Shown here piece after piece: positions 1-64,000 of a stretch of 64,000 nt of DNA (position 1 is the stretch's first letter; each line of letters starts with the position of its first letter). Source of the DNA: Chromatiaceae bacterium. Its GTDB lineage: Bacteria > Pseudomonadota > Gammaproteobacteria > Chromatiales > Chromatiaceae. Under the pieces are notes generated by a model. It had not been told where the DNA came from. It did no database searches and saw only the letters and a program-made list of their open reading frames with translations. The translations under genes and the position numbers were made by a program. The stretch is from contig REDK01000078.1 of NCBI GenBank assembly GCA_007693535.1, positions 1 to 64,000 on the forward strand. Reading direction: 5' to 3'.

Positions 1-199
1 CCGCGGGCGCTTCCCGCCCAAGAGGATCTAGTCACCGCCGCCTCTCGCTATCTCTGACGGCACCACGGCCGACCGCCACACCGCGTACCTGCCCGGCCAG
101 CGCACAGCGTTGCAGCGCCACTGTCCGGAAGCCAACCCGGCAAACCAAGTCGGCTCCATCAACCCTGGCGCCGGGTCGGACGGGTGCCCGCCGCCAGCC

Positions 200-262
200 C
201 GGCACGTTGGATTTGTGGCGGCGTTCAAGGCGAAGGTTGGTCTGGGGGCGATTCGCGGGAGC
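200..262 (+). pseudogene. Possible IS3-family OrfA N-terminal fragment
   Basis: A short in-frame stretch reads FVAAFKAKVGLGAIRG, which resembles the FSAAFKAKVALEAIRGE motif near the N-terminus of IS3/IS911-family OrfA transposases. Nothing before or after continues the homology, so at most this is a relic. The rest of 1-419 shows no gene I can support. The match is short and was made from memory of the family, so confidence is low. Confidence 0.25.
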
Positions 263-419
263 TATTGTCAAATCTGGTGTACAGCCCCCTAGGCGGCGAC
301 CCTGTCTTTCTGATCGACGACTTGCTCTCCGGTGCGGAACTGGCTGCGACTCGTCCTAGAACCTTGCGACGGGCGACAACTGACCACAGAGGCCGCTGAT
401 CACAACGGCAGGCCGCAAT

Positions 420-968
420 TCAGCTGGCCGCAGTTGCTGTCACCTGTTGCAGGCTCGGTTTGACGCGCGCCGCGTCGTAGCCCTGCGCCGCGGCGATGGT
501 CATGGCAAGTTCGTAATCGGTAGGGTCGAGAGGCGGGGAGCGGGCGATGAGCCACAGCCGCTTTCGGCTCGGGGTGCCCATCAGTGCCCAGCGATACTCG
601 GGGTCGAGACCAATCACCCAAAGGTCACCCCGAATCAGTTTGAAAAATCTCAGAATCAACTTTGATCCGCTCGGGTCCGCCGGCTGCACCAGACCGTTCA
701 CCTGGGAGCGCCGCATCCCCGCCTTTGCGTTGTGGGACACCGTTTCCACGGTGATACAGCCGTCGGGGCGCCTCGCATAGGTTGCGGTGACGTCCACACT
801 GTGCTGGCCGAAACCGTCTGCTTCGAGATTAGGCAGCCTTGCGACTTCGAACCAGGTCCCCAGCAGACGGTCAAGGTCGACCTGCGCCACGGTCTCCGGC
901 GGATGGCGGGGTTTGCCGGAGCCACCCAGCAGTCGCTTGAGCAAGGCGAAACGAGGATGCTTGATCAT
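420..968 (-). CDS. Lipocalin family protein (Blc-like), copy 1
   Basis: The product is about 182 aa, the usual size for bacterial Blc-type lipocalins, which bind lipids or other hydrophobic ligands in a beta-barrel. The hallmark GxW motif appears as LLGTWFEVARLPN near residue 35, followed by the expected blocks (ATYARRPDGCITV, WVIGLDPEYRWALMGTP and a LWLIARSPPL strand). I chose ATG 968 because everything upstream in the long track ORF is a transposase relic in another frame. No lipobox or signal peptide is visible: the N-terminus MIKHPRFALLKRLLGG is basic and only weakly hydrophobic, so location is uncertain. A paralogue sits at 41321-42013. The upstream neighbourhood is IS debris, so the promoter may have been altered by insertions. 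Confidence 0.85.
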   Translation of the reverse strand: MIKHPRFALLKRLLGGSGKPRHPPETVAQVDLDRLLGTWFEVARLPNLEADGFGQHSVDVTATYARRPDGCITVETVSHNAKAGMRRSQVNGLVQPADPSGSKLILRFFKLIRGDLWVIGLDPEYRWALMGTPSRKRLWLIARSPPLDPTDYELAMTIAAAQGYDAARVKPSLQQVTATAAS

Positions 969-1148
969 GCCCTGAGAATTGGGCGTGCACTGCGTGGAAG
1001 CAACCCGCGATCCGGTCCGGTTGGCATCCCCAAATCCGTCACGCGTTGCGGGTCCGGCTGTCGAGCAGGTCGAAGCGGACGAGCGTGGTCGAGAGTGGCT
1101 GCCCGGTCTCGGCCGCCCTCCAGGTCCACGGCGGCTCCGGCGCCGGCA

Positions 1149-1395
1149 GCCATGGCGGTGCCGCCTGGGCGGCGCCAATCTGTGGACAAGCTGCGCGGCG
1201 AGATGATCGATCAGCTTCAGCGGTGTGGGCGTCAGCACCGTGGCGCCATTGCGCTGTAGCAGAGAATCCGCTCGACGGGCGCGGCGTCGGTGATCAAGGC
1301 GATGATGCGCACCTGCCTGCCAGCAGGCAGGTATTCGCCCCGCAGTTCGGGCAGGTCAGCGGGAGGGACTCGAACAGGCGCGCCAGCAGATCAGT
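1149..1395 (-). pseudogene. IS91-like transposase fragments (rearranged)
   Basis: On the minus strand three frames carry pieces typical of the C-terminal half of IS91-like (Y2) transposases: LLARLFESLPLTCPNCGA (the zinc-ribbon region), RQVRIIALITDAAPVERIL, and GATVLTPTPLKLIDHLAAQ followed by APPRRHRH. In intact relatives I expect the LTPxxLIDxLAALxPPPRRHRH block to precede the zinc ribbon, so the order here looks shuffled. The pieces are in different frames and separated by stops. A perfect 10-bp inverted repeat (ACCTGCCTGC/GCAGGCAGGT, 2-nt spacer, 1311-1332) sits inside the zinc-ribbon block. The unit is non-functional. Confidence 0.55.
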
Positions 1396-1439
1396 GGCCG
1401 AATGCCCGTGGAATGGGTGGCCGAATGGGCGTGGAATAA
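1394..1439 (+). repeat. Two 23-bp direct repeats, IS21-like terminal repeats
   Basis: Two adjacent units beginning GTGGCCGAATG and ending CGTGGAAT (1394-1416 and 1417-1439) differ at only a few bases. Multiple short repeats of this kind, with the GGCCGAATGGGCGTGGAATA wording, are typical of the ends of some IS21-family elements upstream of istA. No istA or istB is present. The repeats mark the point where the IS91-like homology stops, so they look like the scar of an IS21-type insertion or deletion. The IS21 assignment is from memory. Confidence 0.4.
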
Positions 1440-1451
1440 GTAATCACGGCG

Positions 1452-1557
1452 GTGGCCCCCTGCGCGAGGGGGGCCCTGCTGCAGGGCCTCGCCCGCTGCG
1501 GTCATTGCGGGCGCAAGCTGCTGGTGGCCGATAGCGGTCGCTACGCCGCCCCGACCT
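1452..1557 (+). pseudogene. Serine recombinase zinc-ribbon fragment
   Basis: The frame reads GALLQGLARCGHCGRKLL and then SGRYAAPTY. This is the recombinase zinc beta-ribbon (ALLQGLxxCGxCGRxM) found in the middle of large serine recombinases and resolvases. The N-terminal catalytic domain and the C-terminal remainder are absent, and homology ends where the IS1182-type sequence begins. This is a small relic of a recombinase gene, probably interrupted by the following insertion sequence. Confidence 0.6.
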
Positions 1558-1636
1558 ACGAGATTGGGCAAGAATTCTGCCCCGTCTCCCGCCGAGCGGT
1601 AAAATGGGGCGCAATTCGGAACCGAGCGTTCGAGCG

Positions 1637-2395
1637 ATGGTTAGACGATACAAACAAGGCACGGCACGGTCGCAGGTGGCCCTGTTGCCGCCGCGCATCG
1701 AGGACTAGGTGGGGGCGGACAACCCGGTGGTGGCGATCGACGCCGATGTCGACACGCTCGACCTGGCCAGGCTGGGGTTCGTCAACGCGGAGGGTGGTCT
1801 GACGCCGGGACAGCCGGCATTCGATCCGGCGAGCCTGCTCAAGCGCTACCTCGACGGCTACATCAACCGCGTGCACAGCTCGCGGCGCCTGGCGCGGGAG
1901 TGCCGTCGCAACCTGGAGGTCATGTGGCTGCTGGAGGGGCTGACGCCCGGCTACCGCACCATCGCCGAGTTTCGCAAGGTCAAAGGCCGCGCCTTGCGCG
2001 CAGCCTGCAAGGACTTCGTGGTCCTGTGCAAGGAGTTCGACCTGTTGGGTGGAGAGGTCGTCGGCATCGACGGCAGCTTCATCAACGCCTCGGCCAGCGA
2101 CGCGAGCGTGGCCACCAAGCGCGGGTTGGAGAAGGCCCTCGAGCAGCTGGAGCAGGACATCGATGCCGACTGCCGGCGGCTTGATACGCAGGACACGCAA
2201 GAGCAGCAAGCCCCTCGGGGCACTCGACAGCGAGCGCGACCTGCCCCGCAAGATCGAGCAGCTCAAGGCCCGTCAGGCGCGCATGCAGGCGGAGATCGAG
2301 CGGCTGCAGGAGAGCGGCGAGACCCAGCGCTGCACCACCGACCCGGATGCCCGCTCCCTGAGCAAAGGCAAACCGCACACGGTCGGCTATAACTT
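1637..2395 (+). pseudogene. IS1182-family transposase, 5' remnant with amber codon and frameshift
   Basis: Starting at ATG 1637 the frame reads QGTARSQVALLPPRIED, then TAG at 1706-1708 where relatives have a tyrosine, then GADNPVVAIDADVDTLDLARLGF, the standard N-terminus of IS1182-family DDE transposases. The family blocks SSRRLARECRRNLEVMWLL and YRTIAEFRKVK follow. The frame is lost near 2200-2225, and homology continues in another frame through KIEQLKARQARMQAEIERL to ASGETQ-like and TVGYN sequence, then ends abruptly near 2395. The catalytic C-terminal half is missing. The track start at 1709 (GTG) is only the codon after the amber stop. The element cannot be functional. Confidence 0.8.
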
Positions 2396-2638
2396 GACGC
2401 ATCTGCAAACATCTGGCTCGGTCAAGCAATCTAGGGCGCGACCTGGAAGGGCGACCTCTTTGTGATCCGGAGCAACTCGAGGGCGAGCGCGGGGCTCAGG
2501 CTAAGGCAAGGGAGGCCATCGGAGCGAAGCGCTGTCAGATGCTCGCCGAGATAGGAGTCGCAGCCGATTTGGCGGTCCGTTAATTTCCAGGGTGCTTCAC
2601 GGCCCGGATCACCATCTCGGGCTCGCAATCGACCACCT

Positions 2639-2967
2639 TCAAATGCTCTTCCCACTGCGGTTTCTCCAATACCCATTCAGGTCATTAACGAACGAGCGGA
2701 GTTCCTGACGCTCCGCTATGGACCGGTCGGCCTTCTCGTTCTTCGCGAACAAGGCTAACAAGTAGAGCGGCATACGCTCCCCACCGATGCAATAGATCAC
2801 GCGGGTACCGCCACGCTTGCCGCGCCCTTCGGCCCCCAGCGAAGCTTCCGAATGCCGCCCGTCCCCTCAATCAACACCCCAGCCGTCGGATGCTCGGCCA
2901 GATAGGCGATGAGATCCTCGCGCTGCGCCGGGCTGAGCAGCAGCAGATGCGCGGCGGTCTCTGCCAT
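2639..2967 (-). pseudogene. RelE/HigB-type toxin gene, frameshifted
   Basis: From ATG 2967 the minus strand encodes MAETAAHLL, then LIAYLAEHPTAGVLIEGTGG and IRKLRWGP. It then loses frame near 2828-2838. In the next frame the family sequence continues as GRGKRGGTRVIYC, MPLYLLALFAKNEKAD and ERQELRSFVNDL before TGA at 2639. Together these give the complete RelE/HigB-type mRNA-interferase fold (GTGGIRKLRW...GKRGGxRVIY...LLALFAKNEKADL). A single small indel therefore inactivates it. No XRE/HigA antitoxin follows. The next 240 bp contain only short unrecognised frames, so this is an orphaned, broken toxin. Confidence 0.75.
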
Positions 2968-3558
2968 CCGCCGGGCATCGCACGATGGACACCGCCCAAG
3001 AGCCTTGCATGAGGGGGCGATCACGAATTCAGGCCCGCCGTCCGGACATCTGCCCCGAGCAGAACCGGCGGGAAGGAGGCTGCATGCGAGGTCGCGGCGG
3101 CCTGATTGCATGCCTTCGATCCCTGCATCGCGGTCACCGTGCACGTCGCCGATCCCGCCACTGGCGAGACGATCGCGATCCAGGTCAACTGAGGCCCGCC
3201 ACCGCGGCGCCGTCCCGGCCAGCGCGGCCGGCGGCGCCGGCTAGCCCATCCCCGGCTTCCGGCACGGACGCCGACCATCCTCGCCCGGCCGCCCTGGCTG
3301 GGGCATACTCCGTGTCCGCGGTCCGCCCAACCGTCCACCCCCGATCGATGTGGTCCCAGATGTGTGGCCGGCGTGGCCACAGCCGCGCCGACCCGCCCAG
3401 CCCATCCAACCGGGCCGGCGGGTTGCATGCGGATGGCCGGTAAGCATGACCGCCCAATCGGCTTCTCCCCAAGTGCTCCATGCAGGCAGACCGGTCAGCA
3501 TCGGCGCTGCCGCGCCGGCCCCAGCCGCCTGCCGCCCCATCTAACCATTGAGGTCCAG
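2968..3558. other. Intergenic, no gene recognised
   Basis: Roughly 590 bp of very GC-rich sequence between the toxin relic and the MFS gene. Track ORFs here overlap on all frames, have proline/arginine-rich compositions typical of antisense shadows, and show no family motif. The promoter of the downstream transporter must lie here, but I see no clear -35/-10 pair. Confidence 0.5.
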
Positions 3559-4893
3559 ATGACCAACACCCGTGTCCGCGCCCCGCGCCGGGAGATCTTC
3601 GGCTGGGCCATGTTCGACTTCGCCAATCAGGCCTACACCCTGTTGATCATTACGGTGGTGTTCGGCGACCTCTTCACCCGGGTCATCGTCGGCGATGCCC
3701 CCGACTATCAACTGGGCAATCTGCTCTGGAGCCTGGCCCTAGCCACCAGCTATCTGTTGGTGGTGCTGACCGCACCGGTGGCCGGGGCGATCATGGATTA
3801 CCATGCCAGCAAGAAACGCTTCCTGTTCGCCAGTTATCTGCTCACCGTGGTGACCACCGCGGCGCTCTGGTTCGTCACCCCCGGCCTGGTCTGGCTCGGG
3901 GTCCTGTTATTGATCCTCTCCAATTATGGTTATGCCATCGGCGAGGGCTTCATCGCGAGTTTCCTGCCAGGGCTGGGACCGCCCCAGGATCTGGGCAAGA
4001 TCTCGGGCTTCGGCTGGTCGCTGGGTTACCTGGGCGGTATGGCCTCGGCGATCTTCGTGCTGCTGGTCCTCGGCGAGGTCAGCGCCGCCAACTTCGAGCG
4101 CATCCGCTGGGTTGGTCCCTGGGCCGCCGGGTTCTTTCTGGTCACCGCCATCCCGACCTTCCTCTGGGTGCAGGAGCGGGCCAGCCCGCGCCCCCTGCCG
4201 CCCGGCCGGGGCTATTTGGGCATCGGCCTGACGCGGGTCCGCCAGACCCTGCAGCATCTGCGTCAATATCGCGATCTGGCGGTGCTGCTTGCGGCCGCCT
4301 TCTTCGCCATGAGCGGCATCTCGATCATCATCACCTTCTCGTTCATCTACGGGGCGCAGGTGATCGGCTGGGAAGAGTCGGTGCGCACCCAGATGTTCAT
4401 CATCGTGCAGATCACCGCCGCCGGCGGGGCCTTGGGCTTCGGTGCGCTACAGGATCGCATCGGCGCCATGCGGACCTTCCGCATCACCCTGCTCCTGTGG
4501 ATCCTGGCCATTGGACTGATCTATCTGACCCCGGCCCTGACCGCCTGGCTGCATCGCCTGCTGGGGGTGGCCTGGCAGGCCCAGCATGTCTTTCTGGCCG
4601 TCGGCTGCGTCGCCGGGCTGAGCCTGGGCTCCTGCCAGTCGGCCATCCGCACCCTGGTTGGGCTGTTCTGCCCGCTGGCGCGCGCCGCCGAGTTCTTCGG
4701 CTTCTGGGGGCTATCGATGAAACTGGCCAGCATGTTCGGACTGCTGGGCATCGGTCTCCTCCAGGTGCTGGTTGGCCTGCACGCCGCCATCCTGTTCTGC
4801 ATCCTGCTCTTTGCCACCGCCCTCTGGATCAGCCTGGCGGTGGATGAGGCGCGCGGGCGGATCACGGCCGAGCAGGCCGACGGCATCGGCTAG
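3559..4893 (+). CDS. MFS transporter, UMF1/Atg22-like family
   Basis: A 444-aa polytopic inner-membrane protein with about 12 hydrophobic segments. The N-terminus REIFGWAMFDFANQAYTLLI is the signature of the UMF1 (unknown major facilitator 1)/Atg22-like family, and YHASKKRFLF after the second segment matches the cytoplasmic loop of that family. The substrate of bacterial UMF1 members is not established. The start at ATG 3559 is chosen because the family motif begins there; the 65 residues upstream in the track ORF are low-complexity and not conserved. The gene stands alone, with relics on both sides, and looks intact. Confidence 0.88.
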   Translation: MTNTRVRAPRREIFGWAMFDFANQAYTLLIITVVFGDLFTRVIVGDAPDYQLGNLLWSLALATSYLLVVLTAPVAGAIMDYHASKKRFLFASYLLTVVTTAALWFVTPGLVWLGVLLLILSNYGYAIGEGFIASFLPGLGPPQDLGKISGFGWSLGYLGGMASAIFVLLVLGEVSAANFERIRWVGPWAAGFFLVTAIPTFLWVQERASPRPLPPGRGYLGIGLTRVRQTLQHLRQYRDLAVLLAAAFFAMSGISIIITFSFIYGAQVIGWEESVRTQMFIIVQITAAGGALGFGALQDRIGAMRTFRITLLLWILAIGLIYLTPALTAWLHRLLGVAWQAQHVFLAVGCVAGLSLGSCQSAIRTLVGLFCPLARAAEFFGFWGLSMKLASMFGLLGIGLLQVLVGLHAAILFCILLFATALWISLAVDEARGRITAEQADGIG

Positions 4894-5307
4894 CACCGCG
4901 CTGGCCTGCGCCGCGTAGCCGGCCAAGTGGGCGGCCGCGGCCAGCCGCTTGCCCGAAAGCCCGTTTTAATACGCTTAAACACGGTGGACATGCTATCGCA
5001 GCGAGGACTTCTTGACGCCGTGATTGCCTGCAAGACAATTGAAGTGCGCCTCTTAGAGCCCTTCTGTCGATGGCTAGGTTGCGTGATCCTGCGGCATGTG
5101 CTAGCGTCCGCGCAACCAAGCGGTCGGTCGGTGAATTGTACGCTGCGGGGTGCGCTGCCAGCCACGCGAGACGCGAGAACGGAGCGGATGCGACGCATCA
5201 ACTATACGGTCCCACCTCGACCCAATCTTCCTGGCACACCTGACCGACCTGCTGGGCACTCGCTAGCCCAGATAGCAGAACAACAAGAGACAACCAAGAA
5301 CGGTCAT

Positions 5308-5427
5308 TCCCGGCTAAAGAACCAAATCGCTTGGACGAGATTTTATCTCGCGAAAGGTGGCTGCATCGAGCCATCCGAGCGTGGCATCTGGCAGCTCACG
5401 AAACGAGGAGAAACCGGCGGTAAATCG
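5308..5427 (+). pseudogene. Mrr-type restriction endonuclease N-terminal fragment
   Basis: Inside an otherwise unrecognisable ORF (4927-5472), residues 128-167 read RLKNQIAWTRFYLAKGG, then ERGIWQLTKRGE. This matches the winged-helix N-terminal domain of Mrr-like type IV restriction proteins (NRxxWAxxYLxKAGLLExPxRGxWxLTxxG). The catalytic Mrr_cat domain is absent downstream, where the ORF soon stops and the OmpA-like gene begins. The local sequence is visibly less GC-rich than its neighbours, consistent with acquired DNA. The remainder of 4894-5570 holds no other recognisable gene. Confidence 0.6.
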
Positions 5428-5570
5428 TTTATAAGATTGACGGCAGATTCTTCGACGAATATCGATAGCTAACTGGCGCGGAGTGATGATCAAGGCCGAA
5501 AACCGAAAATCTGTATCGGCTAGGTATCTATCCTCGAGCGCAAACCATTGCTCCTTGTTCAGGACGCCCT

Positions 5571-6617
5571 ATGTTCATCGCTGTCTCGTCATTTGCCCGC
5601 CCTCTCATCGGCTGCCTGCCGCTCCTGCTGGCCTTCACTGCCGTTACTGCCGCTACTGCCGACGATTGCCAAGATAATCCGACGGCCGCGGATCACCCGC
5701 TGGCGCCGCGCTATCAGGGCGCCTGCCTACTGGCTTCACAGACCACTGCTTACGACTCCTACCGCCTCGTTCTCGCTAAACCGGTGAGCGTCGGCCATAT
5801 GCAATGGGAAGTGCCCGCGAGCGAATCGCTCGAAGGCCGACTGACCCGCGTCCTCTATGCCGCACCGCGCGAACGCTCGGTCCTGGAGGTGTTTCGCAAT
5901 TACGAACAGGGACTGCAAGCGCGCGGATTCGAAATCATCTACCAGTGTAGTGGAGGCGACTGCGGCAAACGCGGTTTGCTGGAAACCATTATCCCTTTTG
6001 AAAGGCGGCAGCGGTTTGCCGATGCCGCCGGCAGCGGCCGCCGTGACCGGGCGTTCTACTCCTTTCCCAATCGCTTCGATGACATGCGCTATCTCGCGGC
6101 GAAAACGGCCGACGGTTCTGCCTACGTGAGTTTGTTACTGGCTTTCAACAGTAACACGTCGATCCGCGACACCGCCAATCGGGTCATCGTGTTGATCGAT
6201 GTCTTGGAACCGGCAGCCATGGAGACCGACCAACTCATCGATGCCGAACAGATGGCCAAGGCGATTAGCGAGAGCGGCCGCATCGTGTTGCGCAATATCT
6301 ATTTCGACTTTGCTCAGGCGACCTTAACCCCCGAATCGGCGCCAGCGCTGGTCGAGATTGCCGCGCTGTTACGCCAGTCGCCTGAGCTGTCGCTCTATGT
6401 CGTCGGCCATACCGATGCGGTGGGTGGCTATGAGTCCAATCTGGCCCTATCGCGCCAGCGCGCCGAGACCGTGGTAGCTGCTTTGGTACGGCAGCACGGG
6501 ATCGACGCCGCGCGCTTGACCCCGGCAGGCGTGGGGCCGCTCGCTCCCGTCGCCAGTAATGCAAGCGAAAGCGGTCGGGCGGAGAATCGTCGCGTGGAGC
6601 TGGTCGAACGCCCTTGA
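5571..6617 (+). CDS. DUF4892-OmpA family outer-membrane/periplasmic protein
   Basis: A 348-aa protein with a signal peptide (cleavage expected after the alanine-rich AATAD region, about residue 30). A DUF4892 domain follows at roughly residues 35-215 (YEQGLQARGFEIIYQC, FPNRFDDMRYLAAK). The C-terminal OmpA domain spans about residues 235-345 and contains IYFDFAQATLTPES, YVVGHTDAVGGYESNLALS and RAENRRVEL, the peptidoglycan-binding core. It probably tethers the envelope to peptidoglycan. ATG 5571 has an AGGA-type ribosome-binding site just upstream and gives a complete signal peptide. It stands alone between relic-bearing regions. Confidence 0.88.
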   Translation: MFIAVSSFARPLIGCLPLLLAFTAVTAATADDCQDNPTAADHPLAPRYQGACLLASQTTAYDSYRLVLAKPVSVGHMQWEVPASESLEGRLTRVLYAAPRERSVLEVFRNYEQGLQARGFEIIYQCSGGDCGKRGLLETIIPFERRQRFADAAGSGRRDRAFYSFPNRFDDMRYLAAKTADGSAYVSLLLAFNSNTSIRDTANRVIVLIDVLEPAAMETDQLIDAEQMAKAISESGRIVLRNIYFDFAQATLTPESAPALVEIAALLRQSPELSLYVVGHTDAVGGYESNLALSRQRAETVVAALVRQHGIDAARLTPAGVGPLAPVASNASESGRAENRRVELVERP

Positions 6618-7045
6618 CCCGTCGACCCTCCGACATGACCCTATCGGAGCAATCAATTGCCGGACAGAAGGTGCATCTGATGACCAACCAGCATCCTGGC
6701 GCCCGCGCACAGGATCAGGCGTAGCCGAGCGCCGCCGCCCACGCTGCCAGACGCAGCAATATCTTGATCGCTGTGCGACCATTCCGACGCGCAAACCGGC
6801 CTCAAGGCCGCTACACGAGTGCTTGACAGGGTCTCAGATCTCCCCCGCAGATCCGCGCATAGATTCCGCGACGTCCAGGCCAGATGCATCCGCGACGACG
6901 CGCCTTGGAGAGAATTGAACGATCTCGTCAATGCGGTTGGCCTGGGATCATCTAAGGTGATACTCATTTCTGCACGGGGCCCCAAACGACTAAAGAAGGC
7001 ACGATAAGCGATTGAATGATGCGCGCCGCCCCGCATCGCGACAGC
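6618..7045. other. Intergenic, no gene recognised
   Basis: Overlapping short ORFs on both strands show no conserved motif. The stretch lies between the OmpA-like gene and a transposase relic and is probably decayed sequence. Confidence 0.4.
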
Positions 7046-7177
7046 CGCATCGACTTCAATCCCGTGCGCGCCCGCCTGGTTCAGACTCCGGAGGATGACC
7101 GAAACTCGAGTGAACGCTGCAACGCGCCAGGAGCCGCGGGGTCTCTGATCGCCCCGCACCCGCGGTGTCTGGGCCTG
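7046..7177 (+). pseudogene. REP-associated (Y1/RAYT) transposase C-terminal fragment
   Basis: The frame reads IDFNPVRARLVQTPEDDRNSS and, 12 residues later, LIAPHPRCLGL. This corresponds to the conserved YIxxNPVRAxLVxxPxDYxWSS...LTPHPxYLxLG tail of IS200/REP-associated tyrosine transposases. The HUH motif and catalytic tyrosine region upstream are missing, and the tryptophan of the WSS motif is replaced. It is a degraded 3' fragment. The region to 7446 contains no other gene. Confidence 0.55.
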
Positions 7178-7446
7178 GCCGAGGTAGCGGAAGTAGCCGG
7201 TCGACGGGAATCCGCTCAAGCTGCCGATATAGCACGGAGACCGTGGCCTGTGCCCGTTCGGTGCTGGCCTCGGCATTGCGCAGACTTGGCCGCAGGCTTA
7301 TAGTGCTAACCCGCCGCGGATAGCGGTATTGTGAATAAATGCAGGCGCCGGACGATGATCCGGCGCTGGGAACGCGAAAACAGTTTACTTGGAATGGCTA
7401 ATCGGGGCCACCCAGGTCGCTATTGACGAACAGGAGGAAAACGACT

Positions 7447-7743
7447 GTGAAATTATTAGCCCCTTCGGCATTGATCTTGGCTGTCGTCGGCTGGGCGCTC
7501 ACTGTGTACGTCGGCAGCGTGCTACTCTCCGGAACCACGCTTGCCGAACGTAGCTGCCAGACCGGCTGTATACAGGTGCTGTTCTTCTCGACTCTAGGCG
7601 TCGGCGCCGCTGCGTTCATCCTCGCCGGCGTGGCGGTGTGGAAACAAAAGACCGCCCGCGTCTTAAGCTATACGTCCCTGATATTGGCCGCCGGCGTGCT
7701 CGGCATCAATGGCGGTATCGTTGTGATCGGAGTGCTGGCCTGA
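7447..7743 (+). CDS. Small membrane protein, unknown function
   Basis: A 98-aa protein with three hydrophobic segments (residues about 5-25, 45-65 and 72-95). I use GTG 7447 rather than the track's TTG 7423 because a consensus AGGAGG at 7431-7436 lies nine bases before the GTG. Two cysteines in SCQTGC sit in the loop after the first segment and would be exposed outside if the N-terminus is inside. I do not recognise the family. It stands alone; the 280 bp to the next gene contain nothing I can support. Confidence 0.6.
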   Translation: MKLLAPSALILAVVGWALTVYVGSVLLSGTTLAERSCQTGCIQVLFFSTLGVGAAAFILAGVAVWKQKTARVLSYTSLILAAGVLGINGGIVVIGVLA

Positions 7744-8022
7744 GGGCCAGCTCAGTCTTCGGGACCGCATCTCGACAACAGGGGCACGCTCGATTTCTAC
7801 TGTGCTCCGCGCCTATCGGGAGGTCGAGGCCGGCATTGATCGTCACGCGGACCGCAGCGGCGGCCGACTGCATAATCAGGCCATCCCAGCCTGACGCGAT
7901 CAAATAAAAACGCCCTGACGACGCACACTACCCGATCCGCTGGCCACGATACCGATCAAGGCCGTCGCGGCAACGCACCCGCTCGGCATCGACCAACCTG
8001 TATTGCGGGCTCCGCTGCCTGA

Positions 8023-8346
8023 TCAGCACGGTCCTCGGCGCCGCCGATGGGCAATCCACCAATGCCGCACCAGTGGCAGTGACAGGGTTGAAAGATAATA
8101 TCCGGTGGTGGGTATTAAGGCGTTCAGCAGTGGGTACGGGGCGCCGATCAGCCAAAAGACCAGCGAACAGATCAGGTAGGTCAAGATCAGCAGCAACAAG
8201 GCCCGCGCATTCGAGACCTCCCAGGATTTCTCCAGTTCGACGCGACGATTGCGCTCGTCAATTCGCCCGAGCCGGCGCTCGAGTGCCTCGACTCGGTCCC
8301 TGAGTTGCACCAGTTCCGGATTGTCCCGATCGTGTTGGGCCGTCAT
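8023..8346 (-). CDS. Two-TM membrane protein with N-terminal coiled coil
   Basis: A 107-aa protein. Residues about 8-42 (LVQLRDRVEALERRLGRID) form a charged heptad-like coiled coil. Two hydrophobic segments follow (ALLLLILTYLICSLVFWLI and a second near residues 72-90), then a basic C-terminus. This layout suggests a small inner-membrane protein with a cytoplasmic coiled coil for oligomerisation. No family is recognised with certainty. It is transcribed away from the PDZ gene at 8688, so the two may share the 340-bp intergenic region. Confidence 0.65.
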   Translation of the reverse strand: MTAQHDRDNPELVQLRDRVEALERRLGRIDERNRRVELEKSWEVSNARALLLLILTYLICSLVFWLIGAPYPLLNALIPTTGYYLSTLSLPLVRHWWIAHRRRRGPC

Positions 8347-8687
8347 CGCTGATTCTCGTGCGCATCATCTGCTCAGGCCGGGTCCTCAAGCCGGGCACTC
8401 AGGCCGGCCGGCGGCCGGACAAGCGGCAGTCGGAGAACAACCGCCGTGCAACCCCGCCAGGGCCCGGCACCCATTGCGGCCAGCCACAGGTGGCCATGTC
8501 GAAGGCACCGGGCGGCCCTGGACGCAGGATCAGGCCTGGCGGGGGCGGTTCAGTTTGGTGCATGGGCTCGGTTACCTGCCACAGATTACGGGGCAATGCC
8601 GCTGGAACACCGGCGGCCGAGGGCCGCCTAACTGGCAGCGACCGCCACCGGGGCGGCGCCCTTACCGTCACTGTTTCACTACCGGCC

Positions 8688-9605
8688 ATGACGCGCAAGA
8701 CCCAGCCTCTCCTCGTTCCGATCAGCCTCTCCGCGCTGACCTTCGCCATCGGGCTCGGCACCGGCAGCCTGCTGGCATCCCATCCGTCCGACGGGCCGGC
8801 CGGGGCCGCAACGGCCCCTGACCCATCCCGCGATCCGCCCGCGACCGCGACACCGGCCGCGGGCACGGCGGCGCTGGTTGGCGCAGCGCAACCGACGGCG
8901 TCGTCCGCGACCGACCCGGCAACCACCGCCAACCCGGACCCCGAGTTACTTGCGCGGGTCGAGCATCTCAGTGAGGGCTGGGGCCGGATGGAGGCAGAAC
9001 TGGCGGAGTTGCGGGCCCGGCTGGCGGTGCTGGAACGCCGCCCGTCACCGGTGGAGACGGCTGCCAGCGAGGCCGAACGCCGGCGCGCCCTGCGCCCGCG
9101 CACGCCGGAGCAGCAGCGCGACGCCCTGCTGCGCGCCGGGGTGCGCCTGCAGCAGGCCGAAGACATCCTCTGGCGGCGCTCCCAACTGGCGCTGGAGCGG
9201 CTGGAGCTACGCGACCAAGCCATCCGTGAAGGCTGGATCGGCAGCGAGCAGTTTCGCGAGGAGATGCGCCGGATCAGCGGCCAGCAGGTCTCCCTGCGCG
9301 ACGAACTCGACCCAAACATCTACGACCGCTACCTGTTCGAGACCGGTCAGGACAACCGGGTGCGCATCGACTCGGTCATCGCTGGCTCGCTGGGCGAGGA
9401 CATTGGTCTGATGCCCGGTGACCTGGTCGAGGCCTATAACGAACAGCCCATCTTCGATCCCGGCGAACTACGCACCGCCACCACGGTCGGCGAGCGGGGG
9501 GAACTGGTGCCGGTGCGCATTCGCCGCAACAACCAGCCGCTGGAACTCTGGCTGCCGCGTGGCCCGATCGGCATCCGGCTGGACACGGACCGTATCGCAC
9601 CCTGA
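8688..9605 (+). CDS. PDZ-domain protein, exported or membrane-anchored
   Basis: A 305-aa protein that starts with a hydrophobic anchor or signal segment (LLVPISLSALTFAIGLGTGSLLA), then a long Ala/Pro/Thr-rich linker (residues 30-85), a charged coiled-coil-like region (about 90-190, rich in ERR, EQQ and LERLEL) and a C-terminal PDZ domain. The PDZ part reads SVIAGSLGEDIGLMPGDLVEAYNEQPI, a typical carboxylate-loop and ligand groove, and ends near LPRGPIGIRLD. There is no protease domain, so it is likely a periplasmic adaptor or scaffold. ATG 8688 is chosen as the first start that gives the hydrophobic N-terminus. Confidence 0.75.
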   Translation: MTRKTQPLLVPISLSALTFAIGLGTGSLLASHPSDGPAGAATAPDPSRDPPATATPAAGTAALVGAAQPTASSATDPATTANPDPELLARVEHLSEGWGRMEAELAELRARLAVLERRPSPVETAASEAERRRALRPRTPEQQRDALLRAGVRLQQAEDILWRRSQLALERLELRDQAIREGWIGSEQFREEMRRISGQQVSLRDELDPNIYDRYLFETGQDNRVRIDSVIAGSLGEDIGLMPGDLVEAYNEQPIFDPGELRTATTVGERGELVPVRIRRNNQPLELWLPRGPIGIRLDTDRIAP

Positions 9606-9658
9606 TGTTCCCGTTGCTTCCATCCCCGCAGCTCGCTGTGCTGCGGGACAGGACTGGC

Positions 9659-11101
9659 TCAATCCCACTGCAGGGCGCCGCCAGTCTGATACTCGGTGAC
9701 GCGGGTCTCGAAGAAGTTCTTCTCCTTCTTGAGGTCGAGCACCTCCGACATCCAGGGGAAGGGATTGACAGCGCCCGGGTATTGCTCCGGCAGGCCGATC
9801 TGGGCACAGCGGCGGTTGGCGATGAACTGCAGATACTCGGCGAACATCGGCGCATTCAGGCCCAGGACACCGCGCGGCATGGTGTCCTCCGCATAAGCGG
9901 TCTCCAGCGCCACCGCCTCGCGGATCATCGCGACGAGTTCCTGCCGGAACGCCGTGGTCCACAGGTGCGGATTCTCGATCTTGATCTGATTGATGACGTC
10001 GATGCCAAAGTTCATGTGCATCGACTCGTCGCGCAGGATGTACTGGAACTGCTCGGCGGTGCCGGTCATCTTGTTGCGCCGCCCCATGCTGAGCACCTGC
10101 ACGAAGCCAACGTAGAAGAAGATGCCCTCGAAGACGAGATAAAAGGCGATCAGCTCGCGCAGCAGTTTTTGATCGTTCTTAGGGGTGCCGGTGTGAAAAT
10201 GGGGATCGGCCAGATACTGGGTGAATGGCAGCGCCCATTCGGCCTTGCGCGCCACTGCCGGGACCTCTCGATACATGTTGAAGATCTCGCCCTCGTCCAG
10301 CCCCAGGCTTTCCACGACATACTGGTAGGCATGGGTGTGCAGGGCCTCCTCGAAGGCCTGCCGCAGCAGATACTGCCGACACTCGGGGTTGCTGATGTGG
10401 CGATAGACCGCGAGCACCAGGTTATTGGCTACTAGTGAATCGGCAGTGGCAAAGAACCCAAGGTTGCGCTTGATGATGGTGCGCTCGTCCTCGGTCAGGC
10501 CCTGAGGATCTTTCCATAACGCGATGTCCGCGTTCATGTTGACCTCCTGGGGCATCCAGTGATTGGCGCAGGCGTCGAGGTATTTCTGCCAGGCCCAGTC
10601 GTATTTGAACGGCACCAGTTGGTTGAGGTCGGCACGGCAGTTGATGATGCGCTTGTCGTCCACCCGCACGCGCCCGGCCCCCATCTCCAGGGTTTCCAGC
10701 CCAGTGGCGCCGCCAGCGCCGCCGGCAGTTGCCGCCGGCGCGCTCGCGCGCAGGGTCGGTTCGGCATCGAGATCATCGAGCAGGGCCGGCTGAACCGGCA
10801 GCGGGTTGGGGTTCACCACCGGCGCCGCCCCGGCGGTGGCCATCAGCGCGGCATTGGCAACCAGCCCCTGCCCGGGGCGGGGCGCGCCCGCGGCACTCAT
10901 CGGGCCGCGCGCAGAAGCAGTCGCGCCGGCCGGAGCACCCTGCGTGCATGGTGCCGACGCCGGATCCGCTGTGGCGGTGCGCTGCGCGGGTGCTGCCAGG
11001 ATCGAATCCGAGTCCAGACCCGCAGCGGCATCCGGGCCCGGCGCGGGGATCACGGCCGAACGCGGGCGGGCGGCAGCAAGGGGGTCATCCCAGTTCAGCA
11101 T
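9659..11101 (-). CDS. nrdB: Ribonucleoside-diphosphate reductase subunit beta
   Basis: The radical-harbouring R2 subunit of aerobic class I ribonucleotide reductase, 480 aa. Diiron ligands and the radical site are recognisable: the aspartate in FFATADSLV, the [12 protein letters not shown] helix (Glu, His and a tyrosine at the radical position, not the phenylalanine of class Ic), and the second helix pair [13 protein letters not shown] / [11 protein letters not shown]. The C-terminus ([18 protein letters not shown]) holds the R1-binding tail. The first about 130 residues are an Ala/Pro-rich extension with no ATP-cone motif, longer than in E. coli NrdB. ATG 11101 is preceded by GGAGA. nrdA lies 2.2 kb away on the same strand, separated by a convergent ferredoxin and two other genes, so nrdB has its own promoter region. 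Confidence 0.95.
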
Positions 11102-11112
11102 CTCGTCTCTCC

Positions 11113-11148
11113 GGTGTTGTGGTTTCCGCGGGTGTTGTGGTTGCCGCG
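11113..11148. repeat. 18-bp tandem duplication in the nrdB leader
   Basis: GGTGTTGTGGTTTCCGCG (11113-11130) is followed directly by a copy with one mismatch (11131-11148). It lies 12 bp upstream of the nrdB start, covering the region before its ribosome-binding site. The duplication may alter leader structure or promoter spacing. The shared ACCACAACA core on the minus strand resembles half of an NrdR box but is not palindromic. Confidence 0.7.
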
Positions 11149-11242
11149 GGTCATAGCGGTTCGGCAGGCACTGCGGGCTACAATGCGGACCCTTGGCCGT
11201 TGCGCCCCGCCCGTTCAGTACGCATCTCAGAACGCATCGCTT

Positions 11243-11509
11243 ATGATCAAGAAACTCGACGTCGACCAACCCTCCTGCATCGGCTGCGGCACCTGCTGGG
11301 TGTCTAATCCGACGCTGTTTCGGGAGGATCGCCCGAACGGTGAACTGAAGGCCGCGGCCACCGGGCAGATCATCGATGACGCTGCCCGTCTGCGACTGAT
11401 TGCCGAGGGTTGTCCGACCCTGTCGATCTACCTGATCGACGAGGCCGAGCAGATCATCTATCCCACTGCCGAGCAGCGCGCCGCCCGCGATCAGGCCGCC
11501 GAATGGTGA
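11243..11509 (+). CDS. 4Fe-4S single-cluster ferredoxin
   Basis: An 88-aa protein with CIGCGTC near the N-terminus (first three cluster ligands) and a fourth cysteine in [10 protein letters not shown] about 45 residues later. This is the arrangement of single 4Fe-4S (Thermotoga-type) ferredoxins. ATG 11243 is the first start that keeps the [17 protein letters not shown]-terminus; its ribosome-binding site is weak. The gene diverges from nrdB with 141 bp between starts. E. coli pairs nrdB with the 2Fe-2S ferredoxin YfaE, which maintains the NrdB cofactor; this protein is a candidate analogue, but that role is inferred only from position. Confidence 0.85.
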
Positions 11510-11605
11510 GTCGATCCGGGTCGTCAGGGCTCATCGCGGCCTGGCTGCTCCATCCTGATTGACCCTGGCGGCCTGCTCAGCACCGTCGGCGGCAGGCTGG
11601 CCGGT

Positions 11606-12703
11606 TCAGGGCAGCACGAATTCTTCTGGATCAGCCGCTGTCGGTTGGGTCTGCGCTGCCTCCCCGGGTCCAGTCTTCCCACGGGTCTCCCCGCGGGCGC
11701 CGCGGACATTCCCCGGGGCATCCGCGGGCGGATGCTCCCGATCGTCTCGAACATGCGGTGGCGGAGGTGCATCAGGTGCTGTCGTCGACCCTACGGGCTC
11801 CGCCCCATTCGTCGCTGCTGATCCGGCTGCTGGTTCTCGTTCTGGTTCCGGTTCTGGTCGGGGACCGGGCGCAGCGACGGCTGCCGGCTCCGGTTGCGGC
11901 TCCTGTTCCGGTTCGGAATCCGGCACGGGTTCCTGCGGCGGAAACAGTTCCGGGTTCAGGATCTCGGCCAATTGTGCATAAGGGATCAGCACCTGATGAA
12001 AGCCGATGGCGAAGGGGCCGATCTGATATTGCTCGAACGTGACCTGCAGCCCTTCGGCAAGTGGCAGTAGTACCCGATAGTTGTCTGCCACCGGCGCGGT
12101 CCCTTCGCGCAGCCACGCGTCGTCTTCGGAGAAGGCGACGCGCCCGGTCAGGTCGGAGAAACACGCCTCCGCCAGGGCCGTCACCCAATCTGCGTCCGCT
12201 CGAAACAGCTGGGCCGGCGGCACGCGTTCTCCAGTGGCTTTCGAAAACACCAGTGGAACATGGGCGGTCCCGCCGTGGGCACCGCCGCTGTAGTGATAAA
12301 AGGATAGCCCGACCGACCAGAATCGCTCGCTGGTATAAACCGGATCGTATTGGATCTGCAGTTGCCAGGGCGCCCCCTCGTGATCTCCCTCGGAGGTGAC
12401 GAACTCTCGATAGTCGCGCCGAAATCCGCCCAAGATATCGTCGATATGAGCAGCGATCGCCGCATTGGCCTCCTGTACCGCTGGTTCATTGCCCGGCAAC
12501 CGCGGGTAGACCACGTCGATCTTGAGCGTCGGACGGGTCTCACTCATCCGCACTTCACGCCCATCCTTACTGATTACCTGAGTCAATCCGGCACGCGCAT
12601 CCGTGACCAGCGCCGCGTCCGGAATCTCGGCGATCACTGGTAGCGCGATGGTCAGCAGGACCAGCATCAGCGCGGTTGTTAACGGGTGCGATTGCATCGG
12701 CAT
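11606..12703 (-). CDS. DUF3298/DUF4163 (RsiV-like) secreted protein
   Basis: A 365-aa protein with a signal peptide (TALMLVLLTIALPVIA, cleavage near residue 26). Residues about 50-150 resemble DUF4163 and residues about 150-255 the DUF3298 domain, with SFYHYSGGAHGGTAHVPL and the closing GPFAIGFHQVLIPYAQL. These domains occur in RsiV-type anti-sigma factors and in PdaC-like peptidoglycan enzymes, where they can bind lysozyme or sugars; no catalytic domain is visible here. The last about 100 residues are a Pro/Glu/Ala-rich disordered tail (EPEQEPQPEPA). It lies 63 bp downstream of the PsiE-like gene and may end the nrdA transcript. Confidence 0.8.
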   Translation of the reverse strand: MPMQSHPLTTALMLVLLTIALPVIAEIPDAALVTDARAGLTQVISKDGREVRMSETRPTLKIDVVYPRLPGNEPAVQEANAAIAAHIDDILGGFRRDYREFVTSEGDHEGAPWQLQIQYDPVYTSERFWSVGLSFYHYSGGAHGGTAHVPLVFSKATGERVPPAQLFRADADWVTALAEACFSDLTGRVAFSEDDAWLREGTAPVADNYRVLLPLAEGLQVTFEQYQIGPFAIGFHQVLIPYAQLAEILNPELFPPQEPVPDSEPEQEPQPEPAAVAAPGPRPEPEPEREPAAGSAATNGAEPVGSTTAPDAPPPPHVRDDREHPPADAPGNVRGARGETRGKTGPGEAAQTQPTAADPEEFVLP

Positions 12704-12766
12704 AGACCTTTATTACTGGCTTAGATCGATCGGGCTTAGGCCGGGATGACAGCGATACCGTTAGAC

Positions 12767-13357
12767 TCAGGACAAGTCGCGGTCGCTGCGGCTGGCATGG
12801 TCGCGCGGTGATGCCCGCCGCGGCACCGCGCCACGTGCGCGTGATGCGGGCGGGGCATCCGGCGGGTTGTGCATGTCAATGGCTCCACGCTGGGCCGGCC
12901 CGGTGCGCAGATCAGCCATCGCGACCAGCCAGTAGGCGAGCCCCAGCCCCAGCAACAACGCACCCATGCCGATCAGTTCACCTTGGGCGTAGTCGTCCAT
13001 CACGATGATCTTGCGCGCCACCGCCATCATGGCAGTGGCCAGCACCAGCTTCAGCGGGAAGACGTCGGTGCGGATATAGAGGGTGATATTGGCGAAGATC
13101 TCGTAGGCGATCAGCACCGCGAGGAAGGCGCCGAAGGTCTGGACGATGTTTGGGATGATGAACCATGGTTCCGATACCAGGTGCTTGTACACCGTCATGA
13201 CGACGCTGGCGACCCCCTCAAGGATTACCACAACCATGGTGATGGCCAGCGCATAGGCAGCCATCCGCAGGATCCAGTGCAGCAGCCGTAGGAGCCGGTC
13301 CGGCCCCCGCATCGGCAATTCTTCATGGCCCATATCGGAACTCACTACCACCCCCAC
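12767..13357 (-). CDS. PsiE-family (phosphate-starvation-inducible) membrane protein
   Basis: About 196 aa with four hydrophobic segments. MAAYALAITMVVVILEGVASVV, the AFLAVLIAYEIFANITLYI block and ATAMMAVARKIIVMD are the conserved core of the PsiE family, whose function is unknown. The C-terminal 40 residues are basic and variable. The start is uncertain: GTG 13357 lies three bases after the nrdA stop, and ATG 13333 (MGHEELPMRG) is also plausible. Either way translation is probably coupled to nrdA, an unusual association. Confidence 0.85.
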   Translation of the reverse strand: MGVVVSSDMGHEELPMRGPDRLLRLLHWILRMAAYALAITMVVVILEGVASVVMTVYKHLVSEPWFIIPNIVQTFGAFLAVLIAYEIFANITLYIRTDVFPLKLVLATAMMAVARKIIVMDDYAQGELIGMGALLLGLGLAYWLVAMADLRTGPAQRGAIDMHNPPDAPPASRARGAVPRRASPRDHASRSDRDLS

Positions 13358-13360
13358 CCG

Positions 13361-16321
13361 CTACTGGCAACTCTCGCAGCCGGGATCTAGCAGGGAGCAG
13401 GCCGCCGCCGGCTCGGCAGTCTGCAGGGCGTCACCGTTGGTACGGCCCCGTCCACCGCCATAATCGCCCCCCACCGCAGCGAGCCGGTTGGCCCGGCTGG
13501 CATCGGCCATGGTGGACTTCTCGACGTGGGTCGCCCCTTGGGAGCGCAGATAGTAACTCGTCTTCAGCCCCCGCACCCAGGCCAACTTGTAAAGGTTGTC
13601 GAGCTTGCGGCCGTTGGGTTCGCGCAGATAGAGGTTGAGGCTCTGTGCCTGATCCAGCCATTTCTGCCGGCGGCTGCCGGCCTCCACCAGCCAGCGCGGA
13701 TCGATCTCGAAGGCAGTGGCATACAGGGCTTTGAGTTCGTCGGGGATGCGGTCGATCTGCTGCACCGAGCCGTCGTAGTACTTGAGATCGTTGACCATCA
13801 CTGTGTCCCACAGCCCCTGCTCCTTGAGGTCGGCCACAAGATAGGGATTGACCACCGTGAACTCTCCGGAGAGGTTGGATTTCACGAACAGGTTCTGATA
13901 GGTCGGCTCGATGGACTGACCGACGCCGACGATATTGCTGATGGTGGCAGTGGGCGCAATCGCCATGCAGTTGCTATTGCGCATGCCGACGGTCTGTACT
14001 CGCTCGCGTAGTCCCTGCCAGTCGAGGGTAGTACTAGTGTCCATCTGCAAATATCCATCGCGACCAGCAGCCAGCAGGGCAATGCTGTCGATCGGCAGGA
14101 TGCCGCGGCTCCACAGGCTGCCGTCGAAGCTGGGATAGCGCCCGCGCTCCTCGGCCAACTCGCTGCTGGTCTGGATCGTATAGTAGCTCAGCACCTCCAT
14201 GCTGTGATCGGCGAAGGCCACCGCGTCCTGACTGGCATAGGGCAGGCGCAACTGGTAAAGGGCATCCTGAAAGCCCATGATCCCGAGTCCGACCGGGCGG
14301 TGCCGTAGGTTCGACTTGCGTGCTTGGGGAACATTGTAGAAGTTGTAGTCGATGACATTGTCGAGCATGCGCATCGCGGTGCGCACGGTCCGCTGCAACT
14401 TGGCGGTATCCAGCCCGCGATCGCCAACATGATTGGCAAGATTGACCGATCCCAGATTACAGACCGCGATCTCTTGGTCATTGGTATGTAGGGTGATCTC
14501 GGTGCACAGGTTGCTACTATGTACGACACCGACGTGCTGATTGGTATAGCGCAGGTTGCAAGGGTCCTTGAAGGTGATCCAAGGGTGGCCGGTCTCGAAT
14601 AGCATCGCCAGCATGCGCCGCCACAGATCGACCGCCTTGACCTGCTTGCTCACCTGTAATTCACCACGCGCCGCGCGTGCCTCATAGGCGACATAGGCCT
14701 GCTCGAAGGCCTGTCCAGTCAAATCGTGCAGGTCCGGGGTCTCGTCCGGGGAGAACAGGGTCCAGTCGCCTTCCTCGGCCACCCGCTTCATGAACAGGTC
14801 CGGCACCCAGTTGGCGGTGTTCATATCGTGGGTGCGGCGGCGATCATCACCGGTGTTCTTGCGTAGATCGAGGAATTCCTCAATATCGATGTGCCAGGTC
14901 TCGAGATAGGCACACACTGCGCCACGCCGCTTGCCCCCCTGGTTGACCGCCACCGCGGTGTCGTTGGCGACCTTCAGGAACGGCACCACGCCCTGGCTGC
15001 GGCCGTTGGTGCCCTTGATATGAGCACCCATGCCGCGCACCCGGGTCCAGTCGTTGCCGAGGCCGCCGGCAAACTTGCTGAGCAGGGCGTTGTCCTTGAC
15101 CGCGCTGTAGATTCCATCGAGATCGTCCGGCACCGTGGTCAGATAGCAGGAACTCAGTTGCGGACGCAGGGTGCCGGAATTGAACAGGGTCGGCGTGCTG
15201 CTCATAAAATCGAACGACGAGAGCAGCTCGTAGAATTCGATGGCCCGCTCCTCGCGGTCGATCTCGTTGATCGCCAGGCCCATCGCCACACGCATGAAGA
15301 AGGCCTGCGGCAGTTCCAACCGTATACCTGCGGCAGTATGGATGAAATAGCGGTCGTAGAGGGTCTGCAAACCGAGATAGGTGAATTGCAGGTCACGCTC
15401 AGCGTGCAGGGCCGCGCCCAGGCGGGCCAGATCGAAGCGGCTGAGTTGCGGATCGAGCAACTCCAGATCGACCCCGGTACGGACATAGGCAGCGAAGTAA
15501 TCGGCATAGCGCTCGACCAGGTCGGCCTGGGTCTCGACCCCGCTTGCCATGCCCAGCAATCCCAACGCCTCGCGCCGCAACAGGTCCAACAACAATCGCG
15601 CGGCGGCCTGGCTATAAGCAGGCTCGCGCTCGACCAGGGCGCGCGCTGCCATGACCAGTGCCTGGCCAACATCGGCCTCGTCGATCCCGTCGAAGAGGTT
15701 GCGCAGCGCATCGGCCAGGATGGCATCCGCGTCTACCCCCGTCAGGCCGCGCGCGGCCTCGTCCACCAGGCGGCGTAGGCGTTCGGTATCCAGCGGCCGG
15801 CTGCTTCCATCGGTCAGCCGCACTGTCAAAGGCTGCGCGAGTTGGGTTGGGTCGGCCTCGGCAGCTGCCGCCGCTCGCGCCGCGCGCTCGCGGGTGCGTG
15901 CCTCACGATATAGCACATAGTCGCGCGCAACCCGGTGTTCACCGGCACGCATCAGGGCCAGTTCCACTTGGTCCTGAATGTCCTCGATATGGACGGTACC
16001 CCCGCCCGGCAGCCGCCGGGTCAGGGCCGCGACCACCTGATCGGCGAGTTCTTCGACGCGCTCATGGACACGGCTGGAGGCCGCTGCCTGGCCCCCCTCG
16101 ACGGCCAGGAACGCCTTGGTCATCGCCACTTTGATCTTATTCGGATCGAAATGGGTCACCTTGCCGTTGCGGCGGATCACCTGCACCCGCCCCGGCTGCC
16201 GAGCGGCGATCTCGGGGCTGGGGGTGGTTGCCTCGGCCGCCGTTGGCGCCGGCGACGGCGTGGCGATGGCATCCTGAGGGTTTGCAAACGAGGCGTCGGC
16301 GCGGGCGTTGGCAGCGGCCAT
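13361..16321 (-). CDS. nrdA: Ribonucleoside-diphosphate reductase subunit alpha
   Basis: The catalytic R1 subunit (986 aa), which reduces ribonucleoside diphosphates to deoxyribonucleotides with NrdB. Two ATP-cone regions precede the barrel: VIRRNGKVTHFDPNKIKVAM (about residues 50-140) and a more divergent one around RLTDGSSRPLDTERLRRLV. Catalytic-site signatures include LSSCYL, NLCTEITLHTNDQEIAVCNLGSVNLA (the Asn, Cys and Glu of the active site plus the partner Cys) and NCMAIAPTATISNI. The C-terminus DPGCESCQ carries the redox-active cysteine pair that passes electrons from thioredoxin. ATG 16321 has GGAG at the right spacing; residues upstream in the track ORF overlap the promoter. Doubled ATP-cones suggest dATP feedback with altered oligomerisation. 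Two NrdR boxes lie upstream. Confidence 0.96.
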   Translation of the reverse strand: MAAANARADASFANPQDAIATPSPAPTAAEATTPSPEIAARQPGRVQVIRRNGKVTHFDPNKIKVAMTKAFLAVEGGQAAASSRVHERVEELADQVVAALTRRLPGGGTVHIEDIQDQVELALMRAGEHRVARDYVLYREARTRERAARAAAAAEADPTQLAQPLTVRLTDGSSRPLDTERLRRLVDEAARGLTGVDADAILADALRNLFDGIDEADVGQALVMAARALVEREPAYSQAAARLLLDLLRREALGLLGMASGVETQADLVERYADYFAAYVRTGVDLELLDPQLSRFDLARLGAALHAERDLQFTYLGLQTLYDRYFIHTAAGIRLELPQAFFMRVAMGLAINEIDREERAIEFYELLSSFDFMSSTPTLFNSGTLRPQLSSCYLTTVPDDLDGIYSAVKDNALLSKFAGGLGNDWTRVRGMGAHIKGTNGRSQGVVPFLKVANDTAVAVNQGGKRRGAVCAYLETWHIDIEEFLDLRKNTGDDRRRTHDMNTANWVPDLFMKRVAEEGDWTLFSPDETPDLHDLTGQAFEQAYVAYEARAARGELQVSKQVKAVDLWRRMLAMLFETGHPWITFKDPCNLRYTNQHVGVVHSSNLCTEITLHTNDQEIAVCNLGSVNLANHVGDRGLDTAKLQRTVRTAMRMLDNVIDYNFYNVPQARKSNLRHRPVGLGIMGFQDALYQLRLPYASQDAVAFADHSMEVLSYYTIQTSSELAEERGRYPSFDGSLWSRGILPIDSIALLAAGRDGYLQMDTSTTLDWQGLRERVQTVGMRNSNCMAIAPTATISNIVGVGQSIEPTYQNLFVKSNLSGEFTVVNPYLVADLKEQGLWDTVMVNDLKYYDGSVQQIDRIPDELKALYATAFEIDPRWLVEAGSRRQKWLDQAQSLNLYLREPNGRKLDNLYKLAWVRGLKTSYYLRSQGATHVEKSTMADASRANRLAAVGGDYGGGRGRTNGDALQTAEPAAACSLLDPGCESCQ

Positions 16322-16403
16322 AGGAGACTCCGGGGGTGAGGATCGAGGCCTACCGGCAAGGGCCGGGCAGCGGCCGATGTAGTGGGCGAGTCCGCCCTTG
16401 AGG

Positions 16404-16451
16404 ACACAATATATACGCCATTCAATCGGAGTCAACCACAACATATGGTTT
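16404..16451 (-). promoter_or_regulatory. Paired NrdR boxes upstream of nrdA
   Basis: Box 1, ACACAATATATACGCC (16404-16419), and box 2, CCACAACATATGGTTT (16436-16451), each match about 12 of 16 positions of the published NrdR consensus aCaCwAtATaTwGtgt. Their starts are exactly 32 bp apart, the three-helical-turn spacing typical of NrdR box pairs. They overlap the nrdA promoter -10 and the region just upstream of its -35, as expected for repression when dATP is plentiful. nrdR itself is not in the window. Confidence 0.75.
16408..16435 (-). promoter_or_regulatory. Sigma-70 promoter of nrdA
   Basis: Read on the minus strand: TTGACT (16435-16430), a 16-bp spacer, then TATATT (16413-16408). The start of transcription would fall near 16401, giving an 80-base leader before ATG 16321. 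The -10 lies inside NrdR box 1. This is a sequence-based prediction. Confidence 0.6.
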
Positions 16452-16679
16452 CCAGTCCCTGTCGCGCTCCCGATCGCGTTAGGCCTTCCCAAGGGCCGGA
16501 ATCCCTGTCCGCACCGCGTCATCGGTCAGATGGCCAGCCGAACAGGACCGGCCTCGTCGGTCAGGATCATCACTGCGGTGCAACCCGGGCAGCTATACTC
16601 TGCGCCTGATCGCGGTCAGCGCGTCCCGACCGGCGACGCACCCACCATCGCTGCCTTGGCGGGGCGGGCGCGCGGCCTT
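16452..16679. other. Intergenic, no gene recognised
   Basis: Upstream of the NrdR boxes and before repeat copy C. No ORF with a recognisable family. Confidence 0.4.
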
Positions 16680-16836
16680 GGGCGATTTTCGTCAACTTTC
16701 ATGCCATCCGACTGATCTTGATGCCCGCCTTGGCGTCGCACTGGCGGTCAGCGAGTTTGCGATGCGTCCGCCAGTCCGCCTTGAAGGCGAACGTCAATCC
16801 TGCCTGATCTGGCATGAAAATTTCCGGCGATCGCCT
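16680..16836 (-). repeat. Dispersed 157-bp intergenic repeat, copy C
   Basis: In minus orientation this copy aligns along its full length with copies at 31823 and 43000, sharing blocks such as GCCAGAT, TTGACGTTCGCCTTCAAGG, CTGACCGCCAGTGCGACGCC and GGCGGGCATCAAGA. The ends are imperfect inverted repeats (AGGCGAT...GAAA and GGGCGATTTTCGTC). It has no real ORF. It lies between nrdA and the cytochrome gene. Confidence 0.8.
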
Positions 16837-16922
16837 TCACGTTGTCCCTGTCAAACCGCAGGGCAGCCATTTCGAGACAGTGCCGGCGCTGGCGACGACC
16901 AGGCCGGAAACACTGCTAATGA

Positions 16923-16946
16923 CCCGGGCCGGCAAGCCGGCCCGGG
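16923..16946. promoter_or_regulatory. Perfect 11-bp inverted repeat before the cytochrome c gene
   Basis: CCCGGGCCGGC AA GCCGGCCCGGG, 20 bases upstream of the start codon of the cytochrome gene and just before its ribosome-binding site. It could be an RNA hairpin in the 5' leader or a protein-binding palindrome. No U-tract follows, so it is not a standard terminator. Confidence 0.6.
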
Positions 16947-16966
16947 CACTTCGTCTGGAGGAGACC

Positions 16967-17698
16967 ATGTATCAGATCACTCCTGCCTGCATCCTGGCGG
17001 CGGGCCTCTTGGTCGCGCCGCCGCTGTTGGCGCAGACCCCGGCCGAGGTGGCCGATCGCGAGTATGCGGACGTCATGACCCGCAGCCCCAACCTGGAAAA
17101 CGGCCGCCAGGTCTATCTGACCTGCGCGGTCTGCCATCTGCCCGAGGGTTGGGGTACCGCCGACGGGACCTATCCGCAGATCGCCGGTCAGTTGCGCACG
17201 GTGATCATCAAGCAATTGGCCGATTTCCGCGCTGGCAACCGCATCAACCCACTGATGTATCCTTTCTCGGTGCCGCAGGTGCTCGGCAACGCTCAGGATA
17301 TCGCCGATGTGGCCGCCTACGTGGCGCAACTGCCGATGACGCCTCACAACGGCCTGGGACCGGGCACCGACCTGGAGCGCGGCGCGGCCCTGTATCGCGA
17401 CAACTGTGCCGACTGCCATGGCGCGCAGGGCGAAGGGGACGACGAAGAGCACATCCCCGCGATCGCCGCACAGCATTATCTGCATCTGATGCGCCAGTTC
17501 GACAGCATCCGCAGCGGCGCGCGCACCAATGCTGACCCGGAGATGGTCGAGCAGATTCAAGGCTTTACCCCGGCAGAGCAGGCGGCGGTGCTCGACTACA
17601 CCGCACGCCTGCGCCCGCCGCCGGAGCGGCTGGCTGCCGACGGCTGGCGCAATCCGGATTTTCCGGACTTCGTCCGCGAGCGGCCGGCGCAGCCGTAG
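16967..17698 (+). CDS. Di-haem cytochrome c (class I, c4-like)
   Basis: A 243-aa periplasmic electron carrier. A signal peptide (ITPACILAAGLLVAPPLLA) is followed by two class I cytochrome c domains with haem-attachment sites CAVCH (near residue 48) and CADCH (near residue 148). Axial methionines are probably supplied by the INPLMYPFS region and a Met in the second half. The two-domain plan fits the cytochrome c4 type that donates to terminal oxidases or takes electrons from the bc1 complex. ATG 16967 follows a good GGAGGAG site; the track ORF starts far upstream in repeat C. It appears monocistronic. Confidence 0.9.
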   Translation: MYQITPACILAAGLLVAPPLLAQTPAEVADREYADVMTRSPNLENGRQVYLTCAVCHLPEGWGTADGTYPQIAGQLRTVIIKQLADFRAGNRINPLMYPFSVPQVLGNAQDIADVAAYVAQLPMTPHNGLGPGTDLERGAALYRDNCADCHGAQGEGDDEEHIPAIAAQHYLHLMRQFDSIRSGARTNADPEMVEQIQGFTPAEQAAVLDYTARLRPPPERLAADGWRNPDFPDFVRERPAQP

Positions 17699-18109
17699 GT
17701 GCCCCACTGTCAGTCAACGCCGAGGCACCCAGCCCGATCGCCCGGCTGCTGCGCGCAAGCTGATTTAGCGTCGAGGAAACGCCCGGACAGTGCTGATCGC
17801 GTTGAATAAAGCGACGCTTCTTGCCTTGTTTTTCGAGGCCTGGCTGCCTATGCTGAAGGTGCCGACGGTCGGGGGCTGTCGGTGCGGCGTGCGCCACCTT
17901 ATGAAGAGCCCCAATGTAAGAGTCCCAAGGGGGACGCCGAGCCTGTCGACACGGCCTTGACGGGTGCCATCCGGGTGCGATCAAAACAGGTGGTTACGCC
18001 GTTACGCTTTGACCTCAGGGTTGTCGGCGCCATCAGCGCGTCGCGGCGCCAGTCGCTAGCGTGCTGGCTGGGTTGGCGTGCAACCCTTTTTGACGTTTGG
18101 GGGATCACA
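17699..18109. other. Intergenic, no gene recognised
   Basis: About 410 bp with overlapping ORFs that lack motifs. It must contain the promoter of the following hydrolase gene, but no clear -35/-10 is visible. Confidence 0.4.
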
Positions 18110-19159
18110 ATGAACGCAGCAGGGCATGGGGTCGGCCTGACCACAGACCGGATACCGGATGTGCCGCGCGCACCGCGGCTGACAGCGAACTCGGGGGCGT
18201 CGTCGCCGGGCTCGGATACGGGGCTGCAGGCTGTATCGGATACTGAACGGCAAGGGGCATACAGCCTGAACCGGCGCACCTTCGCTGCCGGACTCGGGTT
18301 GCTCTCCGGGGCACTGCTGCTCGGGCTGCCGGTACCAGCCGATGCCGCCCGGCGCATGACCCTGCAGGGCCAGGTGGTGGCCCATGTGCGACGTCTGCGC
18401 GCCCAAGGCGCCATCGCCCGGGACGAAGAGACCTCCTGGTCGGTGTATGACTTCACCGGCCGCAAGAAGCTGGTCTCCATCAACGAGGAGGCGCCACGGC
18501 AGGCCGCCAGCATGATGAAGCCCTTCGTCGCCTTGGCCTTTTTCTACACTGTCTCCGGTCGCGGCTCACCGGTCCGCTACACCAGCAGCATGCGCGACGT
18601 GATGGAGCGGATGATCCGCGTCAGCAACAACCCCGCCACCAACGAGGTCATGGAGATCGTCAGCCGCCATAATGGTGGCAATGGGCCGCGCGACGTCGAA
18701 CTGGTCCTGCGCCGCAATGCCCCGCAGATCTTCCAGCAGACCCGCATCGTGGAATACATCCCGGCGAACGGGCGGACCTACCGCAACCAGGCCTCCGCGC
18801 GTGATTACAGCCGCTTCCTCTACGCTCTCTACCACAATCAGTTTCCCTACTCCGGCGAACTGCGCGAGATCATGGGCCTGCCCAACGGCAACCGCATCAC
18901 CCGCGGCGTCCCCGGCATTCCGCAGAACACCAGGGTGATTCACAAGACCGGCTCCACTGCGCACCTGTGCGGCGATATGGGCATCGTGGAATGCGTCGAC
19001 CGCCGCGGCCGCCCGCGGCCCTACACCTTCGTCGGCATCATCGAGAAGGCGACCCGCACCGATAACTATCCGGTCTGGATCCGCGCCCGGGGAGACGCGA
19101 TCCGCTCGGTCTCCGGGGTAGTCTTCGCCTACATGCGCGATCAGCATCAGCTCGTCTGA
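18110..19159 (+). CDS. Beta-lactamase-fold serine hydrolase, exported
   Basis: A 349-aa protein. After a 60-residue polar N-terminus comes SLNRRTFAAGLGLLSGALLLGLPVPADA, a Tat-like (RR) signal or anchor. All three motifs of serine penicillin-recognising enzymes are present: SMMK (catalytic serine and lysine), SNN (an SDN-type triad, in IRVSNNPATNEVM) and KTG (IHKTGST). The fold is that of class A beta-lactamases and related DD-peptidases/hydrolases; substrate cannot be told, and a peptidoglycan-related or esterase role is as likely as beta-lactam hydrolysis. ATG 18110 has a GGGGGA site just upstream. Repeat copy D begins five bases after the stop codon. Confidence 0.82.
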   Translation: MNAAGHGVGLTTDRIPDVPRAPRLTANSGASSPGSDTGLQAVSDTERQGAYSLNRRTFAAGLGLLSGALLLGLPVPADAARRMTLQGQVVAHVRRLRAQGAIARDEETSWSVYDFTGRKKLVSINEEAPRQAASMMKPFVALAFFYTVSGRGSPVRYTSSMRDVMERMIRVSNNPATNEVMEIVSRHNGGNGPRDVELVLRRNAPQIFQQTRIVEYIPANGRTYRNQASARDYSRFLYALYHNQFPYSGELREIMGLPNGNRITRGVPGIPQNTRVIHKTGSTAHLCGDMGIVECVDRRGRPRPYTFVGIIEKATRTDNYPVWIRARGDAIRSVSGVVFAYMRDQHQLV

Positions 19160-19164
19160 CCGTC

Positions 19165-19250
19165 AGGCGATTGCCGAAAACCGTTATGCCAGATGACGCA
19201 GGATGGACGTTCGCCTGCAAGGAGGTGGCTGGCGGGAGCCGAGAAACGCA
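19165..19250 (+). repeat. Dispersed intergenic repeat, partial copy D
   Basis: The first half of the repeat family (AGGCGATTGCCGAAAA, ATGCCAGATGACGCAGGA, GACGTTCGCCT, AAGGAGG, GGCTGGCGGGAG) is present and then homology stops. It begins five bases after the stop codon of the hydrolase gene. The remaining sequence up to the hsp20 promoter is unrecognised. Confidence 0.65.
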
Positions 19251-19461
19251 GCAGAAGCTGCGGCATCCCACCGGTTAATGATCAGCAGGTTGCGCCCGTG
19301 CGGAGCGGTCGCCGAAGAGCGTTACCACAAGACGTGCGCAGTCGGCTCGTGGCAAGCCCCGTCAGGCGCCGCGAAGGGCCGGGGTGCCGGGTCTCTTTAC
19401 CATAAAAAACAAAATCTTGTGCAAAGCCAGTCCGGGGCAATCGAAATCTGCACAGCGCCCC

Positions 19462-19490
19462 TTGCAATCCGGCTCAACCTACGCTACTTT
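19462..19490 (+). promoter_or_regulatory. Predicted promoter of the hsp20 gene
   Basis: TTGCAA (19462-19467), a 17-bp spacer and TACTTT (19485-19490), about 90 bases upstream of the start. The -35 lies in CCCCTTGCAA, somewhat like a sigma-32 -35, but no CCCCAT-type -10 is present, so the sigma factor is unclear. Confidence 0.4.
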
Positions 19491-19582
19491 ACATAATACA
19501 GGCGCTCGTCACGAGGCCTGCAACCACTGGCGGTTCGCAAGAACGCCACCCAATCCATATTGCTCGTTTGGAGGATATGACC

Positions 19583-20083
19583 ATGACGACGATCGACTTC
19601 ACCCCCCTGTTCCGGTCCATGATCGGCTTCGACCGGATGGCTTCCTCGCTGGAAAACGCCTTCCGCAATGAAGCCGGCGGATATCCGCCGTACAACGTCG
19701 AGGTCGAGGACGAGAACAAGTATTGCATCACCATGGCGGTCGCCGGTTTCTCGGAGCGCGAACTCGCGATCGAGAGTCACGACAACCTGCTGACCATCTC
19801 TGGTGCCCGTCGCGATGACGAGGACACTCAGGGACGCCGGTTCCTCTATCGCGGCATCGCCAACCGCAGCTTCGAGCGCAAGTTCCAGCTCGCGGACTAT
19901 GTGAAGGTGGTCGATGCCAGACTGGAGAACGGCCTGCTGCATATCGATCTGGTGCGCGAAGTTCCGGAGGCCATGAAGCCACGCAAGATCGGCATCCGCG
20001 GCCAGGAAGGCGGCTACATCGAGGGCACCACTCCGGCGGAGGGTACCACCGCTGCCGCGACGCGCCAGGTCGAGGCTGCCTGA
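19583..20083 (+). CDS. Small heat-shock protein, Hsp20/IbpA family
   Basis: A 166-aa ATP-independent holdase chaperone. MTTIDFTPLFRSMIGFDRM matches the IbpA N-terminus. The alpha-crystallin domain spans about residues 35-135 (YPPYNVEVEDENKYCITMAV, NLLTISGARRDDE, FERKFQLADYVKV, LENGLLHIDLVREVPE). A short Ala/Thr-rich tail replaces the usual IxI-type end, though KPRKIGI is present. ATG 19583 is chosen because GGAGG at 19570 has the right eight-base spacing; ATG 19577 is too close. A terminator follows 160 bases after the stop. The next gene is a DegQ-type protease, so two stress-protein genes lie together. Confidence 0.93.
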   Translation: MTTIDFTPLFRSMIGFDRMASSLENAFRNEAGGYPPYNVEVEDENKYCITMAVAGFSERELAIESHDNLLTISGARRDDEDTQGRRFLYRGIANRSFERKFQLADYVKVVDARLENGLLHIDLVREVPEAMKPRKIGIRGQEGGYIEGTTPAEGTTAAATRQVEAA

Positions 20084-20240
20084 TGCAAGCCACTGATGTG
20101 CCAGCCCGGGCTGGCGGCATCTGAGCGGATGGTAAGCGGCTTCTCGCCGGGGCGCCTGCCCCGCGGGGTCAGCGAGCCCGCGGTGGGTCCGCCTGCAGCC
20201 GCTCCTAGGCAAGTCAGTCCATAGGTCTATCGTTGTACAA

Positions 20241-20266
20241 GGCCGGGCCAACGCCCGGCCTTTTTT
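20241..20266 (+). terminator. Rho-independent terminator after hsp20
   Basis: GGCCGGGC-CAAC-GCCCGGCC followed by six T. The stem is eight perfect base pairs. It ends only three bases before the start codon of the DegQ-type gene, so it also forms the immediate leader of that gene if transcription reads through. Confidence 0.85.
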
Positions 20267-20269
20267 GTC

Positions 20270-21640
20270 ATGAAATCCGTGCGCCTGCTGATCTGCTCCC
20301 TACCTCTGCTGTTGTCGACTGCCCAGGCCGCCTTGCCACCGGCAGTCGCTGGCGAACCATTGCCCAGCCTGGCCCCAATGCTCGCGCGCGCGATGCCCGC
20401 GGTGGTGAACATCTCTAGCATCAGCCAGATCGCCGCTGAGGCCCACCCGCTGCTGCGCGACCCCTTCTTCCGGCGGTTCTTCGATGTCCCCGGCCAACAA
20501 CGCCAGCGCGAGAGCCAGAGCCTGGGTTCCGGTGTGATCGTCGATGCCGAACGCGGCCTGGTCCTGACCAATCATCACGTGGTGCGTTCCGCCGCAGCCA
20601 TCCGCGTCACCTTCCACGACGGCCGCCGGCTGGATGCCGAACTGGTCGGCTCCGATCCCGAGACCGACATCGCGGTACTGCGCGTCCCCACTGACCACGA
20701 CCGCAGCGCCCTCAGCGCCCTGCCGATTGCCGATTCAGACCAGCTTCAGGTCGGCGATTTCGTCGTCGCCATCGGCAGTCCATTCGGGCTCGCCCATACC
20801 GTGACCTCCGGCATCGTCAGTGCATTGGGGCGCACTGGACTCGGCATCGAAGGCTATGAGAGCTTCATCCAGACCGATGCCTCGATCAATCCGGGTAACT
20901 CCGGCGGTCCGCTGGTCAATCTGCGCGGCGAACTGGTCGGGATCAACACCGCCATCCTGGCGCCGGGCGGTGGCAATGTCGGGATCGGCTTTGCCATCCC
21001 GGCCAATATGGCTGCCAGCATCGTCGGTCAGATTATCGAACATGGGGCCGTACGCCGGGGCCTATTCGGGATCGGCGTGCAGGATCTCACGCCCGACATC
21101 GCCGCCGGGTTGGGCATCGACCTCTATCGCGGTGCGGTGATCGCCTCGGTGCAGCCGGATTCGGCCGCCGCGCGCGCCGGGCTGCGCGCCGGGGACGTGG
21201 TGACCAACCTCAATGGCGCCGTGGTCGCGAGCGCGGGCGATCTGCGCAATCGCATCGGCCTGCTGCGCGCCGGCAGCGCGATCGAACTGGACATTCTGCG
21301 TGGCCAACGTCGACTCCGCTTGCGCGGCGAGATCGCCGACCCCTATGCGGATTTCGTCCACGGTGAGCAGCTCAGCCCGACCCTGGAGGGAGCCTTGATC
21401 GGCGAAGTCAGGATCGGACAGGGCGGGCGCGGGCGCGATCGGACGATCATGATCGGCAGCCTGCTGCCCGGCAGCCCCGCCTGGCTCTCGGGACTGCGCG
21501 AGGGCGACCTGATCCTGCGCGTGAATCAGCAGCCAGTGGCGGGCCTGGACGACCTGCGCCGGGCGGTTCAGGGCGCCGGTGGTCTCTACAGTGCCCAGGT
21601 GATGCGCGACGGACAGCTCCTGCTGCTGGCGCGGCGATAA
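20270..21640 (+). CDS. degQ: Periplasmic serine protease, DegP/DegQ family
   Basis: A 456-aa HtrA protease that degrades or refolds damaged envelope proteins. A signal peptide (MKSVRLLICSLPLLLSTAQA) precedes the trypsin-like domain with the complete triad: His in LTNHHVV, Asp in PETDIAVLRV and Ser in NPGNSGGPL. Two PDZ domains follow (about residues 265-350 and 370-455; ASVQPDSAAARAGLRAGDVV and SLLPGSPAWLSGLREGDLIL). The short Q-linker after residue 50 suggests DegQ rather than DegP. No Shine-Dalgarno sequence is visible because a terminator hairpin abuts the start codon; the complete signal peptide still supports ATG 20270. Confidence 0.92.
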   Translation: MKSVRLLICSLPLLLSTAQAALPPAVAGEPLPSLAPMLARAMPAVVNISSISQIAAEAHPLLRDPFFRRFFDVPGQQRQRESQSLGSGVIVDAERGLVLTNHHVVRSAAAIRVTFHDGRRLDAELVGSDPETDIAVLRVPTDHDRSALSALPIADSDQLQVGDFVVAIGSPFGLAHTVTSGIVSALGRTGLGIEGYESFIQTDASINPGNSGGPLVNLRGELVGINTAILAPGGGNVGIGFAIPANMAASIVGQIIEHGAVRRGLFGIGVQDLTPDIAAGLGIDLYRGAVIASVQPDSAAARAGLRAGDVVTNLNGAVVASAGDLRNRIGLLRAGSAIELDILRGQRRLRLRGEIADPYADFVHGEQLSPTLEGALIGEVRIGQGGRGRDRTIMIGSLLPGSPAWLSGLREGDLILRVNQQPVAGLDDLRRAVQGAGGLYSAQVMRDGQLLLLARR

Positions 21641-21767
21641 AGCAGCTTAGCCTGCTGGATGCACTGGGGCGACTGCCGAGCGCCGCTGGCAGCGCCTCGG
21701 CAGCGCCAGCCAGGCTGGCCGCACCCGGCGCGCCCGGTCCCTCTTCCCGGGGTGACTGACGAGGCAG

Positions 21768-22973
21768 TCAGGGACTGGTATCGAACCGCGCAATCAGGTC
21801 ATTGAGAAAGCGCAGTCCCAGGGCGCTCGGTCGCAGGCGCGGCTGGCCATGGGCGGTTGGCCATTGCTCCATCAGGCCATCGCCGACCGCTTGGCGAACG
21901 ATGCCGGCGATGGTTGCCGGCGCAAGCCCGGTGCGATCCTGAAACAGATCCAGCGTGAAGCCCTCGGGCAGGCGCAGCACATTCAGTGCAAACTCCAGCA
22001 CCAGATCGGCATCGTCGAGAATTCTAACCCCACTGGTTGGGTCGACCGCGGCCAGATAGCGGCTGGGGGAGCGCTGCTTGGTCCGCCGCTGCACCCGACC
22101 GCTCGCCGGATCGGTCAGCTTGCCATGAGCACCGGCCCCAAGGCCGAGATAATCACCAAAGGTCCAATAGTTCAGATTGTGGGCACAGCGCCGACCGGGC
22201 TGCGCGAAACTCGATATCTCATAGCGGGTATAACCGGCCGCGGCCAGCATAACCAGGCCCTGCTGATGCATGTCGTCGATCAGGTCGGGATCGGGCAGCA
22301 GCGGTGGCAAACGCTGAAACTCAGTATTGGGCTCCAACGTCAACTGATAGTAGGAGACCTGCGCCGGTGCCCACTCCAATACCTCGGACAGGTCGGCCCT
22401 GGCGCTAGCCAGATCCTGACCGGGCAGGCCAAACATCAGGTCGAGATTGAGATTGGCTAACCCAGCCTGCCGTGCCATGGCCACGGCGGCCCGCGCCTGC
22501 TGCGGGTCATGGATGCGCCCGAGCCGCTGCAGTTGCTCCGCCACCAACGATTGTACGCCGATCGACAGGCGATTGATCCCGGCTGCGGCATAACCGGCAA
22601 AGCGCTCGGCATCGGCTGTCCCCGGGTTTGCTTCCAGGCTGATCTCGGTTGCGGCCGGCAAGGGCAGCAACGCATTGATACCCGCTAGCAGCCGGGCAAT
22701 CGTGGCAGCGGAAAACAAGCTCGGCGTGCCACCGCCAATGAACACAGAGACCAGTGGACGGGTCTCATCGAGCCGTGCGAGTTCCTGTTCCAAGTCCCGT
22801 AACAAGGCGTCCACGTAGGCCACCTCGGGCAATCCCGCTGGTTGAGCATGAGAGTTGAAATCGCAATAGGGGCATTTGCGCACGCACCAGGGTAAGTGGA
22901 TATAAAGTGCCAGTGGCGGCGCCCCGGCCGCACAGCACTGCCCGTTCACCCACCGGTTGGTCGTCGTGCTCAT
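21768..22973 (-). CDS. hemW: Radical SAM haem chaperone HemW
   Basis: A 401-aa radical SAM protein of the HemN/HemW group. The cluster motif is CVRKCPYCDF after LYIHLPW, then VFIGGGTPSLFS, EANPGT and GVQSL, all canonical. HemW binds haem and delivers it to haem proteins; it was long misannotated as coproporphyrinogen III oxidase. The C-terminal part (NLNYWTFGDYLGLGAGAHGKL) matches HemW. ATG 22973 is preferred over the track start because the conserved sequence begins shortly after it. rdgB, often beside hemW, is not next to it here; a TRAP receptor gene lies 41 bp upstream on the same strand. Confidence 0.92.
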   Translation of the reverse strand: MSTTTNRWVNGQCCAAGAPPLALYIHLPWCVRKCPYCDFNSHAQPAGLPEVAYVDALLRDLEQELARLDETRPLVSVFIGGGTPSLFSAATIARLLAGINALLPLPAATEISLEANPGTADAERFAGYAAAGINRLSIGVQSLVAEQLQRLGRIHDPQQARAAVAMARQAGLANLNLDLMFGLPGQDLASARADLSEVLEWAPAQVSYYQLTLEPNTEFQRLPPLLPDPDLIDDMHQQGLVMLAAAGYTRYEISSFAQPGRRCAHNLNYWTFGDYLGLGAGAHGKLTDPASGRVQRRTKQRSPSRYLAAVDPTSGVRILDDADLVLEFALNVLRLPEGFTLDLFQDRTGLAPATIAGIVRQAVGDGLMEQWPTAHGQPRLRPSALGLRFLNDLIARFDTSP

Positions 22974-23014
22974 TGGCCACTGCTGGACCGAGTTGCTGCG
23001 ACCCACGTCCCTGC

Positions 23015-24088
23015 TCACGCCCGATCGCGGGCCTGTAGAAAGGCCAATTCCGATAAGCTGGTCCAGTCCCGGGCCTGGCGCAGAAATCCCTGGTAGGAGT
23101 CATGTACGCGGCGTGCGAACGCGTCCTTGTCGCCCAGTTCCGCCACCACTTCCACCGCAAGATCCCGCAGCCGGGCGATCACATCGGGCGGAAAGGCCCG
23201 CAACTCGACGCTGTGTTCCGCCAGCAGGGTGCGCAGGGCAACCGGATTACGCGCAGTATATTCGGCGAGCATGTCCTGATTGATCACCTTGCAGGCATTG
23301 AGTACGATCGACTGCAGGTCCGCTGGCAGAGCGGCGAAGGCCTTCTGATTGATCAGGGCCTCGAGCGTTGTACCTGGTTCATGCCAGCCAGGATAATAAT
23401 AGTATTTTGCCGCATTGTGCAGCCCGAACGCGAGGTCATTGTATGGCCCGACCCATTCCAGAGCATCGATCGCCCCTGCATGCAACGCGCTATATAATTC
23501 CCCACCCGGCAGGTTGACCGGGGTTGCACCAGCTCGCCGCAGAACCTCGCCACCAAGCCCCGGCACCCGGATCTTCAGCCCGCGCAGATCATCCAGAGAG
23601 CGGATCTCCCGCTTGAACCAACCGCCCATCTGTACCCCAGTGTTGCCGGCCGGTGCCGGTATCAGACCAAAGCGCTCGTAGAGTTCCTGCCATAGGTCCA
23701 GCCCACCGCCGTGATAAAGCCAGCCATTCATCTCCTGGGCAGTCATCCCAAATGGGACCGAGGAGAAGATCTGCGCAATCTCACTCTTCCCTTTCCAATA
23801 GTATGCGGCACCATGGCCGAGTTCAGCAGTACCGCTCGCTACCGCATCGAACACCTCGAAGGCGGGCACCAGTTCCTGCGCACCATACACCCGCACCTGG
23901 ATGCGTCCGCCGCTCATTTCCCCAATCAGTGCGGCAAGCCTGCTGGCACTGGTCCCAAGGCCGGGGAAGTTCTTGGGCCAGGTGGTCACCATCTTCCAGC
24001 GATGCTCGGCCTGAGCAGCAGCGGGCTTGACACCGGCGCCAAGCGCCAGCCCGGCGGCGGCACCCTGCAATAAGGCACGGCGATGCAT
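23015..24088 (-). CDS. TRAP transporter solute-binding protein, DctP family
   Basis: A 357-aa periplasmic receptor of tripartite ATP-independent transporters. A Tat-type signal (MHRRALLQGAAAGLALGAG) is followed by WKMVTTWPKNFPGLG, RIQVRVYGAQELVPAFEVFDAV and HGAAYYWKGKS, then LKIRVPGLGGEVLRRAGATPVNLPGGELYSAL, the family signature. The YYWKGK wording resembles the TakP-like subgroup that binds 2-oxo acids and related carboxylates, but the ligand is not certain. The membrane partners DctQ and DctM are not in the window, so the receptor is an orphan here. ATG 24088 begins the Tat signal. Confidence 0.9.
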   Translation of the reverse strand: MHRRALLQGAAAGLALGAGVKPAAAQAEHRWKMVTTWPKNFPGLGTSASRLAALIGEMSGGRIQVRVYGAQELVPAFEVFDAVASGTAELGHGAAYYWKGKSEIAQIFSSVPFGMTAQEMNGWLYHGGGLDLWQELYERFGLIPAPAGNTGVQMGGWFKREIRSLDDLRGLKIRVPGLGGEVLRRAGATPVNLPGGELYSALHAGAIDALEWVGPYNDLAFGLHNAAKYYYYPGWHEPGTTLEALINQKAFAALPADLQSIVLNACKVINQDMLAEYTARNPVALRTLLAEHSVELRAFPPDVIARLRDLAVEVVAELGDKDAFARRVHDSYQGFLRQARDWTSLSELAFLQARDRA

Positions 24089-24256
24089 GGCGATCTCGAC
24101 CTCGTCGTGTTGAGTTGGCAATAGCATTGGGTGGCGCGCGCGGCAATGATACCGCCCTGCCAGCCTGCACCATGACACCCGGGTCAGCGGGCCGGTGGCG
24201 GAGCCAGTCCGGGCAGCGTGCGCGCCGCTGGACCGACCAACCACAACCGCAGCCGC

Positions 24257-25303
24257 CTAGGGTGCTGGCCAAGGCAGTCGCAGCGCGGCGCGGATCGGAT
24301 GGTGGTCCGATGGCGGCGGCTCGGCGCGACGCCCCAGAAACTCGTAACCCTGCACCCGATAGCTGTCCGGGCGCAGCCAGTCCCGGGCTGGCCCACCCAG
24401 GACCAGATGATCGATGGCATAGGGGAAACGAGGATTGTAAGGGTAGGGAAAGGGTTGCCCGGCGCCGACCAGCACCAGCTCGGCATGGACGCTTGGTCTG
24501 CTGGTACCGGAGCGGCAGCGGCGCCCCAGGTCAGCATGGGGCTGCCAGTCGCAGACGGCGCCATCGGCGATCGCCTGCCAGAAATCATCGTTGCGCTGAT
24601 CCAGTTGGCGATTGAAGTCCCCAAGTAGGACAAAGGGCTGCGCCGCTGCGGCCCTGGCATCGATCCATTCCTGCAGGATACCGCGCTGGCGACGCAATAC
24701 CAGGCATTGGGTACGGCGGATGGGCAGCACCGCGTTCGCGTCACCGAGCCGCCCCCAGGCACAACCAGACTTCAGGTGCAGGGCTATCAGTTCCAGCGAC
24801 GCCGGCGCCGCGGTTGCGGGGGCAACGATGGGTTCGATGGCGATGCGTGTCCCCCAGCGCCGTCCGCCGACGCCGATCTCCTGAAACGGCGGCAACGCAC
24901 GATAGCGCAGCCCCAGGGAGGCCAGGCGCTCGCGGTCGATCGCAAAACCGGTCCGCTGGGCGGAGCGCCGCTGCCCGGGCAGGTGGCGACAGGTCTGTTG
25001 CATCCTCACCGGACGCGGCGAGATCACCAAATCATAGCGATCCGGCGGAAACACCCGCGCCGCGGCGTCGGCATTCTCGATCTCCTGCAGGGCGATGATG
25101 TCGGCGCCGAGCCGAACGACCACCTCCCGCAGGATGGCATAGTCGGCCTCGCCCCGCGGCCGGCAGCCGGCCCCATCGGCCGCCGCCAGATGCTCGATAT
25201 TCCAGGTCGCGATGGCCAGTTCCGCCGCAGCTGGGGACGCGGGTGCGCAGACAGGCAACCCCGGCAGCAGCACCAATAGTAACAGCAACAACCGCAGAAC
25301 CAT
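24257..25303 (-). CDS. Secreted endonuclease/exonuclease/phosphatase (EEP) family protein
   Basis: About 348 aa. A strongly hydrophobic signal peptide (MVLRLLLLLLVLLPGLP) is followed by the EEP fold: IATWNIEHL (first strand), IIALQEIEN (metal-binding Glu), LIALHLKSGC (His), LLGDFNRQLD (Asp/Asn) and SDHHPIRA (closing Asp-His). These are the catalytic and Mg-binding residues of DNase I/sphingomyelinase-type enzymes. Substrate is unknown: extracellular DNA or phosphate esters are possible. Start is either ATG 25303 (GAGG ten bases upstream) or ATG 25327; I prefer the former. The gene follows the TRAP receptor's promoter region and runs in the same direction. Confidence 0.85.
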   Translation of the reverse strand: MVLRLLLLLLVLLPGLPVCAPASPAAAELAIATWNIEHLAAADGAGCRPRGEADYAILREVVVRLGADIIALQEIENADAAARVFPPDRYDLVISPRPVRMQQTCRHLPGQRRSAQRTGFAIDRERLASLGLRYRALPPFQEIGVGGRRWGTRIAIEPIVAPATAAPASLELIALHLKSGCAWGRLGDANAVLPIRRTQCLVLRRQRGILQEWIDARAAAAQPFVLLGDFNRQLDQRNDDFWQAIADGAVCDWQPHADLGRRCRSGTSRPSVHAELVLVGAGQPFPYPYNPRFPYAIDHLVLGGPARDWLRPDSYRVQGYEFLGRRAEPPPSDHHPIRAALRLPWPAP

Positions 25304-25353
25304 GCCACACCGACCTCGGTTAGCCATGCCACCCGCGCTGGCGCCTCTGGCCT

Positions 25354-25397
25354 GCGCTTGATAGGTGCTTGATGGGTGCTTGATGAGTCCTTGATGG
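25354..25397. repeat. Four tandem 11-bp repeats
   Basis: GCGCTTGATAG, GTGCTTGATGG, GTGCTTGATGA and GTCCTTGATGG in a row, upstream of the EEP gene start. Copy number may vary between strains. No function is apparent. Confidence 0.75.
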
Positions 25398-25799
25398 ATA
25401 CAGGAGCAGCCCGGACCCAGACTCACGCCGAACCAGGGAGCCAACCGTCGCGACCGGGCGGCCATCAACCAGGCACCTCGCTACCGAACTTTGGTGGCGG
25501 GCAAGCGTTGGCTATCTGTGACGACAACCGGCGCGATCTGCCGATCAGGTCGATTGGGGCCTGATGAGAGTGCCTGCGGCAGGAGTTTTCCGCGTCAGGT
25601 CATTGGCAGCACGTAAACGTCTAAACTTAGACTATACCGGCGGCACCCCATCAAGTGCCACCCGCGCGCGCCGCAGCCGGGATGGCCCGCCCACAGCCTG
25701 CGTTGCCCGGGAGTCAGCGCCAGGATGCTGTTGGTCCGCCTGCGGCAGGCGCCGGGAGCGGTCCCGACCGGCCCCATCCGACTCAGTGAGGTCTCGATC
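25398..25799. other. Intergenic, no gene recognised
   Basis: About 400 bp between divergent genes; it must contain promoters for both directions. No convincing ORF or site. Confidence 0.35.
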
Positions 25800-26147
25800 A
25801 TGCCTATGCCCCGTATCCATTACCGCGTCATTGGTCAGGACGACTACATGCTGATGATCGATGTCGCCGCCGATGGCAGCTTTGTCATCGAGAGCGGCGA
25901 TTACACCAGCCATGCCCCCCGCAAGGGGCAGCTGGATGCCGAGCATCGAAGCCGCCTGGAGGCGGCCATCGCCGGGCTCGGCGACTCCCGCGACCATCCG
26001 GCTCCGGAGGGTGCGCCGGGTTTCCTCGCCGAACTGACCATCGGCGACGGCCCTCATGTGCAGCACTACCGCTTCTGGGAGGGGGCGCTGACGGCTGAAC
26101 CAGATCTGCGCACCCTGGTGCGCGAACTCGAGGTCATCGATGCCTGA
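25800..26147 (+). CDS. Hypothetical protein coupled to bioA
   Basis: A 115-aa cytoplasmic protein with no signal peptide or membrane segment. It begins MPMPRIHYRVIGQDDYMLMIDV and has an alternating beta-strand/helix pattern with a conserved-looking SHAPRKGQL loop; no family is recognised. The start at ATG 25800 is preceded by GTGAGGTC. Its last eight bases overlap the bioA start, so the two are translationally coupled and co-transcribed. A supporting role in biotin synthesis is possible but unproved. Confidence 0.65.
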   Translation: MPMPRIHYRVIGQDDYMLMIDVAADGSFVIESGDYTSHAPRKGQLDAEHRSRLEAAIAGLGDSRDHPAPEGAPGFLAELTIGDGPHVQHYRFWEGALTAEPDLRTLVRELEVIDA

Positions 26148-27480
26148 GCCGGGGTCGGCCGACCAAGCTCCCACGACCGCGGCCGCGGCCGGCGACCGCC
26201 TGCTGACCCTGGATGCCGCCCATGCCTGGCATCCCTACAGCGCCGCTGGTTCCGCCGACCCACTCTACCCGGTGCGCGCCGCCGCCGGCTGCGAGATCGA
26301 ACTCGTCGATGGCCGTCGCCTGATCGACGGCATGGCCTCCTGGTGGTGCGTGATCCATGGCTACAACCATCCACGCCTGAACCAGGCCGCTGCCGAACAG
26401 CTTGGGCGCATGGCTCATGTGATGTTCGGCGGCCTCACCCATGCCCCGGCGGTGGACCTGATCGAGCGCCTGGTGCATCTGACCCCGGCGCCACTGACCC
26501 GGGTCTTCTTGTGCGACTCGGGCTCGGTGGCAGTCGAGGTGGCGATGAAGATGGCCCTGCAATATCAGCAGGCGGCTGGTCGACCCCGGCGCACCCGCTT
26601 CCTAAGCCTGCGCGGCGGCTATCATGGCGACACCTTGCACGCCATGTCCGTGTGCGATCCGGTCACCGGGATGCACCGGCTGTTCGACGGGCTATTGCCG
26701 CAGCAGGTATTTGCCCCGCGTCCGGCCGCTGCCTTCGGGGCCCCCTGTCCGCCCGCCGCCATCGCCGCCTGTGCCGAGCTGATCGCCAGCCATCGCGACG
26801 AGCTGGCGGCGGTGATCCTGGAGCCGATCGTCCAAGGCGCTGGTGGCATGCACTTTTACAGTGCCGACTATCTGGCCCAGGTCCGCGCCCTATGCGACGT
26901 GCATGATGTCCTCCTGATCGCCGACGAGATCGCCACTGGATTCGGCCGTACCGGCCGCCTGTTCGCCTGCGAGCATGCCGGCATCGCGCCGGATCTCATG
27001 ACCGTCGGCAAGGCCCTGACTGGAGGCTATTTGACACTCGCGGCGACGCTCACCACGGCGAACGTGGCCGCCACTATCGCCAGCGCCGCTCCCGGCGTCT
27101 TCATGCACGGCCCGACCTTCATGGGCAATCCGCTGGCCTGCGCCATCGCCAATGCCAGCATCGATCTGCTGCTGGCCACCGACTGGTCGGCCAACATTGC
27201 CCGTATCGAGGCCGCTCTGCGAGCTGGTCTCGCCCCCTGCCAGGGCCTCTCCGGCGTGGTCGACGTGCGCGTGCTCGGCGCCATCGGCGTGGTCGAACTG
27301 GCGCAGCCGGTGCCGATGCCGTTGGTGCAAAAACTGTTTGTCGACCATGGCGTCTGGGTGCGGCCATTCGGACGCCTGATCTATCTCATGCCGCCCTACA
27401 TCATCAGCAGAGTCCAGTTGCAGCGCCTGACCGATGTGGTCTGCGTGGTCGTGAACGGGCTGTCGGCACAGCGGCCCTAA
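26140..27480 (+). CDS. bioA: Adenosylmethionine-8-amino-7-oxononanoate aminotransferase
   Basis: A 446-aa PLP enzyme (DAPA synthase) that converts 8-amino-7-oxononanoate to 7,8-diaminononanoate using S-adenosylmethionine as amino donor, in biotin synthesis. WHPYSAAG near the N-terminus, MASWWCVIHGYNHP, CDSGSVAVEVAMKMA, SLRGGYHGDT, the Asp of IADEIATGFGRTG (PLP N1 partner) and the Schiff-base lysine in TVGKALTGGYL all match BioA. The C-terminal GVWVRPFG/YLMPPYI is also conserved. Start overlaps the preceding small gene (ATG 26140). Other bio genes are not in the window. Confidence 0.93.
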   Translation: MPEPGSADQAPTTAAAAGDRLLTLDAAHAWHPYSAAGSADPLYPVRAAAGCEIELVDGRRLIDGMASWWCVIHGYNHPRLNQAAAEQLGRMAHVMFGGLTHAPAVDLIERLVHLTPAPLTRVFLCDSGSVAVEVAMKMALQYQQAAGRPRRTRFLSLRGGYHGDTLHAMSVCDPVTGMHRLFDGLLPQQVFAPRPAAAFGAPCPPAAIAACAELIASHRDELAAVILEPIVQGAGGMHFYSADYLAQVRALCDVHDVLLIADEIATGFGRTGRLFACEHAGIAPDLMTVGKALTGGYLTLAATLTTANVAATIASAAPGVFMHGPTFMGNPLACAIANASIDLLLATDWSANIARIEAALRAGLAPCQGLSGVVDVRVLGAIGVVELAQPVPMPLVQKLFVDHGVWVRPFGRLIYLMPPYIISRVQLQRLTDVVCVVVNGLSAQRP

Positions 27481-27694
27481 CCAGCACGCGGGGCAGTTCT
27501 CCCGTCGTAAACGCCCACCCGGCGATCCCCGCCGACCACCGCCTGGACGAGCAGCAGTCATCGCGAGCAACCCGAGTCGAGACGCATCGGCCGTGCGTAA
27601 AGTCAATCAATTCCACTCCCCGTGCATGGCTGAAGCCGAGGCCCTATGCTAAGGTGCCGGCTCCAGCGGAACCCTCGGGGCGATGTCGATCAGT

Positions 27695-27724
27695 AGGCGT
27701 TGCCAACCAGTGTCGGCAACGCCT
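27695..27724. promoter_or_regulatory. Perfect inverted repeat upstream of the tryptophanase-like gene
   Basis: AGGCGTTGCC and GGCAACGCCT, ten matching bases separated by ten, ending 76 bp before the GTG start. It could be a regulator-binding palindrome or a hairpin terminating the bioA transcript; no U-run follows. Confidence 0.5.
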
Positions 27725-27800
27725 TGCCGGCCGGCGGCAACCGCTTGTCCATCTGCATCGCCCTGCTGATCCGTGCCACTCACCGCGCCATGGTCCCATC

Positions 27801-29249
27801 GTGTCCGACGTCAAACTCTATTCCGGCGAAACCTTACCGCTAGAGATGCACAAGGTTCGCATCGTCCAGAAGCTCAATCTCATTCCGATCGAGCAGCGCT
27901 ATGCTGCGATCACCGCGGCCGGCAATAACACCTTCCTGCTCAAGAACCGCGATGTATTTCTGGACATGCTGACTGACAGCGGCGTCAACGCCATGAGCGA
28001 TCAGCAGCAGGCGGCGATGATGATCGCCGATGACAGCTATGCCGGCTCAGAGACCTTCTATCGCCTGGAGGCGAAGATCGAGGAACTCTTTGGCATGCCC
28101 TACTTCCTGCCGGCACATCAGGGGCGCGCCTGCGAGAGCATTATCGCCCAAGTCTTCGTCAGGCCGGAGACGATTGTCCCCACCAATTATCACTTCACCA
28201 CCACCAAGGCCCATATCACGCTGAACGGCGGCACGGTCGAGGAGATCTTTTGCGACGATGCCCTTGAGGTCACCAGCGACAAGCCCTTCAAGGGCGATAT
28301 CGACCTTGCCAAGCTACAGACGCTGATCGAACGGCACGGGGCCGGCAAGATCGCCTTCCTGCGTATCGAGGCCGGTACCAATCTGATCGGCGGCCAGCCG
28401 GTCTCGCTTGCCAACATGCGGGCGGTTAGCGAGGTCTGTCGCGCACACGACATCCTATTCGTGCTCGATGCCAGCCTGCTCGCCGACAACCTCTATTTCA
28501 ACAAGACTCGCGAGGCCGCCTGTCGCGACATGGATTTGCGGCGCATCACCCGCGAGATCGCTGGGCTGTGCGACCTGATCTACTTCTCCGCGCGCAAGCT
28601 CGGCTGCGCCCGCGGTGGCGGTATCTGCATGCATCGAGAGGATCTCTACAAGCAGATCCGCGACAAGATCGTACTCTACGAGGGTTTCCTCACCTATGGC
28701 GGCATGTCGGTGCGCGAGATCGAGGCGATCCGCGTCGGGCTCGATGAGACCATGGACATGGACATGATCAGCCAAGGGCCGCAGTTCATCCGATTCATGG
28801 TCGAGGAAATGGCGGCCCGCGGCATCCCGGCCATCACCCCTCCGGGTGGTCTCGGCGCCCATATCGATGCCCGCGCCTTCCTATCGCATCTGTCGCAGGC
28901 GGAATATCCGGCGGGAGCGCTCGCGGCCGCCCTGTATCTGGTCAGCGGGGTGCGTGGCATGGAGCGCGGCACCCTCTCGGAACAGCGTCATCCGGATGGC
29001 AGCGAGCGCTTTGCCGACATGGAACTGCTGCGTCTTGCCCTGCCTCGGCGCGTCTTTACGATGTCCCAGGTGAAATACGCGGTCGATCGTATCGCCTGGC
29101 TTTACGAGCATCGCACCCTGGTGGGTGGGCTGCGCTTCACCGAGGAACCCAGCGTGCTGCGCTTCTTCTTCGGCCGCCTGACACCCACCTCGGCCTGGCA
29201 GGAGGCCTTGATCGAGCGCTTCCGCGTAGACCTCGGCGACAGCCTGTAA
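27801..29249 (+). CDS. Tryptophanase / tyrosine phenol-lyase family protein
   Basis: A 482-aa PLP-dependent beta-eliminating lyase. ETLPLEMHKVRIVQKLNL, FLLKNRDVFLDMLTDSGVNAMSD, DDSYAGSETFYRLE and FLPAHQGR are hallmark blocks of TnaA/Tpl. Later come FVLDASLLADN and YFSARKLGCARGGG, in which the Lys aligns with the Schiff-base lysine, and EGFLTYGGMSVREIEA. Such enzymes cleave tryptophan to indole, pyruvate and ammonia, or tyrosine to phenol; which one this is cannot be decided by eye. GTG 27801 starts the conserved N-terminus (SDVKLYSGE). No tnaC-like leader peptide was identified, and no permease follows. A tRNA-Val gene comes 183 bp later. Confidence 0.88.
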   Translation: MSDVKLYSGETLPLEMHKVRIVQKLNLIPIEQRYAAITAAGNNTFLLKNRDVFLDMLTDSGVNAMSDQQQAAMMIADDSYAGSETFYRLEAKIEELFGMPYFLPAHQGRACESIIAQVFVRPETIVPTNYHFTTTKAHITLNGGTVEEIFCDDALEVTSDKPFKGDIDLAKLQTLIERHGAGKIAFLRIEAGTNLIGGQPVSLANMRAVSEVCRAHDILFVLDASLLADNLYFNKTREAACRDMDLRRITREIAGLCDLIYFSARKLGCARGGGICMHREDLYKQIRDKIVLYEGFLTYGGMSVREIEAIRVGLDETMDMDMISQGPQFIRFMVEEMAARGIPAITPPGGLGAHIDARAFLSHLSQAEYPAGALAAALYLVSGVRGMERGTLSEQRHPDGSERFADMELLRLALPRRVFTMSQVKYAVDRIAWLYEHRTLVGGLRFTEEPSVLRFFFGRLTPTSAWQEALIERFRVDLGDSL

Positions 29250-29432
29250 CCAGCCGCCCGCCCAGCTCGGGCCGCCTTCCCACGACCGGGCAGCCCGCGG
29301 CGGCAGATCCTGGACGAGACTCGGAACGATGCGCCACTGGCAACAGCGGCCCCAGCAACGCCATCCGCACCGGTTGCAGCAGTCGGCACTTGCCAACCAA
29401 CCACAGGTTCTGTACTCTTGCCGGCTTGCGAC

Positions 29433-29509
29433 AGGCGCGTAGCTCAGCTGGTTAGAGCACCACCTTGACATGGTGGGGGTCGGTGGTTCGAGTCCACTCG
29501 CGCCTACCA
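29433..29509 (+). tRNA. tRNA-Val (anticodon GAC)
   Basis: 77 nt including an encoded CCA. The acceptor arms AGGCGCG/CGCGCCT pair perfectly, the D arm is TAGCTCAGCTGGTTAGAGCA, the anticodon loop TTGACAT carries GAC, and the T arm contains GGTTCGAGTCC. It reads GUC/GUU valine codons. It stands alone between the tryptophanase-like gene and thrS. Confidence 0.95.
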
Positions 29510-29843
29510 ACGCACCAGGCCGCCAGGCTTCACGGATCGTCGGTCAGCATCGGCCCCCTCGCCGCATGCCAACCGCTGACCGGAACTGGCGGCTTTTCTG
29601 TTGTTCCCCATCGAACCGTCCGGGAACTGCCCGGCAAGTACTGGATGGCCATCAGGCCCCTCCCGCAAAGTCAGGCCAAGTGGCTGTTATCAGTGCCGCA
29701 TTCAGTACTGGCACCATCGGTGGTCTCTCGTCTTGGGCTCGGCGGATCTTGCTGCTCCCGGCGGGCGGCCCTGGGGAGGCGCGGTTTTTGCACACATCAT
29801 GTGATCCTTGGTATCGATCACCACTGACAACGCAGGTCTTCCC
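29510..29843. other. thrS leader region
   Basis: About 330 bp between tRNA-Val and thrS; it should hold the promoter of the thrS block. I see no tRNA-Thr-like operator with confidence and no riboswitch. Confidence 0.35.
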
Positions 29844-31766
29844 ATGCCCCAGATCACCCTCCCTGATGGCTCTCGCCGCGACTTCGATGCCCCGGTCCGA
29901 GTGCAGGACATCGCCGCTGCGATAGGCCCTGGCCTGGCCAGGGCAGCCCTGGCAGGGCGGGTGGATGGTCGACTGGTCGACCTCTCCTATCTGGTCGAGC
30001 AGGATGCCGAGGTCGCTATCGTGACCCGCAAGGACGAGGCCGCACTGGAGCTGCTCCGGCACGATGCCGCCCATGTGATGGCCCAGGCGGTGCAGGAACT
30101 CTACCCGGGCACCCAGGTCACGATCGGGCCGGCTATCGAGAACGGCTTTTATTACGATTTTGCCCGTACCGAGCCCTTCACTCCCGATGACCTGACGGCG
30201 ATAGAGTCACGCATGCACGAGATCGTCAAGCGCGATCTGCCTGTCGTCCGCGAGATCTGGGACCGTGACCATGCCCGCCAGACCTTCGCCGCCATCGGTG
30301 AGACCTACAAGGTCGAGATCATCGACGAGATCCCAACGGATGAACCGCTGTCGGTCTACCGTCAAGGCGACTGGTTCGATGTCTGCCGTGGACCACACTT
30401 GCCCAGCACCGGCCGCCTCGGCGATGGCTTCAAGCTGACCAGGGTGGCTGGCGCCTATTGGCGCGGCGATGCCCGCAACGCCATGCTGCAGCGTATCTAC
30501 GGCACGGCTTGGCGTGATCGTAAAGAACTGGCGGCCTGGCTGCACCAGCTAGAAGAGGCCGAAAAGCGTGATCACCGGCGCCTGGGCCGCAAGCTGGACC
30601 TGTTCCACTTCCAGGACGAGGCCCCCGGCATGGCCTTCTGGCACGAGAAAGGGCGCCGACTCTATCGCCAGATCGAGCAATACATGCGCAGCCGCTTGGA
30701 GCAGTACGGCTACCAGGAGGTGGAAACCCCGCAGGTGCTCGATCGCTCGCTGTGGGAACGTTCCGGCCACTGGGAAAAATTCGCCGCGGACATGTTTACG
30801 ACGCATCTGGACGATCGCGACTACGCAATCAAGCCGATGAACTGCCCCGGCCACATCCAGCTCTACAACCAGGGTCTGCGCAGCTATCGCGACTTGCCGC
30901 TGCGGCTGGCCGAGTTCGGCGTCGTACATCGTAACGAGCCCTCTGGTACCCTCCACGGGCTGATGCGGGCGCGCCGTTTCACTCAAGACGATGCCCACGT
31001 CTTCTGTACCGAAGAGCAATTGCAGGGCGAGGTCGCGACCCTGATCGAGATGGTCTTCGAGACTTACCGGGACTTCGGGTTCAACGACATCGAACTGGCA
31101 CTGTCGCTGCGCCCGCAACAACGCGTCGGCAGCGATGACCTCTGGGATAAGGGCGAGGCAGCCCTGGAGGAATCGCTGCGGGCCAAGGGCCTTGACTTCA
31201 GCATCAAGCCCGGCGAGGGGGCCTTCTACGGACCGAAGATCGAGTTCACGTTGCGTGATAGCATCGGGCGCACCTGGCAGTGCGGGACTATCCAGGTGGA
31301 TTTTTCAATGCCCGGACGTCTAGGCGCCCACTATATCGCCGAGGACAACAGCAAGCAGGTGCCGGTGATGATTCACCGGGCCATCCTCGGCTCGATGGAG
31401 CGCTTCATCGGCATCCTGATCGAACACTATGCTGGGGCACTGCCGGTCTGGCTGGCACCGGTGCAGGCGATGGCCATGAATATCACCGACCGCCAGGCCC
31501 CGTATGTCGAGCAGGTCACTAAGACATTGCGTGACAAAGGATTCCGTGTCCATGCAGACTTGAGGAACGAAAAGATCGGCTATAAAATCCGCGAGCATAC
31601 GCTGCAGAAAGTGCCGTATCTGTTGGTCATGGGCGACCGCGAGGTCGATAGCGGCACCCTCGCGCTGCGCGATCGTGACGGTCGTGACCTGGGCAGCCTC
31701 GGGATCGATGAGTTTGTCGACCGGTTACACGACCAGGTGTCCCGGCGCACGCCGTTGCTGGAGTGA
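29844..31766 (+). CDS. thrS: Threonine--tRNA ligase
   Basis: A 640-aa class II synthetase. TGS domain at the N-terminus ([15 protein letters not shown]), editing/SAD domain ([17 protein letters not shown] with HxxxH and later [19 protein letters not shown]), and catalytic core with motif 1 near [15 protein letters not shown], motif 2 [20 protein letters not shown] and motif 3 [18 protein letters not shown]. The zinc ligands are the Cys of MNCPGH and two His residues (DDAHVF and IHRAIL). The anticodon-binding domain closes the protein. ATG 29844 is used; the track start 12 codons earlier lacks a site. It is the first gene of the thrS-infC-rpmI-rplT-pheST-ihfA block. Confidence 0.97.
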
Positions 31767-31822
31767 GCTAGCGTTGGAGTGATGTGCAGAGGCGGCGCAG
31801 CCGCAGGCCCGGCCAAGGCCTT

Positions 31823-31988
31823 AGGAGGTTGCTGGAAACCTTGATGCCAGATGACGCAGGGTTGACGTTCGCCTTCCGTCCACCCTCAAGGAGGGCTGGC
31901 GGGAGCATGGCAAGCTCGGTGAGCGCCAGTGCGGCGCCGAAGGCGGGCGTCAAGACCAGTCAGATGGTCTGCAAGTTAACAGAGGTCG
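31823..31988 (+). repeat. Dispersed 157-bp intergenic repeat, copy A
   Basis: Begins AGGAGGTTGCTGGAAACC, contains ATGCCAGATGACGCAGGGTTGACGTTCGCC, AAGGAGGGCTGGCGGGAGCAT and GGCGGGCGTCAAGACCAGTCAGATGG, and ends near GCAAGTTAAC. Full-length copy of the family seen at 16680 and 43000. It separates thrS from infC, which are usually close together. Confidence 0.8.
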
Positions 31989-32281
31989 ACTTAATCAGGT
32001 CCTCCTCGCCGCCCTGCCTCGCCGCTGATCGGCATGTTGGCCGCAGCAACCTGGCCAAGTCCGCCTGCCCAGGGCTTGCCTGATGAGCAGAGCGGTCACA
32101 ACGGCCGACAGCGTCCGTTGACGTCGCCTGTGAAGCCGCCTGCCCGGCTGCGAACCGAGTTCGATAGGAATCCTGGCCCAAGCGGGGCGTTGGCACGATC
32201 GCCAACCCAGACCGCCCAATGCCGGAGTTGACGGCGCGCGCAACCCGCGCGGCATTTTTTTGATCTTTGGAGGAGCCTGCT
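31989..32281. other. infC leader region
   Basis: About 290 bp between repeat A and infC, with no gene. It ends in a hairpin plus T-run (separate entry) and the infC ribosome-binding site. Confidence 0.5.
32235..32261 (+). terminator. Terminator-like hairpin in the infC leader
   Basis: CGCGCG-CAACC-CGCGCG (six-pair stem), then GCA and seven T, ending about 20 bases upstream of the infC start. It could end readthrough from thrS or act as an attenuator of infC. Confidence 0.55.
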
Positions 32282-32800
32282 ATCGCTGCGCCAAAACGTA
32301 ACCGCGTCAATGACGAAATCACCGCCAGCACGGTCCGGTTGATCGGCGCGGATGGACAACAGGTCGGGGTCATCGATCTCGCCACGGCGATCGAGCGTGC
32401 CAATGCCGACGGCTTTGATGTGGTCGAGATCGACCCGAATGCCGATCCGCCGGTGTGTCGGCTCATGGACTTTGGTCGCTTTCTGTTCGACCAGAAGAAG
32501 AAGAAGGCCGAGCAGCGTAAGCGGCAGAAACAGGTCCAGGTCAAAGAGGTCAAGTTTCGTCCCGGAACCGATATCGGCGACTACCAGGTCAAGTTACGTA
32601 ACCTGCAGCGGTTTCTCGCCGATGGCGACAAGGCCAAGGTCACCATGCGGTTTCGTGGCCGAGAGCATGCCCATCGGGAATTGGGACTGGACCTGTTACG
32701 GCGGGTAGAAAAAGATCTCGCCGAAGTCAGTGTCGTGGAGCAGCAGCCGCAGATGGAAGGGCGGCAAATGGTGATGGTGCTCGGCCCGAAAAAACGCTGA
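32282..32800 (+). CDS. infC: Translation initiation factor IF-3, AUC start
   Basis: A 172-aa factor that binds the 30S subunit and proofreads start codons. The sequence ([27 protein letters not shown]-like [54 protein letters not shown]) is typical over the full length. No ATG or GTG lies near the conserved N-terminus. GGAGGA at 32269-32274 points to ATC at 32282 as the start codon, in line with the rare AUU/AUC starts of infC that let IF-3 repress its own translation. The track's TTG 32267 overlaps the ribosome-binding site and is unlikely. Confidence 0.95.
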
Positions 32801-32906
32801 ATCTTCTGCCATCGCGCAAACCACTGAATCGCTGCCGATACGCAACACCCCGGGCCGGGCTTCCGGTAGGTGCTGCCTCCAACAATACTCCCAACGGAGA
32901 CGACAA

Positions 32907-33104
32907 ATGCCCAAGCTCAAGACCAACCGCGGTGCGGCGAAACGCTTCGCTACCACTGCCTCCGGACTGTTCAAGCGCAATGCCTCGCATCGCCGCCATA
33001 TCCTGACCAAGAAGGCGTCTAAGCGCAAACGCCAGTTGCGTAACCCGCACCTGCTGCATCGTGCTGACGAGCGCGCGGCGCGGCGCATGCTGCCCTATTG
33101 CTAA
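32907..33104 (+). CDS. rpmI: 50S ribosomal protein L35
   Basis: 65 aa, full length. [43 protein letters not shown] and the MLPYC end match bL35. GGAGA lies nine bases before ATG 32907. The 106-bp gap after infC and the close spacing to rplT (24 bp) fit the infC-rpmI-rplT operon, where L20 represses translation of rpmI and rplT in E. coli. Confidence 0.97.
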
Positions 33105-33128
33105 CGCTACTCAGACCGGAGATCATCC

Positions 33129-33494
33129 ATGCCTAGAGTCAAACGCGGCGTTACCGCGCATGCCCGTCACAAAAAGGTTCTGAAGGAGGCGAAGGGCTAT
33201 TACGGCGCCCGCAGCAAGGTCTATCGTGTCGCCAAACAAGCCGTCATCAAGGCTGGCCAATACGCTTACCGAGATCGGCGCCAGCGCAAGCGTCAATTCC
33301 GCGCCCTGTGGATTACCCGCATCAATGCCGCCGCCCGTCTGCACGGCCTCTCCTATAGCCGGCTGATGGATGGGCTCAACAAGGCGGGGGTCGCAATCGA
33401 CCGCAAGATGCTGGCCAACCTCGCCTTTAACGACGAACCGGCATTCGCGGTGCTGGCCAAGCAGGCCAAGAACGCCTTGGCCGCGACAGCCTGA
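33129..33494 (+). CDS. rplT: 50S ribosomal protein L20
   Basis: 121 aa. [54 protein letters not shown] and [14 protein letters not shown] are the conserved bL20 sequence. It binds 23S rRNA early in 50S assembly and represses its own operon in related bacteria. GGAGA precedes ATG 33129. Confidence 0.97.
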
Positions 33495-34854
<1,360 letters not shown>

Positions 34855-35020
34855 CCAGATCCGCCCGCCATGTATGCACAAGCCCGCCACGCGCCGACCC
34901 TGGCCCTGACCGCCACGCGCCCGGCTCCCTGCCCGCCCGGCCAGTCCAACATCGGTGACGGTCCAGCGCCCGCCAACGACCAGGCGACCCGATCCAGCGC
35001 CACCGACAAGGGAGACCGTC

Positions 35021-37423
35021 ATGCGCTTCAGTGAGGCCTGGTTGCGGGAATGGGTGGATCCCCCGGTCAATACCCCGACCCTGGTGGAACAACTCACCAT
35101 GGCGGGCCTGGAGGTGGATGCGCTCGTACCGGTGGCGCCACCCTTCAGCGGCGTAGTGGTCGGTGCAGTCATGTCGGTCACGGCGCATCCCGATGCAGCC
35201 AAGTTGCACCTGTGCCAGGTCGATGCCGGTACGGGAGAGCAGCTGCAGATCGTCTGCGGGGCACCGAATGTCGTTGCCGGGATGCGGGTACCCGTGGCGT
35301 TGATCGGGGCGCGGCTACCGGGCGACCTGCGTATCAAAAGGGCCAAACTGCGCGGAGTGGAATCCCGCGGCATGATCTGCTCGGCAGCCGAGCTGGGCCT
35401 GGCCGAGACCTCGGACGGCATTCTCGGTCTCCCTGCCGACGCGCAGATCGGCCGCGACCTGCGCGACTGGCTCGCGCTCGACGATCAGGCGATCGAGGTG
35501 GACTTGACCCCGGACCGGGGAGATTGCCTGAGCGTTGCCGGGATCGCCCGGGAGGTCGGGGTACTGAACCAACTGCCGGTGAGTGGACCGGACCTATCGC
35601 CGGTCGCACCGGTCAACAACGACCGCCAGCCGGTGGAACTGCTTGCCGGGGCGGCCTGCCCGCGCTATCTGTGCCGCATCGTGCGCGGCGTGGATGCAAC
35701 CGCACCGACACCATTGTGGATGCGCGAGCGACTGCGCCGCAGCGGCGTGCGCCCGCTCTCGGCTGTCGTCGATGTCACCAACTACGTGCTGCTGGAACTT
35801 GGCCAACCGCTGCATGCATTCGATCTGGACCGCCTGGCAGGGTCGATCCAGGTGCGCATGGCCGTCGCCGGTGAGCAACTGACCCTGTTGAACGGCGACA
35901 CCCCGACCCTGCGCGAAGATACGTTGATCATCGCCGATACCGCACGGCCGCTGGCCATGGCCGGCATCATGGGGGGTGCCGACAGCGCCGTTTCCGCAGA
36001 TACCCGCGACATCCTGCTGGAAAGCGCCTTCTTCAACCCAACCGCGATCAGTGGACGCGCCCGGGGCTATGGGTTGCACACCGATTCGTCCCATCGCTTT
36101 GAGCGCGGCGTCGATCCGAACCTGCAAGCCCGCGCGCTGGAACGGGCAACTCGGTTGCTGTTAGAGATCTGCGGCGGCGCCCCAGGCCCAGTGGTATCCG
36201 CCCTCGCCGCCGAGCAACTACCGGCGCTGCGCCGCCTGCATCTGCGTCGCGCACGCATCGCCGCAGTGCTCGGTCTGGACCTGGACGGCGATCAGGTCAG
36301 CAGCATCCTGACGCGGCTGGGCCTGACCTTGACAGCAACCGCCGCGGGCTGGGAGGCGACCGTTCCGAGCCATCGCTTCGATCTGCAGCGCGAGGTCGAT
36401 CTGATCGCCGAACTGGGACGGGTGCATGGCTATGACCAGATTCCCATCACGCATGCCAGCTCTGCGGCCGTCCCGCGTGCCAACCCAGAAATGGCCTTCG
36501 ACCTGGAGCGCGCGCGGCTGGCCCTGGTGGCCCGCGGCTATCACGAGGCGATCACCTACAGCTTCGTGAGCCCCGAATTCCAGGCCCTGATCGACCCCGC
36601 GGCGTCTGCCCTGGCGCTCGCCAACCCGTTGTCGGCCGACTTGGGGATGATGCGTACCAGCCTGTGGCCCGGTCTGATCCAGGCGGCCCGCCATAACCTT
36701 GCCCGGCAACAGACGCGGGTGCGTCTGTTCGAGAGCGGACTGCGCTTTCGTCAACAACCGGACGGACTGGCGCAGGAACCAATGCTGGCTGGCATTGTGG
36801 TTGGCCCGGTGCTGCCGGAACAGTGGGGCACAGATGCCCGTCCCGCCGACTTCTTCGACCTTAAGGCCGACCTGGAGGCAGTGGTCAGGCAGGCTGGCGG
36901 TGGCCGCGCCCTGAGCCTGGTGCGCCCAACCACAGATACCGTTACGGCGGTGGGCCATCCGGCGCTGCATCCAGGCCAAAGTGCCGGCATCGAATGCGAC
37001 GGGGTCCGGCTGGGCTGGATCGGCAGCCTGCATCCGGCCCTCACCGCCCGGCTGGAACTCCCGCCCGGGGTGCAGCTATTCGAGTTGGCGACCGCGGGTC
37101 TGAGCGACGGAGCGCGGCCGGCCTTCATGCCGCTGTCGCGTTTCCCGTCCGTGCGTCGCGATCTGGCCATTGTCGTGGATGCCAGGCTGAGTTTCGCCGC
37201 GGTGCGCGCCAGCGTCGAGGCAGCGGCTGGCGAGCTGCTCCGGGAACTGGTGTTGTTTGATGTCTATCAGGGCGAGCACATCGAGGCCGGGCACCGCAGC
37301 ATGGCCCTGGGATTGATTTTACAGGACACATCTCAGACACTTACCGACGATGTCGTAGAACAGGTCAGGGTTCGGGTTGTCGCCCGCCTGGCAGCCGACC
37401 ATGGTGCTCGCCTGCGCGCATGA
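35021..37423 (+). CDS. pheT: Phenylalanine--tRNA ligase subunit beta
   Basis: 800 aa. MRFSEAWLREWVDPP starts the family; a tRNA-binding EMAP-like domain (residues about 40-150, SVTAHPDAAKLHLCQVDAG, IVCGAPNV) is followed by the B3/B4 editing domain (about 205-400) with VVDVTNYVLLELGQPLHAFD, a B5 domain, the catalytic-like core (HGYDQIPIT, TSLWPGLIQAARHNLARQ) and a C-terminal ferredoxin-fold anticodon-binding domain (FPSVRRDLAIVVD). GGAGA precedes ATG 35021. pheS ends 166 bp upstream. Confidence 0.96.
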   Translation: MRFSEAWLREWVDPPVNTPTLVEQLTMAGLEVDALVPVAPPFSGVVVGAVMSVTAHPDAAKLHLCQVDAGTGEQLQIVCGAPNVVAGMRVPVALIGARLPGDLRIKRAKLRGVESRGMICSAAELGLAETSDGILGLPADAQIGRDLRDWLALDDQAIEVDLTPDRGDCLSVAGIAREVGVLNQLPVSGPDLSPVAPVNNDRQPVELLAGAACPRYLCRIVRGVDATAPTPLWMRERLRRSGVRPLSAVVDVTNYVLLELGQPLHAFDLDRLAGSIQVRMAVAGEQLTLLNGDTPTLREDTLIIADTARPLAMAGIMGGADSAVSADTRDILLESAFFNPTAISGRARGYGLHTDSSHRFERGVDPNLQARALERATRLLLEICGGAPGPVVSALAAEQLPALRRLHLRRARIAAVLGLDLDGDQVSSILTRLGLTLTATAAGWEATVPSHRFDLQREVDLIAELGRVHGYDQIPITHASSAAVPRANPEMAFDLERARLALVARGYHEAITYSFVSPEFQALIDPAASALALANPLSADLGMMRTSLWPGLIQAARHNLARQQTRVRLFESGLRFRQQPDGLAQEPMLAGIVVGPVLPEQWGTDARPADFFDLKADLEAVVRQAGGGRALSLVRPTTDTVTAVGHPALHPGQSAGIECDGVRLGWIGSLHPALTARLELPPGVQLFELATAGLSDGARPAFMPLSRFPSVRRDLAIVVDARLSFAAVRASVEAAAGELLRELVLFDVYQGEHIEAGHRSMALGLILQDTSQTLTDDVVEQVRVRVVARLAADHGARLRA

Positions 37424-37553
37424 TCGCTCAGCGGCCGACCTGCAACACGTCGCTCCAGGCCCACCAACGGCGCTATGGTAACCCACTGCAAGACCAGTGG
37501 CGGCTAGCAAACAACAACCCACGCGACGGGCACGGCGCGGAGACTACGACGAC

Positions 37554-37853
37554 ATGGCATTGACCAAGGCAGATATGGCCGAGCACCTGTTCGAGGTTCT
37601 CGGACTCAACAAGCGCGAGGCCAAGGACGTCGTAGAAGGCTTCTTCGAGGAGATCCGCACCGCGCTGGAACGGGGCGAACAGGTGAAGCTGTCCGGTTTC
37701 GGCAATTTTGATCTCAGAGAGAAAAAACAGCGGCCGGGAAGAAACCCCAAGACCGGCGAGGAGATCCCGATCACGGCCCGCCGCGTAGTGACCTTTCGGC
37801 CTGGTCAAAAGCTAAAATCACGGGTCGAAGCCTATGCCGGACGAGAGCAATAG
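37554..37853 (+). CDS. ihfA: Integration host factor subunit alpha
   Basis: 99 aa, nucleoid DNA-bending protein acting as IhfA-IhfB heterodimer. [42 protein letters not shown] and [28 protein letters not shown] carry the beta-arm (RNPKTGE) with the intercalating proline. Start ATG 37554 matches the family; the 19 codons upstream in the track are not part of the protein. The last 20 bases overlap the merR-family gene, a widely conserved arrangement. Confidence 0.96.
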
Positions 37854-38202
37854 CGGCAAGGAGTTGCCGCCCATCCCGGGCAAACGCTACTTCACCATCG
37901 GCGAGGTCAGCGAGCTGTGCGACGTGAAGCCGCATGTCCTGCGCTATTGGGAACAAGAATTTGCCCAGCTCCGACCCGTGAAGCGGCGCGGCAATCGCCG
38001 TTACTATCAGCACCATGACGTGCTGATGGTGCGCCAGATCCGCAACCTGCTCTATGAGCAGGGTTTCACCATCAGCGGTGCCCGGCAACAGCTCTCCGGG
38101 GAACAGGCCAAGCAGGATAGTTCCCAGAGTCATCAGATCATCCGCCAGTTGCGGCTTGAACTTGAGGATATCTTGCAGGATCTGCGCCGTCGGACCCATT
38201 GA
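37834..38202 (+). CDS. MerR-family transcriptional regulator (ihfA-linked)
   Basis: 122 aa. [24 protein letters not shown] is the winged-helix DNA-binding domain of the MerR superfamily, and [20 protein letters not shown] the second half; a short helical dimerisation tail follows. It lacks an effector-binding domain or metal-binding cysteines. This member is conserved just downstream of ihfA and pheT in many gammaproteobacteria; its target is unknown. It overlaps ihfA by 20 bp. Confidence 0.9.
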
Positions 38203-38237
38203 CAGCAGGCCGCCCATCACGTAATCTGCACGGCTTT

Positions 38238-38314
38238 CCGGGCGTAGCGCAGTCTGGTAGCGCACCACAATGGGGTTGTGGGGGTCGCAGGTTCAAATCC
38301 TGCCGCCCGGACCA
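38238..38314 (+). tRNA. tRNA-Pro (anticodon GGG)
   Basis: 77 nt with encoded CCA. Acceptor CCGGGCG/CGCCCGG, D arm TAGCGCAGTCTGGTAGCGCA, anticodon loop ATGGGGT with anticodon GGG, and T arm with GGTTCAAATCC. It reads CCC/CCU proline codons. Its position behind the pheT-ihfA-merR block is conserved in gammaproteobacteria. No integrase lies next to it. Confidence 0.95.
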
Positions 38315-38649
38315 TCTTCGGCAGGCAAACGTTCGCCGGCGCCGGTCGCATGACCATGCTGGCTGGCATTTCATCGGCGACTTGACGATGGCAGCCGCCA
38401 TGATGGGCCACTCCGATCATTTGGCCCGGCCTCGTCGCCTCGTCGCCTCGACCATCCACGGTTCGGCAAACCCTCCGGATTATCGCTACAGTCACCCGAC
38501 GGGATCGTCGCCATTCATCGGCATCTCCCTGACGAAGATTTCTGAGCTTTCCGGAGCCGGTTGCCACCCCGAGCCAGTCTCCCTTGAGCCAGTCTCCCAG
38601 GCAGTCCTCAGACCAGTCTTCAGCCCGGCCCAGCAGTGAATCGATCGCC
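38315..38649. other. Intergenic with short tandem repeats
   Basis: No gene recognised. CTCGTCGC is repeated near 38434-38450, and GAGCCAGTCTCCC occurs twice in tandem (38571-38585 and 38586-38600), followed by a decayed third unit, directly ahead of rpmE. Confidence 0.5.
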
Positions 38650-38850
38650 ATGAAAGACAAGATCCACCCCGCCTACCATGAGATCAAGGTGGTGTGCAGT
38701 TGCGGCAACGAGTTTATGACCCGCTCGACCCTACACAAGGAATTGCACATCGAGGTCTGCTCCGCCTGCCATCCCTTCTATACCGGCAAACAAAAGATTG
38801 TCGATACCGCGGGTCGGGTCGATAAGTTCCGCCGCAAGTACGGCCGCTAG
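38650..38850 (+). CDS. rpmE: 50S ribosomal protein L31
   Basis: 66 aa. [46 protein letters not shown] are canonical bL31. It is the zinc-binding (C+) form, with CSC and CSAC pairs. ATG 38650 is chosen by family length; the track ORF starts in the repeats upstream. It is monocistronic. The 210 bp that follow hold nothing recognised. Confidence 0.97.
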
Positions 38851-39063
38851 GGAAACGCCGAGGAATTCAGGTTGACCTACGAAGTTGGGTTTCGTGCTGA
38901 TTTGGGCCAGGACGGCTCATAATTGGCATCTCTCAAGGCATCTTCCCAGTACAAGTTCACAGTACAAGCCGGTCAATCTGCTGTAATTTGCTGTTGTGAT
39001 TGACTAGGTAGGTCGGTATCGGTCGCAACACCGAGCAACCTCTGGCGACCCGTGGCAGCACTG

Positions 39064-39858
39064 CTACCAACCCTCCCGCATCGGCTCCCGATAGAGGATT
39101 GCCTTCAACCCGGTGCGTTCGAATGGGCGCCAGGCCCCCTCCGGCTGGGCCAGCCGATCGGCGATCACGTAGAGCACCAGCGGGTTGACCACCAGGCCCA
39201 AATGGCTCGATTCAACCTCGATGTTCTCGGTCTGCGGCCCTTCCGACTCCAGACTCGCCCTCCAGGGGACCACGCCGTCGGTGCGGCTGTAGATCGAGGT
39301 GGTTGGCACCGGCGGCGGTGCCAACAGCGACCCCTCCAGGAGACCCTCGGCACCATCCAGCTCCATCGGATCGCCGGTCAGCATCTCGTACAGACGCCAA
39401 GTCTCGGCTGGAGATGGCTCCAGATGGAGTGGTGTCCCCAGTCCGATCAGGCAGCGCACCGCCTCCGGTACCTCCTTGGCCAGCTGCCTGGCGAACAGCC
39501 CACCCAGGCTCCATCCAATTAGACTGACCTGCTTGCCATGGATGCGCTGCAGCGACTCCAGCCGCTGCCGGCATGCAGCCATGACCCCGGCCCGCGGTCC
39601 CAGATTCAACCCCTGTCCCCATGGGCTGGCGGCATAGCCCAGCCGATTCAGGAAGGTACGCAAGGGTTGCGTTGACAGATCGCTGCCCAGCATGCGCGGC
39701 AATACCAACACCGGATGGCCATCGCCAGCGGGCGCCTGAGACAGCAGAGGCACACTCGCCAACAGGGCGCCAAACTCCCAGCCTGCGCGGGCTTCGAGGG
39801 CGAGCCGCAGCGGCGCAGTCAACTGCTCGTGCAGGCGGTCTTCCGAGGATTGGGACAT
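39064..39858 (-). CDS. Alpha/beta hydrolase
   Basis: 264 aa, cytoplasmic (no signal). PVLVLPRMLGSDLSTQPLRTFLNRLGY gives the oxyanion-side strand, VSLIGWSLGGLFARQLA has the GxSxG nucleophile elbow, and SIYSRTDGVVPWRASL supplies the acid-residue strand; the closing His is in ESSHLGLVVNP. The layout resembles lipase-like or PGAP1-like hydrolases that act on acyl esters. ATG 39858 follows the AAA+ gene by 150 bp on the same strand, so co-transcription is possible. Substrate unknown. Confidence 0.85.
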   Translation of the reverse strand: MSQSSEDRLHEQLTAPLRLALEARAGWEFGALLASVPLLSQAPAGDGHPVLVLPRMLGSDLSTQPLRTFLNRLGYAASPWGQGLNLGPRAGVMAACRQRLESLQRIHGKQVSLIGWSLGGLFARQLAKEVPEAVRCLIGLGTPLHLEPSPAETWRLYEMLTGDPMELDGAEGLLEGSLLAPPPVPTTSIYSRTDGVVPWRASLESEGPQTENIEVESSHLGLVVNPLVLYVIADRLAQPEGAWRPFERTGLKAILYREPMREGW

Positions 39859-40008
39859 AGTGCTGATTCTCGTTGCTGGCACTGGTAATACCTTGCGCTG
39901 GTGACGCGCTCGCACGCCGGTGGCGTACCTGATTGGCCGCCGCGCAGTCTCGGCGCCCAGAACATGAAGCCAGGTCCTGTCGAGCGGCGCAGAGAGCCGG
40001 TCCGGCAG

Positions 40009-41190
40009 CTACTCGCTGCCGTCCAGGATGCGCCGCTTACCGTCCAGGATAAAGCTAATCGCCCGTTCCAGATCGTGCAAGGCGACCACCCGCTCGGCAC
40101 CGCTGCGCATAGAGGCGTAAGAGGCCGCCAGCAGGACCGCGTTCTGGATATCCCCCCCGGCAGCACCCTCAGAGAAGCGGGCCAACTCGGTCAGGTCCAC
40201 ATCTGCGGCCAGTGGCAACTGGGGGGGGAGATGGCATTGCCAGATGGCCTGGCGCTGCTCGGCGGCAGGCAGGCGGAAGGCAACATGGGCCAGCATGCGG
40301 CGCAGAAACGCGCTGTCATAGTTCTTCACCAGGTTGGAGGCGAAGATTACCACCCCGTCGAAGTTGTCCAGTTCGATCAGGGTGGTGCTACGGGCGACGT
40401 TAATGCTGTTGTCAGCCGATTGGCTGATGCTGGTCAGCCGCTTGCCGAGGATGGAATCAGCCTCGTCGAAGAACAGCAGGGCGCCGCTGGTGGCGGCACT
40501 GGCAAACGCCGCCTTGATGTTCTTGGGCGTTTCGCCGACGTATTTCGATTCCAGCTCCGCATAGCTGATGGTCAAGATCTCGCGGCCGAGCAGATCGGCG
40601 ATGGCGTCGGCGGCCAGGGTCTTGCCGGTACCGGGCGGCCCATAGAAGTTCAGCGCCACACGTCGCCCGGTGCGGGCCACCGCGGCCAGGTTCCAGACGT
40701 CGAACAGCAGGTCCTGGGCCAGCAGCACATTGACCGCTTCGCGGATACGCCCCAGGGTATCCACATCCAGCACCAGTTGGTCAAGACTGTGGCGCGGCTT
40801 GCGCGGCCGGAAACTGCCGATCGACTCCCCCGCTTCGCTGGACTCGGCCACCGGCTGCCCGCCAGCACTGTAGATCACACCACCGGCCGGCCCTGGCGGC
40901 TCCGCTCGACGGGGATTGAAATCCACCTGGACCAGCGGGCGCTGCAACTCCCCGGGAAAATCGCTGGACTCGATCAGCCGCTCCAGTTTGCGTAAAAAGG
41001 CATTGGACGCGGCCGCTTCCGCCTCTACCGAGGTATCGCGCCCCTGAGCCAGACAGGCCGGGCAATAGCGGATCGGCGCCCCCCGCACCTCGATCAAGGG
41101 ACTACCGGTATTGGACTTGGTCCCATGATGAGACAGCACCAGCGGGGTGCCATGGTACGGGCAGATCGGGGGCCGTTTCAGCAGTGACAT
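40009..41190 (-). CDS. AAA+ ATPase with N-terminal zinc-finger-like region
   Basis: 393 aa. Residues 1-60 carry CPYHG, a His-rich stretch (LSHHG) and YCPACLAQG, a probable zinc-binding element. A linker follows to about residue 140. The AAA+ core has Walker A YGPPGTGKTLAADAIA, Walker B ALLFFDEADSIL, sensor 1 VIFASNLV and an arginine-finger region (SAFLRRMLAHVAFRLP). The central pore-like YVGE (SKYVGETPKNIKAAF) resembles Vps4/FtsH-type unfoldases. No protease, nuclease or membrane domain is attached. ATG 41190 is used. The ATPase lies between a lipocalin and an alpha/beta hydrolase on the same strand, and its substrate is unknown. Confidence 0.85.
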   Translation of the reverse strand: MSLLKRPPICPYHGTPLVLSHHGTKSNTGSPLIEVRGAPIRYCPACLAQGRDTSVEAEAAASNAFLRKLERLIESSDFPGELQRPLVQVDFNPRRAEPPGPAGGVIYSAGGQPVAESSEAGESIGSFRPRKPRHSLDQLVLDVDTLGRIREAVNVLLAQDLLFDVWNLAAVARTGRRVALNFYGPPGTGKTLAADAIADLLGREILTISYAELESKYVGETPKNIKAAFASAATSGALLFFDEADSILGKRLTSISQSADNSINVARSTTLIELDNFDGVVIFASNLVKNYDSAFLRRMLAHVAFRLPAAEQRQAIWQCHLPPQLPLAADVDLTELARFSEGAAGGDIQNAVLLAASYASMRSGAERVVALHDLERAISFILDGKRRILDGSE

Positions 41191-41320
41191 CGGATGCCTG
41201 ATCGAACCATGCAGGGATCGCGGCAACTGGCGCACCGGCCTGTCGTCCGCCCGGGGGAAACGGGGGAAAACCAGCCGGCAACCAGGGCTAACGCCTAATC
41301 AACCGGAGTATCTCTCACCA

Positions 41321-42013
41321 CTAACCACCCTGCTGCGCGGTGCGCACGAAGGCCTCGCCCGGGAAGCCCTTGGCAGTGAATTCCGCCAGCCAGCCGGTGA
41401 TGGCGGGCTCCGGCGGACAGGGCTCGCGTGCCAGCACCCAGCCGCGGCGGCGAGTAGCCTGACCGATCAGCGCGTAATCGTAGGCCTCGCCCAAGCCGAT
41501 CACCCAAAAATCGTCCCAGAAAACATGTACGCCATAAAGCATCCGGAAGCTGATCTCCAACCGGGTATTGGCAGGCGGATCGGTGACCCTGGCGATGCCT
41601 TGGGCAACCCCATGGCTGCCATCGTGGCGGACGCAGCAGTTGGTCACATAGACCAGGCCGTCGCCACCAAGCACATAGTCAGCGTAGATACTGCGCGCGC
41701 AGCGCCGCTGGGTGAAATAGGGTAATCGCGCGATCTCGTACCAGCGCCCCATGAAACGCGCCAGATCGAGCTGCGGCACCGTTGCCGGCGCAGTGAGATG
41801 GACGCGGGGCTTGCGCAGCCGGGTGCTGACCGTGACGCGGGCATCAGCACCGGCGGTCTCGCGCTGACCTGGCGGTGCAGCGTAGATCTCTTTGGCCCAG
41901 GCGGATGGATCACGGGCACGCCGCCGGGCCTGATCGGGACGGGGCGAATTAGCGCGAGATGCCGTGACCTGCCGCTGCTTCTCGTCGGGGTCATTGCCCC
42001 CGGGCGCTGTCAT
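41321..42013 (-). CDS. Lipocalin family protein, copy 2, with N-terminal extension
   Basis: 230 aa; the lipocalin domain starts near residue 80 with DLARFMGRWYEIARLPYFTQRRC (GxW motif), then YADYVLGGDGLVYVTNCCV, FWVIGLGEAYDYALIGQATRR and WVLAREP. Residues 1-75 are a polar, charged extension (DPDEKQRQ, RPDQARRRARDP) without a lipobox or signal peptide. Several cysteines could form disulphides if exported. The start is uncertain: ATG 42013 is taken, but a start closer to the domain is possible. It is a divergent paralogue of the lipocalin at 420-968. Confidence 0.8.
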   Translation of the reverse strand: MTAPGGNDPDEKQRQVTASRANSPRPDQARRRARDPSAWAKEIYAAPPGQRETAGADARVTVSTRLRKPRVHLTAPATVPQLDLARFMGRWYEIARLPYFTQRRCARSIYADYVLGGDGLVYVTNCCVRHDGSHGVAQGIARVTDPPANTRLEISFRMLYGVHVFWDDFWVIGLGEAYDYALIGQATRRRGWVLAREPCPPEPAITGWLAEFTAKGFPGEAFVRTAQQGG

Positions 42014-42406
42014 GGGCACACCCAGCGGCCCCGGGAGCAACCAGCCCTGTGCGCATTGGCCGTGGGAGCAAGCTGCCTGCACGGGCCTGACGGTGCCCCC
42101 GCTAGCGACCGGTCGGACTGGTTCGACCGGGGACGCGGACGCTCCGCGGCACGGTCTGGACGCTGGCGGTCATGATCCCGGAGCAGGCCGGTATCGATGG
42201 GGACAGATTGGTTGCGACGACACCTTGGAATCATGGTCTTGGGAGGGCGTAGTTAAAACACGATTTTACCCTCCCGAGACCATCGACGTGGGACCTGGTT
42301 GCAGGGCTTGCTGGCGGCGGGGCGGCATCCAGCCTGTGCCGAGTCTGCCGGCGCGGATCGCGGGCAACCCCCGCCTGTGCGCCACGGATCGATTGACCCT
42401 GCTAAA
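42014..42406. other. Intergenic before iscR
   Basis: About 390 bp, no recognised gene. It holds divergent promoter sequences; an IscR-binding site could not be identified by eye. Confidence 0.4.
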
Positions 42407-42435
42407 TTGATGGTCTTGCTGGGTTATTGTAGGAT
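42407..42435 (+). promoter_or_regulatory. Predicted iscR promoter
   Basis: TTGATG (42407-42412), a 17-bp spacer and TAGGAT (42430-42435), about 37 bases before the start codon. A second possible -35, TTGACC, lies upstream. The assignment is by consensus only. Confidence 0.4.
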
Positions 42436-42472
42436 GTCCCGGATGACCGAACCGCGAGGAGGCAAGACCACA

Positions 42473-43000
42473 ATGAGACTGACGACCAAGGGCCGCTACG
42501 CCGTGACCGCGGTGCTGGATCTGGCCATCCACGAAGGCGCTGGCCCCATCGCCCTGGCTGACATCGCCCAACGCCAGGGCATCTCCCTGTCCTATCTGGA
42601 ACAGCTGTTCGCCAAGCTGCGTCGACGCGCCATCGTGGCTAGCGTACGGGGTCCTGGCGGCGGCTACAACCTCGCTCGGGATGCCGGCACCATCTCCGTG
42701 GCCGAGGTCATCACCGCGGTCGATGAGCACATGGACACCACCCGCTGCGGCGGTGCCCTCAATTGCAAGAGCGACGGACCCTGTCTGACCCATGACCTCT
42801 GGATGGATCTGAGCAATCGCATCCACGGCTATCTGAATCAGATCAGCTTGAAGGACCTGGTAGAACGCCAGCCCGGGGCCGAAGACAACGAATGCGCCCA
42901 GCGCCGAGCCGAATTGCGTGCCCAGTTCCGACCCGCCACGGAGGGCAAGGTCGAGGTCAAGATCGAGCCTTTGCGCCCGCGCAGTCCAGCGCGGGCGTAA
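42473..43000 (+). CDS. iscR: Fe-S cluster assembly transcriptional regulator IscR
   Basis: 175 aa, Rrf2-family. [18 protein letters not shown] starts the winged helix; [14 protein letters not shown] is the recognition helix and [10 protein letters not shown] the wing. [17 protein letters not shown] places three cysteines in CxxxxxCxxxxxC spacing plus a His, the [2Fe-2S] ligands that make it sense cluster status. ATG 42473 follows GCGAGGAGGC. iscS, iscU and the other isc genes are not downstream; instead repeat copy B starts at the stop codon, and an opposite-strand gene follows. IscR is therefore separated from its usual operon. Confidence 0.95.
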
Positions 43001-43156
43001 GGCGATTGCAGGAAGCGTTGATCCCAGATGACGCAGGCTTGATGCTCGCCTCCAAGGAGGGCTGGCGGGGGCATCGCAAACGCTGTGACCGCCAGTACAA
43101 CGCTGAAGGCGGGCGTCAAGACCAGCCAGATGGTATGGAAGTTGAGAAAAATCCCC
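43000..43156 (+). repeat. Dispersed 157-bp intergenic repeat, copy B
   Basis: Starts on the last base of the iscR stop codon (AGGCGATTGCAGGAAG) and ends near GTTGAGAAAAATCCCCTGA. Blocks CCAGATGACGCAGG, GCTCGCCTCCAAGGAGGGCTGGCGGG, CTGTGACCGCCAGT and AAGGCGGGCGTCAAGACCAG match copies A and C. Confidence 0.8.
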
Positions 43157-43193
43157 TGAGGCCGGATTCACCGCGCGAGCCGGCCGCGCCGGC

Positions 43194-43553
43194 TCATTCC
43201 GCGACGACCATGCGCTCCATCTCGGCGATGTGTATGCGCTGGCCATCGAGGGTGCGGAAGCTGCGTCCCTCGACATCGCGGCGACGGCTCCGATAGGTCT
43301 GTACCGCGCCGGTGTAAGGATTGATCACCGATACGGTCACCACCTGCCGGCCCTGCTGCCAACCCGAATACAGGTAGATAGCACTACCGATCAGCAGCAG
43401 GGCGAGCAACCCTGCTGCAACCGCGCGTACGACCGCCGCCGGGAGCAGATCGGGCGCCGGCGCAGCGCCGGGCACCGCGGCCCGGTGTCGCGCCCGCAAG
43501 ACGACCCAGGCGATGGCAACGACGGCCACGGTGAGCAGGAGTTTGGCGAGCAT
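43194..43553 (-). CDS. Small two-TM membrane protein, unknown function
   Basis: 119 aa. LAKLLLTVAVVAIAWVVL and RAVAAGLLALLLIGSAIYLYSGW are two membrane segments, with a proline-rich loop between them. The last 45 residues (VVTVSVINPYTGAVQTYRSRRRDVEGRSF, TLDGQRIHIAEMERM) form a small soluble, beta-rich domain that would face the periplasm. I do not recognise the family. The start at ATG 43553 is chosen as the one directly before the first membrane segment; a longer ORF runs to 43772. Confidence 0.65.
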   Translation of the reverse strand: MLAKLLLTVAVVAIAWVVLRARHRAAVPGAAPAPDLLPAAVVRAVAAGLLALLLIGSAIYLYSGWQQGRQVVTVSVINPYTGAVQTYRSRRRDVEGRSFRTLDGQRIHIAEMERMVVAE

Positions 43554-44118
43554 TGGTGACAGAGCGGTTGCATGGGCGCTGAGCGGCGTGCTAACGACGG
43601 GCCCCAGGTGCTGCTGGTCCGGGCCGCTCCGGAATTCGACAGTCGCGTAGCGTGCCAACCCCAGAAGCGGGAGCAGGAAACCGGGAGCAGGAACCGGGGG
43701 GTAGCGACCGCCAGGGCCATACACTGCGCCACGGCCAGCGGCAACGCTATCACGCGGCGACCTTAGCACCAACTCCCCGACCCGGCCAGGGCATCCTGCC
43801 GGGTCGACTTGTCGCCCTCAGGGTCAGGGCTTACTATCCGAGATTGGGGTGACTGCGGTTCGGATTACTTCAGCCTGGAGTGGCCGCTTGCGCACGCTAG
43901 CCTGCAGCAGCGCGCGCAGCGAGATCCAAGACCGGCCGGTGCCTGCCGCCGCGCTGGCTTGGCCCGCCCCGACTCTGAGCGCGCCCCAGATGCCGATGCG
44001 GTTGCGCCATGGCAACGCGCGGCAGCGGCTCGCTGCCAGCGGTGGCCCGGAAGTGCTGGCCCAAATCAGCACGTGCGGCTCACCAGACTCAAGTACATGC
44101 AGCCCACACAGGTAACGG
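43554..44118. other. Intergenic, no gene recognised
   Basis: About 565 bp between divergent genes. The only long ORFs are shadows or extensions of neighbours. Confidence 0.4.
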
Positions 44119-44778
44119 ATGTCGTTTCTTCGCCTGGCCAGCGCGGTGCTGGTCGCTACTCTGCTCCTCGGCGGCTGTGATGAGCCTCCACGCCCGACCC
44201 TGAACCTTTACCGGGCCGTCACCGTTGGGGATGTGGAGCAGATTCGCCGCCACCTGTATTGGCGCACGCAACTCAACGAGCCTGGCCCGGATGGCGCTTA
44301 TCCGCTGCATATCGCGGTACGCCAGGGCAGCGTGACCGTGGCCCGCGACTTGCTACGAGGCGGTGCTCGGCTTGATGTGCAAGACGGCGACGGGCACACG
44401 CCGCTGTACCTGGCGCTCGCCAATGGTCGCATCCCGACCGCGCGCCTGCTGCTCGATGCTGGCGCCGCGGATGACCTGCAACAGCTCTTCCTGGCCCTGG
44501 TCGCGGCGGATGCCATCGATCGCGAGGGCATCGCCCTGCTGCTCGCAAACGATGTCGGGGTCAATGTGCTGGGACCGGATGGGCGCGCTGCCCTGCACGT
44601 CGCCGTGGCCCATGGCTATGTCCGCCTGGCCCGCCGGTTGCTTGTGGCCGGCGCCGATGTGAATCTGCCGACCGGCGACGGGGTCACCCCCGCTCACCTG
44701 GCCGCCGCCAGCGGCGAACCGGCGCTGATCACCCTGCTCAGGCAGTACGGCGCCGAGGACCCAGACGCCGCCGATTGA
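44119..44778 (+). CDS. Ankyrin-repeat lipoprotein
   Basis: 219 aa. A lipoprotein signal (LRLASAVLVATLLLGGC, lipobox LGGC) anchors it after cleavage at Cys20. Four to five ankyrin repeats follow (DGAYPLHIAVRQGSVTVARDLL, DGHTPLYLALANGR, DGRAALHVAVAHGYVRLARRLL and DGVTPAHLAAASGEPALITLLRQ). These form a protein-binding surface, likely in the periplasm. The residue after the Cys is Asp, which in gammaproteobacteria favours inner-membrane retention by Lol avoidance. The partner is unknown. Confidence 0.85.
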   Translation: MSFLRLASAVLVATLLLGGCDEPPRPTLNLYRAVTVGDVEQIRRHLYWRTQLNEPGPDGAYPLHIAVRQGSVTVARDLLRGGARLDVQDGDGHTPLYLALANGRIPTARLLLDAGAADDLQQLFLALVAADAIDREGIALLLANDVGVNVLGPDGRAALHVAVAHGYVRLARRLLVAGADVNLPTGDGVTPAHLAAASGEPALITLLRQYGAEDPDAAD

Positions 44779-44957
44779 GCGCCAGCGCACCCCAGGTACG
44801 CCCATGGGCGTGCAACGGCTGCAACCGAGACGCCAGCAAGACGCCGAATCCTTCGCCAGCGCTGACGCGCAACCGGGTCGTGCGGTCTTCCCAGCGGCCC
44901 TACCCGCAGCGCCTCCAAAGCTGAACTCCACAGCCTGCACTCCAATCGGAGCAACAG

Positions 44958-45254
44958 ATGGCAGAACGTGTCGAAGACCTGACCGTCACCTATGTCGAGG
45001 ACGGCGTCGCGACCACCAAAGAGTTGGACAAGGTCATCCTCTCCAAGGGCGGCTGGGCTACGGTGCTGTTTCGCTACCAGGACTGGGACCGGGCCAAGGC
45101 AGAGTACGGCCCGGAGCGCTATACCATTCGGCGTTACCAGAAACGCGGCGGTGAATATCGCCAGCAGTCCAAGTTCAACATCTCCAGCCGCGCCCAGGCC
45201 CAGGCCCTGGTGGACGCACTGTCCGGTTGGCTGGCCGACCCCGGTGAGGATTGA
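44958..45254 (+). CDS. Conserved hypothetical protein
   Basis: 98 aa, soluble, no cysteines. VEDLTVTYVEDGVATTKELDKVIL, WATVLFRYQDWD, YTIRRYQKRGGEYRQQSKFNISS form a compact beta-rich fold followed by a helix (AQALVDALSGWL). Proteins with this LSKGxWATVLFRYQDWD pattern occur in other gammaproteobacteria as far as I recall, without known function. ATG 44958 has a GGAGCAAC site upstream. The stop lies five bases before the SDR gene start, so the two are in one operon. Confidence 0.75.
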   Translation: MAERVEDLTVTYVEDGVATTKELDKVILSKGGWATVLFRYQDWDRAKAEYGPERYTIRRYQKRGGEYRQQSKFNISSRAQAQALVDALSGWLADPGED

Positions 45255-45259
45255 TCGCC

Positions 45260-46012
45260 ATGTCTGATCTCACTGGATACTGTGCAGTGGTCACAGGCGC
45301 CAGCCGTGGCCTCGGTGCCGGGCTGGTGGCACGCTTCCTTGAGTGCGGGCTGAATGTCGCCGCCTGCGCCCGCACCGCACCGCGGCCGCCAGCAACCCCC
45401 GCGCTGGCGGCACGCATGCTCGCGCGTGCCGCCGATGTCACTGATCCCACGGCGATGGCCGACTTGGCCGCAGCCGCCTGCGAGCGCTTCGGGCGCATTG
45501 ATCTGTGGATTAACAATGCCGGCCTGCTCGAGCCGATCGGCCCGCTGCACGACAACGATCCGGCCGCCTTCGCCCGACATATCGAGGTCAACGTGGTGGG
45601 CGTCTTCCATGGCAGCCAGGTCTTTATCCGCCACCTCCATCAGCGTGGTGGCGAGGGGGTGCTGGTCAACATCAGTTCTGGGGCCGCCCGCAATGCCTAT
45701 GCCGGCTGGTCCGCCTACTGTGCCGGTAAGGCCGCGGTGGAGCGCATGAGCGAGGCAATCGCCCTTGAGGAGGCCGGCACCGGTCTGCGGGTGCACGCGG
45801 TCGCCCCCGGCATCATCGACACCGAGATGCAGGCGATGATCCGCGCCTGCACCCCGGAGCAGTTCCCGCGGGTGCAGAAGTTCCTCGATATCAAGGCCAG
45901 CAATGGCTTCAGCTCGCCAGCCTTCATCGCCGACCGTCTGCTGGAGCTGGCCTTCGACCCAAACCATCGCTGCATGCAGGTCTTGCAGTCGCTGCCCCCG
46001 GAACAGACCTGA
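45260..46012 (+). CDS. Short-chain dehydrogenase/reductase
   Basis: 250 aa NAD(P)-dependent oxidoreductase. TGASRGLGAGL is the cofactor-binding TGxxxGxG motif, NNAGLLEPIG the NNAG motif, NISSG supplies the catalytic Ser and YCAGK the Tyr and Lys (SAYCAGKAAVERM), with Asn in the preceding helix. ACARTA after strand 2 hints at NADPH preference. PGIIDTEMQ follows. The substrate is unknown. ATG 45260 is preferred over TTG 45251. It follows the small hypothetical gene by five bases. Confidence 0.88.
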   Translation: MSDLTGYCAVVTGASRGLGAGLVARFLECGLNVAACARTAPRPPATPALAARMLARAADVTDPTAMADLAAAACERFGRIDLWINNAGLLEPIGPLHDNDPAAFARHIEVNVVGVFHGSQVFIRHLHQRGGEGVLVNISSGAARNAYAGWSAYCAGKAAVERMSEAIALEEAGTGLRVHAVAPGIIDTEMQAMIRACTPEQFPRVQKFLDIKASNGFSSPAFIADRLLELAFDPNHRCMQVLQSLPPEQT

Positions 46013-46093
46013 AGCGGAGGAGAACTGAATCGGAGCAGGCCTAAATCGGAGCAGGCCTGAACGGATTCCCCGTCTCCACCCAGCCACTCAGAC

Positions 46094-46852
46094 ATGTGCA
46101 CGCTGGTCATTCTGCGCCGCCCACACCATCACTGGCCCTTGCTGCTAGCGGCCAATCGCGACGAACTGGTCGCGCGACCAGCGCGTCCGCCGGGGCGGCA
46201 CTGGCCTGATCGCCCCGAGGTGATCGCGGGTTACGATGAGATCGGCGGCGGCAGTTGGCTCGGCATCAACGATCACGGCCTGGTGGCCGCAGTGCTCAAC
46301 CGCACCGGCAGTCTCGGCCCTGCGGCCAGCCGCCGCAGCCGCGGTGAGCTGGTCCTCGAGGCGCTCGACCATGCCGAGGCCAGCAGTGCCGCCGGCGCCC
46401 TCGCCGACCTGTATCCAGCCGCCTATCGCCCGTTCAATCTGGTCGTTGCCGATCCCCGTGCCGCCTATTGGCTGCGCCACGGCGATGATGGCGAAGTGCG
46501 CGTCCATCCCATCGCCGAGGGCCTGCACCTGCTGGCGGACAGCGAACTCGACGATCCCCAGCACACCCGCATCCGCCGCTTTCTGCCCCTGTTTCGCCAA
46601 GCCCCAGTGCCGGACCCAGAGCAGAACGCCTGGGATGCCTGGATCGCACTGCTGCAGCAGCGCGGCGATGCCACCGGCCCTGGGATGAACCTGGAACTCA
46701 GTTTGCCCGAGGGCCGCTTTGCCAGCGTCGCCAGCAGCCTGATCGCGGTACCAGCCTATCCCGGCTTTGCCCAGCCGCCGAGCTGGCTGCATGCCCAGGG
46801 CGCCCCGGATCGTGTACCCTTCGCGCCGGTTGACCTCACGCGCAGGCCCTGA
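46094..46852 (+). CDS. NRDE-family protein (DUF833/TANGO2-like)
   Basis: 252 aa. MCTLVIL begins with the conserved Cys2, and LLLAANRDEL is the NRDE motif near residue 20, then GGGSWLGINDHGLVAAVLNR. The family (TANGO2 in eukaryotes) has an Ntn-hydrolase-like fold; roles in haem or lipid handling have been proposed. ATG 46094 fixes Cys at position 2. A short direct repeat (ATCGGAGCAGGCCT) lies in the 80 bp upstream. Confidence 0.88.
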   Translation: MCTLVILRRPHHHWPLLLAANRDELVARPARPPGRHWPDRPEVIAGYDEIGGGSWLGINDHGLVAAVLNRTGSLGPAASRRSRGELVLEALDHAEASSAAGALADLYPAAYRPFNLVVADPRAAYWLRHGDDGEVRVHPIAEGLHLLADSELDDPQHTRIRRFLPLFRQAPVPDPEQNAWDAWIALLQQRGDATGPGMNLELSLPEGRFASVASSLIAVPAYPGFAQPPSWLHAQGAPDRVPFAPVDLTRRP

Positions 46853-46977
46853 GGTGGCAAGGTCAGTCCATCCCCACTCGACGACTCCAGAGCATCCACG
46901 GCGCCATGATCATCCAGCCCGTCGCCCCGACCGACCGCACCATCCACCCTGCCCGGCAGCGTCACCGGCCTGCGCGG

Positions 46978-47418
46978 ATGCTGCCGCGCCGGCGGTTACC
47001 GGCAGCCGCCTTGCCGTCGGTGCTATTACTGATGCTGACCGCTGGACCCGTCACGGCCGCTGCCGACCGGCTTGACCTGATCTGTACCGAGCAGATCAGC
47101 CGGCAGGTGGTGTTCGGTGACCAGGGCAAGGTGCACTACGAGGAACGCACACCGGAGGCACCGGAGGAGGTCAGCCTCACCCTGCTACGCCCGGCGCCAA
47201 GCGCCGACGCCGACCCGGATGCCGCCCGGATCGAAAGCAGCGCCCCTTATCTGGCCAGCAACGCGGCCACTTGGATCGCAGACCGGCAGGTCGAGAGCCA
47301 CTCCGGCCAGGTGCGAATCGATCTTCTCACCAACGTCCTCAGTGTCGCCGACATCGCCGACTCCGGCAGCGCCAGCTTCCGGCGCTTCCAATGTCGGCCG
47401 GCAGCGGCGCAGGACTAG
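46978..47418 (+). CDS. Secreted hypothetical protein
   Basis: About 146 aa with a clear signal peptide (LPRRRLPAAALPSVLLLMLTAGPVTA). The mature part has two cysteines (LICTEQ and FQCRP) likely forming a disulphide, and a central SHSGQVRIDLLTNVLSVAD region. No family recognised. Start: ATG 46978 gives a standard signal peptide; the track ATG 46906 would add 24 polar residues. The stop is followed directly by the glycosyltransferase start, so the two are probably co-translated. Confidence 0.6.
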   Translation: MLPRRRLPAAALPSVLLLMLTAGPVTAAADRLDLICTEQISRQVVFGDQGKVHYEERTPEAPEEVSLTLLRPAPSADADPDAARIESSAPYLASNAATWIADRQVESHSGQVRIDLLTNVLSVADIADSGSASFRRFQCRPAAAQD

Positions 47419-48993
47419 ATGCCACCGGGGCAGGTCGAGGTTCCCGGCGGGCCCATCCTCGCCCGACCCGCCAGTCGGCTTGGCCATCCGCTCAGCATGC
47501 GGACCAGACGCCTGGCCCGCCGTCCGGACCCTCGCGTCATCCTCGGACTAGGCGCCTATTTTCTGACCTTTGCCCTGGTACGCTGGCTGATCTCTCCAGC
47601 CCTGGAGCTGGACGAGGCCGAACAGGCCCTGCTCTCGCAATGGTGGCAATGGGGGTACTCAGCCCAGCCCCCGCTCTACACCTGGCTGCAGGCCGGCCTC
47701 AACGCCATTGTCGGCCCCAACCTGTTATCGTTGTCGCTGCTGCGCCAGGCACTGCTGTTCGCAACCTATTACCTGGTCTATCTAGTCGGCCTGCGCGTGC
47801 TGCGCCGGCATGATCTGGCCCTGGCGGCAACCCTGAGTCTGCTGCTGCTGCCGCAGGTAGTGTGGGAGAACCAGCGCGAGCATACCCATTCGCTGCTGGT
47901 GCTCACACTGGCCGCAGCCACCCTATGGCAAGTGCTGCGCTTGCTGGAGCAACGGACCCTGAGCGGCTATCTGGCGCTCGGCCTGCTCGGTGCCCTAGGC
48001 CTGCTGGCCAAGTACAACTATGCCCTGTTCGCCGCCGCCCTCGGTCTCGCCTTGCTGAGCCTGCCGGCCGGCCGTCGGCTGTTGCTCGATCTCCGACTCG
48101 CGGCCACGGTGGCACTCGCCCTGCTGGTGCTGACTCCGCATCTGCTGTGGTTGCTGGAACATGCGGAGGTTGGAGCAGCGGTGGCCGAAAAGTTGCAGAA
48201 TCAGGCCCAACCGACCGGCCCAGCCAATGGTTTCGGGCGGTTGCTGCTCAGCACGCTGACCTTTCTGACGCCGCTCTGGCTGGTTTTTCTAGGCCTGTTT
48301 CCAGGCGCCCCAGCCGCGCTAGCCGCGCGCCGCCACCAGCTACCGCACATCGACCTACTGCTGCGCTATCTGGCCCTGGTGTGGCCCTTGTTGATGCTGA
48401 CGCTATGGACCACGGACGCCGATCAGGTCAAAGACCGTTGGCTGCAGCCACTGCTGTTCGTCGTACCGATCGTCCTCTTTGCCGGGGTCGTGCCGACGCC
48501 AGCGGCGCAGCGGCAACTGCGCTGGTTCCGCGCGCTGGCCCTGGCAGCCGGACTGCTGGTACTCCTGATCGGCGCCCTGCGCATCCCCCTCGCCCCCTGG
48601 ACCGGGGTCTACACCCGGCTACATCAGCCCATCGCCGAACTGGCTTGGGAGATCGACGCCCGCGGCGATCGCGCTAACCTGGTACTGACCGACCACTATC
48701 ACTTGGCCGGGATGCTGCGCACTCGCTGGCCACACCGGCGTACGCTCGGACCCCGCGCCGACTACCTACTACCAGACCCAGCCACCCTGATCGCCGCCGC
48801 CGACGGCGTCTTGCTGATCTGGGATGCCGGTCGTCACCCGGACCTGCCGACGGCGTTGGCGGCGCCAGCCCAGGCCGCTGGCCTGATGCCAGAAGCGGTC
48901 GCGCCGGTCTATCTCAGTGCCCCGCTGCGGTTCAGCAGCGACCGGATGTTTCAGCTCGGGCTGATCGCCCTGCCGGGCGTCGAGCACCAATGA
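47419..48993 (+). CDS. GT-C glycosyltransferase (ArnT/PMT_2-like)
   Basis: 524 aa with about 11-12 membrane segments. ELDEAEQALLSQWWQWGYSAQPPLYTW is the first periplasmic loop with the acidic DE pair that is catalytic in ArnT/PMT-type enzymes using polyprenyl-phosphate sugars. ENQREHTHSLLVL and the KYNYALFAAALG helix are typical of the PMT_2 family. It probably transfers a sugar to lipid A, a glycan or a protein; the acceptor is unknown. ATG 47419 follows the previous stop codon without gap and has CAGGA upstream; ATG 47497 is the alternative. Confidence 0.82.
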   Translation: MPPGQVEVPGGPILARPASRLGHPLSMRTRRLARRPDPRVILGLGAYFLTFALVRWLISPALELDEAEQALLSQWWQWGYSAQPPLYTWLQAGLNAIVGPNLLSLSLLRQALLFATYYLVYLVGLRVLRRHDLALAATLSLLLLPQVVWENQREHTHSLLVLTLAAATLWQVLRLLEQRTLSGYLALGLLGALGLLAKYNYALFAAALGLALLSLPAGRRLLLDLRLAATVALALLVLTPHLLWLLEHAEVGAAVAEKLQNQAQPTGPANGFGRLLLSTLTFLTPLWLVFLGLFPGAPAALAARRHQLPHIDLLLRYLALVWPLLMLTLWTTDADQVKDRWLQPLLFVVPIVLFAGVVPTPAAQRQLRWFRALALAAGLLVLLIGALRIPLAPWTGVYTRLHQPIAELAWEIDARGDRANLVLTDHYHLAGMLRTRWPHRRTLGPRADYLLPDPATLIAAADGVLLIWDAGRHPDLPTALAAPAQAAGLMPEAVAPVYLSAPLRFSSDRMFQLGLIALPGVEHQ

Positions 48994-49012
48994 CGCCTGC
49001 CGCGGCCTGCTC

Positions 49013-50065
49013 TCAGATCGTAAAGGCCTCGAGCCCCGACAGATGCATACGATGATCGGGCACCTTGGGCCGGCGCGGCGGCTTGCCGGCAACCGCGGCA
49101 GCGATCGCCCGGATATGCTCGGGGGTACTGCCGCAACAGCCGCCAACGATATTGATAAAGCCCGATTCGGCCCATTCGCCAACATGTCCGGCCATCTCCT
49201 CCGGGCCCATGTCGTATTCCCCCATCTCGTTGGGCAGGCCGGCATTGGGGTGAAATGAGGTGCAGAACTCCGAGACCCGCGCCATATCCTCGACATGGGG
49301 CCGCAGGGCATCCGGGCCGAGGGCACAGTTAAGCCCGATGGAGATGGGTCGCACGTGTCGCAGGCTGTTATAGAAAGCCTCGACTGTCTGCCCGGAGAGG
49401 GTGCGGCCGGAGGCGTCGGTGATGGTGCCCGAGATCATCACCGGTAGGACGATCCCATCCTCTTCGAAGACGACATCGACGGCAAAGGCGGCGGCCTTGG
49501 CATTGAGGGTATCGAAGATCGTCTCGATCATGATCAGGTCCACGTCGCCGGCGAGCAATGCCCGCGTCGCCTCAGCATAGACTGCGATCAGTTCGTCGAA
49601 ATGGGTATTGCGGGCACCGGGGTCGTTGACATCCGGTGATATGCTTGCGGTCTTGCTGGTGGGGCCGAGGACACCAGCAACGAAACGCGGCTGCTCCGGG
49701 GTCAGCGCCGAGTACTTGTCGGCGGCCGCCCGGGCCAGTTGTGCCGCCGCAGTGACGATGTCGGCGGTATAGTCCTGCAGCCCGTAATCGGCCTGCGACA
49801 GGCGATTACCGTTGAAGGTATTGGTCTCGATGATATCGGCGCCGGCCTCCAGGTATTGCTCATGGATACCGCGGATCACCCCGGGGTTGGTCAGCACTAG
49901 CAGATCGTTGTTGCCCTTGAGATCGCTCGGCCAGTCCTTGAATCGCTCGCCGCGGTAGTCGGCCTCGGATAGCTTGTGCCGCTGGATCATGGTACCCATC
50001 GCGCCATCGAGGATCAGGATGCGTTTTTGGAGCAGAGCGGTCAGTCGGGACAGACGATCGGGCAT
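49013..50065 (-). CDS. metH: Stand-alone homocysteine S-methyltransferase domain (MetH N-terminal type)
   Basis: 350 aa, equivalent only to the first domain of cobalamin-dependent methionine synthase. [62 protein letters not shown], then the zinc-binding cysteines in LNCALGPD and [11 protein letters not shown] are present. Full-length MetH (about 1,230 aa) also has pterin, cobalamin and activation domains; here translation ends at GLEAFTI, just where the domain ends, with no fused remainder. The rest may be encoded elsewhere (split MetH). ATG 50065 has a strong GGAGG site. It converges with the glycosyltransferase. Confidence 0.88.
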
Positions 50066-50342
50066 GCGGTTGCCTCCAGAGGTGGTGCAGGATCAGAGAT
50101 GTTACATATTAACGTTGTGCGCCGAGGTTAGCGAGGGGAACGGCCAGCCGCGGGCCGCATCCTAGTCAGCCGCACTGGCCAGGTCGCCAACTTCTAGCGC
50201 TGATCAGTACTGGAAGCCGGCGCGCCGGCACCATGCACCAGCCACCCAGATACGATAACGATGTTGACCGGGATGGTCGATCATCGGCATCTCCCTGGCG
50301 ATCGCACTGGGCTCAGGACCAGGCTCAGGTTCAGGGCCAGGT

Positions 50343-50891
50343 TCAGGGCAGGCTGATACGCTCCATCACATTGTCTTTGAGCCGCCAATGCTTGACAGCG
50401 GCGCCGATGTGCAGTATTAGCAGGGCGGCAATGACCAGGCCACCGATCCCGTGCAGCGTGAACACCAAGGCGCTCAGTTCCGGGTCTTTACCGACCAGCC
50501 CCGGCAGTTCGAAATCGAAAAACTGGATCGGATAACCGCCGGCGGCAGTCGCGATCCAGCCGCCGATTGGCATGCCGATCAGCAGGGCGTAGAAGAGTAT
50601 ATGTACGGCTCCACCGACAAAGCGCTCTAGTCCGCTCATCGGGGGATCGTAAGGCGGTGCCGGACGCGCCCGCCGCAGCGCCACCCGCGCCAGCATCAAC
50701 AACAGGACCAGGATACCGAAGGTCTTGTGATATTTGTACAGGGCGCCGGTCACCTCGTTGCCGAAGGTCTGCACGGTGCCGTCATATCCGAGTGTCCAAA
50801 GCGTAAACCCGATCGCTAGCAGGCCGAATACGAACACCGCGATCAACCAGTGTAACAGTCGCTGAGCTAGGGTATAGCGATAGGTTGCCAT
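50343..50891 (-). CDS. Cytochrome b561 family protein
   Basis: 182 aa with four membrane helices. YTLAQRLLHWLIAVFVFGLLAIG has the first haem-ligand His (LLHW), YHKTFGILVLLLMLARVALR the second, and LHGIGGLVIAALLILHIGAAVKH two more histidines; together they bind two b haems, as in E. coli CybB. It transfers electrons within or across the inner membrane. ATG 50891 has a GGAGA site. Downstream (50306-50348) a short CAGG(G/C)(T/C)-type tandem repeat touches the stop codon. Confidence 0.9.
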   Translation of the reverse strand: MATYRYTLAQRLLHWLIAVFVFGLLAIGFTLWTLGYDGTVQTFGNEVTGALYKYHKTFGILVLLLMLARVALRRARPAPPYDPPMSGLERFVGGAVHILFYALLIGMPIGGWIATAAGGYPIQFFDFELPGLVGKDPELSALVFTLHGIGGLVIAALLILHIGAAVKHWRLKDNVMERISLP

Positions 50892-51299
50892 CGTCGTCTC
50901 TCCGAACGGTTGGTGAGGATGGGGCTGGAGCTGCCGGCCACTGCGCGGGCACCAGCGTCAAAGGTCGCGGCGCCCTGGCGATCAATGCACCCGCAGCGTC
51001 TCGCGCGCGATGGTAGCCGAGCGCCGCCCGGGCACCAACAAGCGTGGTCGCCAGGTGAGCCGCTCGTCACAAGCCGGCGGGCCTGGTTAACGGCATTGAC
51101 CGCTTGCGGGCCTGCGCGGATGCAATCGTCAACAAAAGCGCCAGTCATCCGCTCGGCCTGCGGCGGCACCCCTGCCCCGCATTTATGGCGAATCCGCAGA
51201 CAAACACAAGGGGCCAACCGGCAGCGAACCTACCAACGCCCGTGCCTTACCCCGATCCGGCCCCCATGTGGCGCGAACCGAAGGCCAGGAGAGATCCAG
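50892..51299. other. Intergenic, no gene recognised
   Basis: About 410 bp between divergent genes; contains no convincing ORF. The methyltransferase's upstream track extension lies here and is not conserved. Confidence 0.35.
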
Positions 51300-52355
51300 A
51301 TGCAAGCGCCCGTTCCCAACCATCTACCGCCATCAACATCGACACACGCCAGCATGCCGGAGCGGGTTGTCGACGCACCGGCCACTAGCCAGTCCGGCCC
51401 GATCGGCACCGTCCCGCCACGGGGAGCGCTGGCAGAGACTATCGGCTACCTGCACTGGCTCTACAATCCGTTCCAGCGCTTGGAGGTGACCGCCGTCTAT
51501 GACCTGCTGGCCACCAGTGCCGCCACCGAGCGTGGGCTCTATCTGAACCTTGGCTACTGGCGTGACGCCGCCGATCTAGACGCGGCCAGTGCCGCCCTCG
51601 CGATACTGGTCGCCGACACCGCCCGGCTGGGACCGGACGATACCCTGCTGGATGTCGGCTTTGGCTTTGCCGATCAGGACATCCTGTGGACCCAGACTCA
51701 TCGGCCGGCGCAGATCATCGGGCTGAATATCACAGCCTCCCAGGTGGCGGTCGCCAGCCGCCGCATCGCCGAGCTGGGGCTTGCCGACCGGGTCCGGCTG
51801 GAGCAGGGCTCAGCGACCGCGATGCCGCTGGCAGACGCTTCGGTGGACAAGGTGGTGGCGCTGGAGTGCGCCTTTCATTTCGACACCCGCGAGGCCTTCT
51901 TCCGCGAGGCCTGGCGGGTCTTGCGCCCGGGCGGGCGGCTGGTGCTGGCAGACATCATTCCGCTGCCGACGCGCCAGCGCCTCGGGATGCGGCTGCGGCA
52001 GCAGCTTTCTTGGGGGTTGGTGGTGGGAAAGTTCGCGATTCCGCCTGAGAACGCCTACACCCGTCCGACCTATCGGGCCAAGCTGGCGCTGCTTGGGTTC
52101 GAGGAGATCGGCGTGGAATCCATCCGGGAGCAGGTCTACGCCCCGCTCCATCGCTGGCTAGCGGCCCATCCACAGGCCTTGGCACGGTTGCATCCGCTCG
52201 TGCGACTGGCGGCCCGCTTTGCGCTGCGTTTCGACGCTGAGGATGTCTATGCGGGACTCGACTATGTGCTGGCTAGCGCGAGGAAGCCGGCTGCTCACAC
52301 CTCATCCCGACCATCAACTCAACAGACGCAGCAACATCAGCACCAGGGTCGATAG
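51300..52355 (+). CDS. Class I SAM-dependent methyltransferase
   Basis: 351 aa. After a 50-residue Pro/Ser/Thr-rich N-terminus, motif I LLDVGFGFADQDILW binds SAM, IIGLNITASQVAVASRRIA is motif II, and VDKVVALECAFHFDTREAFFREAWRVLRPGGRLVLADI covers motifs IV-VI. The overall pattern resembles small-molecule N- or C-methyltransferases of the Methyltransf_11 group (sarcosine/sterol-type). No membrane segment. ATG 51300 has AGGAGAG. The C-terminus is Gln/His-rich. The last 42 bp overlap a small gene on the opposite strand. Confidence 0.85.
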   Translation: MQAPVPNHLPPSTSTHASMPERVVDAPATSQSGPIGTVPPRGALAETIGYLHWLYNPFQRLEVTAVYDLLATSAATERGLYLNLGYWRDAADLDAASAALAILVADTARLGPDDTLLDVGFGFADQDILWTQTHRPAQIIGLNITASQVAVASRRIAELGLADRVRLEQGSATAMPLADASVDKVVALECAFHFDTREAFFREAWRVLRPGGRLVLADIIPLPTRQRLGMRLRQQLSWGLVVGKFAIPPENAYTRPTYRAKLALLGFEEIGVESIREQVYAPLHRWLAAHPQALARLHPLVRLAARFALRFDAEDVYAGLDYVLASARKPAAHTSSRPSTQQTQQHQHQGR

Positions 52356-52520
52356 CAGCAGCAGGCCGAAACCGAGCGCGACCGGCTGCAGCGGGGTGAT
52401 CACCTGGGTCTCCGCCCGCCGGCAAGCTACAGTCTCGATGCGCGAGCAGATCGGGGCGGCAGCGATCGGCATGTCCGGCCGCCGGGGCGGGACCATGAGC
52501 AGGCTGCTATGCGGTTTCAT
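52314..52520 (-). CDS. Small C-tail-anchored membrane protein, unknown
   Basis: 68 aa beginning MKPHSSLLMVPPRRPDMPIAAAP and ending in a single membrane helix (PVALGFGLLLLSTLVLMLLRLLS). An AGGA site lies eight bases before ATG 52520, and the hydrophobic tail is a coherent helix, both of which support a real gene. It overlaps the methyltransferase 3' end on the opposite strand. No family known; could be a small stress or membrane-associated protein. Confidence 0.45.
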   Translation of the reverse strand: MKPHSSLLMVPPRRPDMPIAAAPICSRIETVACRRAETQVITPLQPVALGFGLLLLSTLVLMLLRLLS

Positions 52521-52634
52521 CGTATCGTCCTTTCGGCACAGCCAGCGCGGAGCAGCGCCGGCCTTCATCATTAGCATAGCTCATCGATGAGATCATGCAC
52601 GAAGCGGTCAACTGCCGTCTCTAGGTTCCAGCCC

Positions 52635-53834
52635 TCAGTCCGGCCGATGCTCGCTCCAGGTCGCCAGTTCCCGCAGCAGAGCGGTGGCATAGCTGCCTGC
52701 CGGCAGGCTGAAGCAGATCAGCAACTGGTCGTCACCGTGCTGCTCGTAGCCCAAGTCTTCAGGGTCAAGCCGCAGCGGCCGCCGCTCCTGGTTCAGCCCG
52801 GCGTCGGCCAGGCCAGCGATCCAGGCGGGAAAGGCGGCGGCAGTGCCCTGCTCCAGTTCAGCGACAGCACCACTGCTCAGCGGCAGACCGGCACCGAACA
52901 GTGGGCCGGTGGGGCAAACATCGCCGCTGGCGACGCGTTCGAGTAGGGTCTGGTCAATGGTCTCGGCGAGAAAATGCGAATGACTACCAAGCAATTGCAG
53001 GCGCTCGCCTGGCAGCGGCTCGTCCCAGTCGCAGCGCTCGATGCGCCGCGCCAGCACCTCGTTGAACAACTGCGAGCGCACCGCCGACAACCACAGGCCT
53101 CGCAAGTGTTGATTGACCCGTGGCGGAGCGATGGCAGGGTCGGCCGCGGCCAGCGCATGCTGGCGGAACAGGGCATCGGCACGCTGCAGGTTGCCCTGGG
53201 CGCGGCCAAAGCGTTGCGCCCCGAAATAGTTAGGCACGCCGCGGCGAGCAATCAGGGCGATGCGCGCGGCCACGCCGGCCCGATCGCCGCTGACCTCGCG
53301 CAGTCGAATCTCGAAGCGGTTGCCAGCCAATAGCCCACGGCGCAGCTTGCGCCGGTGCCGGTGTACCTCCAATACCTCGATCCCCTCCCCGGACAACGCC
53401 TGCCAGCGTGGCTCGCGCGCCTTGCCCAAGTGTACCGAGAACCATTGGGTCGCGAGGGCATGGCGATCCTTGAGGCCGGCATAGCCAATCGTGCGGATAG
53501 AGACGCCGGCCAGCGCGGCCAGCCGGCGCGCCACCCATTCGGTATTGGCGCCGCGCTTGCGCACCCGTAGCAGGCAATGCTCGCCCTCTCCGTCCGGGCC
53601 GAAGGCGAGCACCTCATCGACGACGAAATCCTCGGGGCAGGTGCGCAGTTGCCCCTGCACCAGGGCTGGGCCGTGCGCGGTGGGCAGGTCGGCAAAGCTG
53701 CGCCACTGGGGCAGCGGTTGGGGCAGCGGTTGGGGCAGCGGAGTTGCGGCGGGGACGGCCGCGGCGAGTCGGGCAGGAGCGGCGGCGGTGCCCGCCGTGC
53801 GGTCGGGGGCGGTAGACAGGGTCGGATACATCAT
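52635..53834 (-). CDS. truD: tRNA pseudouridine(13) synthase TruD
   Basis: 399 aa, makes pseudouridine at position 13 of tRNA-Glu. The catalytic Asp is in GYAGLKDRHALATQWFSV; LRTCPEDFVVDEVLAFGPDGEGEH, NRFEIRLREV, GVPNYFGAQRFG and FNEVLARRI are diagnostic. Residues 1-45 form a variable Ala/Pro extension with three PLPQ repeats encoded by a 12-bp tandem repeat (53707-53742). ATG 53834 overlaps the ispF stop (ATGA), so the genes are coupled. Last gene of the eno-ftsB-ispD-ispF-truD series. Confidence 0.95.
   Translation of the reverse strand: MMYPTLSTAPDRTAGTAAAPARLAAAVPAATPLPQPLPQPLPQWRSFADLPTAHGPALVQGQLRTCPEDFVVDEVLAFGPDGEGEHCLLRVRKRGANTEWVARRLAALAGVSIRTIGYAGLKDRHALATQWFSVHLGKAREPRWQALSGEGIEVLEVHRHRRKLRRGLLAGNRFEIRLREVSGDRAGVAARIALIARRGVPNYFGAQRFGRAQGNLQRADALFRQHALAAADPAIAPPRVNQHLRGLWLSAVRSQLFNEVLARRIERCDWDEPLPGERLQLLGSHSHFLAETIDQTLLERVASGDVCPTGPLFGAGLPLSSGAVAELEQGTAAAFPAWIAGLADAGLNQERRPLRLDPEDLGYEQHGDDQLLICFSLPAGSYATALLRELATWSEHRPD
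53707..53742. repeat. Three 12-bp tandem repeats within truD
   Basis: TGGGGCAGCGGT repeated three times (last base differs), encoding PLPQ units in the N-terminal extension of TruD. In-frame length variation would not disrupt the enzyme. Confidence 0.85.
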
Positions 53835-54310
53835 GACTCCTGTTCGTCGAGCAAGACCACGGCAAAGGCGGCAATGCCCTCGCCACGGCCGGTGAAGCCC
53901 ATGCGCTCGGTGGTCGTCGCCTTCACATTGACCCGCGCCGGCGGGCACTGCAGGTCGGCGGCCAGGCAGGTGCGCATGGCAGCGATGTACGGGGCGAGCC
54001 GCGGCGTCTGGGCGGCGATAGTGAGATCAGCATTGTGGACTGCGAGCCCGTCGGCGGTCAGACTGACCATGACCCGGCGCAGCAGGATCCGGCTGTCGAT
54101 GTCGCGATAGGCGGCATCTTGATCGGGGAAGTGATGGCCGATGTCCCCGCGACCTGCTGCCCCGAGCAGGGCATCGCACAGGGCATGGATCACCACATCG
54201 CCATCGGAATGGGCGGCCAGTCCCTGGTCATGGGGGATGCTCACCCCGCCCAGTACCAGGCGGCGGTCGGGGGCGAAGCGATGGGCGTCGATACCCTGTC
54301 CAATCAGCAT
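53831..54310 (-). CDS. ispF: 2-C-methyl-D-erythritol 2,4-cyclodiphosphate synthase
   Basis: 159 aa, fifth step of the MEP isoprenoid pathway, homotrimer. GIDAHRFAPD gives the zinc-binding DxH motif, HSDGDVVIHALCDALLGAAGRGDIGHHFPD holds the third metal ligand His and the substrate loop, and GFTGRGEGIAAFAVVLL the conserved end. ispD overlaps its start by seven bases, and truD overlaps its stop, so all are translationally coupled. Confidence 0.96.
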   Translation of the reverse strand: MLIGQGIDAHRFAPDRRLVLGGVSIPHDQGLAAHSDGDVVIHALCDALLGAAGRGDIGHHFPDQDAAYRDIDSRILLRRVMVSLTADGLAVHNADLTIAAQTPRLAPYIAAMRTCLAADLQCPPARVNVKATTTERMGFTGRGEGIAAFAVVLLDEQES

Positions 54311-55038
54311 AGTCGACCCTGCTGGGTGAGGAAGAACTGCGCCAGGGGGAGATCCTCCGGGCGGGTGATCTTGAGATTGTCGGCCTGCCCCTCGATCAGC
54401 CGCGGCTGCAGCCCGAGGAGTTCGACCGCGCTGGCATCATCGGTGACCGCCAGTCCCGCGGCGGCGGCCGCCGCGAGGGCGCGCCGCAGCAGGCCGAGGC
54501 GGAACGCCTGCGGGGTATAGGCGCGCCAGAGCAACTGCCGCGGTACCGTCGTCGCCACCCGCGTGATCGGCCCAGCGGCAGCCGCCGCCGCCTGCTTGAC
54601 GGTATCGTGCACCGGCACCGCCAGCAGCGCCCCCACCGGCTCGTCCACCAGCGCAGCCAGCAGCCGGTCCAGATCGGTGCGGCGCAGGCAGGGCCGCGCA
54701 GCGTCGTGCACCAGCACCCAGTCCGTTGTTGCCGCCTGCGCCCCGAGCCGGGCCAGGGCACTAGCCACCGAATCACAGCGTTCGGCCCCGCCAGGGGCAC
54801 GCTGCACACGCGGATCATCGCAGTGGGCGCTGTCGCCCCACCAATCATCCTCCGCGCTCAGGGCGACCACGCAGCCGAGGATGGCCGGATGCCCCAGAAA
54901 GAGGTCCAGGACCCGATCGAGCACGGTGCGCCCAGCCAAGTCGAGATACTGTTTGGGCACCGCGGCACCGAAGCGCCGCCCCGCCCCGGCGGCCGGGATC
55001 ACGACCCAGACCGCAGCCCCGTCAATGGCCTCGCTCAC
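54304..55038 (-). CDS. ispD: 2-C-methyl-D-erythritol 4-phosphate cytidylyltransferase
   Basis: 244 aa, third step of the MEP pathway. VVIPAAGAGRRFGAAVPKQYLDLAGRTVLDRVL is the nucleotide-binding P-loop-like motif, then VLVHDAARPCLRRTDLD and VPVHDTVKQ, and DDASAVELLG near the C-terminus; all typical. Start overlaps the ftsB stop (ATGA). Confidence 0.95.
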   Translation of the reverse strand: MSEAIDGAAVWVVIPAAGAGRRFGAAVPKQYLDLAGRTVLDRVLDLFLGHPAILGCVVALSAEDDWWGDSAHCDDPRVQRAPGGAERCDSVASALARLGAQAATTDWVLVHDAARPCLRRTDLDRLLAALVDEPVGALLAVPVHDTVKQAAAAAAGPITRVATTVPRQLLWRAYTPQAFRLGLLRRALAAAAAAGLAVTDDASAVELLGLQPRLIEGQADNLKITRPEDLPLAQFFLTQQGRLC

Positions 55039-55328
55039 TGCCCCTCCGGCTCCAACGGCTTCTCGATCACCTGCAGAAAGACCTCGCCACGCTGGATCAT
55101 GCCCAGCTCGCTGCGGGCGCGCTCCTCCATCGCCGAGAGGCCAGTCTTGAGGTCATCCACCTCCGCGGCCAGGTCGCTGTTACGCGCCCGCAGTTGCGCC
55201 AGTTCCACCTCCTGAGCAGCCATCTGCGCACGCAGGGCATGCAGTTCTGCCAGGCTCCCCTCGCCGACCCAGAGCCGGTACTGCAGGAGCGCAAACAACG
55301 CGATGAGGGTGACGACAACCCAACGCAT
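55035..55328 (-). CDS. ftsB: Cell division protein FtsB
   Basis: 97 aa bitopic protein of the FtsQLB divisome complex. One N-terminal membrane helix (VVVTLIALFALLQYRLWVGEGS) and a periplasmic coiled coil (ELHALRAQMAAQEVELAQLRARNSDLAAEV) followed by the conserved EERARSELGMIQRGEVFLQVIE. Located between eno and ispD, the standard gammaproteobacterial position. Confidence 0.95.
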   Translation of the reverse strand: MRWVVVTLIALFALLQYRLWVGEGSLAELHALRAQMAAQEVELAQLRARNSDLAAEVDDLKTGLSAMEERARSELGMIQRGEVFLQVIEKPLEPEGQ

Positions 55329-55438
55329 AGGCCTCTCCGCCCGCGGGCGGTCACTGCTTCAGGTCAGGTGGCCGCGGCGGCCGGATGCCCGGCGCTGGCG
55401 GCCGCATTCGACCACCAGCGCCCAGCCGACAACCGGCC

Positions 55439-57754
<2,316 letters not shown>

Positions 57755-58528
57755 ATGGCCGCACCCGATCTCGCTGCCATTCGCCCACTGCAGCAGGAAC
57801 TCGACGCCCATCCCATCTACGGAGCCCTGCGCAACCTCGCCGATCTACGCGTGTTCATGCAGCACCATTGCTTCTCGGTCTGGGATTTCATGTCCCTGAT
57901 CAAGTATCTGCAGCAGCAGGTGGCGCCGACCACGGTACCCTGGATGCCAGTGGGAGACCCAGCCGTGCGCTACTTCATCAACCAACTGGTGCTGGAAGAG
58001 GAATCCGACACGCTGGAGGCCGCGGAGGGTCCCCGCCACAGCAGCCATTTCGAATTCTATTGCGCGGCCATGCACGAGATCGGCGCCGACGGCGACCTGC
58101 CGCGACGCTTTCTGGAGCGGGTGCGGTCCGACGGGCTCGATGCCGCCCTGTATTCCGATCTGGTGCCACTGCCGGCGCGCTACTTCACCGAGACCACCTT
58201 CTGCTTCATCCGCGAGGACAAGCCTCATGCCGCCGCCGCGGCCTTGGCGGTAGGCCGCGAGCGGGTGATCCCGGAGATGTTCCGGCAATTGATCGGACGC
58301 ATGGGGATCGGCCCGGCGCAGGCGCCCTCGTTTCACTACTATCTGAACCGCCATATCCATCTGGACGAGGACTTCCACGGCCCGCTCTCGCTGCGCCTGC
58401 TGGAGACCCTGTGCGGGGATGATCCGGTGCGGCTGGAAGAGGCCGCCACGGCCGCGGAGGAGGCGATCTGCGCCCGCCTGCGCTTTTGGGACGGGGTGCT
58501 GGAGGCGATCGAGGCAAGCCGGGGCTGA
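57755..58528 (+). CDS. DUF3050 family protein (haem-oxygenase-like fold)
   Basis: 257 aa. HPIYGALRNLADLRVFMQHHCFSVWDFMSLIKYLQ, VPWMPVGDPAVRYFINQLVLEEESD, SHFEFYCAAMHEIGAD, GRERVIPEMF and FHYYLNRHIHLDEDFHGPLSLRLLETLCGDD contain the His/Glu-rich motifs of DUF3050. This all-helical family is related to haem-oxygenase-like diiron enzymes; its reaction is not established. I start at ATG 57755 (AGAGGA eight bases upstream) rather than the track GTG 57734. Confidence 0.9.
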   Translation: MAAPDLAAIRPLQQELDAHPIYGALRNLADLRVFMQHHCFSVWDFMSLIKYLQQQVAPTTVPWMPVGDPAVRYFINQLVLEEESDTLEAAEGPRHSSHFEFYCAAMHEIGADGDLPRRFLERVRSDGLDAALYSDLVPLPARYFTETTFCFIREDKPHAAAAALAVGRERVIPEMFRQLIGRMGIGPAQAPSFHYYLNRHIHLDEDFHGPLSLRLLETLCGDDPVRLEEAATAAEEAICARLRFWDGVLEAIEASRG

Positions 58529-58908
58529 ACGGGGGCCGACCTGGCCTGGGAGCTGGTCCCGAAGCCTGGCCCAAGCCGACCAGCTGCGCGCTCCGCGGGA
58601 GTCCTCCAGGTCCAGGGCCTGGTGAACGGCCCAGACCAGGGTGCCGATCCACATGCCACCCAACAGGGTGTAGCCGATACCGACCAGGGCGACGAATTAA
58701 GCGGCAATCCACCCCAGATGGGGCGGAATCATCAGGACAGCTGCAGTGATTTCCGCACGGCGATCGAAGCGGCCACGGACGCGGGCCGGCAGCGGCGCAT
58801 TCGGGCAGCCGGTCATCAACCCCGCCACTGTTGCACCGCGCGCACGGTGCCCGTACCTTCCCGGCCAATCCCGAGTCTTTTGCTACACAATCGCCGCCGA
58901 GACCCGCC
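58529..58908. other. Intergenic with a possible membrane-protein relic
   Basis: On the minus strand near 58600-58720 a frame reads FVALVGIGYTLLGGMWIGTLVWAVHQALDLEDS, which looks like a membrane helix with a polar tail, but it is interrupted by a stop codon just upstream and has no recognisable start. It may be the remnant of a small membrane protein. Nothing else is supported. Confidence 0.3.
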
Positions 58909-60438
58909 ATGACCACCGCCGCGCCCCGACTCGCCACCGCACCGGCCGCCGCCATCCCCCCGTTCGAGCACAGCTATGCCACGCTGCCTGAGCGGTTCTT
59001 CGCCCGCATCGCGCCGACACCGGTGCGCGCGCCGCTGCTGCTGCGGCTGAACCTGCCGCTCGCCGCGGAACTGGGGCTCGACGCCGACTGGCTCGCCGGA
59101 CCACACGGGGTGGCGATGTGTGCCGGCAACCGGCTCCCGGCGAGCGCCCAGCCGCTCGCAATGGCCTATGCCGGGCATCAGTACGGGCAGTTCGTGCCGA
59201 GCCTCGGTGACGGTCGGGCGCTCCTACTCGGCGAAGTCATCGACCACGCCGGCCAACGCCGCGACCTACAGCTCAAGGGGGCCGGACGTACGCCCTTCTC
59301 GCGCTCCGGCGATGGGCGCGCCGTGCTCGGTCCGATGCTGCGCGAATACATCCTAGGCGAGGCGATGCAGGGGCTTGGCATTCCCACCACCCGCGCGCTG
59401 GCGGTGGTTGCCACCGGCGAGCCGGTATTGCGCGAGCGCCCAGAGCCCGGCGCCGTATTGACCCGCGTCGCCGCGAGCCACATTCGCGTCGGCACCTTTG
59501 AATATTTCGCCCGCCGCGGCGATCTCGACGCCGTCCGCACACTGGCGGATTACGTCATCGACCGGCACTTCCCGGCGCTGACGGAGCACGCTGCCCCGTA
59601 TGTCGAGCTGCTCGCCGCCATTGCCGCGCGTCAGGGCGAGCTAATCGCCCGCTGGTTGCTGGTCGGCTTCATCCACGGTGTCCTGAACACCGACAACGTC
59701 GCGCTGTCCGGCGAGACCATCGACTTCGGCCCCTGCGCCTTCATGGACCGCTACGACCCCAACCAGGTCTACAGCTCCATCGACCACTTCGGCCGCTATG
59801 CCTATGCGCAGCAGCCCAGCATCGGGCTGTGGAACCTCACCCAACTGGCCAACTGTCTGCTGCCGCTGCTCGACCCTGACAGCGAGGCGGCCAAGGCCCA
59901 GGCCCGCGGCGCGCTGGAGGCCTACGGCCGCGCCTTCGCATCCGCCTACGCGGGCGGGCTGCGCGCGAAGCTCGGCCTGCTCGCCGCGGCGGGCACCGAC
60001 CAAGACGCCGATGACGAACTGGTGCAGGACCTGCTTGGCCGCATGGCCGCCCACCATGCCGACTTTACCAACACCTTCCGGGCTCTGAGCGACGCGCGCC
60101 CGGATCAACCGCACACCCTGGCAGCCGTCCGTACCCAATTCGACGAGGCGGCCGCCTTCGATACTTGGGCCGAGGACTGGCGCGCCCGGCTCGCCCGGCA
60201 GGCCGAGCCCGACGCCGCCCGCCAGGCCCGCATGCGCACCGTCAACCCCGCCTTCATTCCGCGCAACCATCGCGTGCAGCAGGTGATCGACGCCGCCACC
60301 GAGCGCGGCGATCTGGCGCCCCTGGAGCAGTTGCTCAGCGTCGTCTCGCGCCCCTATGACGACCACACCGGGCTGGCCGCCTACCGCCAGCCACCACAGC
60401 CGCACGAGGTCGTCCGACAGACCTTCTGCGGCACCTGA
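58909..60438 (+). CDS. selO: Protein adenylyltransferase SelO
   Basis: 509 aa pseudokinase of the SelO (YdiU/UPF0061) family that AMPylates protein hydroxyls in redox stress. MAYAGHQYGQFVPSLGDGRALLLGE, DLQLKGAGRTPFSRSGDGRAVLGPMLREYILGEAM (Lys of the inverted ATP-binding site), GFIHGVLNTDNVALSGETIDFGPCAFMD (Asp/Asn metal ligands) and NPAFIPRNHRVQQVI are hallmarks. Eukaryotic forms end in selenocysteine; here the end (RQTFCGT) has a cysteine. ATG 58909 gives the family N-terminus. Confidence 0.95.
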   Translation: MTTAAPRLATAPAAAIPPFEHSYATLPERFFARIAPTPVRAPLLLRLNLPLAAELGLDADWLAGPHGVAMCAGNRLPASAQPLAMAYAGHQYGQFVPSLGDGRALLLGEVIDHAGQRRDLQLKGAGRTPFSRSGDGRAVLGPMLREYILGEAMQGLGIPTTRALAVVATGEPVLRERPEPGAVLTRVAASHIRVGTFEYFARRGDLDAVRTLADYVIDRHFPALTEHAAPYVELLAAIAARQGELIARWLLVGFIHGVLNTDNVALSGETIDFGPCAFMDRYDPNQVYSSIDHFGRYAYAQQPSIGLWNLTQLANCLLPLLDPDSEAAKAQARGALEAYGRAFASAYAGGLRAKLGLLAAAGTDQDADDELVQDLLGRMAAHHADFTNTFRALSDARPDQPHTLAAVRTQFDEAAAFDTWAEDWRARLARQAEPDAARQARMRTVNPAFIPRNHRVQQVIDAATERGDLAPLEQLLSVVSRPYDDHTGLAAYRQPPQPHEVVRQTFCGT

Positions 60439-60525
60439 CAGGGGCTGTCAGGCTACAATGGGCATTTTACGGTAAGGCAATGAAATAATTGGCTCTTCTC
60501 AGCCGATCCCATCCCCTCTCAAGAC

Positions 60526-61299
60526 TCATGCTGGTCCGGCAAAGCGGCGCTGGCGTAGCGCCTCGTACAGGCAGATACCGGCGGTGACCGCCACATTCAG
60601 GCTCTCCACCGCGCCATACATCGGCAGGTGCACCAGGGTATCGCAGCGCTCGCGGGTAAGCCGGCGCAGTCCCTGGCCCTCGCTGCCCAGCACCAATGCC
60701 ACCGGGCCACGCAGGTCGGTCGCAAACAGCGGGGTGGCGGCCTCGCCGGCGGTGCCGATCAGCCACAGCCCCTGTGCCTGCAGCCAGGCCATGGTGCGCG
60801 CCAAGTTGGTCACCGCCACGAACGGAACCGTCTCCGCCGCCCCGCTGGCAACCTTCACCGCCACCGGCGTCAGCCCGGCCGCCTGGTCCTTGGGGGCGAT
60901 CACCGCCTGTACCCCGGCCGCATCGGCACTGCGCAGGCAGGCTCCCAGGTTATGCGGATCGGTGACCCCGTCAAGCAGCAGCAGCAACGGCGGAGCCAGC
61001 GCCGAAGCGCGGTCTGCCGCGCACCAGGGGGCCAAGATGTCGGCTAGGGCGCCCTCGTCGCGTGCCGCTGGCGTCTGCACCCAGGCCAGCACACCTTGAT
61101 GGTTGGCCCCACCAGCGGCCTCATCGAGGGCTGCGCGCGTGACCTGCTCGGTCTCGATCCCGGCCGCGTGGGCCAGTTGCACCAGTTCTGCCAGGCGCCG
61201 GTCGCGGCGCTGGCGGTCCAGCCACAGCCGCGTCACGCCGCCGCGGCCAAACCGCAGCGCGGTACGCACGCTGTTGATGCCGACGACGGCCTGGGTCAT
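60526..61299 (-). CDS. rlmB: 23S rRNA (guanosine(2251)-2'-O)-methyltransferase RlmB
   Basis: 257 aa SPOUT methyltransferase. VVGINSVRTALRFG starts the L30e-like RNA-binding domain; LLLLDGVTDPHNLGACLRSADAAGVQAVI, KVASGAAETVPFVAVTNLAR, VLGSEGQGLRRLTRERCD and LPMYGAVESLNVAVTAGICLYEA are the knotted SAM-binding motifs 1-3. ATG 61299 by family alignment. Frequently follows rnr in relatives; rnr is not present here. gspF lies 67 bp upstream on the same strand. Confidence 0.95.
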   Translation of the reverse strand: MTQAVVGINSVRTALRFGRGGVTRLWLDRQRRDRRLAELVQLAHAAGIETEQVTRAALDEAAGGANHQGVLAWVQTPAARDEGALADILAPWCAADRASALAPPLLLLLDGVTDPHNLGACLRSADAAGVQAVIAPKDQAAGLTPVAVKVASGAAETVPFVAVTNLARTMAWLQAQGLWLIGTAGEAATPLFATDLRGPVALVLGSEGQGLRRLTRERCDTLVHLPMYGAVESLNVAVTAGICLYEALRQRRFAGPA

Positions 61300-61366
61300 G
61301 GGTTACTCGCGGGAAATCGGTAGCGGGTGGCGCCGGGGCCGGAACCGGCTGTTCACCACCGGCGGT

Positions 61367-62575
61367 TCAGAACACCAGCTCGTTGGCGCCGAGAATGGCC
61401 ATCAGGATGCTGATGATGATCCCGGCGACGATGATGCCGAGCCCGATGATCAGGGCTGGCTCCAGCAGGGTCAGCAGGCGCTGCACGCTGGCGCGGGTCT
61501 CGCGGTCGAAGATGTCGGCCACCTTGGCCAGCATCCCATCGAGCGCCCCGGACTCCTCGCCGACACGGATCATCTGCAGCGCCAGTTGCGGCAGCACCGC
61601 GCGGCTGGTCAGGGGTTCGGCCAGGCCGCGGCCGTGCTTGAGCCCCTCCCCCACCGCGTCCAGGCCTTCGCCGATCTTGCGGTTCTCCACCACCTCCTTG
61701 GCCAGGTTCAGACCGCTGAGCAGCGGCAGGCCGTTCTTGAGCAGGGTCGCCAGGGTATGGCAAAAGCGCGCGGTCTCAAGCTTCCAGACCAGATCGCCCA
61801 GCAGCGGCAGATCCATGAGCCGGTAATCGAAGGCGCGGCGGTGGTCGGGATTCTGCAGCCAACGCTCGATCAGCACCGCGATCAGTGCGACCGCTACCAG
61901 CATCCCCCACCAGTAGGCGCGAAAGACCTCCCCGACCCCGACCACGATGCGGGTCGGCAACGGCAGCGCTGCGCCCATATCGTCGAACAGCACGGTGAAC
62001 TGGGGTACCACAAACACCAGCAGCATGATCACCGATAACCCGGCCACCACTAGCAGGATGATCGGATAGACCAGGGCCGAGCCGATGGTGCCGCGCAGTT
62101 CGGCGCTACGCTCCAGATAATCGGCCAGGCGGACGAGCACCTCATCGAGCGCCCCGCTCGCCTCGCCAGCGCGGACCATGTTCACATACAGGCGCGGGAA
62201 CTGCCCATCCTGGGCCTCCAGCGCGGCCGAGAAGGTCGCCCCGCCGCGCACCCGCTCCTGCAGGTCAGCCAGCACCCGGACCACGTGCTCCTCGGCGGTC
62301 AGCTCCCCGAGCACCCCGAGGGAGCGATCCAGGGTCAGGCCCGACTCCAGCAGGGTCGCCAACTGGCGGGTCAAGATCTCGATATCCTTGGGGGACAGGG
62401 TCCGGCGTCGGCGCCGCGCCCACTGCGCGGCCAGGCCACCGGCGGAACGGGTCTGGATCGGAATCAGCCCCTCCGACTGCAGGGAACGGATCAGCGCCTG
62501 CTCATCGGCGGCCTCCTGTTCCCCCTCGACGGCATCGCCATCGGGCTTGACGGCCTTGTAATAGAAACGGGGCAT
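61367..62575 (-). CDS. gspF: Type II secretion system inner-membrane protein GspF
   Basis: 402 aa with the GspF/PilC layout: N-terminal FYYKAVKPDGDAVEGEQEAADEQALIRSLQSEGLIP, two T2SSF cytoplasmic domains (TRQLATLLESGLTLDRSLGVLGEL and FCHTLATLLKNGLPLLSGLNLA) and three membrane segments, the last two near residues 170-230 and 370-395 (PALIIGLGIIVAGIIISILMAILGA). RVGEESGALDGML and MVRAGEASGALDEVL are the duplicated signature. It is a platform protein of T2SS (or T4P). No other gsp gene is in the window; rlmB follows on the same strand. Confidence 0.9.
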   Translation of the reverse strand: MPRFYYKAVKPDGDAVEGEQEAADEQALIRSLQSEGLIPIQTRSAGGLAAQWARRRRRTLSPKDIEILTRQLATLLESGLTLDRSLGVLGELTAEEHVVRVLADLQERVRGGATFSAALEAQDGQFPRLYVNMVRAGEASGALDEVLVRLADYLERSAELRGTIGSALVYPIILLVVAGLSVIMLLVFVVPQFTVLFDDMGAALPLPTRIVVGVGEVFRAYWWGMLVAVALIAVLIERWLQNPDHRRAFDYRLMDLPLLGDLVWKLETARFCHTLATLLKNGLPLLSGLNLAKEVVENRKIGEGLDAVGEGLKHGRGLAEPLTSRAVLPQLALQMIRVGEESGALDGMLAKVADIFDRETRASVQRLLTLLEPALIIGLGIIVAGIIISILMAILGANELVF

Positions 62576-63252
62576 GTTTCGCCTGTTCAGGGTGACCGTG
62601 AGGGTAAGGGGCCGCGATCACTCGGCGGGATCGCAGAGCTGGCCGCGGCAGGCCGCGGCCTGGACGTGCAACATGGCCGCCGCCGGGCGCAGCCGGGCGA
62701 CGCGATGCGATGTTCGGCAGCCGCGAACAGTTGCTCCCAACGGGCGAGTCTGGCGAGTGCATCACGCACATCGGCGCGGCAGATCGACCGCTCAAGGGCC
62801 TACTCCAGGTTATGGCGCAGGTTCCAATGGTCCGTGGCCGCGACACCGAACACCAGCAGGTCCGCGTCGGAGCCCGGGGGTCAAGGTGATGATGAACTCG
62901 ACCATCGCCGCTCAAGTTGCCCTGTAGGGGTGATGATAACGCGATTGCCGAAGACGGTAAGCGGAACCGAGCGCTTCGCCTGCTCCAGCGCCGGGTCCAG
63001 ATTCGGGCCCCGAATGCGGGTGCAGACCGCGGGTCAGGCCCAGGATGGATCCGGCCGTGGCCGGGGCCGGGGCCGGGGCCGGGGCCTGGACCAGCCCCCA
63101 CGTCGCCGAGATCCACCGGAATCCAGCACCGCGACGGCGAGGATCGAGGGCGAATTGGCCGGCGACCATTCAGCAATTGGCGATCGCCCCGTTCATCTGG
63201 GTCAGCACCCCAGCCGAGGTGCAACCGCCGACATCCGAGAGGACCTTCCCCA
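62576..63252. other. Intergenic with possible relic and (GGGGCC)4 repeat
   Basis: About 680 bp. A GGGGCC unit is repeated four times at 63063-63086, a sequence able to form a G-quadruplex on the + strand. On the minus strand separate frames read LDPALEQAKRSVPLTVFGNRVIITP and, 60 bp later, a short SDADLLVFGVAATDHWNL frame interrupted by stops; these may be remnants of a lost gene but I cannot name it. Confidence 0.4.
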
Positions 63253-64000
63253 CTACCAGCTCGGCCTGATAGGCGCAGCCGACCCTGCCGCCGCAGCCCG
63301 ATTCAGCGCCGAGATGAGCGCCCGCAGCGCGGCGCCGACGCTGTCGCGATCGATCGCGGCCCCGACGACCAGCCGACCGTCGAGGTCGAGCTGCACATAG
63401 GCCGCCGCCTCGGCATCGGTCCCGGCACCGATCGCGTGCTCCTGATAGTCGCGCACATCGATGCTCTGCCCATAGGCGGTAGTCCAGGCTGCGGCAAAGG
63501 CGGCAATGGCGCCCTTCCCTGCCCCGACGATGGTCTGCTCGCGCCCATCCCGCCGCAGCCGCGCCTCGATGCGGTCCTGACCATTGCGGCGCAGGCGATA
63601 GCCAAGCAGGCCGACGGGATCGCGGTCACGGATATATTCAGCGCGGAACAGCGCATGGATGCGCTCCGCATCGATGACGCCGCCGCGCTCCTCACTCTCG
63701 CGCTGCACCACCGCGGCGAATTCGGTCTGCAGCCAGCGCGGCAGACTCAGGCCATAGTCGCGCTCCAGCACGAAGGCGATGCCGCCCTTGCCGGACTGGC
63801 TGTTGACCCGGATCACCGCCTCGTAGCTGCGCCCGAGATCCTGCGGGTCGATGGGCAGATAGGCCACCTGCCAGGGTTGATCGGGCTGTGCCTGCTGGCG
63901 CTGCAGGCATTTGCGAATGGCATCCTGATGGCTGCCGGAGAAGGCGGTATAGACCAGCTCCCCGACCCAGGGATGGCGCGGATGACAGCGGATACCGGTG
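63253..64000 (-). CDS. leuA: 2-isopropylmalate synthase, C-terminal part (runs off window)
   Basis: Only the 3' 249 codons are in the window; the frame is open to 64000. HPWVGELVYTAFSGSHQDAIRKCL and YLPIDPQDLGRSYEAVIRVNSQSGKGG match the long (about 560-aa) LeuA type, in which the subdomain after the TIM barrel precedes the C-terminal leucine-sensing regulatory domain (residues from about SLPRWLQTEFAAVVQ to the end, with QTIVGAGKGAIAAFAAAW and YVQLDLDGRLVVGAAIDRDSVGAALRAL). LeuA condenses acetyl-CoA with 2-oxoisovalerate in leucine synthesis. The track start at 63867 is internal. Confidence 0.93.
   Translation of the reverse strand, partial: TGIRCHPRHPWVGELVYTAFSGSHQDAIRKCLQRQQAQPDQPWQVAYLPIDPQDLGRSYEAVIRVNSQSGKGGIAFVLERDYGLSLPRWLQTEFAAVVQRESEERGGVIDAERIHALFRAEYIRDRDPVGLLGYRLRRNGQDRIEARLRRDGREQTIVGAGKGAIAAFAAAWTTAYGQSIDVRDYQEHAIGAGTDAEAAAYVQLDLDGRLVVGAAIDRDSVGAALRALISALNRAAAAGSAAPIRPSW

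Follow-up and report, generated by a model that had tools for sequence, protein, structure and literature searches.

The region 16404 to 16451 of the window, i.e. the whole stretch of 64,000 nucleotides that was analysed, very probably is an NrdR operator of nrdA, which would mediate dATP-dependent repression of this gene. The sites, the geometry of the promoter, the repressor gene and the conservation were observed directly. In view of the matrix rank of the sites, the presence of nrdR and the conserved position and spacing of the pair, the NrdR reading is supported and the case is an ordinary one: the known NrdR regulon gains a predicted member, which is unusual only in the loss of one key base pair.

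Boxes and promoter of nrdA

The minus-strand promoter and the boxes are located about 80 bp 5' of nrdA:

13361..16321, minus strand: nrdA, class I ribonucleotide reductase alpha subunit, 986 aa (PF02867, PF00317, PF03477; NF005544 1720 bits)
16404..16419, minus strand: downstream NrdR box, ACACAATATATACGCC on the plus strand and GGCGTATATATTGTGT on the minus strand, covering the -10
16408..16413, minus strand: -10 hexamer TATATT from the promoter scan, within the downstream box
16430..16435, minus strand: -35 hexamer TTGACT from the promoter scan
16436..16451, minus strand: upstream NrdR box, CCACAACATATGGTTT on the plus strand and AAACCATATGTTGTGG on the minus strand, abutting the -35

Both boxes are NrdR-box-like palindromes of 16 bp, each with 12 of 16 positions identical to ACACWATATATWGTGT. 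Their starts are 32 bp apart, and the resulting spacer of 16 bp agrees with the published criterion for NrdR box pairs, a spacer of 14-17 bp (or 24-27 bp); spacers of 14-17 bp were functional both in vitro and in reporter assays (PMC12051234). TTGACT-16-TATATT was the top match of four sigma-70-like hits in 9400-17200 (7.8 kb scanned). Thus our positions, box scores and hexamers reproduced what the earlier note had described, namely two 16-bp boxes with about 12 of 16 matches each at a distance of 32 bp and a promoter between and under them. The predicted operator coincides in part with the RNA polymerase site of nrdA, a ribonucleotide reductase gene: it abuts the -35, covers the -10 and has nrdA downstream. 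The start of nrdA is the ATG at 16321; the open reading frame extends further upstream to 16522, through the promoter.

The upstream box has kept both GC anchors (C4 and G13). In the downstream box the C4 of the left half is replaced by G, which leaves one of two anchors in this box and three of four in the pair. No Rfam element, e.g. a cobalamin riboswitch, was detected in 9000-18000. By eye, a cobalamin-riboswitch-like sequence was seen between the NrdR pair and nrdA in the related loci L047, L054 and L056, and perhaps in L052.

Comparison with chance and genome background

The nrdA pair scored 24 of 32 (8 mismatches) and was the sole independent pair with a score of at least 19 at a spacing of 30-33 bp in the 64-kb window; the remaining pairs listed for the window share one of the two nrdA boxes. 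The best pair score in 40 dinucleotide-Markov windows of 64 kb was 21, compared to 24 for the observed pair, and all 20,000 local shuffles stayed below 24. For an independent weight matrix, the training set consisted of 18 nrdA leaders that did not belong to the family-level relatives; this matrix was run against a background of 344 kb of the same genome (the window and 22 other stretches) out of 4.16 Mb. The nrdA pair ranked second with 27.3 bits, surpassed only by a pair at nrdD with 40.1 bits, and the next pair free of these boxes had 10.7 bits. Among single sites in the 344 kb, the upstream box alone had rank 2 with 16.4 bits and the downstream box alone rank 6 with 11.0 bits. A strict pattern search of the own genome, which tolerated up to 3 mismatches to a pair of consensus boxes, yielded zero matches because the real nrdA pair carries 8.

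NrdR and nrdD of the same genome

A single nrdR gene is encoded in the genome (locus L001; TIGR00244, 208 bits at a cut-off of 124.65). It is flanked by glyA-like and ribD-like genes in the order glyA-nrdR-ribD-like, named by eye from the translations. The product retains D15, R17, RRRR26-29 and R37, the residues of NrdR that make the specificity and backbone contacts to DNA (PMC9110341). The earlier note had named two refuting tests beforehand, a weight-matrix scan against genome background and a search for nrdR; given the rank of the pair and the presence of the gene, its prediction passed both.

The genome contains one gene for a class I alpha subunit, one for a beta subunit and one class III nrdD; nrdA was the only PF02867 gene found. 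The pair at nrdD, CCACAATATCTAGCGA-15-ACACAAGATATTGTGT (L145:1116-1162 on contig C48), has a 15-bp spacer and all four GC anchors, ends 19 bp 5' of the nrdD ATG and is stronger than the nrdA pair. Probably nrdDG is also controlled by the same NrdR.

Conservation of the pair and loss of an anchor

The relatives were selected solely on the similarity of their NrdA proteins, and 46 non-redundant leaders were used for the spacing count. In 36 of the 46 leaders a pair spaced by exactly 32 bp reached a score of 22 or higher, while unrelated spacings gave 0 to 8. Pairs at 30, 31 and 34 bp occurred in 22, 10 and 17 leaders, respectively; some leaders truly have the 31-bp spacing, and the pairs at 30 and 34 bp arise for the most part from the repeated AT core being read in a shifted register. 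Shuffled leaders had essentially no pairs and none at 32 bp. The order common to the family is a box, TTGAC and a box over TATATATTG, with TTGAC directly following the upstream box in most relatives. In most of the related nrdA leaders, the NrdR pair has an identical position relative to TTGAC.

C4 and G13 of the upstream box were present in 27/27 relatives. In the downstream box G13 was found in 26/27 and C4 in 11/27, with G at position 4 in 14/27 as in the window. The loss of C4 from the downstream box (absent in 16/27) thus recurs in Chromatiaceae-type relatives. A single origin of this loss was not supported, as a tree of 28 NrdA proteins needs at least 7 changes, which is little below the number with shuffled labels. 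Cryo-EM and mutation have shown the importance of the GC pairs at positions 4 and 13 of the box (PMC9110341); in S. coelicolor, inversion of one GC pair per box caused an approximately 60-fold loss of binding (PMC9110341).

Alternative readings

Since 16 of 27 relatives, like the window, lack the C4 anchor of the downstream 'box', the latter might mainly be a -10 element, i.e. TATATT and its flanks, and only the upstream box a true site. NrdR would then bind weakly or use another partner box, e.g. at 16372-16387. In E. coli a precedent exists with box 0 of nrdAB, which overlaps the -10 and lies outside the real site (PMC12176259), and a third weak match in the window, GGCCGATGTAGTGGGC, is located 32 bp further downstream at 16372-16387 with 8 of 16 positions and both anchors. 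Yet the downstream box is conserved in letters past the -10 hexamer, T14 in 20/27 and G15 in 18/27 besides the nearly invariant G13 (26/27), and in several relatives the palindrome at this place is complete, in some of them together with a -10 of different sequence (ACACATCCTATAGTAT). The third match scored -3.1 bits, is absent at that position in the relatives and has a chance frequency of 0.4% of positions; considering the negative matrix score and the lack of conservation, we rejected it as an E. coli-like true partner box and regard it as probably fortuitous. On balance we consider it unlikely that the upstream box is the only NrdR site. Another explanation would be that an AT-rich promoter resembles NrdR boxes by chance and that NrdR is not involved. 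The promoter is AT-rich within a GC-rich genome and so is the core of the consensus. However, this explanation is extremely improbable because the pair score was unmatched in simulated and shuffled sequence and because spacing and position are conserved across the relatives.

Either a downstream box with one anchor is sufficient beside a strong box, or the box over the -10 acts as a weak partner. Tentatively, the letters might indicate an asymmetric operator in Chromatiaceae, consisting of a complete palindrome ahead of the -35 plus a weak, one-anchor site tuned over the -10, although we hold this to be somewhat doubtful. If true, repression of nrdA would be incomplete or would need more dATP than that of nrdD with its four of four anchors. 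The recurrent loss of an anchor over the -10 offers a natural experiment on the extent to which an NrdR box has to be complete.

Genes behind nrdA and control of nrdB

The following genes are located downstream of nrdA:

12767..13357, minus strand: psiE-family gene (PF06146), beginning 4 bp past the nrdA stop
11606..12703, minus strand: PdaC/DUF3298-like gene (PF13739), a gene next to psiE near nrdB in same-genus genomes
11243..11509, plus strand: ferredoxin-like ORF, named from its cysteine-rich sequence, divergent from nrdB
9659..11101, minus strand: nrdB, class I ribonucleotide reductase beta subunit (PF00268; NF005550 694 bits)

The N-terminal ATP-cone region of NrdA comprises two PF03477 stretches. 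Intein-like splits of NrdA near residue 456 or 604, in single frames of about 1260-1385 aa, were noticed in relatives (G003, G005, G007, G028, G029, G032, G037, G055, G061, G062, G065 and G066); an intein is absent from the nrdA of the window.

The psiE and the PdaC-like gene probably share the transcript of nrdA. The earlier note had extended NrdR repression to genes coupled to nrdA. Of such genes, psiE and the PdaC-like gene lie directly behind nrdA, but the co-regulation of nrdB is uncertain because the opposite-strand ferredoxin-like gene separates it from nrdA, psiE and the PdaC-like gene. A scan of the nrdB leader (start codon 11101) showed no comparable NrdR pair, in agreement with the earlier note. 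In several same-genus genomes (L168-L170, L172-L174) a pdaC-like and/or a psiE-like gene lies directly 5' of nrdB in the same direction, and nrdB has no separate NrdR pair of its own there. Compared to these genomes, the order of psiE and the PdaC-like gene is swapped in the window and the plus-strand ferredoxin-like ORF stands before nrdB, an arrangement that may separate nrdB from NrdR control. The loci L033, L178 and L186 of three other relatives have a good NrdR pair of their own upstream of nrdB. A counterpart of the ferredoxin-like ORF in L033 has 48% identity. Because the nrdB leader lacks a pair and the ferredoxin-like ORF intervenes, direct NrdR control of nrdB in the window is not predicted from the sequence. 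Transcriptional read-through from nrdA into nrdB is possible.

DnaA boxes in related nrdA leaders

Of 81 non-redundant nrdA leaders, 49 carried an exact DnaA box, TTATNCACA, on the upstream side of the NrdR pair, always in one orientation (0 reversed); as these leaders are mutually related, the counts exceed the number of independent instances. The loci with a DnaA box include L003-L005, L013, L015, L020, L021, L023-L027, L029, L030 and L035, and further L038-L055, L063 and L066-L110. Measured from the upstream NrdR box, the positions were -24 to -27, -35 to -38, -45 to -49 and -57 to -60; the clusters thus follow an 11-bp register, and a second, weaker box was often 11-12 bp off. In a set of 42 leaders 27 had an exact hit versus about 0.1 hits expected in the set. 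The nrdA leader of the window had no match with fewer than 2 mismatches. DnaA is known to control nrdAB of E. coli via a double box of this kind (PMC8203912, PMC11317965); a description of a DnaA array combined with an NrdR pair was not found in a literature search of partial coverage. A DnaA array next to the NrdR boxes, as in many of the related nrdA promoters, would link the supply of the enzyme to the level of dATP and to replication initiation.

Discussion

For NrdR binding to the operator, its nucleotide dependence and the direction of the effect we infer from other species how the system may operate. At high levels of dATP, NrdR carrying dATP and ATP or ADP would form a tetramer, whose two pairs of zinc ribbons would occupy the two boxes three helical turns apart. 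The upstream box would serve as the strong anchor and the downstream box, with one of two GC anchors, as the weaker site. Binding would bend the DNA sharply and cover the edge of the -35 and the -10, and RNA polymerase would be blocked for nrdA, psiE and the PdaC-like gene. Upon a drop in dATP, NrdR would depart and the enzyme would be produced. The earlier note had proposed regulation by NrdR-(d)ATP. The part concerning NrdR agrees with the sites, the gene and the conservation; the nucleotide needs refinement because published work has established that NrdR requires dATP plus ATP or ADP to bind DNA. Our analysis assigns both nrdA and nrdD of the Chromatiaceae genome to the predicted NrdR regulon and provides a concrete, testable operator. 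A literature search of partial coverage found no paper on NrdR in Chromatiales.

The promoter logic resembles that of nrdA in P. aeruginosa, where one of two NrdR boxes 5' of the gene is located over the -10 and the other outside, and where a strain with the other box mutated and an nrdR mutant were alike in expression (PMC4409342). In contrast to the predicted operator of the window, function in P. aeruginosa was established by reporter fusions and an nrdR mutant; furthermore, nrdA and nrdB of the window are separated by other genes. The E. coli operons nrdAB, nrdHIEF and nrdDG share the 16-bp boxes, spacers of 15-16 bp and the overlap with the RNA polymerase site (PMC12176259), and nrdD of the Chromatiaceae genome also has a pair. 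In E. coli nrdAB a predicted pair including the box that overlaps the -10 was bound 40-50 times weaker than the pairs of the other operons, at more than 6 micromolar, and a different pair is the real site (PMC12176259). Thus the -10 box of E. coli nrdAB lies outside the bound pair, whereas that of the window is the downstream member of a conserved pair. With nrdRJ and nrdAB of S. coelicolor the operator has the three-turn spacing in common, and D15, R17 and RRRR are conserved in the NrdR of the window's genome (PMC9110341). Yet the GC anchors were necessary at S. coelicolor nrdRJ (PMC9110341), while the pair in the window has three of four.
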